A DNA stretch of 44,792 nucleotides from an uncultured Verrucomicrobia subdivision 3 bacterium. GTDB lineage: Bacteria > Verrucomicrobiota > Verrucomicrobiia > Limisphaerales > UBA11358. The stretch is from assembly GCA_903842235.1 (NCBI GenBank), contig CAIMLG010000146.1, forward strand, positions 1-44,792, read 5' to 3'. The notes below the pieces were generated by a model that made no database searches, was not told the DNA's origin, and saw nothing but the letters and a program-made list of their open reading frames with translations. Shown here piece by piece: positions 1-44,792 of the stretch. The translations under genes were made by a program, and so were the position numbers. Each line of letters starts with the position of its first letter. Positions within the stretch are counted from its first letter, which is position 1.

Positions 1-12
1 GACCATTCGACC

Positions 13-50
13 GCCGGGGGCGCGAGCTAAGGCTCCGGCTCGCCCCCGGC
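13..50. repeat. Strong GC-rich hairpin
   Basis: A near-perfect inverted repeat: GCCGGGGGCG plus GAGC on the left pairs with GCTCGCCCCCGGC on the right, with one extra C in the left arm and a loop of about 10 nt. No U-tract follows on either strand, so a classical terminator is unlikely. It may be a dispersed palindromic element or the end of a structure cut by the window edge. Confidence 0.6.
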
Positions 51-587
51 TCATTCTATCTCGTTGCGGGGGCACGGGAAATTAACACAACAAAAAAACC
101 AAACCAAAAAACCACTTACACAGAAATCTTTACAAAACCATCCGGGGAATAACCGTGTCCAGCTGCACCCGTTCGGAGTCGCCGCGATGCTATTTCGCTG
201 GACATGAGTGTCGAGGACGCTGTGCCGCCGGCGCGCCAAAGCCATCCAGCGCCACCCCCTGTTCACCCAAATCGTCGCCACTTACCGGACGGACATTCAA
301 CTGGCCTAGGCCCCCCACCTAGCCGACCGCAGATGGATTCAGGGTGGAACAGGCCACTGGCCTGTGGTGCCCGGCGAGGCGGCCTCGCGGCAGCCTCCTC
401 ATCGGTTTGATGCAAGGATGTTGTCTCGGCAGCTTCCCACCAAACCATTGCTGGTTTCGCAGGTGCCGATAGGCTAGTGCGGACGGAACCGCACGTTCGT
501 CTTATGTCATTTTTACTCATGTTTTCATATCGAACAATCATCACAACCCCATCATTATTTCGCACAAGGTCGTGGCCCTTTGGAATC
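51..587. other. Non-coding stretch with clustered hairpins, no credible gene
   Basis: I see no convincing gene here; open frames lack ribosome sites and recognisable composition. The part from 349 to 494 holds several perfect short stems: 349-355/359-365, 374-380/382-388, 442-447/452-457 and 477-482/489-494, plus an enclosing pair 427-431/464-468. This suggests a folded RNA or recombination-site remnants. I could not match it to RNase P RNA, tmRNA, SRP RNA or a group II intron by eye. Confidence 0.5.
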
Positions 588-643
588 CGCCGAATCTTCG
601 GTTTCGCCTTGCGCCCGATTCCTGCGCCTGCTCTAATCGCCTT
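588..643 (+). repeat. 56 bp repeat A, copy 1, promoter-like
   Basis: Identical to 1913-1968 except at one position. It contains TTGCGC (609-614) and TCTAAT (632-637) separated by 17 bp, matching the layout of a sigma-70 promoter. The ATG at 647 is only nine bases after the -10-like hexamer, so if the promoter is real the transcript would be leaderless or nearly so. Confidence 0.6.
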
Positions 644-646
644 ACC

Positions 647-988
647 ATGTACCTGCGACTACTAGCCTTTATTTTGCTTTTAGCGGTTGTTGGCTGCGCC
701 CATCAGCACCCGACTATTTGGGTGACGCAGCCACAGCTAGCCCAGTTTACTGAGAAGGCTTTGACCGCTATTCGCACGGGGGATGCCGTAACGTTGCCGG
801 ATGGTAGTCTGGCACCGGTAAGCGACAGCTATGATGCGTCGCTTCCGATCCGATACGAGTTTGATTCCAGTATGCCGAGATGTGTGTCCGTTCTGGTTCC
901 TAGTGGGGTTGGTTCATACACCGTCTTTTACTTCGATATTTACTCTGATGCGATTACCAGCGTTGGTCACTTGTCAATTAACCCATGA
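647..988 (+). CDS. Small lipoprotein of unknown function (cassette gene)
   Basis: A 113-residue protein. The N-terminus MYLRLLAFILLLAVVGC is a lipoprotein signal with lipobox VVGC, so the mature protein would start at a lipidated Cys and sit in the envelope. I chose the ATG at 647 because it gives the signal peptide at the very N-terminus; the upstream in-frame ATG at 572 would place it internally and overlap repeat A. I recognise no domain. The rest is soluble and beta-rich in appearance. An attC-like palindrome begins seven bases after the stop, as expected for a gene in an integron cassette. Function unknown. Confidence 0.7.
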   Translation: MYLRLLAFILLLAVVGCAHQHPTIWVTQPQLAQFTEKALTAIRTGDAVTLPDGSLAPVSDSYDASLPIRYEFDSSMPRCVSVLVPSGVGSYTVFYFDIYSDAITSVGHLSINP

Positions 989-994
989 ACCATC

Positions 995-1083
995 GGCCAA
1001 CCAGTCGCCGGAGCCGGTTGGCGCTGGCTGTTCCGCTTCGCGGACAACGCCATGAATCCGGCGCGGCTCTTTTTTCGTTAGCC
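995..1083 (+). repeat. attC-like recombination site 1
   Basis: An 89 bp imperfect palindrome. The left end is GGCCAAC (inverse-core position) and the right end GTTAGCC fits the integron core consensus GTTRRRY. Internal segments pair: GCCGGAGCCGG on the left with CCGGCGCGGC on the right, TGGCG with CGCCA, and a central CCGC-TTC-GCGG hairpin. The next gene starts nine bases after the core. Length, ends and position between same-strand small genes fit attC; no other known element class fits as well. Confidence 0.65.
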
Positions 1084-1091
1084 CCCACCGC

Positions 1092-1643
1092 ATGAAGCGC
1101 ATCACTTGCATCCTACTCGCTTGGTTATCGCTTTCTGCTTTTGCTCAGGAGCGTGACTACCGGAAGTTGCCCGCCATCACTCCAAGCGCCACCGATGTTC
1201 TTGCTGCTTCAGGCATTGAGGTGTTTGCCTTCCGCTTGCCTGTCGCCAACACGAACGGATGCGTCATTTCCTTGCGCCTCAAGCACGGCAAGAAGGATAG
1301 AGAGGTTGATCTGTGCAGGAGACTTTCACACGATGAGTTGACTGGCAGAGGCGATGTTGACGTGATTGTCACCATTCAAGAGACGCGGACGTTTTTTGGA
1401 GGTCGGAAGCTCAAGGTTGGCTACATGGTTGGGGGATGCTCTGGCTCGGTGGTAGTCAGCGCCCGCGATATGCCATTTATTTTCGGCGGCGATGTCATGC
1501 TTGACCCAGAGAACAAGATTCTACTGGCGGGCTCGTATAGGACTGGCTTGCCGTCAGTTGATGGTCAGCGGACGGCTTTGTATTTGGTGGCTTCGCCGTG
1601 GATAGACGAAGGGGCTAACCACCAATGGATTGGAAAGGACTGA
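1092..1643 (+). CDS. Secreted protein of unknown function (cassette gene)
   Basis: A 183-residue protein with a Sec signal peptide (MKRITCILLAWLSLSAFA, cleavage probably after AFA-Q), so periplasmic or exported. I do not recognise a domain. The mature part has three Cys (one near residue 57, one in DLCRR, one in GGCSG) and a glycine-rich FFGGRKLKVGYMVGGCSG segment. It begins just after the core end of the attC-like site at 995-1083, typical of a cassette-borne gene. What follows the stop is unusual: a decayed phage-like sequence and repeat A rather than an immediate attC site. Confidence 0.7.
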   Translation: MKRITCILLAWLSLSAFAQERDYRKLPAITPSATDVLAASGIEVFAFRLPVANTNGCVISLRLKHGKKDREVDLCRRLSHDELTGRGDVDVIVTIQETRTFFGGRKLKVGYMVGGCSGSVVVSARDMPFIFGGDVMLDPENKILLAGSYRTGLPSVDGQRTALYLVASPWIDEGANHQWIGKD

Positions 1644-1703
1644 GGCGCGGAGGGAGCGTGGCCATGTTTGAGAGTGGGATCGCGCCGAATGTCCTTTCCA
1701 TCC

Positions 1704-1822
1704 GTGGTTGAACCAGCCCTTTTCCGCTTTCCCAATTTCAGTTTTCCGCTTTTTCCTCAAAACCCCCCTGCGCTTCCGCTGCGTAATCGTCCGGTTCTTC
1801 GTCGCCACCAGATCCGCAGCGC
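1704..1822 (-). pseudogene. Decayed repeat B copy 1: terminase-like C-terminus remnant
   Basis: This stretch repeats at 4019-4135 with scattered substitutions and small indels. Read on the minus strand it encodes LVATKNRTITQRK, the same peptide as the other copy. Upstream codons still read D-A-L-R but are joined through a one-base deletion. Because the shared peptide follows a DDAADCLRYL-type motif in the second copy, I interpret both as remnants of a phage large terminase gene end. Too short for certainty. Confidence 0.45.
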
Positions 1823-1912
1823 ATCGGGGGCGCCAACCGCGCCGCCATCTGGCGGTTGGGCACTCGCGCCGGCCCAGACCTGACGCCAAAGGTCAATGAC
1901 CACTGGACACCG

Positions 1913-1968
1913 CGCCGAATCTACGGTTTCGCCTTGCGCCCGATTCCTGCGCCTGCTCTAATCGCCTT
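1913..1968 (+). repeat. 56 bp repeat A, copy 2, promoter-like
   Basis: Second copy of the repeat at 588-643, with a single mismatch (A at 1923 instead of T at 598). The -35-like TTGCGC and -10-like TCTAAT at 1957-1962 are kept with the same 17 bp spacing. It lies about 110 bp upstream of the gene at 2077 and could drive it. Confidence 0.6.
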
Positions 1969-1983
1969 GAAATCCATCGTGAA

Positions 1984-2072
1984 AACGAACCTGCCCAATT
2001 CCCAGTTTATGCCTCAATATCCGCTTAGCAGGAATCGTTTCCTTGTAATTAATTAGTTCGGCGGCGTTCGCA
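1984..2072 (+). repeat. Weak attC-like site candidate
   Basis: The left end AACGAAC and right end GTTCGCA are roughly complementary and 89 bp apart, and the gene at 2077 starts four bases after the right end, as in the clearer sites. Internal pairing is poor and the middle is AT-richer than in the other sites. Given mainly because position and length fit the array. Confidence 0.25.
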
Positions 2073-2076
2073 CCCC

Positions 2077-2451
2077 ATGCAAATTCCGGCAACCCTCAAA
2101 TGGATTAACCGGCACAGCGCCTCATCGGTGTTGCTCTTGTTGCTGCTTGGCGCGAGCGCCTTCGCTCACGTGCTTGCCCATGTCAGGATGGAGGTGGCCA
2201 GCCGACAGTTTGCCATCATGGATGACCGCACCATCCGGCAGATGGGCGTCATCGACTTCATGCACGCTCACTACTGGATTGCCATCGCTTACGGCACTGT
2301 CTTCTTTGCCACCTTGCTGTGGTTGGAGTTCCGCAGCGCACCGCGTTGGGCGGTCTGGGTCGCGTTCTGCCTTCTGGCTATGCCATGCATCATTTACGCC
2401 GGCGCTTGCTTGCACATCGGCAACAAGTTCATTCTCTGGACGACGACATGA
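2077..2451 (+). CDS. Small integral membrane protein (cassette gene)
   Basis: A 124-residue protein with about three predicted membrane segments: residues 17-34 (VLLLLLLGASAFAHVLAH), 66-84 (YWIAIAYGTVFFATLLWL) and 92-111 (AVWVAFCLLAMPCIIYAGA). A hydrophilic loop of about 30 residues (RMEVASRQFAIMDDRTIRQM) lies between the first two. I recognise no family. The first segment could alternatively be a signal peptide. The gene sits between a weak attC-like site upstream and a strong one that begins 20 bases after its stop, consistent with a mobile cassette. Confidence 0.65.
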   Translation: MQIPATLKWINRHSASSVLLLLLLGASAFAHVLAHVRMEVASRQFAIMDDRTIRQMGVIDFMHAHYWIAIAYGTVFFATLLWLEFRSAPRWAVWVAFCLLAMPCIIYAGACLHIGNKFILWTTT

Positions 2452-2470
2452 GAGAGTCAGAAACCACGCT

Positions 2471-2566
2471 GCCGAACAAGATCACTGGACCGAACGCGGG
2501 AAGGCCGCGTCGATTGCCAATTCGGACGCCCCTGGCCGCCCGCGCCGGCCAGTTCTGCCGTTAGCC
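2471..2566 (+). repeat. attC-like recombination site 2
   Basis: A 96 bp imperfect palindrome bounded by GCCGAAC on the left and GTTAGCC on the right. The inner left block ACTGGACCGAACGCGGG pairs with the inner right block CCCGCGCCGGCCAGT, and a central GCGTC...GACGC stem closes the structure. The middle is almost the same as in the site at 3048-3140. The following gene starts at 2574, eight bases after the core, the usual tight spacing of cassette genes. Confidence 0.75.
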
Positions 2567-2573
2567 ACTACAT

Positions 2574-3032
2574 ATGCGTTTACTGATTTCCACATTTTTG
2601 TTCGTTGCACTTCTCGCGGCCGGTTGCGGTCGTAATGGTTTTTCCGTCGCGCCTGCCGCATCTGATGATCAGAAGAAAGGGCAGGATTCCTCGTCCAATA
2701 GCAGCACGTTGACTCGCACGGACATCGCGTCCGGGCCCAATCCTGCCGCCGATTATGATTCCGTCCGTGATGGCGAGGAAGCACAGGCCAAATTCTCAGG
2801 AGGTGACGGTTCGAGCATTAAAAAGGCTGTTGTTATCACTGCCAGTAGTGAGACGACGGGATATCGTGCAGCCTACATTTGGTTGCACGAGCATTATCCT
2901 GGTTCTCGTCTTCAACGCGAGGGTTTCGCCTATGATGATGCTGGCTCGTATTACGCCGAGATTACGATTGTCACGCCCGATGGCAAATCGCGCACCGTAT
3001 GCTTCGAGACCACATCATTTTTTGGGAAGTAG
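2574..3032 (+). CDS. Lipoprotein of unknown function (cassette gene)
   Basis: A 152-residue protein with a lipoprotein signal, MRLLISTFLFVALLAAGC (lipobox LAAGC, Cys18). After the lipidated Cys comes a low-complexity, Ser/Asp/Gly-rich linker to about residue 75, then a compact domain (residues 80-152) with several Tyr and a YYAEITIVTPDGKSRTVCFE strand pair. The ending resembles small periplasmic domains that make a beta-sheet, but I cannot name a family. It is enclosed by two attC-like sites, so the unit 2566-3140 has the form of one complete integron cassette. Confidence 0.7.
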   Translation: MRLLISTFLFVALLAAGCGRNGFSVAPAASDDQKKGQDSSSNSSTLTRTDIASGPNPAADYDSVRDGEEAQAKFSGGDGSSIKKAVVITASSETTGYRAAYIWLHEHYPGSRLQREGFAYDDAGSYYAEITIVTPDGKSRTVCFETTSFFGK

Positions 3033-3047
3033 TAAAATGAGGACGTT

Positions 3048-3140
3048 GCCTAACAAGATTGGACCGAACGCGGGCGGGCCGTGTCGATTGCCAATTCGGA
3101 CGCCACTGGCCGCCCGCGCCGGTCAGTTCCAACGTTCGAC
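3048..3140 (+). repeat. attC-like recombination site 3
   Basis: A 93 bp imperfect palindrome from GCCTAAC (a perfect inverse core, RYYYAAC) to GTTCGAC. The interior is nearly identical to site 2: GGACCGAACGCGGG on the left, GTCGATTGCCAATTCGGACG in the middle, CCGCCCGCGCCGG on the right. Near-identity of consecutive sites is characteristic of sedentary chromosomal integrons. The next start codon is at 3147. Confidence 0.75.
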
Positions 3141-3146
3141 GAGTGT

Positions 3147-3467
3147 ATGAATTCGGCAGCATCACAACTTCAGGCCCACCTCGAGGTTGTGCTGTCGCCA
3201 GATGAGTCCACCGAAAATCTCGTGAGCCTTGCGAGGCTGATCTGGGTCACGGTTTCACCGCTTCCGCCGGAGCTGCAGTCGTTGCGTTTGGATCGCGAGA
3301 CCATAGCGAAGAGCTTCGCACAGTGGTGTAGCGCACACCGATTGAAGGATAGTGAGACAGCTGCGCCGAAGTTCTGGGATGCTCAGATTATGGCCGCGTT
3401 GAGAACGGGGACAGCTTTTGAGCTGGAAGCGGCCCTGCGTCTGTATCGAGAACGGTCCAGCAAATGA
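3147..3467 (+). CDS. Small soluble protein of unknown function (cassette gene)
   Basis: A 106-residue, probably cytoplasmic, largely helical protein without signal peptide or membrane segment. I chose the ATG at 3147 (MNSAASQLQAHLEVV) because the longer frame from 3081 runs through the attC-like palindrome, and the start then sits six bases after the core, as in its neighbours. No motif recognised. The stop is followed almost at once (3472) by another attC-like site, so 3140-3564 has the form of a complete cassette. Confidence 0.65.
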   Translation: MNSAASQLQAHLEVVLSPDESTENLVSLARLIWVTVSPLPPELQSLRLDRETIAKSFAQWCSAHRLKDSETAAPKFWDAQIMAALRTGTAFELEAALRLYRERSSK

Positions 3468-3471
3468 GCAT

Positions 3472-3564
3472 GTCGAACAAACCGGCTGCACCGAATGCCT
3501 CGATGACGTCGCTGTTTCAATCGGGACATCACTGGCTCGGCATCGGTGAGCAGGAGCGTAACGC
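3472..3564 (+). repeat. attC-like recombination site 4
   Basis: A 93 bp palindrome starting with GTCGAAC. Its right end GTAACGC is degenerate relative to GTTRRRY. The inner left arm CTGCACCGAATGCC pairs with the reverse complement of GGCATCGGTGAGCAG. The sequence differs from sites 2 and 3 although the length is the same. The next gene starts at 3568. Confidence 0.6.
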
Positions 3565-3567
3565 GTC

Positions 3568-3960
3568 ATGAGATTTCTACTCGTAATCATGTTTTCGATA
3601 GCGCTTGCTGGTTGCGGCAAGCCGGATCCGAAGTCTCAGTTTGAGATGATGCTTACGAAGCCGATGCCGAGTTCTGTTACGAGCTTGCGATTTGATCGTG
3701 ACTTCATGGGCGCTGACCCGACTTACCATCTGTCCTTCAGTGCGAGCACTCAGGACGTGATCGCTATCGTCACAGGCAAGAAGTTACAGGCTGCCAGTGA
3801 GGCTGACACGCCAATTGGTGGCTACCATCCAGTTTGGTGGCATCTTGACGAGCTAGGCACTAACCGGACATTTTACACGCTCAAGAAGGAGCGGTCTGTA
3901 GAGTTTTTCTGGGTTTCTGTGTCGGGCACGAATGCTTATTACCTGTTCTTGGGATTATGA
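3568..3960 (+). CDS. Lipoprotein of unknown function (last cassette gene)
   Basis: A 130-residue protein with a lipoprotein signal MRFLLVIMFSIALAGC (lipobox LAGC, Cys16), followed by KPDPKSQFE. The mature domain is short with aromatic strands (YHPVWWHLDELG, VEFFWVSVSGTNAYYLF). I recognise no family. The start lies four bases after attC-like site 4. No attC-like palindrome follows the stop; instead repeat B copy 2 begins about 60 bases downstream, so this may be the distal end of the array or a cassette whose site has decayed. Confidence 0.7.
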   Translation: MRFLLVIMFSIALAGCGKPDPKSQFEMMLTKPMPSSVTSLRFDRDFMGADPTYHLSFSASTQDVIAIVTGKKLQAASEADTPIGGYHPVWWHLDELGTNRTFYTLKKERSVEFFWVSVSGTNAYYLFLGL

Positions 3961-4018
3961 GAATAGTTACGATATTAATCGACAAGGGATTGAATTGACC
4001 GGAGCGTCATTTCAATTA

Positions 4019-4170
4019 GTGGTTGAACCCGCCCATTTCCGCTTTCCGAATTTCCGCTTTCCACTTTTTCTTCAAAACCCCCTGAGCTTCCGCTGCGTAA
4101 TCGTCCGGTTCTTCGTCGCCACCAGGTACCGCAGGCAGTCGGCGGCATCATCGGCCCCAATCCGCTTTCA
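4019..4170 (-). pseudogene. Terminase large subunit C-terminus remnant (repeat B copy 2)
   Basis: On the minus strand, 4167 down to 4072 reads K-R-I-G then ADDAADCLRYLVATKNRT, I-T-Q-R-K-L-R-G-F and a stop. The DDAADCLRYL stretch resembles the C-terminal nuclease end of phage large terminases, where a DDA-x-DALRY motif is common. There is no start or upstream domain, and an in-frame TGA lies just before the segment. A second reading frame of the same DNA stays open to a TAA beside 4019. Copy 1 has an extra G in the G-run, suggesting frameshift decay in one of the two. Best explained as scars of prophage DNA; the family call is from motif memory only. Confidence 0.45.
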
Positions 4171-4181
4171 CAAAGTGGGTT

Positions 4182-6653
4182 TCACAGCCGGATGATGGTG
4201 AAAGAATAGCCCGGAAAGGTGACCTTGCTCTCGCCGTCTTTCAAGCCGTGCTGCCATGCGACGGACGTGGGCTGGATGGCCCCCGGGTTGTCGGCTGTGT
4301 TGCGGGCGTCCAGCCTGCCTTCAAGTGTCAGCACCTGCGCCCCGCTGTGGACCGGAATAAATCCGGCTATCTTGAGCGGCAGCGTCACGGCCTTTTCGCT
4401 GACATTCACTACTTGCAACACCAGCGTGCGGCCATCCTCGCTCTTCGTCGCGCTCACGTCGAGATCACGCATCGGACAGTCGCTTTTCACGACGAGCGGT
4501 TGGTGGTTGCGGGAAATCATTTGCGTCACATAGCCCGGCGGCTGGAGCCAGACGTGCGCCGGGTTCAGGAACAGCAACCCCTGATTCCAGCCATTGTCGT
4601 TTTGGCCATCCGGTTGGAGGCCGTTCGCCGAGGCCGTGATCGGCAGGCGGCCATCCCGCTGAATGGCATTCAAGGCCAGGGCGTTCGCCAGCGCGCGGCG
4701 CTGGGAGTGGTTGTTGGCATTCAATTCGAACACCACGACTTTGTGTTTCGCGCCCGCCGCGATTTGGTCCAGCGCATCAATGTAAGACAGCATCGCGGGC
4801 AGGCTGCTGTCCGGGCGCGGACCTTCCGTCCACACATGCAGATCAAACCACACTTCGCGGTGATGCTGTTTCGCCAGTTGCAATATCTTCTGCTGCGCGG
4901 CCAGGCTGGTAATGCCGCTGTCGGCCCCGCTGAAGTGGAACGGATCGGTAATGTTTTGGTGGTACGAAAAATCCCCCACGATCAATATGATCTCGGGATC
5001 TTTCGCCCAGATCACTTCCGCCGCCGCCTTGAACTTCTCAAAATAGCGGTCATCCACCCGCTCTTCATTGCCAAGTTCAAGATATTTCAACCGATACGGC
5101 GCCGGATGACCGTCGGCCACGCGCTGCTGGCCCCATTGGCTGGCGGGCGCGGCGTTGAGGTAGTCCATGAAATCGCTCATATCTTGGGGCGACTCGTTAA
5201 TATCAAGATCGGGAATGCCCACCATCCCCGCAGCTTCGCTGAAGTTCAGGAAATCAAAAATCCCCCAGCCATTCGAAGAATACGGATACCAATGACCATC
5301 ATAGGGCGGCCGCTGGGCGCGCGGCCCGATCATTTTCTTCCACCGGTAGTCTGGATTATTAACCATGCTCCCGCCGTAGCGCAGGATCGTCACACCCTGA
5401 TTGATTAATCCTTCGGCCGCGTCCTTGCGAACCGGCAGACCTTTGAAGCGTCCCCACGAACCCGGCTGTAAGAAAACATACCCCATGGAAACCGAGCCGG
5501 GCTGCTTGAGCTTGACCGCAAATCGCCCGGCCTTGTCGGCTGCGTTCGGCGTGAGCTCGAAATTGAGCCGCTGCCAGTCGCCGGCCTTGAGCTTCAGAGA
5601 TTTTTCGGCATAAACGTTCGCACCGTCCGGGCTTTCCAATGCGACGAATAATTTTGAATCCGCTTGGGCTCGGGCCCAAAGATAGCCCTCGTAGCTTTTG
5701 CCTTTCATAAAATTCATCCCCCAGCGATTAAGGCTTTGATTCTCTATCCCGATTACGCCCGCGCCGCCGGCAAAAGTAATCTGCTGGCTCTGGCTGCCGG
5801 AAAAGGCGTTTTGCGTGGCGAGCGAAAAGCTTCCTTGGGCGTTCCCTTGGCGGATGGGGCGCCACATGCCGCTCACGCTGTCCGCCGGGCTGTTTCCGCT
5901 GTCATCTTCAAACGGCACCGGTTGGGGCTCGGTTCCCGTTTGGACGCTGAGGTGGCGAAACCCAACCTTGTGCTGCCAGATGCGCAAGCCCACGGTGCCG
6001 GTTTCGAGGGGATGCTCCGTGTCTTCGAATTGCGCCAGACGTTGGCCGTTGACCAGCACCTCCAGGGTCTTGGCGGTCAGCCGCACCGTCAATTTTATCC
6101 ATTCGTTCACCGGCACATCGCACGGCACGCGCTGAATCGGCTCCCAATTTTGCCGATGCCGGCCGATGATCAGCCAACCGGGCCGTTCGAGCGACACTTC
6201 ATAGCCGGTGAACGCATCCGCGCCTTTGCCGGCGCTGCTGACCTTGAGCATCAAGCCGCCATTGCCGCCGGTGGCTTCCGTCAGCATGACTTCAACGCTG
6301 ACCTCGCCCTTGGAAAACGCCGGGCCATTCCACACCATTTTGGAACCATTGCTCCCCGCGCCTTGCACCCGGCCATCCGCCGTGGTCGTCCAGCGGCCGC
6401 CGTGGGCAGTGAACCCCTTCAATGGCCGTTGCGCCGCCGGTTCGGCAAAGCTTTCGCCAAAAATCATCTGGCTGTCGAGGCCGCCGTAGATCTCGTGGTT
6501 TACATCCTCGATGCACGCGCCGGTCAGGTAAGGCGTCACGCGATGCAGCACCTGATTGGCGTCGATCGTGATGGCCGCCTCTTGCGCCCCGGCGGCGATG
6601 GCCAAAAGGCCGGAGAGAACCAAGCTTGGGATAAGGCGTTGCGGGCGTTTCAT
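4182..6653 (-). CDS. Secreted GH51-type alpha-L-arabinofuranosidase
   Basis: An 823-residue exported enzyme that probably releases terminal arabinose from plant-type polysaccharides. The start MKRPQRLIPSLVLSGLLAIA gives a signal peptide (cleavage near AGA-Q); a longer in-frame extension to 6857 would bury it. After the family signature IEDVNHEIYGGLDSQMIFGE (residues 48-67) there is an inserted LamG/concanavalin-like region (about 75-240), then a carbohydrate-binding-like beta domain (about 250-400), the catalytic barrel (about 405-690) and a C-terminal beta domain. Glu530 in LELGNEE is the likely acid/base and Glu643 in VVFELNAN the likely nucleophile. It stands alone, converging on the cassette region. 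Confidence 0.85.
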   Translation of the reverse strand: MKRPQRLIPSLVLSGLLAIAAGAQEAAITIDANQVLHRVTPYLTGACIEDVNHEIYGGLDSQMIFGESFAEPAAQRPLKGFTAHGGRWTTTADGRVQGAGSNGSKMVWNGPAFSKGEVSVEVMLTEATGGNGGLMLKVSSAGKGADAFTGYEVSLERPGWLIIGRHRQNWEPIQRVPCDVPVNEWIKLTVRLTAKTLEVLVNGQRLAQFEDTEHPLETGTVGLRIWQHKVGFRHLSVQTGTEPQPVPFEDDSGNSPADSVSGMWRPIRQGNAQGSFSLATQNAFSGSQSQQITFAGGAGVIGIENQSLNRWGMNFMKGKSYEGYLWARAQADSKLFVALESPDGANVYAEKSLKLKAGDWQRLNFELTPNAADKAGRFAVKLKQPGSVSMGYVFLQPGSWGRFKGLPVRKDAAEGLINQGVTILRYGGSMVNNPDYRWKKMIGPRAQRPPYDGHWYPYSSNGWGIFDFLNFSEAAGMVGIPDLDINESPQDMSDFMDYLNAAPASQWGQQRVADGHPAPYRLKYLELGNEERVDDRYFEKFKAAAEVIWAKDPEIILIVGDFSYHQNITDPFHFSGADSGITSLAAQQKILQLAKQHHREVWFDLHVWTEGPRPDSSLPAMLSYIDALDQIAAGAKHKVVVFELNANNHSQRRALANALALNAIQRDGRLPITASANGLQPDGQNDNGWNQGLLFLNPAHVWLQPPGYVTQMISRNHQPLVVKSDCPMRDLDVSATKSEDGRTLVLQVVNVSEKAVTLPLKIAGFIPVHSGAQVLTLEGRLDARNTADNPGAIQPTSVAWQHGLKDGESKVTFPGYSFTIIRL

Positions 6654-6909
6654 AAAGGATAATAGCCGCTTAAACCGTTGGTAATGGGCGAGCATGGCAA
6701 ATCGGCTGGCTGCTGGCAATGGGCGAGCCCCCGGCGACCGGAAAATTCCCGCCCCCCCCGGTGTTCGCTGGACACCTCGGTTTTCCCTGTTTACGAGCTG
6801 GCCATGGCTTTGGAATTGACAATGTTTTCTGCGCGGTTTCCCCGTCCGCCGCGCCATCGGCCGCGCCAGACTTGCAAATCAAGGCGTTTTGGGGTTTCCT
6901 TGGTTCACG

Positions 6910-8478
6910 ATGTTGCGACGCTTTGGCTTGCTGGTGTTGATTGGTGGTCTGCTGACGGCTGCGATTGGTTACGGCGCGGAATCGGCCGAGGTGAATCTGG
7001 ATTATGTGGCCCAGCGGGCTTTGGAACGCGCTCGGACGCCGTTTCGCTCGCCCCGCGCCGACCTGCCAAAAATCCTCAACCAAGACAACCTCGACTACGA
7101 TAAATACCGGGAAATCCGCTTTCGCCGGGACCGCGCCCTTTGGGCGCCGGAAAAATTGCCCTTCCGCATCGAATTCTTCCATCCGGGCTATCTCTATCAG
7201 GAGCCGGTGCATGTGAACGAATTCACCCCGATGCACACGCAGCCCATCCGCTTCGTGCAGGATTTCTTTGACTACGGCAAGTTGAACATTGCCAGCCAGA
7301 TTCCCACCAAGACCGGCTACGCGGGCTTTCGCGTGCTCTATCCGTTGAACCAGCCGGGGCAACTCGATGAGCTCGGTGCCTTTCTGGGCGCGAGCTATTT
7401 CCGCCTGCTTGGCAAGAACCTGCGCTACGGCGAATCCGCCCGCGGTCTGGCCTTGGACAGTGGCGAGGGCGATCGCGGGGAGGAATTTCCCATCTTTACC
7501 GATTGGTGGTTGGGCAAGCCGGGCAGCGGTGACGACAGTTTGCGGTTGTATGCGATTCTCGACAGTGTGAGCTGTGCGGGCGCCTACGAATTTTTTATCA
7601 AACCCGGCGAAACCACCACCGCCAGCATCCGCGTCGTGCTGTATTTCCGCGAAACCAACGCCATAGCCGCCGTGGATAAAACCCGGAAGCCGCTCAAGAC
7701 CATCGGCCTCGCGCCGTTGACCAGCATGTTCTGGTTCGGCAAGGACACCGAGCGCAAGTTCGACGATTACCGTCTCGAAGTCCACGACAGCGACGGTTTG
7801 TTGGCGCACATGGGCAACGGCGAAGTTTTGTGGCGGCCGCTGGACAATCCGCCCGCCACGCGGCATCAGGTGTTTCACGCGCCGAACATCAAGGGCTTTG
7901 GCCTGCTTCAGCGCGAGCGGAACTTTGCCGCGTATCAGGACATGTTCAACCTCTATCATCAGGTGCCCAGCGTGTGGGTGGAGCCGCAGGGCAACTGGGG
8001 CGACGGCGATTTGCACCTGGTCGAATTGAGCACCGGCTACGAAGGCCTCGATAACATCGTGGCGTTCTGGGATCCCAAGGAACGGCCCGCGCCGCTCCAG
8101 CCGTTTCGTTTCGGCTACACGCTGCATTGGGAAGGCGGTGCGGCGGATGTGAAGCGGTCGGAAAACCGCGTGGTTTCCACCCGCATCGGGCCGGATACGC
8201 AATTCCCGGGTGCCCGGCAATTCGTGCTCGATTTTGATGGGCCGGGGTTTGATAAAATTCCCGCCGACCAGCCGCCGGCAGCCATTGCCCACTGTAGCGA
8301 CGGTGGCCGCATCGTGGACCAGTTGGTGTTGCGCAATCCGTATCTCGGCTCCTGGCGCGTGATCTTGAAAATGCTGCCCGATCCGGGCCGCCACGCGGCG
8401 ATTGATTTGCGTTGTTCCCTGTTGCAAGGCACCAATGTTGTCGGCGAAACCTGGACTTATCAATGGAGCCAGCCCTGA
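6910..8478 (+). CDS. opgG: Glucan biosynthesis protein G (OpgG/MdoG family)
   Basis: A 522-residue periplasmic protein of the OpgG/OpgD family, which shapes the backbone of osmoregulated periplasmic glucans. I prefer the ATG at 6910 (MLRRFGLLVLIGGLLTAAIG), which puts a clean signal peptide first; 6889 is possible. Family features visible include YDKYREIRFRRDRALW near residue 65, LPFRIEFFHPGYLYQEPV, GYAGFRVLYPLN, SYFRLLG, and the C-terminal SYEGLDNIVAFWDP-like and GEGDR-type stretches. It is followed by an overlapping gene for a membrane protein, not by the glycosyltransferase OpgH that normally pairs with it. The 255 bases upstream hold no gene. Confidence 0.9.
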   Translation: MLRRFGLLVLIGGLLTAAIGYGAESAEVNLDYVAQRALERARTPFRSPRADLPKILNQDNLDYDKYREIRFRRDRALWAPEKLPFRIEFFHPGYLYQEPVHVNEFTPMHTQPIRFVQDFFDYGKLNIASQIPTKTGYAGFRVLYPLNQPGQLDELGAFLGASYFRLLGKNLRYGESARGLALDSGEGDRGEEFPIFTDWWLGKPGSGDDSLRLYAILDSVSCAGAYEFFIKPGETTTASIRVVLYFRETNAIAAVDKTRKPLKTIGLAPLTSMFWFGKDTERKFDDYRLEVHDSDGLLAHMGNGEVLWRPLDNPPATRHQVFHAPNIKGFGLLQRERNFAAYQDMFNLYHQVPSVWVEPQGNWGDGDLHLVELSTGYEGLDNIVAFWDPKERPAPLQPFRFGYTLHWEGGAADVKRSENRVVSTRIGPDTQFPGARQFVLDFDGPGFDKIPADQPPAAIAHCSDGGRIVDQLVLRNPYLGSWRVILKMLPDPGRHAAIDLRCSLLQGTNVVGETWTYQWSQP

Positions 8479-9086
8479 AAATCCTCCCTGACGTCTCCGG
8501 GCAGATTGCCGGCCGCTCGCTGGAGGAATGGAATGCCGCTTACGTGAAAGTGGAAAACTACTTTCACGCCCTCCGCATCCGCAACAAGCCGCTGCTCGGC
8601 CAGATCGTCTTGCGCGTGCTGGAACGCGCCCAGCGCCGCGCTCCCACCGAACCCAGCCGCAGCGCCACGGAAATCGCCGCCGAAGAGATGGATCGCGTCG
8701 TTACGGACTGGTTCGCCGAAGTCTTGCAAACCTCGCCCATCGGCAGCGAGCAAACCCTCTCCACCCGTGGGCGGCTGGCGCTCCTGCTGGCGGACATGCC
8801 GGGCAAATGGCAGGATCAATTTCTCCGCCCTGGTCCGTGGCCGGGGGAATTTGTGGACGCCATGCGCGAAAGTTTCTTCCGCGCCGGGCCGGATTTCCAG
8901 TTGTCCAAGATGGCTCCGCGCCCGCTGGACCTCGGCCCCATCAGCACCCTGACGAATTTCGGCAACCTGCCTTACGTCCGCATGATTTTGGCGTGGCTCT
9001 TGTTCGGCCTGCTGCTGGTGGGTTTATTCTGGCTCACCCACGGCGGGATCAATCAGGTGATCGACTGGCTCAAGCCGAACAGCTGA
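8463..9086 (+). CDS. C-tail-anchored membrane protein overlapping opgG
   Basis: A 207-residue protein. The ATG at 8463 (MEPALKILPDVSG) overlaps the last 16 bases of opgG, which indicates translational coupling. Residues 1-170 are hydrophilic and mostly helical (EEWNAAYVKVENYFHALRI, EEMDRVVTDWFAEVL). One strong membrane segment lies near the C-terminus (MILAWLLFGLLLVGLFWL), followed by about 15 residues. No signal peptide. I do not recognise the family. The overlap suggests a role with OpgG in periplasmic glucan synthesis, perhaps substituting for a part of OpgH, but nothing in it resembles a glycosyltransferase. Confidence 0.8.
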   Translation: MEPALKILPDVSGQIAGRSLEEWNAAYVKVENYFHALRIRNKPLLGQIVLRVLERAQRRAPTEPSRSATEIAAEEMDRVVTDWFAEVLQTSPIGSEQTLSTRGRLALLLADMPGKWQDQFLRPGPWPGEFVDAMRESFFRAGPDFQLSKMAPRPLDLGPISTLTNFGNLPYVRMILAWLLFGLLLVGLFWLTHGGINQVIDWLKPNS

Positions 9087-9116
9087 AGCGGCCGCCCACC
9101 TCGGTCTGCCTAAAAG

Positions 9117-9200
9117 TGGTGCGCGCGAGAGGACTTGAACCTCCAATCCTTACGGAACCAGATCCTAAGTCTGGCGTGTCTGCCATTCCACCACGCGCGC
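9117..9200 (-). tRNA. tRNA-Leu (anticodon UAG)
   Basis: Folded on the minus strand: acceptor arm GCGCGCG paired with CGCGCGC, encoded CCA at 9117-9119, anticodon stem CCAGA/TCTGG around loop CTTAGGA with anticodon TAG, a long variable arm typical of class II tRNAs, and T-loop GGTTCAAGTCC. It would read CUA codons. It points away from the opgG pair. Confidence 0.95.
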
Positions 9201-9809
9201 AGCGTTGGCGTGTCGCATTACTATGGCCATATTCATTTTGCCGGCAAGCGGATTCGGGGGCATGTCGTGTCGTTTTCAAGGGGAGACTTTTGCGTGTGAG
9301 CAAAAGGAGACAGCCAATTAATAGACTGGTACATGGAGGCGGAGGATGGGTTTGGCTTTTGGATTGGGGGCGTGCTGGAGGTAATAGGTGTCGCCCTTTT
9401 TTGGTAGAGGTGACGAGTGAGCGAGGAGCGTGGAGGTGCATTGATGGGATGACGTTGTGATCTGGCGGGGACTTGGCCGTCGTCGCCAACGCGGACGCGG
9501 GGATTGCTGACTCCAGACAGCCCCGTCTTCTTTTGATCGCACCACGACAGTTTTGCTTCAGACAGGTGCAGCTCGGCTGAAAAATCCGGGCAGCAGACGC
9601 CAAGGAGGTGGGGGTGGGGAACCCCGCTGAAGAAACGTGCTGCTGCCCGAATGAAGAAATGTTACATTTGCGCAACGATTTGTCAACTGGGCTGCACCCC
9701 CGGTCAAAAAGCGCAAATCAAGCCATTGGGTGCCTAGGAGCGGGCGCTAAAACCCCGCTGGCACCTAAAATAATTGAACTCCGCCGGCTCCCTGCGATAT
9801 CCTCCGGGT
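9201..9809. other. Intergenic region, no gene seen
   Basis: About 600 bases between tRNA-Leu and the glyoxalase gene without a credible coding region. The open frame crossing the tRNA on the minus strand is a shadow. TTGCCG and TAGTAA hexamers on the minus strand just right of 9200 could be the tRNA promoter. Confidence 0.5.
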
Positions 9810-10205
9810 ATGGGCCTTGCGACCAAACTCCTGCACACGCGCTATCGGGTGAACGACCTCGAACGCACGGTAACCTTTTACCGCGACGTGCTGGGGCTGG
9901 AGGAAATTAAACGGCATAAATCACCGCGCGGCTCGGAATTGGTGTTTCTAAGGACGCCCGGCAGCGAGGAACTGATCGAAATCACCTTTTTCCCCGGCAG
10001 CGGCCCCGTGCAAGTGCAGCCGGACCTGACGCATCTCGCCTTTGAGGTGGACAGCCTTGCGGCATTTGAAAAGCACCTCGCCGCGCACGGCCTGAAATTT
10101 TCCGACGGCCCGACAACCAGTTCCAGCGGCAGCACGTTTGCCTTCATTGATGCGCCCGAAGGCTACGAAATTGAATTGATTGAAAAGGCCAAAGTCGGCC
10201 ACTGA
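9810..10205 (+). CDS. gloA: Lactoylglutathione lyase-like glyoxalase I
   Basis: A 131-residue vicinal-oxygen-chelate fold protein, the size of bacterial glyoxalase I, which isomerises the methylglyoxal-thiol hemithioacetal. The four metal ligands of the family can be placed: His9 (LLHTRYRV), Glu57 (ELIEITFF), His75 (LTHLAFEV) and Glu122 (YEIELIE). I chose the ATG at 9810 (MGLATKLLHTRYRV) rather than 9774 because family members begin just before the first ligand. A PfkB kinase follows 42 bases downstream on the same strand. A related metal-dependent dioxygenase or epimerase of the same fold cannot be excluded. Confidence 0.85.
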   Translation: MGLATKLLHTRYRVNDLERTVTFYRDVLGLEEIKRHKSPRGSELVFLRTPGSEELIEITFFPGSGPVQVQPDLTHLAFEVDSLAAFEKHLAAHGLKFSDGPTTSSSGSTFAFIDAPEGYEIELIEKAKVGH

Positions 10206-10247
10206 TTTTTTCACCTCTCAACCCCCCACCTCCGAACCCATAATATA

Positions 10248-11147
10248 ATGAGCGTATTAATCGTCGGCACCACGGCACTCGATTCTATCAAAACTCCCAC
10301 GAAGGAAAACTCCCGGCTGCTGGGCGGCTCGGCCAGCCACGCGGCCGTCGCGGCGAGCTTCTTTTCGCCGGTGAAACTGGTCGGCGGCGTGGGTGAGGAT
10401 TTTCCCAAGAAATACATTGCGCTTTACCAGAAGCACGGCATTGACCTCGCCGGGCTCCAGATTTTGCCCGGCAAGACGTTTCATTGGTCCGGCGAATATG
10501 AAGTAAACATGAATAACCGCCGCACGCTGGCCACTGAACTCGGCGTGATCGAGACCTTCCAGCCGAAGCTGCCGACCGCGTATCAGAGCACGCCGTTTGT
10601 CCTGCTCGGCAACATCGCGCCCGCCTTGCAACTCAGCGTTCTCGACCAGATGAAGAAGCCCAAGTTCGTGGTCGCCGACTCGATGGATCTGTGGCTGAAC
10701 ATCGCGCTCCCCGACCTGCTCAAGCTGCTCCAACGCGTGGACGGCTTTGTGCTCAACGACAGCGAGGCCGAATTGCTGACGAAGGAAGATAATCTCTTCG
10801 TAGCGCTGAAAAAAATCCACCAGCTTGGCCCGAAATACGTCATCATCAAAAAAGGGTCGCATGGCTCCGTCCTTTCCGGGCCCAAAGGCGTTTTCATCTG
10901 TCCCGCGTATCCGCTGCACACCGTCGAAGATCCCACCGGCGCGGGCGATTCCTTTGTCGGCGGACTGATGGGTTATCTCGCCGCTGCCAAAGGTTCGATT
11001 GACGCGAACATTCGCCGCGCGATGGTCTATGGCAGCGTCGCCGCGTCTTTTTGCTGCGAAGGCTTTGGTTTAAACCGCACCACGAAGACCCAGCGCGCCG
11101 ACATCGTAAAACGCGTAAAGGAATTGGAAAAACTGACGCGGTTTTAA
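10248..11147 (+). CDS. PfkB-family carbohydrate/nucleoside kinase
   Basis: A 299-residue ribokinase-fold kinase. The N-terminal di-glycine region (LLGGSASHAAVAAS, residues 24-37) and the C-terminal signature DPTGAGDSFVGG (residues 228-239), with Asp234 as catalytic base and Gly231-Gly233 as anion hole, are intact. The substrate-contacting segment is not diagnostic, so the substrate (a sugar, nucleoside or similar) is open. It follows gloA on the same strand and converges with mqnA. Confidence 0.85.
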   Translation: MSVLIVGTTALDSIKTPTKENSRLLGGSASHAAVAASFFSPVKLVGGVGEDFPKKYIALYQKHGIDLAGLQILPGKTFHWSGEYEVNMNNRRTLATELGVIETFQPKLPTAYQSTPFVLLGNIAPALQLSVLDQMKKPKFVVADSMDLWLNIALPDLLKLLQRVDGFVLNDSEAELLTKEDNLFVALKKIHQLGPKYVIIKKGSHGSVLSGPKGVFICPAYPLHTVEDPTGAGDSFVGGLMGYLAAAKGSIDANIRRAMVYGSVAASFCCEGFGLNRTTKTQRADIVKRVKELEKLTRF

Positions 11148-11234
11148 TTTCCGCCACCGAGTCGCAGCGCGCCTAGCGGGGGTGGCATTGCCGCCACGCG
11201 ATTCGCTCTGTGTCCTTGGTGCCTCGGTGGCATT

Positions 11235-12005
11235 TCAATTCACAAACTTCGGCTCAAACACCGGGCCAAGCCCGTGTTTACGGAGCAGCTCGCAGAATTT
11301 GGCGATGGCCCGTTTCTCATCCTCGCCGAGGTGGAAGTGGATGTTCCGTTCAAAATAATCCCGGCGGAAGTCCGCATCAAACTCCGCCCGCGTCGCGATG
11401 ATTTTTTCCAAGGTTTCCATGCCAAAGTGTTTTGCCGCGCGCAGTTCGGCGCGCAAAGCCTGATTTTCAATCCCCCGCCGCAAGGCCCAGACCGCATAGA
11501 CAAACGGCCGGTGGGTCAGCTCCAGCCACGCGGAACCAAGATCGAAGATGGTATGCGCATGCGGCGCACGTTGAAATTCAATCGCCCGGTCGCCGATGAG
11601 TAGGACAAAATCCTTGTCCGCCGCCACCGCGTAATTTTCCAGCGGCTTGAACTCCGGCTTCAGGCCGCGTTCCGCCAGCAGCACCTTCAGCAGATTCACG
11701 CTGGTCAGCGACGCTGGATCGCAAAACACCTCCGTCACCTCCGCCAGCGGTTTGCGGTGCGCCAGCACCACGCTGTAAACCTCGCCGCGCGACGCGATGG
11801 CAATGCCGTCGAGAACATCGTAGCGATCGTTCAATAAAACCTCGGTGACACTGACCAGGGCGGCATCCAGTTCCTCCCGCCGGAGCATGGCGGCAAGCCT
11901 GGCCGGCGTGGCCAGGATGAGTTCGCTCTCAATGCCGCGCGTGAGCGGCACGGCGTTCAGGTAGGACACCGAGCCGATGCGAAATCGGGAAATCGCCGCG
12001 CCCAT
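11235..12005 (-). CDS. mqnA: Chorismate dehydratase MqnA (futalosine pathway)
   Basis: A 256-residue protein of the MqnA family (periplasmic-binding-protein fold), which dehydrates chorismate to 3-enolpyruvyl-benzoate, the first step of the futalosine route to menaquinone. The N-terminus FRIGSVSYLNAVPLTRGIE is the family signature, followed by a short DAALVSVTEVL segment and LIGDRAIEF. It starts three bases after the stop of the phosphofructokinase gene, so the two are very likely co-transcribed. No other menaquinone gene is in the window. Confidence 0.9.
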   Translation of the reverse strand: MGAAISRFRIGSVSYLNAVPLTRGIESELILATPARLAAMLRREELDAALVSVTEVLLNDRYDVLDGIAIASRGEVYSVVLAHRKPLAEVTEVFCDPASLTSVNLLKVLLAERGLKPEFKPLENYAVAADKDFVLLIGDRAIEFQRAPHAHTIFDLGSAWLELTHRPFVYAVWALRRGIENQALRAELRAAKHFGMETLEKIIATRAEFDADFRRDYFERNIHFHLGEDEKRAIAKFCELLRKHGLGPVFEPKFVN

Positions 12006-12008
12006 TTT

Positions 12009-13085
12009 TCAATCCCCCAGGCTGATGCCCAGCGAGCGGGCGGCGCGGACGAAGCCTTCGTCGAGCGGCACCGTGCGCAGTTTGCCCGTGGCCTCGGCGA
12101 GCGGCACGCTGTCCACAAATTTTCCGTTGTGGGAAACCATGCGGCCAAAGCGGCCCTCCGTGATGAGCTCCACCGCTTTGGCGCCGAACAGCGTGCACAG
12201 CACGCGGTCCATGAAAGTGGGGCTGCCGCCGCGTTGCAAATGGCCCAGCACCAAGGAGCGCGTCTCTTTGCCGGTGCGCTGCTCGATTTCGGCCGCCACC
12301 ACCGCGCCGATGCCGCCGAGCCGGGCCTCGCGGTTTTTTTGCTGGGCACCGGCGGTGACAAAATCGCCACCCTCCAGCCGCGCCCCTTCGGCGGCGACCA
12401 CGATGGTGAAATGTTTGCCTTTCTTTTCGCGATCTTGAATCGCGGCGACGATGCTCTCGTAGCGGAAGGGAATTTCCGGAATCAAAATCACGTCCGCCCC
12501 GCCCGCCACACCGGCGTAAATGGCGATCCAGCCCGCATAGCGCCCCATCACCTCCAGCACCATCACGCGATTATGACTTTCGGCCGTGGTGTGCAGGCGG
12601 TCCACCGCGTCGGTGGCGCAGGCCACGGCGGAATCAAAACCGAACGTGATCGTGGTTGCCGCGAGATCGTTATCAATGGTCTTGGGCACCCCGATGATCG
12701 GGATGCCGTGCTCGTGCATTTGCTGCGCGATGCTCAGCGAACCGTCGCCGCCCACGGAGACGAGCGCGGTCAGGCCCAGTTGCGCCATGCCGCGTTGGGT
12801 GGCATCGAGCAGTTCCTTGGGCAACCGGCGCGTTTCCCCGTGGCCCGTCTTGGCGGAAAACTGGCCGCGATTGGCCGTGCCCAAGATGGTGCCGCCGCGC
12901 TGCAAGAGGCCATCCAGGGATTTGTAGTCCAGCGCGCGAAAATTTTGCGGTTCCAGCAGACCTTCATAGCCGCCGATGATGCCGAGGGTTTCCCAACCGC
13001 GCTTGGCGGCGGTCTTGGCCACGGCCCGAATCACCGCGTTCAGTCCGGGACAATCGCCACCCCCCGTAACAATGCCAATCTTCAT
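12009..13085 (-). CDS. pfkA: 6-phosphofructokinase
   Basis: A 358-residue PfkA-family enzyme, phosphorylating fructose 6-phosphate in glycolysis. I chose the ATG at 13085 (MKIGIVTGGGDCPGLNAVIR); the longer frame upstream is not conserved-looking. Key motifs: GGGDCPGLN (residues 8-16), VGGDGSLSIA (111-120), PKTIDND with catalytic Asp138, and MGRYAGWIA. Position 115 is Gly (ATP-type) while position 135 is Lys (the residue normally seen in pyrophosphate-type enzymes), so it belongs to the mixed-signature group; phosphoryl donor probably ATP but not certain. mqnA follows immediately. Confidence 0.9.
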   Translation of the reverse strand: MKIGIVTGGGDCPGLNAVIRAVAKTAAKRGWETLGIIGGYEGLLEPQNFRALDYKSLDGLLQRGGTILGTANRGQFSAKTGHGETRRLPKELLDATQRGMAQLGLTALVSVGGDGSLSIAQQMHEHGIPIIGVPKTIDNDLAATTITFGFDSAVACATDAVDRLHTTAESHNRVMVLEVMGRYAGWIAIYAGVAGGADVILIPEIPFRYESIVAAIQDREKKGKHFTIVVAAEGARLEGGDFVTAGAQQKNREARLGGIGAVVAAEIEQRTGKETRSLVLGHLQRGGSPTFMDRVLCTLFGAKAVELITEGRFGRMVSHNGKFVDSVPLAEATGKLRTVPLDEGFVRAARSLGISLGD

Positions 13086-13545
13086 AAGGAGAATCTGCGT
13101 TAAAGTTGTTTCGACATGGTAGCCCCCGGGAAAACCGGCACAAAGCGAAATCGTCCCACCCGATCCTCCTCCCCGCCCCTCAAAAAGTGAGGCGGTGCGT
13201 GAGGACGCGGGTGAGAATGATTCAAAACCCGCTTTGCGCGTCGAAAATTTACTTGGCGTTGGCCTCCTGAGCATTCGCCCCCTCCGGTGGGGCGAACGTC
13301 TCCGCGAGCCGGGGTGCCCGTCTGGCAGGACTACTCATTGATGCATCTCGAGACGCCGCTGTCGGGCGGGCGTTGCCGTGTAACCCTTGTCCCATAATGT
13401 TTTTAGTTGGCAGGGCATTGTATGCCACACCATCACAAAGTGGGACTAAACACCTGCCCCATTCTATTAAGCGCAGGGCCGGGCCTCGGTGTGCCGGGTC
13501 GCAGCTCCGTCGGGGCAGGGGGTGGGACGTAGGCACGGGCAGAAA
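13086..13545. other. Intergenic region, no gene seen
   Basis: About 460 bases between the phosphofructokinase start and the DUF4197 gene end. A minus-strand frame at 13249-13536 is open but low in coding character. The region should hold the promoter of the pfkA-mqnA pair. Confidence 0.4.
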
Positions 13546-14457
13546 TTATTTGGTCGCGGCGCCAAATACTTTCTGCAGCAGGTCGGTGGTCCGGGCGATG
13601 GGGTTGGCGCGGATATTCTTTTCCTCTTCGGCCACCAGCTTGAACAGTCCGTCCATCGCCTTGCCGGTGACGTAGGCGTCGATGTCGGCGGCGGAAAAAT
13701 TCAAGGCGGGCTTGCTGCCGAACAGGCTGCCCAGTGTGTTCCCGGCATTGAACTTGTCGGTCATTTGCTTGTAACGCGCGGTGACGCCCACGGAGCTGGT
13801 GGTGTGCTGGACGATGGGATAAAATTTGGCCTGCAAGTTGGTTTGCGTGGTGCGGCGGAAGAATTGCGTGGCGGCATCCGGCGGTCCGGCCAGGATGGCC
13901 TTGGCGTCCGTAATGGTCATTTGCTTCATGGCGTCGCCAAAGACGCCGGCGGCCACGGGCACGGCTTGCTCGGCGGCGCGGTTCAGGGAAAGGACAAAGT
14001 CATCGGCCAATTGGCCCTGGCCAGCGAGGCGCAAGGCGCTTTCCACTTTCTGCAAGGATTCGGGTAACGGAATTTTCACGTTCCGGTTGGTGAGAAACCC
14101 GTTATTGCAGCCGAGCGAGGCCACGGCGCGGTTGATCCCCTTGCCGAGCGCCTCTTTCAAACCACCAACGACCTGGTCCCGCGTCAGTGCGGCGGCGGCA
14201 TTGGTGCTGCCGGTCAATCCGGAGAAAAGGCTGGCCACCAGATTGGTCTTGGGGGTGGGTTTGGGTGCGGCCGGGGTGGGCAGGTTCGTGGCCACCGCTG
14301 TAACGGCATTCGTGGCGGGACTGGCGGTGGCAAGGGCATTGGTGGCCGCAGTGTTTGTGGTCGCGAGCGCCGTCTTCAACCCATCAAAGAAACCCGCCTG
14401 TGCGGCACTGTCCAACCAGACAAGGGTAACGATGAGCAGGAGGAGGTTGAATTTCAT
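13546..14457 (-). CDS. DUF4197 secreted protein
   Basis: A 303-residue exported protein. Start MKFNLLLLIVTLVWLDSAAQA gives a signal peptide; the longer frame to 14514 is less likely. Residues 25-90 are Ala/Thr/Asn/Pro-rich low complexity. From about residue 105 the DUF4197 domain is clear: VVGGLKEALGKGINRAVASL, VKIPLPESLQKVESALR, RAAEQAVPVAAGVF, DAKAILAGPPDAATQFFRR and the ending ARTTDLLQKVFG. The family's function is unknown. The low-complexity linker between signal and domain is longer than usual. Confidence 0.88.
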   Translation of the reverse strand: MKFNLLLLIVTLVWLDSAAQAGFFDGLKTALATTNTAATNALATASPATNAVTAVATNLPTPAAPKPTPKTNLVASLFSGLTGSTNAAAALTRDQVVGGLKEALGKGINRAVASLGCNNGFLTNRNVKIPLPESLQKVESALRLAGQGQLADDFVLSLNRAAEQAVPVAAGVFGDAMKQMTITDAKAILAGPPDAATQFFRRTTQTNLQAKFYPIVQHTTSSVGVTARYKQMTDKFNAGNTLGSLFGSKPALNFSAADIDAYVTGKAMDGLFKLVAEEEKNIRANPIARTTDLLQKVFGAATK

Positions 14458-14614
14458 AAATATCGGTTCCTTTTGAACGGGCGATCTTGGGATTAACGCA
14501 CGAGCCAAAGCCAACCTGCCAGCAATGGGGGCCGAAGCAAGCGGAAAGCAGCTAGGAAAATCTCCCCGGCTTCAGTCCATCTGTGGGCCATGGCCCCGCG
14601 TTGCGGTTGGGCCG

Positions 14615-14920
14615 TTACGCCCATTGCTGGCCAAGGCGGTCGAGTCCGGCGAGCTGCAAGTCAGCCGGGGTCATCACCGGATGTAATTGCACATCCGCCT
14701 CAAAGGTCAAAAACCACGGCTCAGCCAGCGCAGGAATTTGGGCGGCTTTAGAGAGATTTACCACCAGAAATCCCGTGCGTCGCCCGCTGATTTCGGTGAA
14801 GTAGGCGGACTCCGGTTTGAGAGCATCCATGATTTTACCGAGCTTGGCGCCAACGGTGCCATCCTTCACGGCGACATTGAACGTGGAGTGGGGCAGGGTG
14901 ACAATCATCAGCATTCGCAT
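14615..14920 (-). CDS. Small conserved protein of unknown function
   Basis: A 101-residue cytoplasmic protein. The ATG at 14920 is preceded by AAAGGAGCTGTT, a good ribosome site, so I prefer it to the upstream ATG at 14989. Sequence features: MRMLMIVTLPHSTFNVAVKD, a central ESAYFTEISGRRTGFLVVNL, and ALAEPWFLTFEADVQLHPVM before the end. The shape suggests a small dimeric alpha/beta-barrel fold, but I do not recognise a named family. It stands alone between DUF4197 and the GH32 gene. Confidence 0.75.
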   Translation of the reverse strand: MRMLMIVTLPHSTFNVAVKDGTVGAKLGKIMDALKPESAYFTEISGRRTGFLVVNLSKAAQIPALAEPWFLTFEADVQLHPVMTPADLQLAGLDRLGQQWA

Positions 14921-15072
14921 AACAGCTCCTTTCATTTTGGCGGGTTTGACAGCTGGGGAGACCCTAATCCAAGTCATCCAATGGCGCAAGCGGGGGCCGG
15001 CTGTTCGCCTGTCCGCCTTCGTTGCCTCGTGACCCTAAGCGCTCAACTAAACGCCCGCCATTCCGCGTTGGG

Positions 15073-15095
15073 GCAATCTGATTGCGTCAGATTGC
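15073..15095. promoter_or_regulatory. Perfect inverted repeat upstream of GH32 gene, possible operator
   Basis: GCAATCTGA and TCAGATTGC are exact reverse complements separated by TTGCG. The 23 bp element lies 39 bases before the GH32 start codon, where a sugar-responsive repressor could bind. No regulator gene is nearby. Confidence 0.4.
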
Positions 15096-15134
15096 GGCCT
15101 TGCAACTCGGCGTGTCTCTGGACACGATGGCGGC

Positions 15135-16598
15135 ATGTCTTCCATCCGATTTCTTCCCTGGTTCGCTATGCTTTTCCTGCCGCTGGGTTTGCGGGGCGAA
15201 AGTGCGAATGACGCGTTGATCCGAGCCACAGCGGCCGTGGTGGCGGCCACGCCGCGGGCGCAGGCGGACCCCACGCACCCGCAGTTTCACGTCGCCTCCC
15301 CGGCCCAGTGGATGAATGACCCGAACGGCCCGATTTTTTTCAAGGGTTATTATCATCTGTTCTACCAGCTCACGCCCGACAGCGACCGGAGCGGTATCAA
15401 GTATTGGGGCCATGTGCGCAGCCGTGACCTGGCGCAGTGGGAGCAGCTGCCCCTCGCCCTCGCGCCCTCCCAGGATCTGGGCGAGGAATCCATCTGGTCG
15501 GGCTGCTGCACGGTCAACGGCGCGGGCCAGCCGATGATTTTCTACACGAGTATTGCGCCGGGGAAGTCGGCGTTCGACCACGCGGAACAATGGGCGGCGA
15601 TCAGCGATGACGATTTGATTCACTGGCAAAAGCTGCCGGCCAACCCGGTGTTGTCCGAGGCACTGCACGGCGGCAAAAAAGTTTATGACTGGCGCGATCC
15701 ATTTGTTTTTCAGGACGGCAAAAAAACCTTTCTCGTCGCCGGCGGTCATCTGGCCAAGCCGGGCGAGGCGGCGGTGAATATTTACGAGGCGGAGAACGCC
15801 GCATTGACGCAGTGGCAATATCGCGGCGTGCTGTTCTCGCCGCCCGGCGCGCCCACCGCAGAGTGCCCGAATTTTTTCAAGCTGGGCCAGGAGTGGGTGC
15901 TGTTTGTTTCGCCCTACGGCAAGGTGCAGTATTACCTCGGTAGCTTTGACGCGGCGACGTGCCGCTTCACCACGCGCACCAACGGCCTGCTGGATTACGG
16001 TCCCAATTTCTACGCGCCGAACACGATGCTGGTGCCGGACGGTCGCCGACTGGTGTGGGGGTGGGTGAATGGATTTCCGGACGGGCGCGGCTGGAATGGC
16101 TGCCTGAGCCTGCCGCGTCAATTAAGCCTCCCGCCCGACGGACAACTTCAGCAGACGCCCGCGCCCCAGTTGAAAAAACTGCGCGGCAAAGGGATCGAGC
16201 AGCGGCGGGTGAAGTTGACGGGCGAAGGCGCGGTATTTGCCCTGCCCCCGACCAATATGCTGGAGCTGGCGGCGGTGATTGATTTGCAATCGGCCAAAGC
16301 CGTCGAACTGACGATCCGCAGCGGTTTGGAGGCCAACGCCATCCCGATGAGTTTTGACGGCACGCAACTGCGCGTGCTCGACGCCGTCGCCCCCTTGTCC
16401 CTGCCGCCCGGCGGGAAGGAATTAAACCTGCGGATTTTTATCGACCGTTCCGTGCTGGAGGTGTTTGCCAATGATCAGGTTTGCATCACCAAAACCATCC
16501 AGCCACTGGCGGTTGGCGCATCGCTAAACATCCGTGCCAACGGCGGTTCCGCCGAGGCAAGAACCGTTACCGCCTGGCCATTGAAAGGAATCTGGTAA
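15135..16598 (+). CDS. Secreted GH32 fructan hydrolase (levanase/invertase type)
   Basis: A 487-residue exported glycoside hydrolase of family 32, acting on beta-fructosides such as sucrose, levan or inulin. A signal peptide (MSSIRFLPWFAMLFLPLGLRG) is followed by the five-bladed propeller. Catalytic residues are all visible: nucleophile Asp62 in WMNDPNG, transition-state stabiliser Asp188 in WRDP, acid/base Glu243 in AECP. A C-terminal beta-sandwich with the family ending IFIDRSVLEVFAND is present. No transporter or fructokinase gene lies beside it, though the PfkB gene 4 kb away could serve. Confidence 0.93.
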   Translation: MSSIRFLPWFAMLFLPLGLRGESANDALIRATAAVVAATPRAQADPTHPQFHVASPAQWMNDPNGPIFFKGYYHLFYQLTPDSDRSGIKYWGHVRSRDLAQWEQLPLALAPSQDLGEESIWSGCCTVNGAGQPMIFYTSIAPGKSAFDHAEQWAAISDDDLIHWQKLPANPVLSEALHGGKKVYDWRDPFVFQDGKKTFLVAGGHLAKPGEAAVNIYEAENAALTQWQYRGVLFSPPGAPTAECPNFFKLGQEWVLFVSPYGKVQYYLGSFDAATCRFTTRTNGLLDYGPNFYAPNTMLVPDGRRLVWGWVNGFPDGRGWNGCLSLPRQLSLPPDGQLQQTPAPQLKKLRGKGIEQRRVKLTGEGAVFALPPTNMLELAAVIDLQSAKAVELTIRSGLEANAIPMSFDGTQLRVLDAVAPLSLPPGGKELNLRIFIDRSVLEVFANDQVCITKTIQPLAVGASLNIRANGGSAEARTVTAWPLKGIW

Positions 16599-16703
16599 GG
16601 TGCGCCAGCCCTGAGGCGCCGCCGAAATGAGTCAGGGTTAGCGGTCTGTCCGGTGATTTCTGTGTCGCCTGCCGCTGGCGAAGCCGCCACACTTGCGGGC
16701 GAC

Positions 16704-17792
16704 ATGACGTCCGCTGCTGCTGTTTCCACCGCGCCGCGTTCGCTTCGCGACCTCACGTTTGTGGAGCTGGAACGGGAATTCGTCGCGTCCGGATTGTCGC
16801 CGCTCCACGTGCGGAAGCTGTGGCGGGCGGTGCATCGCGATTTGAAAACGGATTTCGCGGGGGAGGATTTTGTTCCGCCGTTGCGGCATTGGCTGGCTGG
16901 AAATCTGGGTGACCGACGGCGCTTCTTCCTCGACGCCCCAACCGAGACCGCCGACCTCGCCAGCACCGACGGGCTTACGCGTAAGTTCCTGCTCCGTCTC
17001 GCGGACGGGCAGGCGATCGAGACGGTGGTGATGGGCTACGCTGGCCGCCAGACGGCTTGCGTGAGCACGCAGGCGGGCTGTGCGATGGGCTGTGTCTTTT
17101 GCGCTACGGGACAGATGGGTTTTGTGCGGCATCTGCTGCCCGGCGAAATCGTCGCACAAGTCCGCCAGGCGCAGCTCGCGCTGCGTGCCGCTGGGCACAA
17201 AAGCTTGCGCAATCTGGTGCTCATGGGCATGGGTGAGCCGCTGCATAATTACGATGCAGTGATGACGGCGCTGGAAATCATCAGCGACCGGGGCGGGCTG
17301 AACATCGGGCCGGGCCGCATTACCCTGAGCACTGTGGGCGTGGTGCCCGGCATTTTGCGGCTCGCAGCGGAGCGGCGTCCGTATCATCTGGCCATCAGCC
17401 TGCATGGCGCGACTGAGGCCGAGCGTTCCGCCTTGGTGCCGGTCAGCCAGCGGTGGCCGCTGGCTGAATTGATGGCGGCCTGCCGCACTTACTTTGCCCA
17501 AACCCAACGCCGCATTTTCTTTGAGTGGACGCTGATTGCCGGAACCAATGATTCTCCGGCCCAGGCCGAACGGCTGGCCCGGTTGCTCGCCGGGCTGGAC
17601 GCGCACGTGAATCTGATTCCCCTCAATCCCACCAACGGTTATGCGGGCAGCGCCCCGCTTTCCGGCGCGGCGAAGCAGTTTAAGCAGGTGCTGGAAGCGG
17701 CGGGCATTCCCAGCACGATCCGCCAGCGGCGGGGGATCGATGTCGCCGCCGGGTGCGGCCAATTACGGGCGGAGAAAACACTGGCTCGCTGA
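16704..17792 (+). CDS. rlmN: 23S rRNA (adenine-C2)-methyltransferase RlmN
   Basis: A 362-residue radical SAM enzyme that methylates A2503 of 23S rRNA and A37 of some tRNAs. The cluster motif is GCAMGCVFC with Cys126, Cys130 and Cys133; the methyl-carrying Cys351 lies in AAGCGQL near the end, and Cys119 (QTACVSTQ) is also in place. GMGEPLHNYD and LHGATEAERSALVPV are further family motifs. I chose the ATG at 16704; a GTG at 16653 would add 17 residues. It precedes an Old Yellow Enzyme gene by 46 bases on the same strand. Confidence 0.95.
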   Translation: MTSAAAVSTAPRSLRDLTFVELEREFVASGLSPLHVRKLWRAVHRDLKTDFAGEDFVPPLRHWLAGNLGDRRRFFLDAPTETADLASTDGLTRKFLLRLADGQAIETVVMGYAGRQTACVSTQAGCAMGCVFCATGQMGFVRHLLPGEIVAQVRQAQLALRAAGHKSLRNLVLMGMGEPLHNYDAVMTALEIISDRGGLNIGPGRITLSTVGVVPGILRLAAERRPYHLAISLHGATEAERSALVPVSQRWPLAELMAACRTYFAQTQRRIFFEWTLIAGTNDSPAQAERLARLLAGLDAHVNLIPLNPTNGYAGSAPLSGAAKQFKQVLEAAGIPSTIRQRRGIDVAAGCGQLRAEKTLAR

Positions 17793-17838
17793 GACGGTCG
17801 CTTGCGCTTTTTTTGCTTGGGCCTATTTTGTCCGCGCT

Positions 17839-18918
17839 ATGGAAAATACTTTGTCGCCCCATTTGTTCTCACCGTTCACCGTCCGTTCCGTGACGTTGCG
17901 CAACCGCATCGGCATGTCGCCCATGTGCCAATACTCGGCCACGGACGGCTTCGCGAACGACTGGCATTTTGTGCACTACGGCGCGCGGGCGGTTGGCGGC
18001 GCGGGGTTGATCATTGTGGAGGCCACGGGCGTGGCACCGGAAGGCCGCATCACGCCGGGCTGCCTCGGCTTATGGTCGGACCAGCACATCGAGCCGCTGG
18101 CGCGCATCGCGAAGTTTGTAAAGGAGCGCGGCGCGGTAGCCGGCATCCAGATAGCCCACGCAGGCCGCAAGGCATCGGCGGATTTGCCATGGCAGGGCGG
18201 CGCGCATTTATCGGAAGCGCAGGGTGGTTGGCCGACGATTGCGCCCGGCGCGCTTCCGTTCGGCGATCCGCTGACCAAAGTTCCGCGGGCGATGACGGCG
18301 GCGGACATCCTCCGCGTGCAGAATGATTTTGTGGCGACGGCGAAGCGTGCCTTGACGGCGGGCTTTAACTGGTTGGAATTGCACGCGGCGCACGGCTATC
18401 TGTTTAATTCCTTTCTTTCGCCGCTCACGAATCAGCGCACGGATAACTACGGCGGCAGCTTTGCAAATCGTACGCGCCTGTTGCTCGACACGACGCGCGC
18501 CGTGCGCCAAGTCTGGCCGGACCAACTGCCACTGGCGGTGCGGATTTCGGCGATTGATTGGAAAGCGGGCGGATGGCAGATCGAGGACAGCATCGCGCTG
18601 GTAAAATTGCTGAAGGCCGAGGGTGTGGATTTGATTGATACGAGTTCGGGCGGGCTGGTTCCGGACGCGAAAATTGAGGTAAAGCCCGGCTATCAGGTGC
18701 CGTTCGCCGAGCAGATCCGGCACGGCGCCAACCTGGCGACCGCGGCGGTGGGTTTTATTACGGATGCAAAGCCGGCGGATGAAATTATTCGCAGCGGCCA
18801 GGCGGACATGGTGCTGCTCGCGCGGCAGCTGCTGGCGAATCCCTATTGGCCGGCGCACGCGGCGAAAGCCTTGGGGCAAAAAATCACGCCCCCGAATCAA
18901 TACTTGCGGGCCTGGTGA
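17839..18918 (+). CDS. Old Yellow Enzyme family NAD(P)H:flavin oxidoreductase (YqjM-like)
   Basis: A 359-residue FMN-dependent ene-reductase barrel. The start MENTLSPHLFSPFTVRSVTL is the family's N-terminus. Thermophilic-like/YqjM subclass markers are visible: Cys30 and Tyr32 in SPMCQYSA, the substrate-binding pair His182 and His185 in LHAAHGY, and the C-terminal FMN-phosphate region. It probably reduces activated double bonds of electrophilic compounds, giving a detoxification role. It follows rlmN closely and may share its transcript. Confidence 0.92.
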   Translation: MENTLSPHLFSPFTVRSVTLRNRIGMSPMCQYSATDGFANDWHFVHYGARAVGGAGLIIVEATGVAPEGRITPGCLGLWSDQHIEPLARIAKFVKERGAVAGIQIAHAGRKASADLPWQGGAHLSEAQGGWPTIAPGALPFGDPLTKVPRAMTAADILRVQNDFVATAKRALTAGFNWLELHAAHGYLFNSFLSPLTNQRTDNYGGSFANRTRLLLDTTRAVRQVWPDQLPLAVRISAIDWKAGGWQIEDSIALVKLLKAEGVDLIDTSSGGLVPDAKIEVKPGYQVPFAEQIRHGANLATAAVGFITDAKPADEIIRSGQADMVLLARQLLANPYWPAHAAKALGQKITPPNQYLRAW

Positions 18919-18979
18919 TCCCCTCGTCTGCGGCAGTTAAACATTGTTCGGGCCCGAGGTGGTCGCGTATCTTCACCGC

Positions 18980-19425
18980 ATGAAATATAGGTTTATGGTT
19001 CTGGCGCTGGGCATGATCGTCGGGGGTGCGGGTTTTGGCTGTCATCCCGCTCCACCGGTGGAACCGGACGTCCCGAAAATTTCTCCACCCGCCCCCGTGA
19101 CCAATGCCTCGCCCGTGGCCGTCGCCCCGGTGGCCAATGGGAGCGTCCCGACGGCGGCTATATCCTGCAATTTCGCGGGGTGGATGCGGCGGGAAAGTTG
19201 GATGCGGCCTATTTCAATCCTTCACCCATAAACGTGGCCCAGGCCCAGGCTTCCAAGGGAGATGGCCAACTGAAAGTTTTTGTAGAGCTGCGCGATGTGA
19301 ATTATCCCGGTTGCACTTATAATCTGACTTACGATGCCGCCACTGATCAATTGACCGGAAAATATTATCAGGCGGTGGTGCAGGAAACGTATGATATTGC
19401 GTTCGCGCGGGTGAAGGTCAATTGA
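18980..19425 (+). pseudogene. Frameshifted lipoprotein gene
   Basis: The first frame starts at 18980 with a lipoprotein signal (MKYRFMVLALGMIVGGAGFGC) and a Pro/Val/Ala-rich linker. Near 19137 the apparent protein switches to the +1-shifted frame, which reads WERPDGGYILQFRGVDAAGK and continues to 19425 as a coherent domain with ELRDVNYPGCTYNLTYD. Neither piece alone makes sense: the first frame ends in nonsense at 19231, the second has only a GTG start at 19180. One base lost or gained around 19132-19140 explains it. Either a true pseudogene, a recent mutation or a sequence error; no programmed slippage site is evident. Confidence 0.7.
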
Positions 19426-19483
19426 CCGGTGTTAGCCGGTCGTTTGCCGGACGGTAATTTCAGGCGGCGGGCTCTTTTGCTCG

Positions 19484-19516
19484 CGCCACCCTGCCGGGCG
19501 CTTTAACAGGGTGGCG
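19484..19516. repeat. Perfect hairpin between convergent genes
   Basis: CGCCACCCTG (19484-19493) and CAGGGTGGCG (19507-19516) are exact reverse complements around a 13-base loop. It lies between two genes that face each other and may help end both transcripts, although no U-tract follows on either side. Confidence 0.5.
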
Positions 19517-19536
19517 GTGCTCCCGTGGTTAAATCA

Positions 19537-20316
19537 TTATTTCCCGAACAGGCCGCCGATGCTCTTGCCGATTTTGTTGGCGCCTGCGCCCACGGTCTTA
19601 CCGACATCTTTAGCGGCGTCAGTGGCGCCTTTGCCGAGGTCGGTCACGGCGCTGCCCACGGCCTTGATGGTGGCGGCGGTTATCTGGCCCAGCACTTCCT
19701 TGGTCAAGGCTGCCGGCGTGATGCCTTCGGGTCCAGCGCCCAAACCTGAAAGGTGGATCGGCGGCAGCGGCAAGGTCATTTCCTTGCCCCCCATGCCGGT
19801 GAGGCTGACGTGAACTTTGGCTCCGGTGATCAGGAAATCGTCCACTTGCAGTTTCTTGGCCGGTTTCGTGGTGCCGGTTTCGGCCGGCGCATTGGTGGCG
19901 GATTTGCTGCCGGCGGCAATGGCATTCACGTTATCCATCAGTTTTTTAAGATTGTTGGCGCCGAAGGGACTGCCTTCAAAAGTGATTTCCGCATCGCGCA
20001 CTTCGACCGCGCGGATGATCACCTTGTCCGCCAGCACGGACCGGGGGGCGACGCTCACGGCCGCTTTGCCCACGCTGATGGCTTGGGCCGTCTTGAAGCC
20101 TTCGGGGTTGCCGAGCACCAGACCTTTGATGCCTGCCGAGCCGCCCAGCAGCGAGACGCTGACGGAATCCACCTTGAGTGAGGTCTGGGTGATCTTGGGG
20201 CCGACCGTTTCCATGCCGGCCTTGATGATGTTGCCGAGGAACAAACCCACCACGATGACGCCAATAATGACGAGCACGAGGAGGCCAATGCTGACGCGGA
20301 TTAGAATTTTCTTCAT
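19537..20316 (-). CDS. AsmA-like inner-membrane protein
   Basis: A 259-residue protein with one N-terminal membrane segment (IRVSIGLLVLVIIGVIVVGLFL) and a periplasmic part. The early segment SVSVSLLGGSAGIKGLVLGN, followed by NPEGF, resembles the start of AsmA/DUF748-type repeats, which form long hydrophobic grooves in large family members; this one is far shorter. Residues 130-150 are a Lys/Ala/Thr-rich linker. The C-terminal 60 residues (TDLGKGATDAAKDVGKTVGA and after) look like an amphipathic helical repeat, similar to membrane-lying apolipoprotein-like helices. Role unknown; possibly envelope lipid homeostasis. Confidence 0.7.
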   Translation of the reverse strand: MKKILIRVSIGLLVLVIIGVIVVGLFLGNIIKAGMETVGPKITQTSLKVDSVSVSLLGGSAGIKGLVLGNPEGFKTAQAISVGKAAVSVAPRSVLADKVIIRAVEVRDAEITFEGSPFGANNLKKLMDNVNAIAAGSKSATNAPAETGTTKPAKKLQVDDFLITGAKVHVSLTGMGGKEMTLPLPPIHLSGLGAGPEGITPAALTKEVLGQITAATIKAVGSAVTDLGKGATDAAKDVGKTVGAGANKIGKSIGGLFGK

Positions 20317-20369
20317 AGCCAGAGCAACCTGCCACCAACCCCGCCCATTGGAAAGTAAATTTCTGACGC

Positions 20370-20756
20370 CTATTTCCCAGTCAGTTCGCGGACGCAGTCG
20401 GTCATTTCATGAATCTGGTAGGGCTTGTTCAGAAACCGATCCGGTTTTACGGGGGCATCCGAAAAGACGTGTTCATCCACCGTGCCGCTGATGAGCACCA
20501 TTTTTTGCTGGGGATTCAGGCGGCGGCATTCGCGGATTAAATCCATGCCGGTCATGCGCCCCATCGCATAATCGGTGATAACCACATCCGGTCGATCAAT
20601 GGAAAACGCTTTTAAGGCCAGTTCGGGATCGCGAAAAGTGCGCACCGTCCAACCCGCACTGGTTAGGATGGCTTCCGCCAGATCGAGCAACATGGGCTCG
20701 TCATCCACCACAAACACATTAGTTTTGGTCGAGGCATGGGTTGGGGATATGTTCAT
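20370..20756 (-). CDS. Receiver-only response regulator
   Basis: A 128-residue protein consisting of a single receiver domain, with no output domain. Acidic pocket residues at VVDDEP (Asp18-Glu20), phosphoacceptor Asp62 in ITDYAMG, a Ser at LISGT and Lys111 in NKPYQ are all in place. I prefer the ATG at 20756 (MNISPTHAST). It is divergently placed from the DUF4912 gene; no kinase gene is adjacent, so its partner is unknown. Such regulators usually work by phosphotransfer or protein interaction. Confidence 0.88.
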   Translation of the reverse strand: MNISPTHASTKTNVFVVDDEPMLLDLAEAILTSAGWTVRTFRDPELALKAFSIDRPDVVITDYAMGRMTGMDLIRECRRLNPQQKMVLISGTVDEHVFSDAPVKPDRFLNKPYQIHEMTDCVRELTGK

Positions 20757-20922
20757 GCGCTTGGTGGCGAAAAGCTTCGGCCCTTTATATATCATTCGTC
20801 GACCTTTGGCGGCAAGCGGGAATCACGGGCGGGGAAGAGCAAAAAATACGTTGCATCCGGGCCGTCAGGGATTAGAATTTATCTCCGGCGATAAATCCCT
20901 TCGCCAAAGAGGAATTGCTGTC

Positions 20923-22389
20923 ATGAAAAAGAAACCAGCGCCCATCCCCGAAACCCCAAAAACTGCCGCCCAAGCCAGCCGCGTGAAAAAAACAAAAACT
21001 GATGCAAAGGTGGCGCCTGCACCTGCCAGAAGCGCAACTGTTGGCAGCGCAAAGCGGGTGCGTGCCCCGCGCCCGCCGCTGCTGGATTCCGCCCTCGCCG
21101 CCGCCAGGAAATTTCTCAAGCCCCGGGCGGGTGCCCAGGCCGCGCCAGCTGCCAAACCGGTCGCGGCTGCTGTGCCCGTTGCGCGGCCGGCTGCCAGCCG
21201 GAAAAAAAAGCTCGAAGTGCCGCCCATTTTGCTGGAGGGCGATGCGCCGTCTGTGTCGCCGGTCGGTGGCCCCGGTGAAAAGTTTTCCCTGGGGGCCACC
21301 CCGCCCGCGCAAAGTTTCTCGGGGGGCGAATTGCCCGAAAGCTACGGGACCAAAAAACTTTTTCTGACCGCCCGCGACCCGCACTGGCTTTACGCCCACT
21401 GGGATCTCACCCGGGCGCAGCAGATCGAACTCAACAGCCAGTCCAGTGATGGCCACTTGGTGCTCCGCATTTTTACCGGCAAAATTCAGGGCCATCCCGC
21501 CCATGAAATCCATGTCCACCCCGAATCCCGCCACTGGTTTGCGCATGTGGAGCAGGCGGGTAATTCCTACGCGGCGGAGCTGGGTTACTACTCCCTGTTT
21601 GGCAAATGGACCCGCGTGGCGGTTTCCAGCGGCACCGTCACGCCCCCGGATGCCGCCTCGGTTGAGAGCGGCGCGGAATTTGCCACCATCCCGTTTGAAT
21701 TTCCGTTTGCCAAATTGATGCAGATCATTGAGGAAGCCGTCCGCGACAACCTGCCGCTGGCTCTGGCCATTGAGGAGTTGCGCCGGCACGGGCATCCGGA
21801 CTTGCCTCGCTTCACGTCCTCGGGTCTCGCCTCGGTCGCGCCCGCCCCGTCGGGTCCCTCCCCCCCGCCCGGTTCGGGCCGCACCTGGACACCGGAACAG
21901 GAGAAGGCGCTCGCCAAGATCATCAACATTGACGAAACCCGGCGCGTCTGGATGGGCTCGCTTGAAATTACCGAACTCATTCGCCGCCGGCTGGAGCAGA
22001 ATGTGACTTCGCCGGTGACGGGTTTTGGTACTTCCAGTCCTGGCCTGGCTTCCAGTCCCACCAGCCCGTTCGGCGGAGGGGGCGAAGCGGCGGCCAAAGG
22101 ATTTTGGTTCAACGTCAACGCCGAATTAATCATCTATGGGGCGACCGAGCCGAAGGCGAAGGTCACGCTCGGCGGTCATGAAATTAAACTGCGTTCCGAC
22201 GGGACCTTTAGTTTCCGCTTTGCGCTGCCGGATGGAAAATATGATTTGCCGGCCGTGGCGGTTTCTGCCGATGGCACCGATGGCCGCGCGGCGGAGTTGA
22301 AGTTCAGTCGCGAGACGGAATATCTGGGCGATGTGGGCGCGACGCCGCCGGATCCGGCGCTCCAGCCGCCGCTTCCGGAAAACCTCTGA
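20923..22389 (+). CDS. DUF4912 protein, glycogen-gene neighbour
   Basis: A 488-residue cytoplasmic protein. The ATG at 20923 follows AAAGAGGAATTGCTGTC. Residues 1-105 are Lys/Ala/Pro-rich and basic (disordered tail). From about residue 140 the DUF4912 domain begins with ESYGTKKLFLTARDPHWLYA and HWDLTRAQQIE, then HEIHVHPESRHWFAHVEQAG. A central low-complexity Pro/Ser stretch separates it from a C-terminal beta-sandwich-like part (VNAELIIYGATEPKAKVTLG, GTFSFRFALPDGKY). Function unknown; in other genomes DUF4912 genes lie beside GH57 branching enzymes, as here, suggesting a glucan-binding or glycogen-related role. Confidence 0.87.
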   Translation: MKKKPAPIPETPKTAAQASRVKKTKTDAKVAPAPARSATVGSAKRVRAPRPPLLDSALAAARKFLKPRAGAQAAPAAKPVAAAVPVARPAASRKKKLEVPPILLEGDAPSVSPVGGPGEKFSLGATPPAQSFSGGELPESYGTKKLFLTARDPHWLYAHWDLTRAQQIELNSQSSDGHLVLRIFTGKIQGHPAHEIHVHPESRHWFAHVEQAGNSYAAELGYYSLFGKWTRVAVSSGTVTPPDAASVESGAEFATIPFEFPFAKLMQIIEEAVRDNLPLALAIEELRRHGHPDLPRFTSSGLASVAPAPSGPSPPPGSGRTWTPEQEKALAKIINIDETRRVWMGSLEITELIRRRLEQNVTSPVTGFGTSSPGLASSPTSPFGGGGEAAAKGFWFNVNAELIIYGATEPKAKVTLGGHEIKLRSDGTFSFRFALPDGKYDLPAVAVSADGTDGRAAELKFSRETEYLGDVGATPPDPALQPPLPENL

Positions 22390-22399
22390 CGCCCAGTGT

Positions 22400-22636
22400 A
22401 TGGACGCCCCTGAACGCAAAGCCTTGATGCTGGTCTGGTTGATTGGCGGGTTGCTGGTGGTCATCAGTGTTCTGGAACTGGGGCTTTACTGGGCCGAATG
22501 CGCCTTTGCGAAACCTCCGGTGCCGGCGTCGGTGATTCCCTGCGTGTTAAAATCCATTTCCGCGCTGTTGGGACTGGGTGTTTTCATCAAATCCAAGGCG
22601 CTGGCCGAATGGATTACCCACCAGTTCGACCTCTGA
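22400..22636 (+). CDS. Small two-helix membrane protein
   Basis: A 78-residue protein with two membrane segments: residues 10-31 (LMLVWLIGGLLVVISVLELG) and 42-62 (PASVIPCVLKSISALLGLGV). The ATG at 22400 is ten bases after the DUF4912 stop, and the branching enzyme starts nine bases after its own stop, so the three genes form a tight operon. I recognise no family. It may anchor or organise the glucan-handling proteins, but that is inference from position only. Confidence 0.78.
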   Translation: MDAPERKALMLVWLIGGLLVVISVLELGLYWAECAFAKPPVPASVIPCVLKSISALLGLGVFIKSKALAEWITHQFDL

Positions 22637-22645
22637 TTTCTCGCG

Positions 22646-24271
22646 ATGCAAGGCTATCTTTCCCTCGTCCTCCACGCGCACCTGCCCTTTGTGCGGCATC
22701 CGGAGCATGAAAAATTTCTGGAGGAAAGCTGGCTGTTTGAGGCGGTCACCGAAACCTACCTGCCGCTGCTGCAAATCCTGGACGGCTGGCGCCGAGATCA
22801 AATGGCGGCGCGGCTGACGCTTTCCCTCTCTCCTACGCTCTGTGCCATGTTGCTGGATCCGCTCCTGCGGTCACGGTATGAGCGGCATCTGGCGGGGCTC
22901 ATCGAACTGGCTAAAAAGGAAATTCACCGCACGCACTGGGATCGCTCGTTCCGCGAACTGGCCGCGATGTATCTCGACCGCCTGCTGCGCGCCCAGACCG
23001 TCTGGCAGGCCGCCGGTGGCAATCTGGTGGCCGCCTTCAAACGATTTCAGGACGAGGGTTATCTGGAAATCATCACCACGGCCGCCACCCATGGGTTGCT
23101 GCCTCTCATGACGGGGCATCCCCCCAGCATTCGCGCGCAAATATTGACGGCGCGCGATCACTACCGCAGTTGTTTCGGGCGGGATCCGAGCGGCATCTGG
23201 CTGCCGGAGTGTGCCTATGCGCAGGGCATCGAGGCATTTCTCCAGGAAGCCAACCTCCGCTGGTTCATTCTGGATTCGCACGGCATCCTGCACGCCCACC
23301 CCCGCCCCCGCTTCGGTACGTTCGCCCCGATTTTTACGCCCAACGGCGTGGCGGCGTTCGGGCGCGACTTTGATTCTTCGCGCCAGGTCTGGAGCAAGCA
23401 CGAGGGTTATCCCGGCGATCCGCGCTACCGGGATTTCTACCGCGACGTCGGGTTTGACCTGGATTTCGACTACGTCAAACCGTATTTGCCCTCGCCGGAC
23501 ACCCGCGGTTTTACCGGCCTGAAATATTATCGCATTACCGGCGGGACGGGCGAAAAGCAGATTTACCAGCGCGACCATGCGTTGCACGCCGCCAGCCAGC
23601 ACGCTGGCCATTTTCTGGGTGAACGCATCGCGCAGATTAAACAAATCGCGCCCCTGTTGGATCGTCCGCCTATCATTGTGGCCCCGTATGACGCGGAGTT
23701 ATTCGGTCATTGGTGGTATGAAGGGCCGGAGTTTCTCGACTTTCTGGCGCGTAAAATCTGCAACGAGCAGAAAATCCTTTCGCTCATCACCCCCGGGGAA
23801 TATCTGCAACATCATGCCACCAATCAAATCGCCACCCCGGGCGCTTCCAGTTGGGGTGAGGAAGGTTACTGGCGCGTCTGGCTCAACGAGACGAACGAAT
23901 GGATTTATCCGCACTTGCAGATTGCGCAGGACTGGATGGCGGGTTTGGCGGCGAAGTATTCCGCCCCGCCGGCGCCAGTGGCCCGCCGGCGCGCCGCGCA
24001 CAAATCTGCGGTCAAAATGACGGCGCTTCAGGAGCGGGCGCTCAAGCAGGCGGCCCGGGAATTATTGTTGGCGCAGGCCAGCGACTGGCCGTTTATCCTT
24101 CGCGCCGGCACCAGCCCGGACTATGCCCGCCGGCGCGTGAAGGATCATTTGCTGCGTTTCCTTGCCCTGCACGAACAGCTCACCACCACTCGGGTGGACG
24201 AAAAATGGCTGGCCGAAATCGAATCTCGTGACAACTTGTTTCCGGACGTGAACTGGACCTATTGGAAGTGA
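22646..24271 (+). CDS. GH57 1,4-alpha-glucan branching enzyme
   Basis: A 541-residue GH57 enzyme, the size and layout of family branching enzymes that put alpha-1,6 branches into glycogen. N-terminal motif LHAHLPFVRHPE, nucleophile Glu188 in GIWLPECAY, acid Asp349 in VAPYDAELFGHWWYEGP, and C-terminal helical domain with the family ending (AQASDWPFILRAGTSPDYA, LLRFLALHEQL). A short Ala/Arg/Lys-rich linker near residues 437-455 is unusual. Cotranscribed with the DUF4912 and small membrane genes. A 4-alpha-glucanotransferase is the main alternative but the C-terminal domain favours branching. Confidence 0.92.
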   Translation: MQGYLSLVLHAHLPFVRHPEHEKFLEESWLFEAVTETYLPLLQILDGWRRDQMAARLTLSLSPTLCAMLLDPLLRSRYERHLAGLIELAKKEIHRTHWDRSFRELAAMYLDRLLRAQTVWQAAGGNLVAAFKRFQDEGYLEIITTAATHGLLPLMTGHPPSIRAQILTARDHYRSCFGRDPSGIWLPECAYAQGIEAFLQEANLRWFILDSHGILHAHPRPRFGTFAPIFTPNGVAAFGRDFDSSRQVWSKHEGYPGDPRYRDFYRDVGFDLDFDYVKPYLPSPDTRGFTGLKYYRITGGTGEKQIYQRDHALHAASQHAGHFLGERIAQIKQIAPLLDRPPIIVAPYDAELFGHWWYEGPEFLDFLARKICNEQKILSLITPGEYLQHHATNQIATPGASSWGEEGYWRVWLNETNEWIYPHLQIAQDWMAGLAAKYSAPPAPVARRRAAHKSAVKMTALQERALKQAARELLLAQASDWPFILRAGTSPDYARRRVKDHLLRFLALHEQLTTTRVDEKWLAEIESRDNLFPDVNWTYWK

Positions 24272-24386
24272 GGTCGAGGGTGCGCCGGCCCTCCGCCAGG
24301 CTGGAATCCCTGGTTTTCTTTCCTTGATTTTCGGTCCGTCCGGCGGTTTCATTCTGCAGAAGGAATAATCAACATTATTTAACATC

Positions 24387-25652
<1,266 letters not shown>

Positions 25653-25670
25653 TTTAAGGTGAAACTGCCA

Positions 25671-25701
25671 GCGGCGGTGGCCTGGTGGCCACCGCCGTTT
25701 T
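25671..25701 (+). terminator. Intrinsic terminator after icd
   Basis: GGCGGTGGCC (25673-25682) pairs with GGCCACCGCC (25687-25696) around TGGT, followed by GTTTT. A stable GC stem with a U-run 19 bases after the icd stop. Confidence 0.85.
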
Positions 25702-25771
25702 GCTTGGAAAGTGGAATAATCCTTGTATCGAAAAATAAATTACGACAAAGTTTCGCGTCTATTCTATTGCC

Positions 25772-27235
25772 ATGTTGCCCTTTAATAAAAAAATCCTGTT
25801 TGTCGGCTACGGAGCCGTTGCTCAATGCGCTTTGCCCATTTTGGTCAAGCACATCAAAACCCCGGCGAAAAACCTCACCGTCATGGATTTCGAGGATCGC
25901 CAGGCGGCCCTCGCCCCGTGGATCAAGCGCGGCGTGAACTTTGTGCGCAACCGCGTCACGCGCGAAAACATGGGCGCGCTGCTCGGCAAATACCTTTCCG
26001 CCGGCGACGTGCTGATTGACCTGGCCTGGAACATTGAAGCCGGCGAAATTCTCGCCTGGTGCCACGAAAAAGGCGTGCTCTACATCAATACCTCCGTGGA
26101 ACTCTGGGACCCATATGAGCACTCCATCGGCGCCACGCCGCAGAAGATGACGCTCTATTGGCGGCACATGAATTTGCGCAAGATGATTTCCAAGTGGGAC
26201 GTGGCCGGCCCGACCGCGGTGCTGGAGCACGGCGCGAATCCCGGGCTGATTTCCCATTTTACCAAACAGGGCTTGATTGATATCGGCCGCCGTTCCATCA
26301 AGGACAAGAAGATCACCGGCAAGGTGGCGGAAGAGGTTCAGCAGGCCATCTCAGATCAGAAATTCAACGTCCTGGCGCAGAAGCTCGGCGTGAAGGTCAT
26401 TCATTGCAGCGAGCGCGACACGCAGGTCACCAAGCTGCCCAAGCAGGTGGACGAATTTGTCAACACCTGGAGCGTGGAAGGCTTTCGCGAAGAAGGCACC
26501 ACGACTTCCGAAATGGGCTGGGGCACGCACGAAAAAGAATTGCCGCCCAACGCCTGTGTTCACCAAGAAGGACCGCGCAACCAAATCTGCCTCGCGCAGA
26601 TGGGCATGAACACTTGGGTGCGCACCTGGGTGCCGGATTACAGCATCAACGGCATGGTCGTCCGCCACGGCGAAGCGTTCACCATCTCCGACAAGCTCAC
26701 CGTTTGGAAGAATGGCCAGGCCATGTATCGCCCCACGGTGCATTACGCCTATTGCCCGGCGGATGTGGCCATCGCCTCGCTCAACGAACTGCGCGGTTAT
26801 AATTACCAGCTCCAGCCCAAGATTCGCATCATGAACGATGAAATCTCCAGCGGCTCGGACATCCTCGGCGCGCTGCTGATGGGCCACGGCTACAATTCCT
26901 GGTGGGTTGGCAGCGACCTGAGCATCGAAGAATCCCGCCGCCTCGTGCCGCACCAGAACGCCACCACCATGCAGGTGGCCATCTCGGTGATCGGCGCCGT
27001 GATGTGGATGATTGAAAATCCCGCCCAAGGCGTGGTGGTGCCGGATGAATTACCGCACGAATACATCCTGAAGATCGCCAAGCCGTATCTTGGTAAATGG
27101 ATTTCCAAGCCGTCCGACTGGACGCCGTTGAAGGATTACAGCAATCCCTTCAAAGGCTACAACCAGCCGAACATCGACGCCAAAGACCCGTGGCAGTTTA
27201 AAAACTTTTTGATTAACAACGCCGAACGCCGCTAA
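25772..27235 (+). CDS. hss: Homospermidine synthase
   Basis: A 487-residue protein of the saccharopine-dehydrogenase-like homospermidine synthase family, which joins aminobutyl groups from putrescine (or spermidine) to make homospermidine. The N-terminal Rossmann motif is ILFVGYGAVAQCALP (residues 8-22); further family stretches include DLAWNIEAGEILAWCHEKG, YINTSVELWDPYEHS, EHGANPGLISHFTKQGL and LLMGHGYNSWWVGS. Length fits the family. The downstream neighbour is a PLP decarboxylase of the ornithine type, 71 bases away, so substrate supply and use are encoded together. Confidence 0.92.
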   Translation: MLPFNKKILFVGYGAVAQCALPILVKHIKTPAKNLTVMDFEDRQAALAPWIKRGVNFVRNRVTRENMGALLGKYLSAGDVLIDLAWNIEAGEILAWCHEKGVLYINTSVELWDPYEHSIGATPQKMTLYWRHMNLRKMISKWDVAGPTAVLEHGANPGLISHFTKQGLIDIGRRSIKDKKITGKVAEEVQQAISDQKFNVLAQKLGVKVIHCSERDTQVTKLPKQVDEFVNTWSVEGFREEGTTTSEMGWGTHEKELPPNACVHQEGPRNQICLAQMGMNTWVRTWVPDYSINGMVVRHGEAFTISDKLTVWKNGQAMYRPTVHYAYCPADVAIASLNELRGYNYQLQPKIRIMNDEISSGSDILGALLMGHGYNSWWVGSDLSIEESRRLVPHQNATTMQVAISVIGAVMWMIENPAQGVVVPDELPHEYILKIAKPYLGKWISKPSDWTPLKDYSNPFKGYNQPNIDAKDPWQFKNFLINNAERR

Positions 27236-27306
27236 GCCATCAAGTTTTCTCCACGGTTCATTGGCCTTCGAAGCAGGCTGCCTGTTTCCCATTTTTCAAA
27301 TAAATA

Positions 27307-28449
27307 ATGATCACTCCTACCGCGTTGAAAAAACTGGCTGCCCAGCATGGCACGCCGCTGTTCGTCGTGGATCACGCCGAACTGCGCCGCAACTTCACCA
27401 CGTTCAAAAAATACCTGCCGCGCGTGCAGGCCTACTATGCGGTGAAGGCGAATTCGGATCCGGCCATTGTTAAAACTTTCTATCAGGCGGGGGCCAGTTT
27501 CGATGTCGCCTCGATGCCGGAGTTTGAAAATGTTTATCGGAACATCAAAGCCATGCCCGCCAAGGCGCGGCAGGATTGGATTTGGGACAAGATCATCTAC
27601 GCCAATCCCATCAAGCCGATTGAGACGTTGCGCGAGCTGAACCAATACAAGCCACTGGTCACCTTCGACAATTTTGAGGAAATCAAGAAGATCCAAAAGC
27701 ACGCCCCGCAGGCGGGGTTGGTGTTGCGTCTGAAAGTGGCCAATACCGGCGCGATGGTGGAACTGTCGTCCAAGTTTGGCGCCTCGCCTGGGGAAGCGGT
27801 GGACATGATTCTGGCCGCGAACAAGGCGGGTTTGATGGTGGAGGGGCTGAGCTTTCACGTGGGCAGCCAGACGACGAATTTTGAGAATTACGTGCAGGCC
27901 ATCAACCTCTCGGCGAACATATACAAGGAGGCGCGCGACCGGGGCTACTCCAAGATGAACCTGCTGGATATCGGCGGCGGTTTCCCGGCGCCGTATGACG
28001 CGAGCGTGAAGCCGTTCCAGGAGCTGGCCAAGGTCATTAATCAAGAGTTGGACCGGTTGTTTCCGAAGGACGTGCAGATTTTGGCCGAACCCGGCCGGTT
28101 CTTCTGTGCGACCTCGGGCACGGCGGTGTCCAAAATCGTCGGCAAAGCCCGGCGCGACGGCAAGCTGTGCTATTACATCAACGACGGGGTTTACCACACC
28201 TTCTCGGGAGTGATTTTCGACCATTGCCATTATCATTTGAAGGCGTTCAAGAAAGGCTCGACGGAAATCTGCTCCGTGTTTGGCCCCACCTGCGATGCAT
28301 TGGACGTGGTTTCCATGGCGGAAAACCTGCCCGCGAACCTCGAAATCGGCGATTTGCTTTACAGTGAGCAGATCGGCGCTTACAGCCACGCGTCCTCGAC
28401 CTATTTCAACGGCTTTCCGCCGGCGGCCGTGGTGCATGTGAATCGGTAG
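27307..28449 (+). CDS. Ornithine-type fold III PLP decarboxylase
   Basis: A 380-residue alanine-racemase-fold decarboxylase. PLP lysine Lys47 in YYAVKANSDP, HVGSQ (184-188), GGGFPAPY, EPGRFF (261-266) and the active-site Cys329-Asp330 in FGPTCDALD are visible. The GPTCDALD segment and proximity to homospermidine synthase favour ornithine decarboxylase, which supplies putrescine. Lysine or carboxynorspermidine decarboxylase are alternatives. Its length is close to bacterial fold III ornithine decarboxylases. It follows hss on the same strand and probably shares its promoter. Confidence 0.87.
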   Translation: MITPTALKKLAAQHGTPLFVVDHAELRRNFTTFKKYLPRVQAYYAVKANSDPAIVKTFYQAGASFDVASMPEFENVYRNIKAMPAKARQDWIWDKIIYANPIKPIETLRELNQYKPLVTFDNFEEIKKIQKHAPQAGLVLRLKVANTGAMVELSSKFGASPGEAVDMILAANKAGLMVEGLSFHVGSQTTNFENYVQAINLSANIYKEARDRGYSKMNLLDIGGGFPAPYDASVKPFQELAKVINQELDRLFPKDVQILAEPGRFFCATSGTAVSKIVGKARRDGKLCYYINDGVYHTFSGVIFDHCHYHLKAFKKGSTEICSVFGPTCDALDVVSMAENLPANLEIGDLLYSEQIGAYSHASSTYFNGFPPAAVVHVNR

Positions 28450-28605
28450 CGCCAAGGGCCCGCCGGTTGGCCCGTTGCTTTGGCCGCAGTTCCCTCGCTG
28501 GGTGGACGACGATTTGCGGGCCGGTGAAATCTGCCGCCGATGGAGCGATTTTAATTGCCAGCGCGTTGGTTTGGTTTTAGGGTCAAAGCAAACCCGAGGT
28601 GATTT

Positions 28606-30672
28606 ATGTATTTTGGCGTCGATTATTATCCTGATCAATGGGTCTTCCCCTTCGGTGGCACGCTGGATCAGCCGGAGGCCCAATGGCGGCAGGACGCGCA
28701 ACTCATGGCCACCGCCGGCTTCAACATCGTCCGGATCGGGGAGTTTTCCTGGGGGCTGTGCGAACCCGAAGACGGCAAATTCAATTTCGACTGGCTTAAG
28801 CGCGTCATGGACATTATGGGCGAGCATGGCATCCAGGTGATTCTCGCCACGCCCACGGCTGCCCCGCCCATTTGGCTGGCCAAGAAACATCCCGAGATCC
28901 TGCCCGTGGACGAACACGGCCTCACCAAGCATGAGGGCACCCGGCGCGCCGTGTGTTTAAACAGTGATGTCTATTGGACCTATTGCAAGCGGGTCGTGGA
29001 AAATCTGGCGCGGGCCTTGGGCAACCATCCGCAGCTCATCGCCTGGCAGATTGACAACAGCCTGGGTGGCAATTTTACCGAAGCCTCCTTCAACGAAGAT
29101 GCGCGCCGTGACTGGCACGGCTGGTTGGAGGCAAAATACGAAACCATCGAACATCTCAACGAGCGCATGGGCCTCCGGCATTGGGGCCAGATGGTTTCGG
29201 CCTGGAACCAGGTGCCGATGCCCATGGCGGCCCCGTCCGTGCATAATCCCGCGTTGCTCCTGGATTGGTGTCGGTTCGGGAGCGATACGATCGTGCAATT
29301 TGCCAAGATGCAGGCTGATATTTTGCGGGCCCTGACGCCGGAGCGCCCCGTCACCACCAATCTCCGTGCCTTGCGCCACCGGTTCGACCATTTTGACCTG
29401 GCGAGCGTCCTTGATTTTGTTTCCATTGAAAGCACGGCCGTTATCAAGTCCAAGCCATCGGAGATCGCCTGTGAAATCGACATGCTGCGTTCCCTGAAAA
29501 AGGACGGCATTCGCGCGCCCGCTGGGGATGCCGGCTTCTGGGTCATGGAGCAGAAGGCCGGCAACGTCAACTGGCAGGAGGTCAACTCCCTGGTTCGCCC
29601 CGGAGTGTTGCGGATGTTCACTTACCAGCTCGTTTCCCGCGGGGCCAACGCCGTGCTGTTTTTCCGCTGGCGGCAGCCGCGCTTCGGCTCCGAGCAGTTT
29701 CATGGCGCCGTCCTGCCGCACAATCTCGAGGGCAGCCGGCGCGTGTTCAATGAAATCACCCAGATTGGCGAGGAATTGAAGCTGCTGGCCCCGGCGATCA
29801 AGGACACCAAGGTTACGGCCGAAGCCTGCATTCTCTACTCCCATGATAACGATTGGCTTTTGCAGCAGCCGAACCCCCCGAATAAATTTTTCAACCTGCG
29901 CGAGCATATCCAGCTCATTTATAATTCGCTTCACGACCGCAACATCATTGTGGACTTTGCGCGGCCCAGCGAAGACTTGTCCAAATACAAGATCGTCTTT
30001 GCCCCCTCGCTGCACCTGCTTTCGGGCGGCGATTCCGACCGGCTAAAACTTTACGTCCAGAACGGCGGCACGCTCATCAGCACCTTCAATACCGGGCTGG
30101 TGGATGAAAATAACCTCGCCCCGGATAGCGGATTCCCCCATGACCTGACGGATTTATTCGGCCTCGAGGTGCAGGAATTTGACATGCTGCCGCCGACCGA
30201 AGAAAACCATCTGACGTTCAAAGGCGCCTTCCCCACCAGCCACCTGCATCCGGCCAAACTCTGGTGCGACCTCATTGAGCCGAAGGGTTGCCAGATTCTT
30301 GCCTCCTACTCCAAGGATTTTTACGCCGGCAAGCCCGCCATGACGTTAAACACCTTTGGCCTCGGCCGGGCGATTTACATCGGCACCCAGAGCCACCAGC
30401 ATTTTTACGATGATCTCGTGGTCTGGCTGCGGCAGACCATCGGCTTGGCACCGCTTTTGAAGGTGCCGGAAAATATCGAAGTCTCGTTGCGCACCAAGGC
30501 TGGGGCGCGGGTCTACTTCCTGCTCAATCACCAGAATTCGCCGGTGCGCATCCAGTTTTACAAGCCGATGCACGATTTTCTCACCGGCAATAACATCGTG
30601 GGCAACTACGAGTTGCCGCCGCACGGCGTGCTGGTGCTGGATGAGCATCCCGACGCCAAACCGGTGGCGTGA
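28606..30672 (+). CDS. GH42 beta-galactosidase-like protein lacking acid/base Glu
   Basis: A 688-residue GH42-family protein without signal peptide. N-terminal family signature MYFGVDYYPDQW, barrel motifs GFNIVRIGEFSWGLCEPEDG, LATPTAAPPIWL and AWQIDN, then a glutamine-amidotransferase-like trimerisation domain (from about 390) and a small C-terminal beta domain. The nucleophile is present: Glu315 in WVMEQKAGNVNW. The acid/base Glu that normally follows the Asn of (D/S)NE is Ser152 here (IDNSLGGN). The protein is otherwise full length, so it may have lost hydrolysis, changed substrate, or use another proton donor. It stands alone between ornithine decarboxylase and tRNA-Val. Confidence 0.9.
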   Translation: MYFGVDYYPDQWVFPFGGTLDQPEAQWRQDAQLMATAGFNIVRIGEFSWGLCEPEDGKFNFDWLKRVMDIMGEHGIQVILATPTAAPPIWLAKKHPEILPVDEHGLTKHEGTRRAVCLNSDVYWTYCKRVVENLARALGNHPQLIAWQIDNSLGGNFTEASFNEDARRDWHGWLEAKYETIEHLNERMGLRHWGQMVSAWNQVPMPMAAPSVHNPALLLDWCRFGSDTIVQFAKMQADILRALTPERPVTTNLRALRHRFDHFDLASVLDFVSIESTAVIKSKPSEIACEIDMLRSLKKDGIRAPAGDAGFWVMEQKAGNVNWQEVNSLVRPGVLRMFTYQLVSRGANAVLFFRWRQPRFGSEQFHGAVLPHNLEGSRRVFNEITQIGEELKLLAPAIKDTKVTAEACILYSHDNDWLLQQPNPPNKFFNLREHIQLIYNSLHDRNIIVDFARPSEDLSKYKIVFAPSLHLLSGGDSDRLKLYVQNGGTLISTFNTGLVDENNLAPDSGFPHDLTDLFGLEVQEFDMLPPTEENHLTFKGAFPTSHLHPAKLWCDLIEPKGCQILASYSKDFYAGKPAMTLNTFGLGRAIYIGTQSHQHFYDDLVVWLRQTIGLAPLLKVPENIEVSLRTKAGARVYFLLNHQNSPVRIQFYKPMHDFLTGNNIVGNYELPPHGVLVLDEHPDAKPVA

Positions 30673-30682
30673 GGGGGGATGC

Positions 30683-30757
30683 TGGTGGGCGCTGAGGGAT
30701 TCGAACCCCCGACCCACAGCGTGTAAAGCTGCTGCGCTACCGCTGCGCCAAGCGCCC
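30683..30757 (-). tRNA. tRNA-Val (anticodon UAC)
   Basis: Minus-strand fold: acceptor GGGCGCT/AGCGCCC, encoded CCA at 30683-30685, D-stem GCGC/GCGC, anticodon stem GCAGC/GCTGT with loop TTTACAC (anticodon TAC), T-arm GGGGGTTCGAATCCCTC. Reads GUA and probably other GUN codons. Confidence 0.95.
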
Positions 30758-30914
30758 GACCGCCGCCACGCTACCAGAGCCGTCCGCGTTGGCCAAGCCA
30801 GATATGCGGGGATTTCGCCTTGCCATTCGCCGGATTTCCCTTATTTTCCCGGCTGCCTGAACGCCGCGTGTGCGGCTGTTCATTTGAGGCTGAGAAAAAT
30901 CGTTAAACCAAGAA

Positions 30915-30963
30915 CCTAACCTTTAACCTCCGTTGCCCCGGCAGCGTTCGTTAGTCAGTTAGG
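30915..30963 (+). promoter_or_regulatory. Imperfect leader hairpin just before rpsA
   Basis: CCTAAC (30915-30920) pairs exactly with GTTAGG (30958-30963), with further inner pairs (AAC with GTT, GCC with GGC). The structure ends two bases before the rpsA ATG, and no Shine-Dalgarno sequence is visible. It may control translation, as S1 leaders do by S1 binding in other bacteria. Confidence 0.4.
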
Positions 30964-30965
30964 CA

Positions 30966-32687
30966 ATGGAGTCTTCAAATTCCCCCGGGAATGAAGTCTC
31001 CCCGTCCGTTCGTCAAGTTATGTTAACCATGGAAGAGGCCCTGAAACAGGGCAGCAAGCTCGTCGCTCAAGGCGAGATCGTCAAGGGCACCGTCATTGAA
31101 GTCCGCAACAAGGAAGTCCTTGTGGACATCGGCTATAAGAGCGAAGGCGTCATCCCGCTCAACGAATTTTTGGAACCCGGAGCGGTTCAGGTCGGCAGTC
31201 AGATTGATGTGCTGATCGAGAAGCTGGAAAACAAGGAAGGCACCGTTGTCCTCTCGCACGAGAAGGCCGAGTTCAAGAAGAACTGGGACAAAATCCTCAC
31301 GATCTGCAACGAAGGCGGCCGCATCATGGGCAAGGTCAAAGCCGTGGTCAAAGGCGGGCTCATCGTCAACGTGGGCGTCGAGGCGTTTTTGCCGTCGTCC
31401 CAGATTGACGTCATCACCCCCAAGAATCTCGCGGGTTTCGTCGGCAACAGCTACGAGTTCAAGGTCGTCAAAATCAATCAGGAACGCCAGAACATCGTGC
31501 TCTCGCGCCGCGAACTGATCGAAGCCGAACGCAACGACAAGCGCGCCAAGCTCCTCGGCGAAATGGTGCCCGGCGACATTCGCAAAGGCACCGTCAAGAA
31601 CCTCACCGATTTCGGCGCGTTTATTGATTTGAACGGCCTCGATGGTTTGCTCCACATCACCGACATGAGCTGGGGCCGCCTCACGCATCCTTCGGAAATT
31701 CTCAAGGTCGGCCAGGAGCTCGACGTGGTGGTGCTCGACGTGAACAAGGAAAAAGAACGCGTCAGCCTCGGCCTCAAGCAGAAGATGGCCAATCCGTGGG
31801 ACAACATCGAAGTGAAGTTCCCTATCGGCACCAAGGTCAAGGGCAAAGTCGTCAGCCTCATGCCTTACGGCGCGTTCGTGCAGCTCGAACCCGGCGTCGA
31901 AGGCCTCGTCCATGTCACCGAACTTTCCTGGACCAAGCGCGTCGCCAAACCGAGCGACGTCCTCAAGCAGGACCAGGAAATCGAAGCCGTCGTTCTGGGT
32001 ATCAACCGCGAAGAGCAGAAAATCTCCCTCGGCGTCCGCCAGTTGGAAAACAATCCGTGGGACAGCGCCGATGCCAAATACAAGGTGGGCGAACGCGTCA
32101 AGGGCAAGGTCCGCAACCTCACCAGCTACGGGGCCTTTGTCGAACTCGAAGAGGGCATCGACGGCATGGTGCATGTCTCCGACATGTCCTGGACCCGGAA
32201 GATCAATCACCCGAGTGAAATGCTCAAGAAGGGCGACGACATCGAAGCCACCGTGCTCGAAGTCGACAAGGCCAACCAGCGCATCGCCCTCGGCATGAAG
32301 CAGCTCGAAATCGACCCGTGGGAAAAGATCGAGACGCTTTACAAGGTTGGCGACCTCGTGCAAGGCAAGGTCACCAAGCTCGCCAGCTTCGGCGCGTTTG
32401 TCGGCCTCCAGCACGAAATCGACGGCCTCGTCCACATCTCCCAGATCAGCGAAGAGCGCGTGGAAAAGATCAAGAACGTGCTCAAGGTCGGCCAGGATGT
32501 CAGCGCCCGCGTGGTCAAAATCGACCGCAACGAGCGCCGCATCGGCCTGTCCATCAAGGCCGCTGCCTACAGCGACGAACAGCTCAAGGAAGAGCAGAAA
32601 ATGCTCGACGCGCTCAAGCCCGGCGAAGACCTGGTTGCCCTGCAACACGCCTTCGACGCCCTCGACGACGTCAAGGTTTCCGAATAA
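30966..32687 (+). CDS. rpsA: 30S ribosomal protein S1
   Basis: A 573-residue protein with six S1 (OB-fold) repeats, needed to load mRNA with weak ribosome sites on the 30S subunit. The repeats begin near residues 35 (VAQGEIVKGTVIEVRNKEVL), 120, 205 (GDIRKGTVKNLTDFGAFIDL), 292, 377 and 463; repeats 3-6 carry the canonical G-x-V-x-(N/S)-(L/F)-x-x-(F/Y)-G-A-F-V pattern. The N-terminus MESSNSPGNEVSPSVRQVML is Ser/Pro-rich before the first helix. The gene is flanked by a leader hairpin and a strong terminator. Confidence 0.97.
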   Translation: MESSNSPGNEVSPSVRQVMLTMEEALKQGSKLVAQGEIVKGTVIEVRNKEVLVDIGYKSEGVIPLNEFLEPGAVQVGSQIDVLIEKLENKEGTVVLSHEKAEFKKNWDKILTICNEGGRIMGKVKAVVKGGLIVNVGVEAFLPSSQIDVITPKNLAGFVGNSYEFKVVKINQERQNIVLSRRELIEAERNDKRAKLLGEMVPGDIRKGTVKNLTDFGAFIDLNGLDGLLHITDMSWGRLTHPSEILKVGQELDVVVLDVNKEKERVSLGLKQKMANPWDNIEVKFPIGTKVKGKVVSLMPYGAFVQLEPGVEGLVHVTELSWTKRVAKPSDVLKQDQEIEAVVLGINREEQKISLGVRQLENNPWDSADAKYKVGERVKGKVRNLTSYGAFVELEEGIDGMVHVSDMSWTRKINHPSEMLKKGDDIEATVLEVDKANQRIALGMKQLEIDPWEKIETLYKVGDLVQGKVTKLASFGAFVGLQHEIDGLVHISQISEERVEKIKNVLKVGQDVSARVVKIDRNERRIGLSIKAAAYSDEQLKEEQKMLDALKPGEDLVALQHAFDALDDVKVSE

Positions 32688-32706
32688 CCCCCGGGTGCCA
32701 AATTCA

Positions 32707-32738
32707 AAACGGCGGACTGGTTACAGTCCGCCGTTTTT
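32707..32738. terminator. Bidirectional intrinsic terminator
   Basis: AACGGCGGACTG pairs perfectly with CAGTCCGCCGTT around a four-base loop. It has T6 on the + side and, read on the minus strand, TTTTGAATTT after the stem. It would stop both rpsA and the facing hpnH transcript. Confidence 0.92.
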
Positions 32739-32861
32739 TATGCCCCGGCTCGAAGGGTGGAAATTACCAGAGTCGGGGCCGGGAAAATCCCCGGCGTTTG
32801 CCGGGCTTTTCACTTCGCGGGAAAACCGTGCAACTCACCCCCTTCTGGAGCGCTGAACGGC

Positions 32862-34289
32862 TCAGGAATTTTCTGGCCGCTGGGCCGCTTTGATCTTTGC
32901 CCGCAAATCCTCCCGTTCGGAGGTGTCGCCGGTGCCGCAATGGCTGGCAACGTGGGGCGCATGGGGTTCTTCCTCGTTGTGTGAAAAAGCGCCCCGGGCG
33001 CCCGCGGCCGGGGAATTGATGACCGCTTTCGCCTTGGCCAGATGGCCTTTGCCGATGGTCGCGCCGTTGAACGCGCGCGTGGCCAGTTCCGGCGATGTCG
33101 GATACGGCTTGGGCTTGGTGCCAAAGTTGTAGCTGAAATTCTTCCAGTTGTCGCCGGACTGGTAATTGGTGCCCAGTGCGCCGCTCGGATCGTAGCCGCA
33201 GTGCACCATGCAATGCTCGCAGCGTGGATCGCGCGCCACGCCATTCACCACGCCGTATTTTTCCCAGTTCACCTTCGTCAGCATTTCCTGATACCCGTCG
33301 TAATGACCGTCGGTCATGAGGTAGCAGGGGGCTTTCCAGCCCTTGATGTTATAGGTCGGAATGGCCCAGGCGGTGCAGGTCAACTCGCGTTTGCCCGCCA
33401 GAAATTCCTGATAAACCGGCGTGCCGAAAATGGTGAAGTGTTTGCCCCATTCCTGAATCTTGGCGAATTTCTGCCGCGTCATGTCCCGCGTCAGGAAAAA
33501 TTCCGTCGGGTTTTTGCCGAGCCGCTTGACCATGTCCTTCTTGGCGGCGTCGTAATCGTAGCCGGGCGAAATCGTGTGGCCGTCCACTTCCAGCGACGAG
33601 AGGAACTTGAACATGTCCTCGATTTCCGTCACGTCGGTCTCGCGGTAAACCGTGGTGTTGGTGGCCACTTGATAGCCGCAAATCTTCGCCATTTTAATGG
33701 CCGCGATGCATTCCTTGAACACGCCTTCGCGTTCGACGATGAGGTCATGCGTGAATTCCAGGCCGTCCACATGGACGTTCCAATACAGCCATTGGGTGGG
33801 GCGAATGACGGATTTCGCTTTGGCCGTGGCGTCCGCCTTGCGGATGGCGTCGGCCTCTTTTTCGGTAATGAGGTTTTCCGCGATTAGTTGCTTCAGCGTC
33901 GGCTCCCCTTCGGGCGAATAAATGGCGGCCAGGTAATCGCGCATTTTTTTGCGCATGAACACGCCGTTCGTGCAGATGTAGATCACCCGCTTTTGGTCCA
34001 GCAGGCCGTTCACCAGCTCTTCGATCTTGGGATAAATCAGGGGTTCGCCGCCGCAGATGGAAACCATCGGCGCCGCGCATTCCGCCGCCACCGCCAGGCA
34101 CTTTTCCAGCGGCACCATGTCCTTGAGGTTGGTGGAATACTCGCGGATGCGGCCGCAGCCGGTGCAGGTCAGGTTGCAGGTGTGCAGCGGCTCCAGCTGC
34201 AGCACCATGGCGAATTTCGGGGTGCGCTTGAGCTTGTGCTTGATGATATGCCTGGCGATTTTCGCCGTCAGCGCGAAAGGGAAACGCAT
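32862..34289 (-). CDS. hpnH: HpnH adenosyl-hopene transferase (extended form)
   Basis: A 475-residue B12-independent radical SAM enzyme that adds an adenosyl group to diploptene, the first step in making extended hopanoids. N-terminal family stretch MRFPFALTAKIARHIIKHKL, cluster motif CNLTCTGC (Cys38, Cys42, Cys45), SICGGEPLIY, and the C-terminal CEHCMVHCGYDPS. Two differences from typical members of about 350 residues: an insertion at roughly 121-166, between the VFMRKKMRDY strand and NVHVDGLE, and about 100 extra C-terminal residues rich in charged and His residues. No other hopanoid gene is in view. The tiny lipoprotein gene lies 6 bases upstream. Confidence 0.88.
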   Translation of the reverse strand: MRFPFALTAKIARHIIKHKLKRTPKFAMVLQLEPLHTCNLTCTGCGRIREYSTNLKDMVPLEKCLAVAAECAAPMVSICGGEPLIYPKIEELVNGLLDQKRVIYICTNGVFMRKKMRDYLAAIYSPEGEPTLKQLIAENLITEKEADAIRKADATAKAKSVIRPTQWLYWNVHVDGLEFTHDLIVEREGVFKECIAAIKMAKICGYQVATNTTVYRETDVTEIEDMFKFLSSLEVDGHTISPGYDYDAAKKDMVKRLGKNPTEFFLTRDMTRQKFAKIQEWGKHFTIFGTPVYQEFLAGKRELTCTAWAIPTYNIKGWKAPCYLMTDGHYDGYQEMLTKVNWEKYGVVNGVARDPRCEHCMVHCGYDPSGALGTNYQSGDNWKNFSYNFGTKPKPYPTSPELATRAFNGATIGKGHLAKAKAVINSPAAGARGAFSHNEEEPHAPHVASHCGTGDTSEREDLRAKIKAAQRPENS

Positions 34290-34295
34290 AGAAAA

Positions 34296-34478
34296 TTAAC
34301 GAGCGGTGGCGACTAAATTGGTGCCATCGGTGGCCGGCAGCGGGGCTTTAATCAGGCCGGGCAGGATGAAATCCAGCGGCGAGACGGTTTTGCTGGCGTT
34401 GATGCCGCCGCAGCCGCTCATCGCCAGCGGCACGGCCGCCAGCAGGAGCAGCCACCGAAAATTCCGATTTAATCTCAC
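34296..34478 (-). CDS. Very short lipoprotein
   Basis: A 60-residue protein starting at a GTG (34478): MRLNRNFRWLLLLAAVPLAMSGC is a lipoprotein signal with lipobox AMSGC. The mature part is only about 38 residues and ends with an uncharged, Pro/Leu-rich tail. The gene is directly upstream of hpnH on the same strand. Short genes with such signals are easy to overcall, but the lipobox is clean. Function unknown. Confidence 0.6.
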   Translation of the reverse strand: MRLNRNFRWLLLLAAVPLAMSGCGGINASKTVSPLDFILPGLIKAPLPATDGTNLVATAR

Positions 34479-34530
34479 TTGCTGAGTATAAATCCATCCG
34501 GCACGATGGCAACTGCTAATTGACTGCATC

Positions 34531-35310
34531 ATGCCGCTGCTCCCGCCCAACTCCCGAATCTGGTTCGCGGTTCTTTTGTCCGTGGGCTGGAGCCTTTCCG
34601 GATTGGCGCAGGGGGCCGCCCATCCGCTGTTTCGCGCGCGGGCCCAGGCCGAATTTCTCCGCACGCAAAGGCAGTTTGAAGCGAATACCAACGATCCGGT
34701 CGCGGCCTGGAATTTCGGGCGGGCCAGTTTTGACTGGGCGGATTTTGCCACCAACGAGGTCCGGCGGGCGGAGCTCGCCCGCCTCGGCATTGCCGCCTGC
34801 CGCCAGGCGCTCGCCCGGCCGCCGCAATCCGCCCCGGCGCATTATTATCTCGCCATGAATTATGGCCAGTTGGCCCAGGCCGAAGCCCCCTCCCTGGCGG
34901 CTTACAAACTCGTGAAAGAGATTGAGCGCGAGTTCAAGGCGGCGGCTGATCTGGATGAAAAATTTGATTATGCGGGACCCCCTCGCTGTTTGGGGCTGTT
35001 GTATCGCGATGCCCCCGGTTGGCCCCTGAGCCTGGGCAGCAATCGCAAGGCGCGGCAATGGCTGGACCGCGCCGCCGCGCTCGCGCCGGACTTTCCGGAA
35101 AACCCGCTTAATTTGGCCGAAACGCATCTGAAATGGCATCAGCGCGCCGAGGCGGAGAAGGCGTTGAAGCAATTGGCGGCCGTTTGGCCCGTGGCGCAAA
35201 CCAACCTCGTCGGCGTGGCCTGGGAAAAAAGCTGGCAGGAATGGACCGCCCGGCGGGCGGCGGTCCAAGCCGAATTCGCCCGGATCTACCAGGGAAAAGG
35301 CGGCTCCTGA
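34531..35310 (+). CDS. Exported TPR-like protein
   Basis: A 259-residue protein with an N-terminal signal segment (IWFAVLLSVGWSLSGLAQG). The rest is helical with TPR-like spacing (ADFATNEVRRAELARLGIAA, RALEKP-like RQALARPPQSAPAHYYLAMN, DRAAALAPDFPENPLNLAET, HQRAEAEKALKQLAAVWPVA). It resembles tetratricopeptide proteins of the cell envelope. Divergent from the hpnH unit; a methyltransferase gene follows 75 bases downstream. Partner unknown. Confidence 0.78.
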   Translation: MPLLPPNSRIWFAVLLSVGWSLSGLAQGAAHPLFRARAQAEFLRTQRQFEANTNDPVAAWNFGRASFDWADFATNEVRRAELARLGIAACRQALARPPQSAPAHYYLAMNYGQLAQAEAPSLAAYKLVKEIEREFKAAADLDEKFDYAGPPRCLGLLYRDAPGWPLSLGSNRKARQWLDRAAALAPDFPENPLNLAETHLKWHQRAEAEKALKQLAAVWPVAQTNLVGVAWEKSWQEWTARRAAVQAEFARIYQGKGGS

Positions 35311-35385
35311 AAACCGCGCCGGATATTTAAGTGGCGCGGCCCCGGCGGGATGGATTAACCTCCTCGGCAAATTCCGTTCGATAGC

Positions 35386-35970
35386 ATGGCTCGAAAATTC
35401 ATTGCGGCGCTGGCCGACTCGTCGTTGTTCCTGCGCGAATGGCTCGCCCATCCGCAGCGCACTGGCGCGGTGGCGCCCAGTTCGCCCCAGCTGGCGGCGG
35501 CCATGGCGCGCTGGCTGCCCCGGGATCCGGAAAGCTACGTGCTCGAGCTGGGCCCCGGCACCGGCGCCGTTACCGAAGCCCTGCTCAAGCGCGGCTTGCG
35601 GGAAAACCGGCTGGTGGCCATCGAAAATAATCCCGCGCTGGCCAAACATCTCCGCAAACGCTTTCCCCAGGCGCACATCATTGCCGGCGACGCCTGGCAG
35701 ATGGACACGCTGCTCGCGGCCTTGCCGCTGCCCGTCCCATCCGTGGGCGCGGTCATTTCCAGCCTGCCGCTGCTGAATTTTTCCAAGGAGCAGGCTGACG
35801 ACCTGGCCGCCAAGATCCGCGCGCTGCTCGAACCGCGCGGCCGCTGGGTGCAATACAGCTACCACCTCGCCAAAAACCGCAGCCGGGGCGCGGATGATTT
35901 CCGCCTCGTCGCCTCCAAAATCGTCTGGTGGAACCTGCCGCCCGCCCGCGTCCACGTCTTTCAGAAGTAA
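35386..35970 (+). CDS. SAM-dependent methyltransferase (phospholipid N-methyltransferase-like)
   Basis: A 194-residue class I methyltransferase. The sequence FLREWLAHPQRTGAVAPSSP before motif I is the pattern seen in PmtA-type phospholipid N-methyltransferases and related enzymes; motif I is VLELGPGTGAVTEAL (residues 52-66), motif II VAIENNPALAK. The later motif IV is SSLPLLNF. It could methylate phosphatidylethanolamine, but an rRNA dimethylase-like role is not excluded by sequence alone. It follows the TPR-like gene and converges with the ankyrin gene. Confidence 0.82.
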   Translation: MARKFIAALADSSLFLREWLAHPQRTGAVAPSSPQLAAAMARWLPRDPESYVLELGPGTGAVTEALLKRGLRENRLVAIENNPALAKHLRKRFPQAHIIAGDAWQMDTLLAALPLPVPSVGAVISSLPLLNFSKEQADDLAAKIRALLEPRGRWVQYSYHLAKNRSRGADDFRLVASKIVWWNLPPARVHVFQK

Positions 35971-36000
35971 TCCCGGCGGCGCGGCGCGGTTGCCCTGCCG

Positions 36001-38568
36001 CTACGGCTTCAGCGGCACCTCCATCACATCGCCGTTCCGCAGCCAGAGGTCGGGGATTTGATCCGGGATGTGACAATCCAGAATCCACACCTGCGGCTTG
36101 GCCGGGGCCGATTCGTGCCGCGTCACCTTTACGCGGGTGAGATCCGCCGAGGAAAACAACGCTTGGCGCGCCTCGGCCGTGGCCAGCACCGCGCCAATCG
36201 GCGCGTCCGTCCGGCCCGCCGGCACCAGCAGGCGGGTCGTTTTGCCGCCAAATACCAATGTTACCGTGCCCTTGCGGCCCTCGGCGATGGCGCTTAATTC
36301 CGCCCCGGTCAAGCCCACCGCCGCTTCCTGCAAACTGTGCAACCGCTCGGGAATTTCCACCGTGTCGCCAAATTCCAGCGGCACATCCTGGGCGCAATCC
36401 ACGCTGTTGGTGGCCGTCAGCAGATCCACGGTGATCCGCTGGGGCGGCTTCCCGATTTCCCGGCTGGGGCGGACGATGATGATCTGCCGGAGATCCGGAA
36501 AAGCGGGGTCGGTCCTTCCCGATGCGGTCGCCATGATCGCCTGCAACCGCGATTGAAAGGTTGTGGCTCCCGGCCCGATCGTTCCGGAGCCAGGGGTGGC
36601 GTAATGATTATACAGCGCATCCAGCAGGGTAAAATGGTTCCAATCGTTCGTGCCCCGCTCAAAAACTTGGGCGGCAAAATTGGCCGCCGGCCGGGTGACC
36701 ATGATGCGATCCCAATCCGGCAAATTGTCCAGTGCGCCATGCTGCCGCAGCAGATCCGAAATTTTTCGGGCCAAATCCGAATCCGACGATCTGTAACTGC
36801 CGTTATATTTTCCCGGCTCAAAAGGGGTTCGACCGTGATCCTCCTCCTTGGCCATGTCCAGCGCCGTGCGGCGGGAAGCATGCCGGGCGTTGACGTCCAC
36901 CGGCTTCGCCAACAGGAGATTCACCATCGGCACACTCTGGCGCCACACCGCCATCATCAGCGGCGTCATGCCGTTGACGCCGGGCGCATTCACATCCGCC
37001 CCGTAGCGCACCAGCAACTCGGCGCTGGCTTCCTGGCCATTTCGAATCGCGCTGACCAGCGCGCCCGGCGCCTGGGCCTCCGCCCCCGTCGCCAGCAACA
37101 ACTGGAGCGATTCCGGTTTGTCCAGCGTGGCATTCACCAACACATGATTCGTGTCCGCCTTGAGGCAATTGGGCACGCCTAGCAGCAACTTCAAGGCTTC
37201 CGGTTTGTCCAGCGCCGCCGAAAGCACCGTATTTTTCGTATCCGTCTTCAGGTTGGCGCCGGCCTCCAGCAGCAATTTCACTAGATCCGGCCGCGTCAAG
37301 GCACCATTGAGCGTCGAACAATTTTGGCCCGCATTGGGATCGGCCTTGGCCGCCAGCAAGGCTTTGACACCTTCTGCATCCCCCCGACCGGCAGCGTAAC
37401 CCAAAGCCGTGGTTCCTCTCTTATCTTCCAAATTCAGCTTGGCCCCGGCTTTGATGAGTTGTTTCAACATCGGCAAGTCTTCGATAATCGCGGCCCACAA
37501 GAGGGGAGTTATTCCTTGATCGTCCGTGGTATTGATATCGGCGCCCTGCGCCAGCAAAAAAGTGACCATTGCCGGACGCCGTGCGTTTACCGCCGCCGTC
37601 AAAGGAGTCCGCCCTTTCACCCAATTTTCTCCTTTCATCATGCGGGCTTCCAGATTGGCCTGATGCTGGAGCAAAACCTCCGCCACGGACAAAAAGCCTT
37701 TCTCCGCCGCGCGATACAATGGCGTGGTGCCGCCATCATCTTGCGCATTGACGTCCGCCCCGCGCGCCAGCAGCAATTCCACCATGGCCTTGCGGCCTTC
37801 CGTCGTGGCCGCAAAAAGTGCTCCCTTATCCATCAGCGCCCCGTTGTCGAGGAGGAACGTGACCGCCTGCATCCAGCCTTTCTGGGCGGCATTGACCAGC
37901 GGTGTTTTGCCGTCGGTGGCAGGGGCGGGAGCGTTGATCAAATCCGGGCTGTTCTTGAGAATTTCCTTCAGCCGCGCAATTTCCCGATCTTCCTCCGACG
38001 GGGCCGGAACGGATAAATCTAATAACTCCGCTGGCTTGTGGGCGTCCAGTGCCGCGAGTTGTTGTTTTAACCGCAGCACTTCTTTTTCCGCCGCGCGCAT
38101 CTCCGCATCCGTGGCTTTACCCATTTTGACTTTGGCCTGCGCCTCGGCCAAATCCTGTTCCGCCAGGGCAATCTGGCGGACGAGCAATTCCGTTTGCTGC
38201 TGGGCCGTGGTCGGCCGGGCGGTATCCAGCGGCGCCCCCATCCCCGCGAGATTCTGCCGGCTCAAGGTGACGAGCGTGGTTTGATCGGCAAAATCGCGGA
38301 GCACGCGCTGGTATTGCCCGGCGGCCTCGTTGGTCTTGCCCTGGGCGCGGTAGCATTCGCCCAGCCGGAACACCGCCGTGGCCGCCAGTTGCCGGTCCTG
38401 GTCAAACTGCGTCGCGAGCAATTGGTAGCTCGCAATGGCGGCGGGTAAATCGCGGCTCGCCTGCTCCGCAAACAAGCCCTTTTGCAGCAGGGCGGTCAGT
38501 GAGTTGGTTTGCGCTGATACCGTGAGCGCCGCTGCCAGAAGTATTCCAAGTCCCCATTTCATATTCAT
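36001..38568 (-). CDS. Exported ankyrin-repeat protein with TPR-like N-terminus and SLBB-like C-terminus
   Basis: An 855-residue protein. A signal peptide (MNMKWGLGILLAAALTVSAQ) leads into a TPR-like block (about 22-110), a short coiled coil (about 125-175), and about twelve ankyrin repeats (roughly 215-600), the best being GTTPLYRAAEKGFLSVAEVLL and GMTPLMMAVWRQSVPMVNLL; repeats 7-9 are degenerate. The C-terminal 200 residues contain FGDTVEIPERLH and LRNGDVMEVPLKP, which resemble SLBB domains of polysaccharide export proteins. Start chosen to place the signal peptide first; frame extends to 38700. Function unknown, probably a scaffold in the envelope. It converges with the methyltransferase gene. 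Confidence 0.82.
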   Translation of the reverse strand: MNMKWGLGILLAAALTVSAQTNSLTALLQKGLFAEQASRDLPAAIASYQLLATQFDQDRQLAATAVFRLGECYRAQGKTNEAAGQYQRVLRDFADQTTLVTLSRQNLAGMGAPLDTARPTTAQQQTELLVRQIALAEQDLAEAQAKVKMGKATDAEMRAAEKEVLRLKQQLAALDAHKPAELLDLSVPAPSEEDREIARLKEILKNSPDLINAPAPATDGKTPLVNAAQKGWMQAVTFLLDNGALMDKGALFAATTEGRKAMVELLLARGADVNAQDDGGTTPLYRAAEKGFLSVAEVLLQHQANLEARMMKGENWVKGRTPLTAAVNARRPAMVTFLLAQGADINTTDDQGITPLLWAAIIEDLPMLKQLIKAGAKLNLEDKRGTTALGYAAGRGDAEGVKALLAAKADPNAGQNCSTLNGALTRPDLVKLLLEAGANLKTDTKNTVLSAALDKPEALKLLLGVPNCLKADTNHVLVNATLDKPESLQLLLATGAEAQAPGALVSAIRNGQEASAELLVRYGADVNAPGVNGMTPLMMAVWRQSVPMVNLLLAKPVDVNARHASRRTALDMAKEEDHGRTPFEPGKYNGSYRSSDSDLARKISDLLRQHGALDNLPDWDRIMVTRPAANFAAQVFERGTNDWNHFTLLDALYNHYATPGSGTIGPGATTFQSRLQAIMATASGRTDPAFPDLRQIIIVRPSREIGKPPQRITVDLLTATNSVDCAQDVPLEFGDTVEIPERLHSLQEAAVGLTGAELSAIAEGRKGTVTLVFGGKTTRLLVPAGRTDAPIGAVLATAEARQALFSSADLTRVKVTRHESAPAKPQVWILDCHIPDQIPDLWLRNGDVMEVPLKP

Positions 38569-38638
38569 AGTGTGTTGTGCTGATAGACTGCCAAAAAGTT
38601 TCCCGCCGTTTGTCATGCTTTTGCAAAATCGTTTATTG

Positions 38639-38727
38639 AACCGCGAAACACGCAAAATACGCGAACTATTCTGCAAACAAACCTGAGCCAAAGGATTCAT
38701 TTCGTGTATTCGGCGTATTTCGCGGTT
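38639..38727. repeat. Inverted-repeat pair flanking the two-component genes
   Basis: AACCGCGAAACACGCAAAAT and seven more bases (38639-38665) are 23/27 complementary to 38701-38727. The two arms are 35 bases apart and could fold into a long hairpin. The right arm reaches the stop codon of the response regulator gene. The unit (short AACCGCGAAA-type words) is like dispersed intergenic repeats of GC-rich bacteria. Confidence 0.6.
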
Positions 38728-39407
38728 TAAATTTCCAGTTTGTAGCCCACGCCGTGCACGGTCTTGAGCCAGCGGGGCGCCTCGGGGTTTTTCTCCACCT
38801 TGGCGCGCAGGCTGGCGATGTGGTTGTCCACCGTGCGCGTGGTGGGAAACGCCGTGACGCCCCAGACCACGTCCAGAAACTTCTCGCGCGTCACCGGCTC
38901 GCCCTCCGCCCCGGCCAGCAGCCGCAGCATGGCAAATTCCTTCGCCGTCAAATGCACCGGTCGCTGGCCGCGCACGGCGGTTTGCCGCGCCAGATCCACC
39001 ACCGTGTCGCCCAATTGCAATTCGGCAGGCGCCTTCGTCTTGCGCTCCGCCCGGCGCAGCAAGGCCCGCACCCGCGCCAGCAATTCCTCCGAGCTGAAGG
39101 GTTTTACCAAATAATCATCGGCCCCCGCGTCCAGGCCCACCACGCGGTCCTCGATCTGGCTTTTGGCGGTGAGCATGAGCACGGGCGCTTCGCAGCCCAG
39201 CCGGCGCAGTTCGGCGCAGACGGAAAAGCCGTCCAGCTTGGGCATCATCACGTCCAGCAGGATCAAATCGGGCTTTTCGGCCAGCGCCCGCTGCAAGCCG
39301 CTCTCGCCATCCGCCGCCGTGAGGGGCCGGTAGTCTTCGCCCGCCAGCAAATCCGCCAGCGCCGTGCGCATCGGCGCCTCGTCTTCAATGATCAAAATGC
39401 GTTCCAT
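38727..39407 (-). CDS. OmpR-family response regulator
   Basis: A 226-residue DNA-binding response regulator. Receiver domain with acidic residues IIEDEAP (Glu8-Glu10), phosphoacceptor Asp52 in LLDVMMPKLDG, Thr80 in LMLTAK and Lys102 in YLVKPF; winged helix from about residue 125 (LTAKEFAMLRLLAG, TVDNHIASLRAKVE). I chose the start MERILIIEDE at 39407. The kinase gene at 39443 lies 35 bases upstream on the same strand, so the pair forms one two-component system. Confidence 0.93.
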   Translation of the reverse strand: MERILIIEDEAPMRTALADLLAGEDYRPLTAADGESGLQRALAEKPDLILLDVMMPKLDGFSVCAELRRLGCEAPVLMLTAKSQIEDRVVGLDAGADDYLVKPFSSEELLARVRALLRRAERKTKAPAELQLGDTVVDLARQTAVRGQRPVHLTAKEFAMLRLLAGAEGEPVTREKFLDVVWGVTAFPTTRTVDNHIASLRAKVEKNPEAPRWLKTVHGVGYKLEI

Positions 39408-39413
39408 AAAATT

Positions 39414-39476
39414 AACCGCCAAGCCACCAAGCCGCTAAGCGTTCATTCTAAACTTCGTTCCTTGGTTGCTTGGTTG
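39414..39476. repeat. Inverted repeat between kinase and regulator genes
   Basis: AACCGCCAAGCCACCAAG (39414-39431) is imperfectly complementary to CTTGGTTGCTTGGTTG (39461-39476). The right arm lies inside the end of the kinase gene and supplies its last residues (NNQATKERSLE). Short CCAAG-type units like these are scattered in related genomes. Confidence 0.5.
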
Positions 39477-41932
39477 TTCAAAGCCAGTTCAATGGTAAAC
39501 CGGCTCCCTTGGCCGACGTCGCTCTGCACCGTCACCCGTCCGCCATGGGCTTTGACAATGTGCTGGACCAGGCTGAGGCCAATGCCAATGCCCTGCGTCT
39601 CGCGGCGCAACTCGGAACCGCGTCGGTAAAACCGCTCAAAAATCTTCTCCTGCTCCGCCGCCGGGATGCCGGGGCCATGATCGGCCACGGACAGCCGCAC
39701 TCCGTCGGCCGCCGAGGCCAGCGTCACTGTCACCGTTTCGTCCTTGGGCGAATGCTTGATGGCGTTGTCAATCAGGTTCACCAGCGCCTGCTGCAGTGCG
39801 CGGCCGTCCACGACTAATTCGATGTCGGAGGTTGAAGGTTGAAGGTTGAAGGTTTCCAGCTTCACCCCGCGTTCCGCGGCATAAGGCTCCAGCAATTTGA
39901 CCGTCGTCGCCACCAATGTCCGCAGGTCGGTCGGCTCAAACTCGTATTGTTTGCGGCCCTGCTCGATGCGCGAGAAATCCAGCACGTTTTCGATGAGCGA
40001 CGACAGCCGGCGGCATTCCTGGCCGATGAAATGGAAATATTCCTGTTGCTTGGCGGCGTCGGCAATTTTGCCGCGCTCCAGGTTTTCCGCCATGAGCCGC
40101 ACCGAGGCGATGGGCGCCCGCAATTCATGCGACACGCTGGAGACAAAGTTGGATTTCTGCTCGTTGAGCGCGAGCTGACGGACAAAGGCCCGGCGTGCCG
40201 CCAGCAACGCCGCGACCGCCGCCGCCAGCGCCAGCACAATGAGTCCACCAAACAGCCAGCTCCGGAGCCGTTGCCGGGCATAAAGCAGTTCCGGGTTGGC
40301 CAGCGAGACCTGGACGCGAAATGGATAGGCGAGTTGGTAGGATGAGAAATCTTTTAACATCTCATTAGCTTGCCCCAGCGAGGGGAAATGGGGTCGGTTT
40401 CCCGTGGGCAGCTTGGGCGAAGATAGCGGGATGGAAGTGCCCGCCCATTCAAATTCCACCAAGGCGTAAGCGGGCAGGGAAATTCTCGCTTTGGTGACGG
40501 CCGAGGTCACCGCCTTGGCAACCACGATTTGGGGGAGCAACATGTGGCGATACCCCGCGGCTTGGGATGATGCAGAGTTGGTTGATTTTATCTGATATTG
40601 ATCCAGCCCAATAAAATATGTTCCCAGCTTGGAATCCACCCGGAACGCTGCCGATTTCCAAGTGTTGGTGGGGTATTGTTTCCGGAAGTCGTCCATCACT
40701 TGCCGGGCGACGGCATTGGCATTCCACCACGCCCGCAGGGTGGCGGCGTAGGGTTCCTGCGCGGTGCCGCGCGCCACCCGCTCCGTCTCGGCGATGAGCG
40801 CCGGTGAAAAAATCGAGGGCGCGTAGTTAATCATCCACGCGATGGTGCTATGGCGAATGAAGTTTTCCGGCAAACCCGCGCCGTCGGGCAGGCGCCGCAA
40901 GGCCTGATGGCTAATTAATTGCCCCAGCGGCAAACCGGCGTCCGACAGCTTGCTGGAATTCCCCCAATGAGCCCAAGCATAGTCGGCGATTTTGGCCATC
41001 GCTTCCGCTACGGGCAAACCCTGCGTTTGCGCCAGCAGCAACACAAATTCGGCATTCGCCTGTGCATCCTTAGACGGATGGGTGGCCAGAAACTTTTCGA
41101 CCACAGCTTGGACCGTGGCCGCCTCCTGCCCCGCCAACTCCGCTTGCTTCACGGCCAGCCAAAGCGCTTGCTGTTCGGCCGTTAGCTGGGCCAGCCACGC
41201 CGGCGGCTCGGGCGGCATGGCCAAAGGGCCGTCAGCTCCATAAGCATCCTGTTCCGCGGGCGGCAGCGTGAGGAGGTCGATTTCGGGATTGGCCTGCTCC
41301 CAATCCCGGATCCGTTGCCACTCGTTGCTTTCGGTGACTGCGCCACCGGCCCAACTGGATAATCCCAAATCAGCGGAGCGGTTAGCCGCCAGACTCCAGA
41401 TTGCAATTCCATACTCGCGCAATGCCCGTGCTCCTTCACTGGCGATAGCCTGCGCCACGCGTTGCGCCAATACTTCTCCCGCCGCCCGCGCCTCCTGTTC
41501 GGCCAGCACCCGGTCCTGACGCAATGAATACAAACCAAAGGCGGCCAGCAACCCCACGGGCAGCAGGATGAAACCCGCCTGCCGTAAGAATGGGGAGGGC
41601 TTTTGTTGCGGCAGCGCTTTGAATTCAGCCGAAGCCCGCCATCGGTTGCGCGCCTGCCAACTCAGAAAGAGAAACAGCCCAAAACACCCGGTCATGAACA
41701 AAGCGGGCAGAGATTTTTTCCAACTCATCGGCTCGTGACCGAGATGGGCGACCGCCAACTGCCACCCGCAAACCACCCCGTAAAAAATGCATGCCCCGCG
41801 CAATCGGAGGTAGCGTGTTCGGGGGCTGGCCTTTACCTGCGGTTGATATCTGCGGCTAATCAGTGCGCCCAGAATCAACCCCAGCAATAGCACGGCGTAG
41901 AAGCTTAGCCAGATGTAGGTTGGTTCAGTCAT
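39443..41932 (-). CDS. Sensor histidine kinase, large multi-pass form
   Basis: An 829-residue membrane kinase. Three to four membrane segments lie near the N-terminus (LSFYAVLLLGLILGALI, ACIFYGVVCGWQLAVAH, ALFMTGCFGLFLFLSW, FILLPVGLLAAFGLYSL), then a roughly 430-residue extracytoplasmic region, one more segment (LFGGLIVLALAAAVAALLA), and the kinase core: HisKA with FVSSVSHELRAPIASVRLM, and the ATPase domain with DNAIKHSP (N box), DHGPGIP (G1) and GIGIGLSLVQHIV (G2). The HK-regulator order is standard. A 7 bp tandem repeat at 39831-39854 lies between the HisKA and ATPase parts. The stimulus is unknown. Confidence 0.9.
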   Translation of the reverse strand: MTEPTYIWLSFYAVLLLGLILGALISRRYQPQVKASPRTRYLRLRGACIFYGVVCGWQLAVAHLGHEPMSWKKSLPALFMTGCFGLFLFLSWQARNRWRASAEFKALPQQKPSPFLRQAGFILLPVGLLAAFGLYSLRQDRVLAEQEARAAGEVLAQRVAQAIASEGARALREYGIAIWSLAANRSADLGLSSWAGGAVTESNEWQRIRDWEQANPEIDLLTLPPAEQDAYGADGPLAMPPEPPAWLAQLTAEQQALWLAVKQAELAGQEAATVQAVVEKFLATHPSKDAQANAEFVLLLAQTQGLPVAEAMAKIADYAWAHWGNSSKLSDAGLPLGQLISHQALRRLPDGAGLPENFIRHSTIAWMINYAPSIFSPALIAETERVARGTAQEPYAATLRAWWNANAVARQVMDDFRKQYPTNTWKSAAFRVDSKLGTYFIGLDQYQIKSTNSASSQAAGYRHMLLPQIVVAKAVTSAVTKARISLPAYALVEFEWAGTSIPLSSPKLPTGNRPHFPSLGQANEMLKDFSSYQLAYPFRVQVSLANPELLYARQRLRSWLFGGLIVLALAAAVAALLAARRAFVRQLALNEQKSNFVSSVSHELRAPIASVRLMAENLERGKIADAAKQQEYFHFIGQECRRLSSLIENVLDFSRIEQGRKQYEFEPTDLRTLVATTVKLLEPYAAERGVKLETFNLQPSTSDIELVVDGRALQQALVNLIDNAIKHSPKDETVTVTLASAADGVRLSVADHGPGIPAAEQEKIFERFYRRGSELRRETQGIGIGLSLVQHIVKAHGGRVTVQSDVGQGSRFTIELALNNQATKERSLE
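39831..39854. repeat. 7 bp tandem repeat inside the kinase gene
   Basis: GTTGAAG occurs three times in a row with a partial fourth (GTT). The unit is not a multiple of three, so loss or gain of one copy would shift the reading frame between the histidine domain and the ATP-binding core. It encodes FNLQPSTS in the current frame. Confidence 0.7.
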
Positions 41933-42078
41933 GTGCCAAAAAAACCAGCAACAGCGATTGATTTCGGTTCATCTACGACAGTTTGCGGTAGTGACGGGCA
42001 TCATTTGTCACGGTTTTGCAAAATCGGGCCGCCCGCTGGAAGCGTCAGGCCCAGCATTTCCACCGGCGGCCCGCCCCG

Positions 42079-43461
42079 TTACTTGGCCGGTTGGAACTTC
42101 TGGAGCTGTTCCAAAAGCGCCCGCCCTTGTTCCCCGGCCGGTCCTTGCATTTCCGGCAGCTTCGTCGCCGTTTGCGCCACTCGCAAAGCATCGGCTTGGC
42201 GATTTTGCTCCATCAGAAAACTGATATACCGATCCACGGCTTCCGGCGAATCGGGACCCAGCGCCCACGCCTGGCGGAAGGCAAAGTCCGCCTCCCGCGC
42301 CATGGCCGCCTTGTCCGCCGCGCTGACCGCATGGTTCATGCGCCACACATAAAGTCCGGCCTGGCTGGAGCGCAGCTTGGAAAACATCTTGTGCGAATAG
42401 GCATTTTGCACAAACCGGGGATCGCCCTCGAAGCCGCCGAAATCCTGCCGGCCAAATACTTTTTCCGCAAAATCGGCCACTTCGGCCACGGTCGTGTCTG
42501 GCTTCAGCCAGTCGCCGATCATCGGCGCAACATATTGGGTCCAGTAATCGTGGTCGGCCTGCACCACGGCGGCCGCCAGCTCGGCCATGGGCGGGCGGTT
42601 GAGCTTGAATATCAGGCCGTGCGGTTCCAGCTGCGGATACATCCAGTCCAGCGGAAAGCTCTCCTCGACGTAAAATTCCCGCGTGGGATTTTTGTCGAAA
42701 ATGGTTTTGACCAGCCGGCCGTTGATTTGCATCACGGCCACCTGACCGCTGATCTGGATCCGGCCTCCGTCTATCTGCACATTTTCGCCGGGCTTGAGCT
42801 GGTTGCTTTTTTGCCGCCGTGCCGCGTCTTGGGAGTATTCCTCGAAACAGGTTTGCGAATCCCGGAGCGTGGGAATGTATATTTTCCCCCCATAAATACT
42901 CCGTAGATATTCCAGATAGCTGCCATCCGCCAATGCGTTTTGCGTCAGCACGAAAAAGGGGTCGCCGGTCACCTGCGAAGGGCACAAGGCCGTGACGATG
43001 AAGCGGCCCGGATCCGTGCCGCCAAAATAAATGCTGCCCGCCGGGATGGCATCAACGATCGCACGACCAAAGGCGGAGGCGTATTTTCCGTCGCCTACAT
43101 TGAAGGCTTCAAACGCCCCCCAGACTTCCTTCGCCGCTTCCCAGTGCGGTCCGCGCCAGCGCTCGTCAATCTGGCGGTTGCCGGCGTATTGCCCCGCGTG
43201 CGTTCGCAATTTCTCAAACGCATTGCTGATGGTCAGCCAGTTGCCCCCCGCCGCCGCCTTGAAAAATGGGGCCAAACCGGGGGCGGCTTCGTTGGTGGCG
43301 GCATCGCCCTGCGCCCGCTTTTCCGCCACGAAATGCTGGAGTTGGGCAACCACGGCCGCCTCCGGAGACGCTGCGGCCACCCGGGCCGGTTTTTGCGAAC
43401 AGCCCGCCAGCATGGCGGCGGACAAGATGGCCAAGCCCCGGGCGAACAAGGTATTCTTCAT
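42079..43461 (-). CDS. Large lipoprotein of unknown function
   Basis: A 460-residue lipoprotein. Start MKNTLFARGLAILSAAMLAGC gives a lipobox (LAGC) at Cys21. I recognise no catalytic domain. A conserved-looking centre (IPAGSIYFGGTDPGRFIVTA, LRSIYGGKIYIPTLRDSQTC) and a C-terminal TPR-like tail (AFRQAWALGPDSPEAVDRYI, LMEQNRQADALRVAQTA) are visible. The gene faces the two-component operon's direction and lies divergent from the Fur-family regulator, whose palindromic operator sits in the shared 150-base gap, so the same metal signal could control both. Confidence 0.8.
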   Translation of the reverse strand: MKNTLFARGLAILSAAMLAGCSQKPARVAAASPEAAVVAQLQHFVAEKRAQGDAATNEAAPGLAPFFKAAAGGNWLTISNAFEKLRTHAGQYAGNRQIDERWRGPHWEAAKEVWGAFEAFNVGDGKYASAFGRAIVDAIPAGSIYFGGTDPGRFIVTALCPSQVTGDPFFVLTQNALADGSYLEYLRSIYGGKIYIPTLRDSQTCFEEYSQDAARRQKSNQLKPGENVQIDGGRIQISGQVAVMQINGRLVKTIFDKNPTREFYVEESFPLDWMYPQLEPHGLIFKLNRPPMAELAAAVVQADHDYWTQYVAPMIGDWLKPDTTVAEVADFAEKVFGRQDFGGFEGDPRFVQNAYSHKMFSKLRSSQAGLYVWRMNHAVSAADKAAMAREADFAFRQAWALGPDSPEAVDRYISFLMEQNRQADALRVAQTATKLPEMQGPAGEQGRALLEQLQKFQPAK

Positions 43462-43553
43462 AAATTGGTTGAGTGAATGCCACCCAATAGACACCAACGC
43501 CGGTCCGATTTGTATCAAAATCTTTCACCAGCGCGGTCGCCCCCCGCGAAACC

Positions 43554-43574
43554 GATTTAGAATTATTCTAAATC
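43554..43574. promoter_or_regulatory. Perfect 21 bp palindromic Fur/PerR-type operator
   Basis: The core TTAGAATTATTCTAA has the 7-1-7 form of PerR/Fur boxes and extends symmetrically by GAT/ATC and neighbours to a perfect 21 bp palindrome centred at 43564. Imperfect TAGAAT on both strands could serve as -10 elements. It lies 36 bases before the regulator start and about 90 bases before the divergent lipoprotein gene. Confidence 0.85.
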
Positions 43575-43610
43575 TTGACTTGCGTTGGCGCTGCGGTAAA
43601 TTTTCCACCC

Positions 43611-44045
43611 ATGAAGGCGCGCCGCCCATCGCCCGACGACCAGCACCTGACCGAACAGTTGGGGGCCACCGGCTTGCGGCTGACGCCCCAGCGGCAGCAG
43701 GTCTATGATGTGCTGGTGCATAAGCGCGATCATCCGACGGCCGAAGAGGTCTTCATTCGCGCCAAGAAGCAGATGCCGGAGATTTCCCACGCCACGGTTT
43801 ACAACTGTCTCGACGCTCTGGTAAAATCCGGGCTGGCCCGGCCGGTGACGGTGGATCGCGGCGCCACGCGCTTTTGCCCGAACATGCATGAGCACGGCCA
43901 TTGCCACTGCGACGCCTGCGGGATGGTTTTTGATGTGGCTTTGCCGGCCAATTTGCCGGGCGTGGCGCTGCCCGCCGGCTTTAAGCTGAAGCGCTACGAG
44001 GTGGCGCTTCATGGCACCTGCGCCGAGTGCGCGCCGCAGAAATAA
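43611..44045 (+). CDS. Fur-family transcriptional regulator
   Basis: A 144-residue metal-sensing repressor. Start MKARRPSPDDQHLTEQLGAT; an upstream ATG at 43575 adds 12 residues. Winged helix with recognition helix SHATVYNCLDALVK; regulatory site residues MHEHGHCHC (His93-Cys100); structural zinc site Cys100-x-x-Cys103 and Cys137-x-x-Cys140. The sequence does not decide between Fur, PerR and Zur. Six bases separate its stop from sufB, and its own operator lies upstream, so it most likely autoregulates and controls Fe-S assembly. Confidence 0.92.
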   Translation: MKARRPSPDDQHLTEQLGATGLRLTPQRQQVYDVLVHKRDHPTAEEVFIRAKKQMPEISHATVYNCLDALVKSGLARPVTVDRGATRFCPNMHEHGHCHCDACGMVFDVALPANLPGVALPAGFKLKRYEVALHGTCAECAPQK

Positions 44046-44051
44046 TTTTAG

Positions 44052-44792
44052 ATGAGCACCGCTACCGATACCATCGAGAGCCTGGTCAAACAGGAATACA
44101 AATACGGCTTCGTCACCGATGTCGAATCCGAGTCCACGCCGCCCGGCTTGAGCGAGGATACCATCCGGCATATCTCAACCAAGAAAAACGAGCCGACCTG
44201 GCTGACCGATTGGCGCATTAAGGCCTTTCGCTATTGGCAGACCATGCCGGAGCCCACCTGGCAGTTCGTCAAATATCCGCCGATTGATTTTCAGGCCATC
44301 AGCTACTTTTCCCAGCCCAAGCCCCAGGCCAATGCGCCGAAAAGCCTGGACGAAGTCGATCCCAAGTTGCTCGAAACCTACGAAAAGCTCGGGATTCCGT
44401 TGCGCGAGCGCGGCCGGCTGGCGGGCGTGGCGGTGGATGCCATTTTTGATTCGGTTTCCGTCGGCACGACCTATCGCGAGGATTTGGCCAAGAAAGGCAT
44501 CATTTTCTGCTCGTTTAGCGAAGCGGTGCATGATCATCCCGACCTGATCAAAAAATATCTCGGCTCGGTGGTGCCTTACACGGACAACTATTACGCCGCG
44601 CTGAATTCCGCCGTCTTCACCGACGGTTCCTTCTGCTACATCCCGAAGGGCGTGCGCTGCCCGATGGAGCTTTCGACCTATTTCCGCATCAACGCCGCCA
44701 ACACCGGCCAGTTTGAGCGCACCCTCATCGTGGCCGACGAAGGCGCGCACGTGAGTTACCTGGAGGGCTGCACCGCGCCGATGCGCGATGAA
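44052..44792 (+). CDS. sufB: Fe-S cluster assembly protein SufB (partial, runs off window)
   Basis: The first 247 residues of SufB, the scaffold subunit of the SufBCD complex that assembles Fe-S clusters; the rest lies beyond the window. Family stretches: [100 protein letters not shown] and SYLEGCTAP. It starts six bases after the Fur-family gene. sufC and sufD are expected downstream. Confidence 0.95.

Follow-up and report, generated by a model that had tools for sequence, protein, structure and literature searches.

A probable attI-headed integron gene-cassette array with no integrase gene beside it, from an uncultured Verrucomicrobia subdivision 3 bacterium

Related systems

IntegronFinder uses the term CALIN for a group of attC sites without an integron-integrase, and the published criterion asks for at least two such sites separated by less than 4 kb (PMC9668308). 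A CALIN with an attI at its head is reported from M16-3, a Shewanella prophage (PMC9892861). Loot et al. 2024 (cited in PMC12901181) are reported to have described cassettes inserted away from the array, at attG sites, and a group IIC-attC intron is reported to insert in the attC bottom strand at TTGT/T (PMC7923331). A review includes the Verrucomicrobiota among the phyla in which integrons occur (PMC8618304).

The DNA considered here, the window, is the whole stretch 1-44,792 of contig CAIMLG010000146.1 (GCA_903842235.1), from the draft genome, 88.65% complete, of an uncultured Verrucomicrobia subdivision 3 bacterium. Its array resembles CALIN as defined above in having at least two attC sites of one orientation around short genes with no integrase gene (intI) nearby, but differs in the attI-like site inside the cluster and in the headless segment upstream. 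With the M16-3 cluster, as that is described, it shares an attI of its own and terminase genes among the flanking genes, although here there are terminase 3'-end fragments only, a sugar-hydrolase-type gene lies at the right, and no intact integron was found in the organism's own genome. The nearest counterparts are in congeners: integrons of genomes G295, G424 and G392 have attC sites homologous to those of the array, and the attI junction of the G432 integron is homologous to its attI; all four genomes possess intI, whereas the present assembly has none. The window array is read, with high confidence, as an attI-headed integron gene-cassette array without an adjacent integrase gene. Since no intI was found, attI-headed CALIN is the best name for it, rather than a proven sedentary chromosomal integron. 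The features are as follows.

354-495, minus strand: group II intron fragment, domains 1-4 only
647-988, plus strand: gene 0, cassette-type, lipoprotein-like, 113 aa (ORF; no Pfam match)
995-1083 (89 bp), plus strand: attC site 1, family 1 (model R1, 54.0 bits, E 3.4e-13, bottom strand)
1092-1643, plus strand: cassette A gene, signal-peptide protein, 183 aa (ORF; no Pfam match)
1613-1713, plus strand: attC-like site 2, family 2, overlapping the end of ORF A (model R2, 94.3 bits, E 1.1e-20)
1714-1907, minus strand: terminase-type fragment, antisense to the array, sharing repeats D2 and D3 with 4006-4125
about 1979-2062, plus strand: attI-like site, core GTTCGGC at 2056-2062, with TAATTAATTA just before the core
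2077-2451, plus strand: cassette 1 gene, membrane protein, 124 aa (ORF)
2471-2566 (96 bp), plus strand: attC site 3, family 1 (R1, 28.6 bits, E 7.9e-6)
2574-3032, plus strand: cassette 2 gene, lipoprotein-like, 152 aa (ORF)
3048-3140 (93 bp), plus strand: attC site 4, family 1 (R1, 28.6 bits, E 7.5e-6)
3147-3467, plus strand: cassette 3 gene, 106 aa, signal peptide not evident (ORF)
3472-3564 (93 bp), plus strand: attC site 5, a diverged member of family 1 with core GTAACGC (R1, 13.8 bits, E 0.15, partial)
3568-3960, plus strand: cassette 4 gene, lipoprotein-like, 130 aa (ORF)
3973-4028, plus strand: degenerate short attC-like site 6, family 2 (R2, 25.4 bits, E 4.6e-4)
4029-4161, minus strand: fragment with the 3' end of a terminase large-subunit gene (tblastn 79% over the 29 C-terminal residues of the terminase of G432)
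4182-6857, minus strand: arabinofuranosidase-like gene (Pfam), next after the preceding fragment

Two families of attC sites

An earlier note on this DNA had picked out four palindromes of 89-96 bp, with inverse-core and core ends, as an integron cassette array at 995-3564. The palindromes are indeed present, and the covariance-model check that it proposed returned attC matches. The model used, R1, was trained on 19 attC sites, all from other genomes of the genus and phylum with the organism's own genome excluded, about half of them from loci surrounding integron-integrase genes; 10 of its 22 pairs changed on both sides. In a search of all 44,792 bases on both strands with filters off, sites 1, 3, 4 and 5 took the first four places among the R1 hits, each of them on the bottom strand (E 3e-13, 8e-6, 8e-6 and 0.15), site 5 being sub-threshold and weak when taken alone. 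Sites 2 and 6, which the note had missed together with the attI-like site, are matched by R2, the model for family-2 sites, which too was built without the organism's own genome. There is thus a same-orientation cluster, within the 4-kb spacing of the CALIN criterion, in which three sites are significant and one is weak with R1, and two more are recognized by R2.

Simpler measures are less telling. A simple attC consensus search was rejected as proof because a motif-and-fold attC finder of our own gave a mean of 2.41 hits per dinucleotide-shuffled window (100 shuffles). Single-strand DNA folding z-scores of the four palindromes (-0.76 to -2.37) are modest and non-discriminating; two sites of the integrase-bearing congener G295 gave -1.74 and -1.03. 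An Rfam scan found no attC family match, the group II intron fragment alone standing above noise.

Integron attC sites are described by their R and L boxes, with R'' and L'' arms and extrahelical bases, and have a strand preference. The array shows this anatomy, with extrahelical L'' bases on the bottom strand. Two are unpaired in site 3 and two in site 5, the latter 6 pairs apart as in a G295 site (L127:5435-5527); site 2 has one, as has site 4 in both the RNA fold and the DNA centroid. In site 1 the L'' arm is damaged, about 6 bases being absent by comparison with congener sites, and short site 6 has no extrahelical base. Congeners have homologues of site 1 in their arrays, one of them next to intI in G295, and in G295 (L112), G424 (L108) and G392 (L110) family-1 sites are found on the attI side of intI, within about 0.5 to 1.2 kb of its 5' end. 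The organism's own genome has family-2 sites on nine further contigs, often with conserved sequence downstream, and in the short form of the family the stem is near-perfect and no base is extrahelical. The six sites do not form a large homogeneous set: sites 3 and 4 (90% identity over 77 bases, repeat D1) are the only pair as similar as about 90%.

Cassettes and their ends

The polarity is as the earlier note described, with short genes on the same strand just past the cores, and the products are mostly exported or membrane proteins with no assigned function. Starts at 4-9 bases past the core were claimed; the genes of cassettes A, 2 and 3 begin 8, 7 and 6 bases past the preceding 7-base core, but that of cassette 4 begins 3 bases past it and that of cassette 1 lies 14 bases past the attI core. 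The cassettes, of 630, 504, 574 and 424 bp, each hold short same-strand coding sequence. Gene 0 stops 6 bases ahead of site 1, and no start of its cassette was found. For the cassette 1 protein 25 other related proteins were found, all of them lacking a listed Pfam domain, and a search of viral contigs gave no relative; the six cassette-type proteins had no match at E 1e-3 in the loci compared, own copies excluded.

The start of a cassette is expected to be complementary to the far end of its own site if the cassette was once circular. The R'' sequences of site 2 (GGCTAAC), site 3 (GCCGAAC) and site 5 (GTCGAAC) are complementary at 7/7 bases to the cores of site 1, attI and site 4, respectively, and that of site 4 at 6/7 to the core of site 3; in cassette 4 (site 5 to site 6) this complementarity is absent. 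When cassette starts were compared with the far ends of their own attC sites, 17 cassettes gave 7.82/11 matches as against 5.40/11 across 272 mismatched pairs, a difference reached in 0 of 20,000 permutations; the seven cassettes of the organism's own genome, taken by themselves, gave 14 of 5,040. The weakest ends are those of the cassette from site 3 to site 4, with 4/11 matches beyond GTT, and of one on contig C294, with 2/11 in an ungapped alignment.

The attI-like site and the integrase

Over 90 bases the attI-like site shares 82% identity with the junction between intI and array in G432 (contig C49), and by this homology it is the putative entry site at the head of the array. A second copy in the same genome, on contig C275, is 90% identical over 129 bases; behind it lies a cassette whose end core matches, in which neither model found an attC. 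No sigma-70-like promoter was found in 1900-2120.

Integron integrases were recognized by TIGR02249 with a cut-off of 265 bits. The best matches in the window or draft genome reach 84.8 and 73.5 bits, their frames matching in separate pieces, and a search of the genome for IntI at E 1e-25 found none. There are 13 PF00589 tyrosine recombinase matches in the genome, none above the IntI cut-off. In tblastn, 40 IntI proteins left no trace in the window, and near the second attI they gave a single hit at chance level (E 0.09). Contig C25 begins with a small match, which was inspected and not accepted as intI, and the repeat 588-643/1913-1968, considered as an N-terminal stub of intI, had no convincing match to the 40 proteins. 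The search for intI that the earlier note advised for the neighbouring contig, made here over the draft genome, yielded none, and its designation of a sedentary chromosomal integron, which requires intI, is not supported as it stands; nor are the sites one homogeneous set.

The absence holds for the assembly and is not proven for the organism, because the draft is incomplete. The locus may, though this is rather unlikely, be part of a complete integron with an intI that the draft lacks or that lies to the left of the contig end. The contig begins in a 139-base repeat, which is also terminal, at one end or the other, in at least seven further contigs, and 19 of the 49 genomes searched in the genus have IntI above the cut-off. 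With attI at about 1979-2062, however, intI would be expected within a few hundred bases leftward, and none is there, so a distant intI could drive the array only from afar. Integrases above the cut-off occur in 107 of 387 sampled Verrucomicrobiota genomes; many genomes of the group possess integron machinery, and the earlier description of such arrays as poorly described in this phylum holds for their detail but not for their occurrence.

Terminase fragments and flanking sequence

The terminase fragments follow sites 2 and 6. The first, at 1714-1907, has no significant tblastn match itself, and its DNA is 80% identical to sequence adjoining a full terminase gene on G432 contig C59. Terminase 3' ends also have attC or family-2 sites next to them at two places in G432 (one of them degenerate, judged by eye) and in G295. 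Such neighbours, and the published precedent of the M16-3 prophage CALIN with its own attI, are what would be seen if the cassettes were cargo of a prophage or phage-like element whose terminase end is marked by the ends of the array. This reading is improbable, since no other phage gene was identified beside the array and a survey of terminases in the genus (46 matches in 18/49 genomes; 30 loci fetched, 28 with the 3' end) found the family-2 pattern within reach in only 2/30 fetched loci and, with R1, nothing better than E 0.05. A general location of arrays at terminase ends was rejected on the same count.

That the sites are ordinary intergenic palindromes (REP, MITE or terminators) resembling attC by chance is very hard to credit: the spread of family 2 over nine contigs and its short form would suit such elements, but family-1 sites match a model built from integron sites of other genomes, and REP or MITE elements would not be expected to show cassette-end complementarity, which is seen even at a family-2 site on contig C16 (R'' side matched 11/14 to the core of the attC upstream).

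Eleven further genomes of the genus have the arabinofuranosidase gene, and R1 found nothing in the loci fetched from them, with flanks of at most 1.5 kb; the comparison says little on presence or absence of the array because the neighbours are not conserved. Near the left contig end, the apparent 5' end of the intron fragment (GTGCG near 565) is preceded, by eye, by CCTT, not TTGT, and no intron reverse transcriptase was found in the genome.

Proposed history and dispersal of cassettes

For the attI-headed array without adjacent intI, we infer the following course, in which recombination activity, expression from the attI side and the order of losses are read from sequence features. Each cassette consists of one short gene and one attC site. 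The attC bottom strand, once folded, would be bound by IntI supplied from another locus and recombined at G|TT, either of attI or of a second attC, so that cassettes are inserted in one orientation and could be expressed from the attI side. Behind attI lie cassettes 1 to 4 (2056 to about 4028), and gene 0 with cassette A (647-1713) would be the tail of a second, upstream segment whose head has been lost. With intI presumably lost or replaced, the array would be fixed unless IntI acts in trans.

The locus is a well-bounded array from an uncultured member of Verrucomicrobia subdivision 3, with an entry site, two attC families and integrases in congeners. It is a good example with precedents, leaves the definition of the integron unchanged, and is mildly unusual in its internal attI, the second orphan attI, the two families and the ends against terminase fragments. 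A broader scheme may be offered tentatively, as a doubtful one: integrons of this lineage may have broken into attI-headed modules without intI (the window and C275) and solitary cassettes of both families scattered off the array, with terminase 3' ends and the ruvC-ruvA interval as recurrent landing places and with cassettes circulating between chromosome and prophages by IntI acting in trans.

For the question of how cassettes leave arrays, the more instructive case lies outside the window. A single cassette with an attC between ruvC and ruvA of the same genome (L194) looks like an off-array insertion, resembling those reported at attG sites. At the same ruvC-ruvA place another genome of the set, G415, has a different gene, and it is at this locus, outside the window, that the cassette-sized presence/absence variation sought by the earlier note is seen between relatives.

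attC sites of the array

The array at the left of the window is a real and well-supported integron cassette array, belonging to an already known kind of system. The earlier note had marked four palindromes as attC-like, and a covariance model of family-1 attC sites (R1) matches all four. Strict criteria yielded 27 source sites in 15 of 61 congener and phylum loci, two of them counted twice since the fetched loci L112 and L127 overlap; the R1 alignment holds 19 bottom strands, none from the genome under study and 10 from loci fetched around intI. RNAalifold on this alignment recovered the R and L boxes, and in 10 of 22 pairs both partners have changed. The four palindromes take the first four ranks (sites 1, 4, 3 and 5) when R1 is run without filters over the whole window; the fifth match has E 0.59.

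Sites of the array, with covariance-model matches, and the intron fragment at its left edge
354-495, minus strand: group II intron fragment, domain 1-4, 86 bits; left edge of array
995-1083: attC site 1, R1 match on bottom strand, 54.0 bits, E 3.4e-13
1613-1713: site 2 (family 2), between genes A and 1, R2 94.3 bits, E 1.1e-20
2471-2566: attC site 3, R1 match on bottom strand, 28.6 bits, E 7.9e-6
3048-3140: attC site 4, R1 match on bottom strand, 28.6 bits, E 7.5e-6
3472-3564: attC site 5, R1 match on bottom strand, 13.8 bits, E 0.15
3973-4028: site 6 (family 2), after gene 4, R2 25.4 bits, E 4.6e-4

Site 5 is not significant by R1 alone, chance-level matches in other loci reaching E 0.05, and is assigned to attC because of its L-box geometry and the cassette-end signature. 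Site 1 is homologous to sites arranged in rows in congener genomes; in one of these, G295, its homologue (C6:22185-22298) adjoins an integron integrase gene on the opposite strand (C6:20685-21632). Some part of window 995-3960 is matched in 29 of the 48 other genomes of the genus, a count that also includes family-2 sites and terminase repeats.

The four sites noted earlier thus stand, but their count was incomplete: sites 2 and 6 had been overlooked. Both match R2, a model built from nine congener copies of the family-2 palindrome, which has copies on nine other contigs of the genome under study. Because the short form of this family, unlike a classical attC, is a near-perfect stem without an extrahelical base, the case for family 2 as attC depends on context. 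In this genome, family-2 sites (fetched loci L143, L142 and L174-L180) often precede GTTGAACCAGCCC, followed by a conserved stretch of about 60 bases.

Cassette ends

When a cassette is circularised, its start core becomes R' of its own attC, and the start and end cores should therefore match. Among 17 cassettes (four in the window, three elsewhere in the genome, 10 congener), core matches beyond GTT averaged 7.82 of 11, versus 5.40 across 272 mismatched pairs, and none of 20,000 permutations reached the observed sum. For the genome's own seven cassettes, 14 of 5,040 permutations, the true one included, reach it. There is counter-evidence, however: the cassette from site 3 to site 4 has only 4 of 11 end matches, and that on contig C294 has 2 of 11 in an ungapped comparison. 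No start-end core match is seen in the final cassette, between sites 5 and 6, which lies outside the 17-cassette test. The R'' side of site 2 pairs 7/7 with the site 1 core, and a family-2 site on contig C16 matches the upstream attC core at 11 of 14 positions; judged by these cores, family-2 sites take part in the cassette-end signature.

attI-like sites and the integrase

The intI-array junction of the congener G432 (contig C49) shares 82% identity with window 1979-2067, and in both TAATTAATTA is followed by GTT. A second attI-like copy in the genome, on contig C275 (L188, about 2000-3020, minus strand), is 90% identical over 129 bases. Behind it lies a putative methyltransferase gene, so named by eye from sequence, and the end core downstream of that gene matches the attI core 13/14; searches of this locus with R1 and with R2 gave no attC.

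The integron-integrase gene that the earlier note would have sought nearby was not found. No intI adjoins either attI-like site: tblastn of 40 IntI proteins, from 50 IntI loci, gave zero matches in the window and one, with E 0.09, at C275. In the whole genome the two top integron-integrase scores, 84.8 and 73.5 bits, fall short of the cut-off of 265, which is exceeded in 19 of 49 genomes of the genus and 107 of 387 in the phylum sample.

A 56-base repeat (588-643 and 1913-1968, 98% identical) stands at the head of both array segments and may be the stub of a lost intI gene. Three integron integrases of the genus contain extra in-frame sequence near profile position 230: about 95 aa in G387:C32:163-1407 and roughly 30 aa in G393:C84:2303-3220 and G401:C120:966-1898.

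Relation to described systems

Verrucomicrobiota are on a published list of integron carriers (PMC8618304), and CALINs (attC clusters without integrase) and their possible origins have been published (PMC8618304; PMC9024848), as have a prophage CALIN that carries an attI of its own and has a terminase among its flanking genes (PMC9892861) and attI-derived sites within clinical arrays (PMC12901181). Among the matches listed from the open literature, no title concerned Verrucomicrobiota arrays.

Surroundings of the array

The contig begins with a repeat of about 139 bases (window 1-139) that recurs at an end of at least seven other contigs; it is probably one terminus of a mobile element that interrupted the assembly. 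No intron reverse transcriptase was found in the genome.

Similar fragments follow site 2 (1714-1907) and site 6 (4029-4161). The latter carries a terminase large-subunit 3' end that runs antisense to the array (tblastn), and the former is assigned to the same end by DNA likeness to it. The full terminase gene, in G432, is PF03237 and is preceded by apparent phage early genes (by eye); comparable junctions are present in G432 and G295. A family-2 pattern lay in reach in only 2 of 30 fetched terminase loci, one of the two adjoining a fragment rather than the full gene, and R1 gave nothing better than E 0.05 there; terminase ends are therefore no general neighbour of attC. Terminase 3'-end fragments turn up repeatedly in between cassette-type genes; the clearest case is G432:C59 (L187 10082-12100), with such a fragment after each of several short genes. 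To the right the array adjoins an arabinofuranosidase-like gene, and R1 found no site in 11 congener loci of this gene.

None of the six cassette-type proteins scores over the Pfam cut-off; by eye, three start as lipoproteins do, another has a signal peptide, the fifth is a membrane protein and the sixth shows neither feature. The membrane protein (gene 1) has 25 relatives besides itself in a large protein set, mostly on short contigs, none with a listed Pfam domain and none in viral contigs.

Cassettes elsewhere in the genome

The draft genome comprises 4.32 Mb in 354 contigs and is 88.65% complete. Several uncultured Verrucomicrobia subdivision 3 genomes encode a ribosomal protein S1 about 91% identical to the one here, and the phylum named at the outset, Verrucomicrobiota, is therefore right. 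Outside the window R1 finds at least four further sites, on contigs C294, C16, C324 and C290, a lower bound inasmuch as 150 of 3,181 candidates were scored and window sites 3 and 4 were not returned.

On C290 (L194, G000:C290:31000-36500, about 2570-3150) ruvC and ruvA are separated by a lone lipoprotein cassette and its attC. A ruvA match is present in 46 other genomes; 29 congener loci were fetched, 27 of which show both genes. One of these, in G415 (L331), has an attC between ruvC and ruvA (55.6 bits) with a gene that differs from the one on C290. R1 gives nothing at E 0.1 in the other 26, where the gap measures -6 to 483 bases and in some holds other short genes. Cassette-sized presence and absence between relatives, which the earlier note proposed to look for at the array, is thus found at ruvC-ruvA, a locus different from the array itself.
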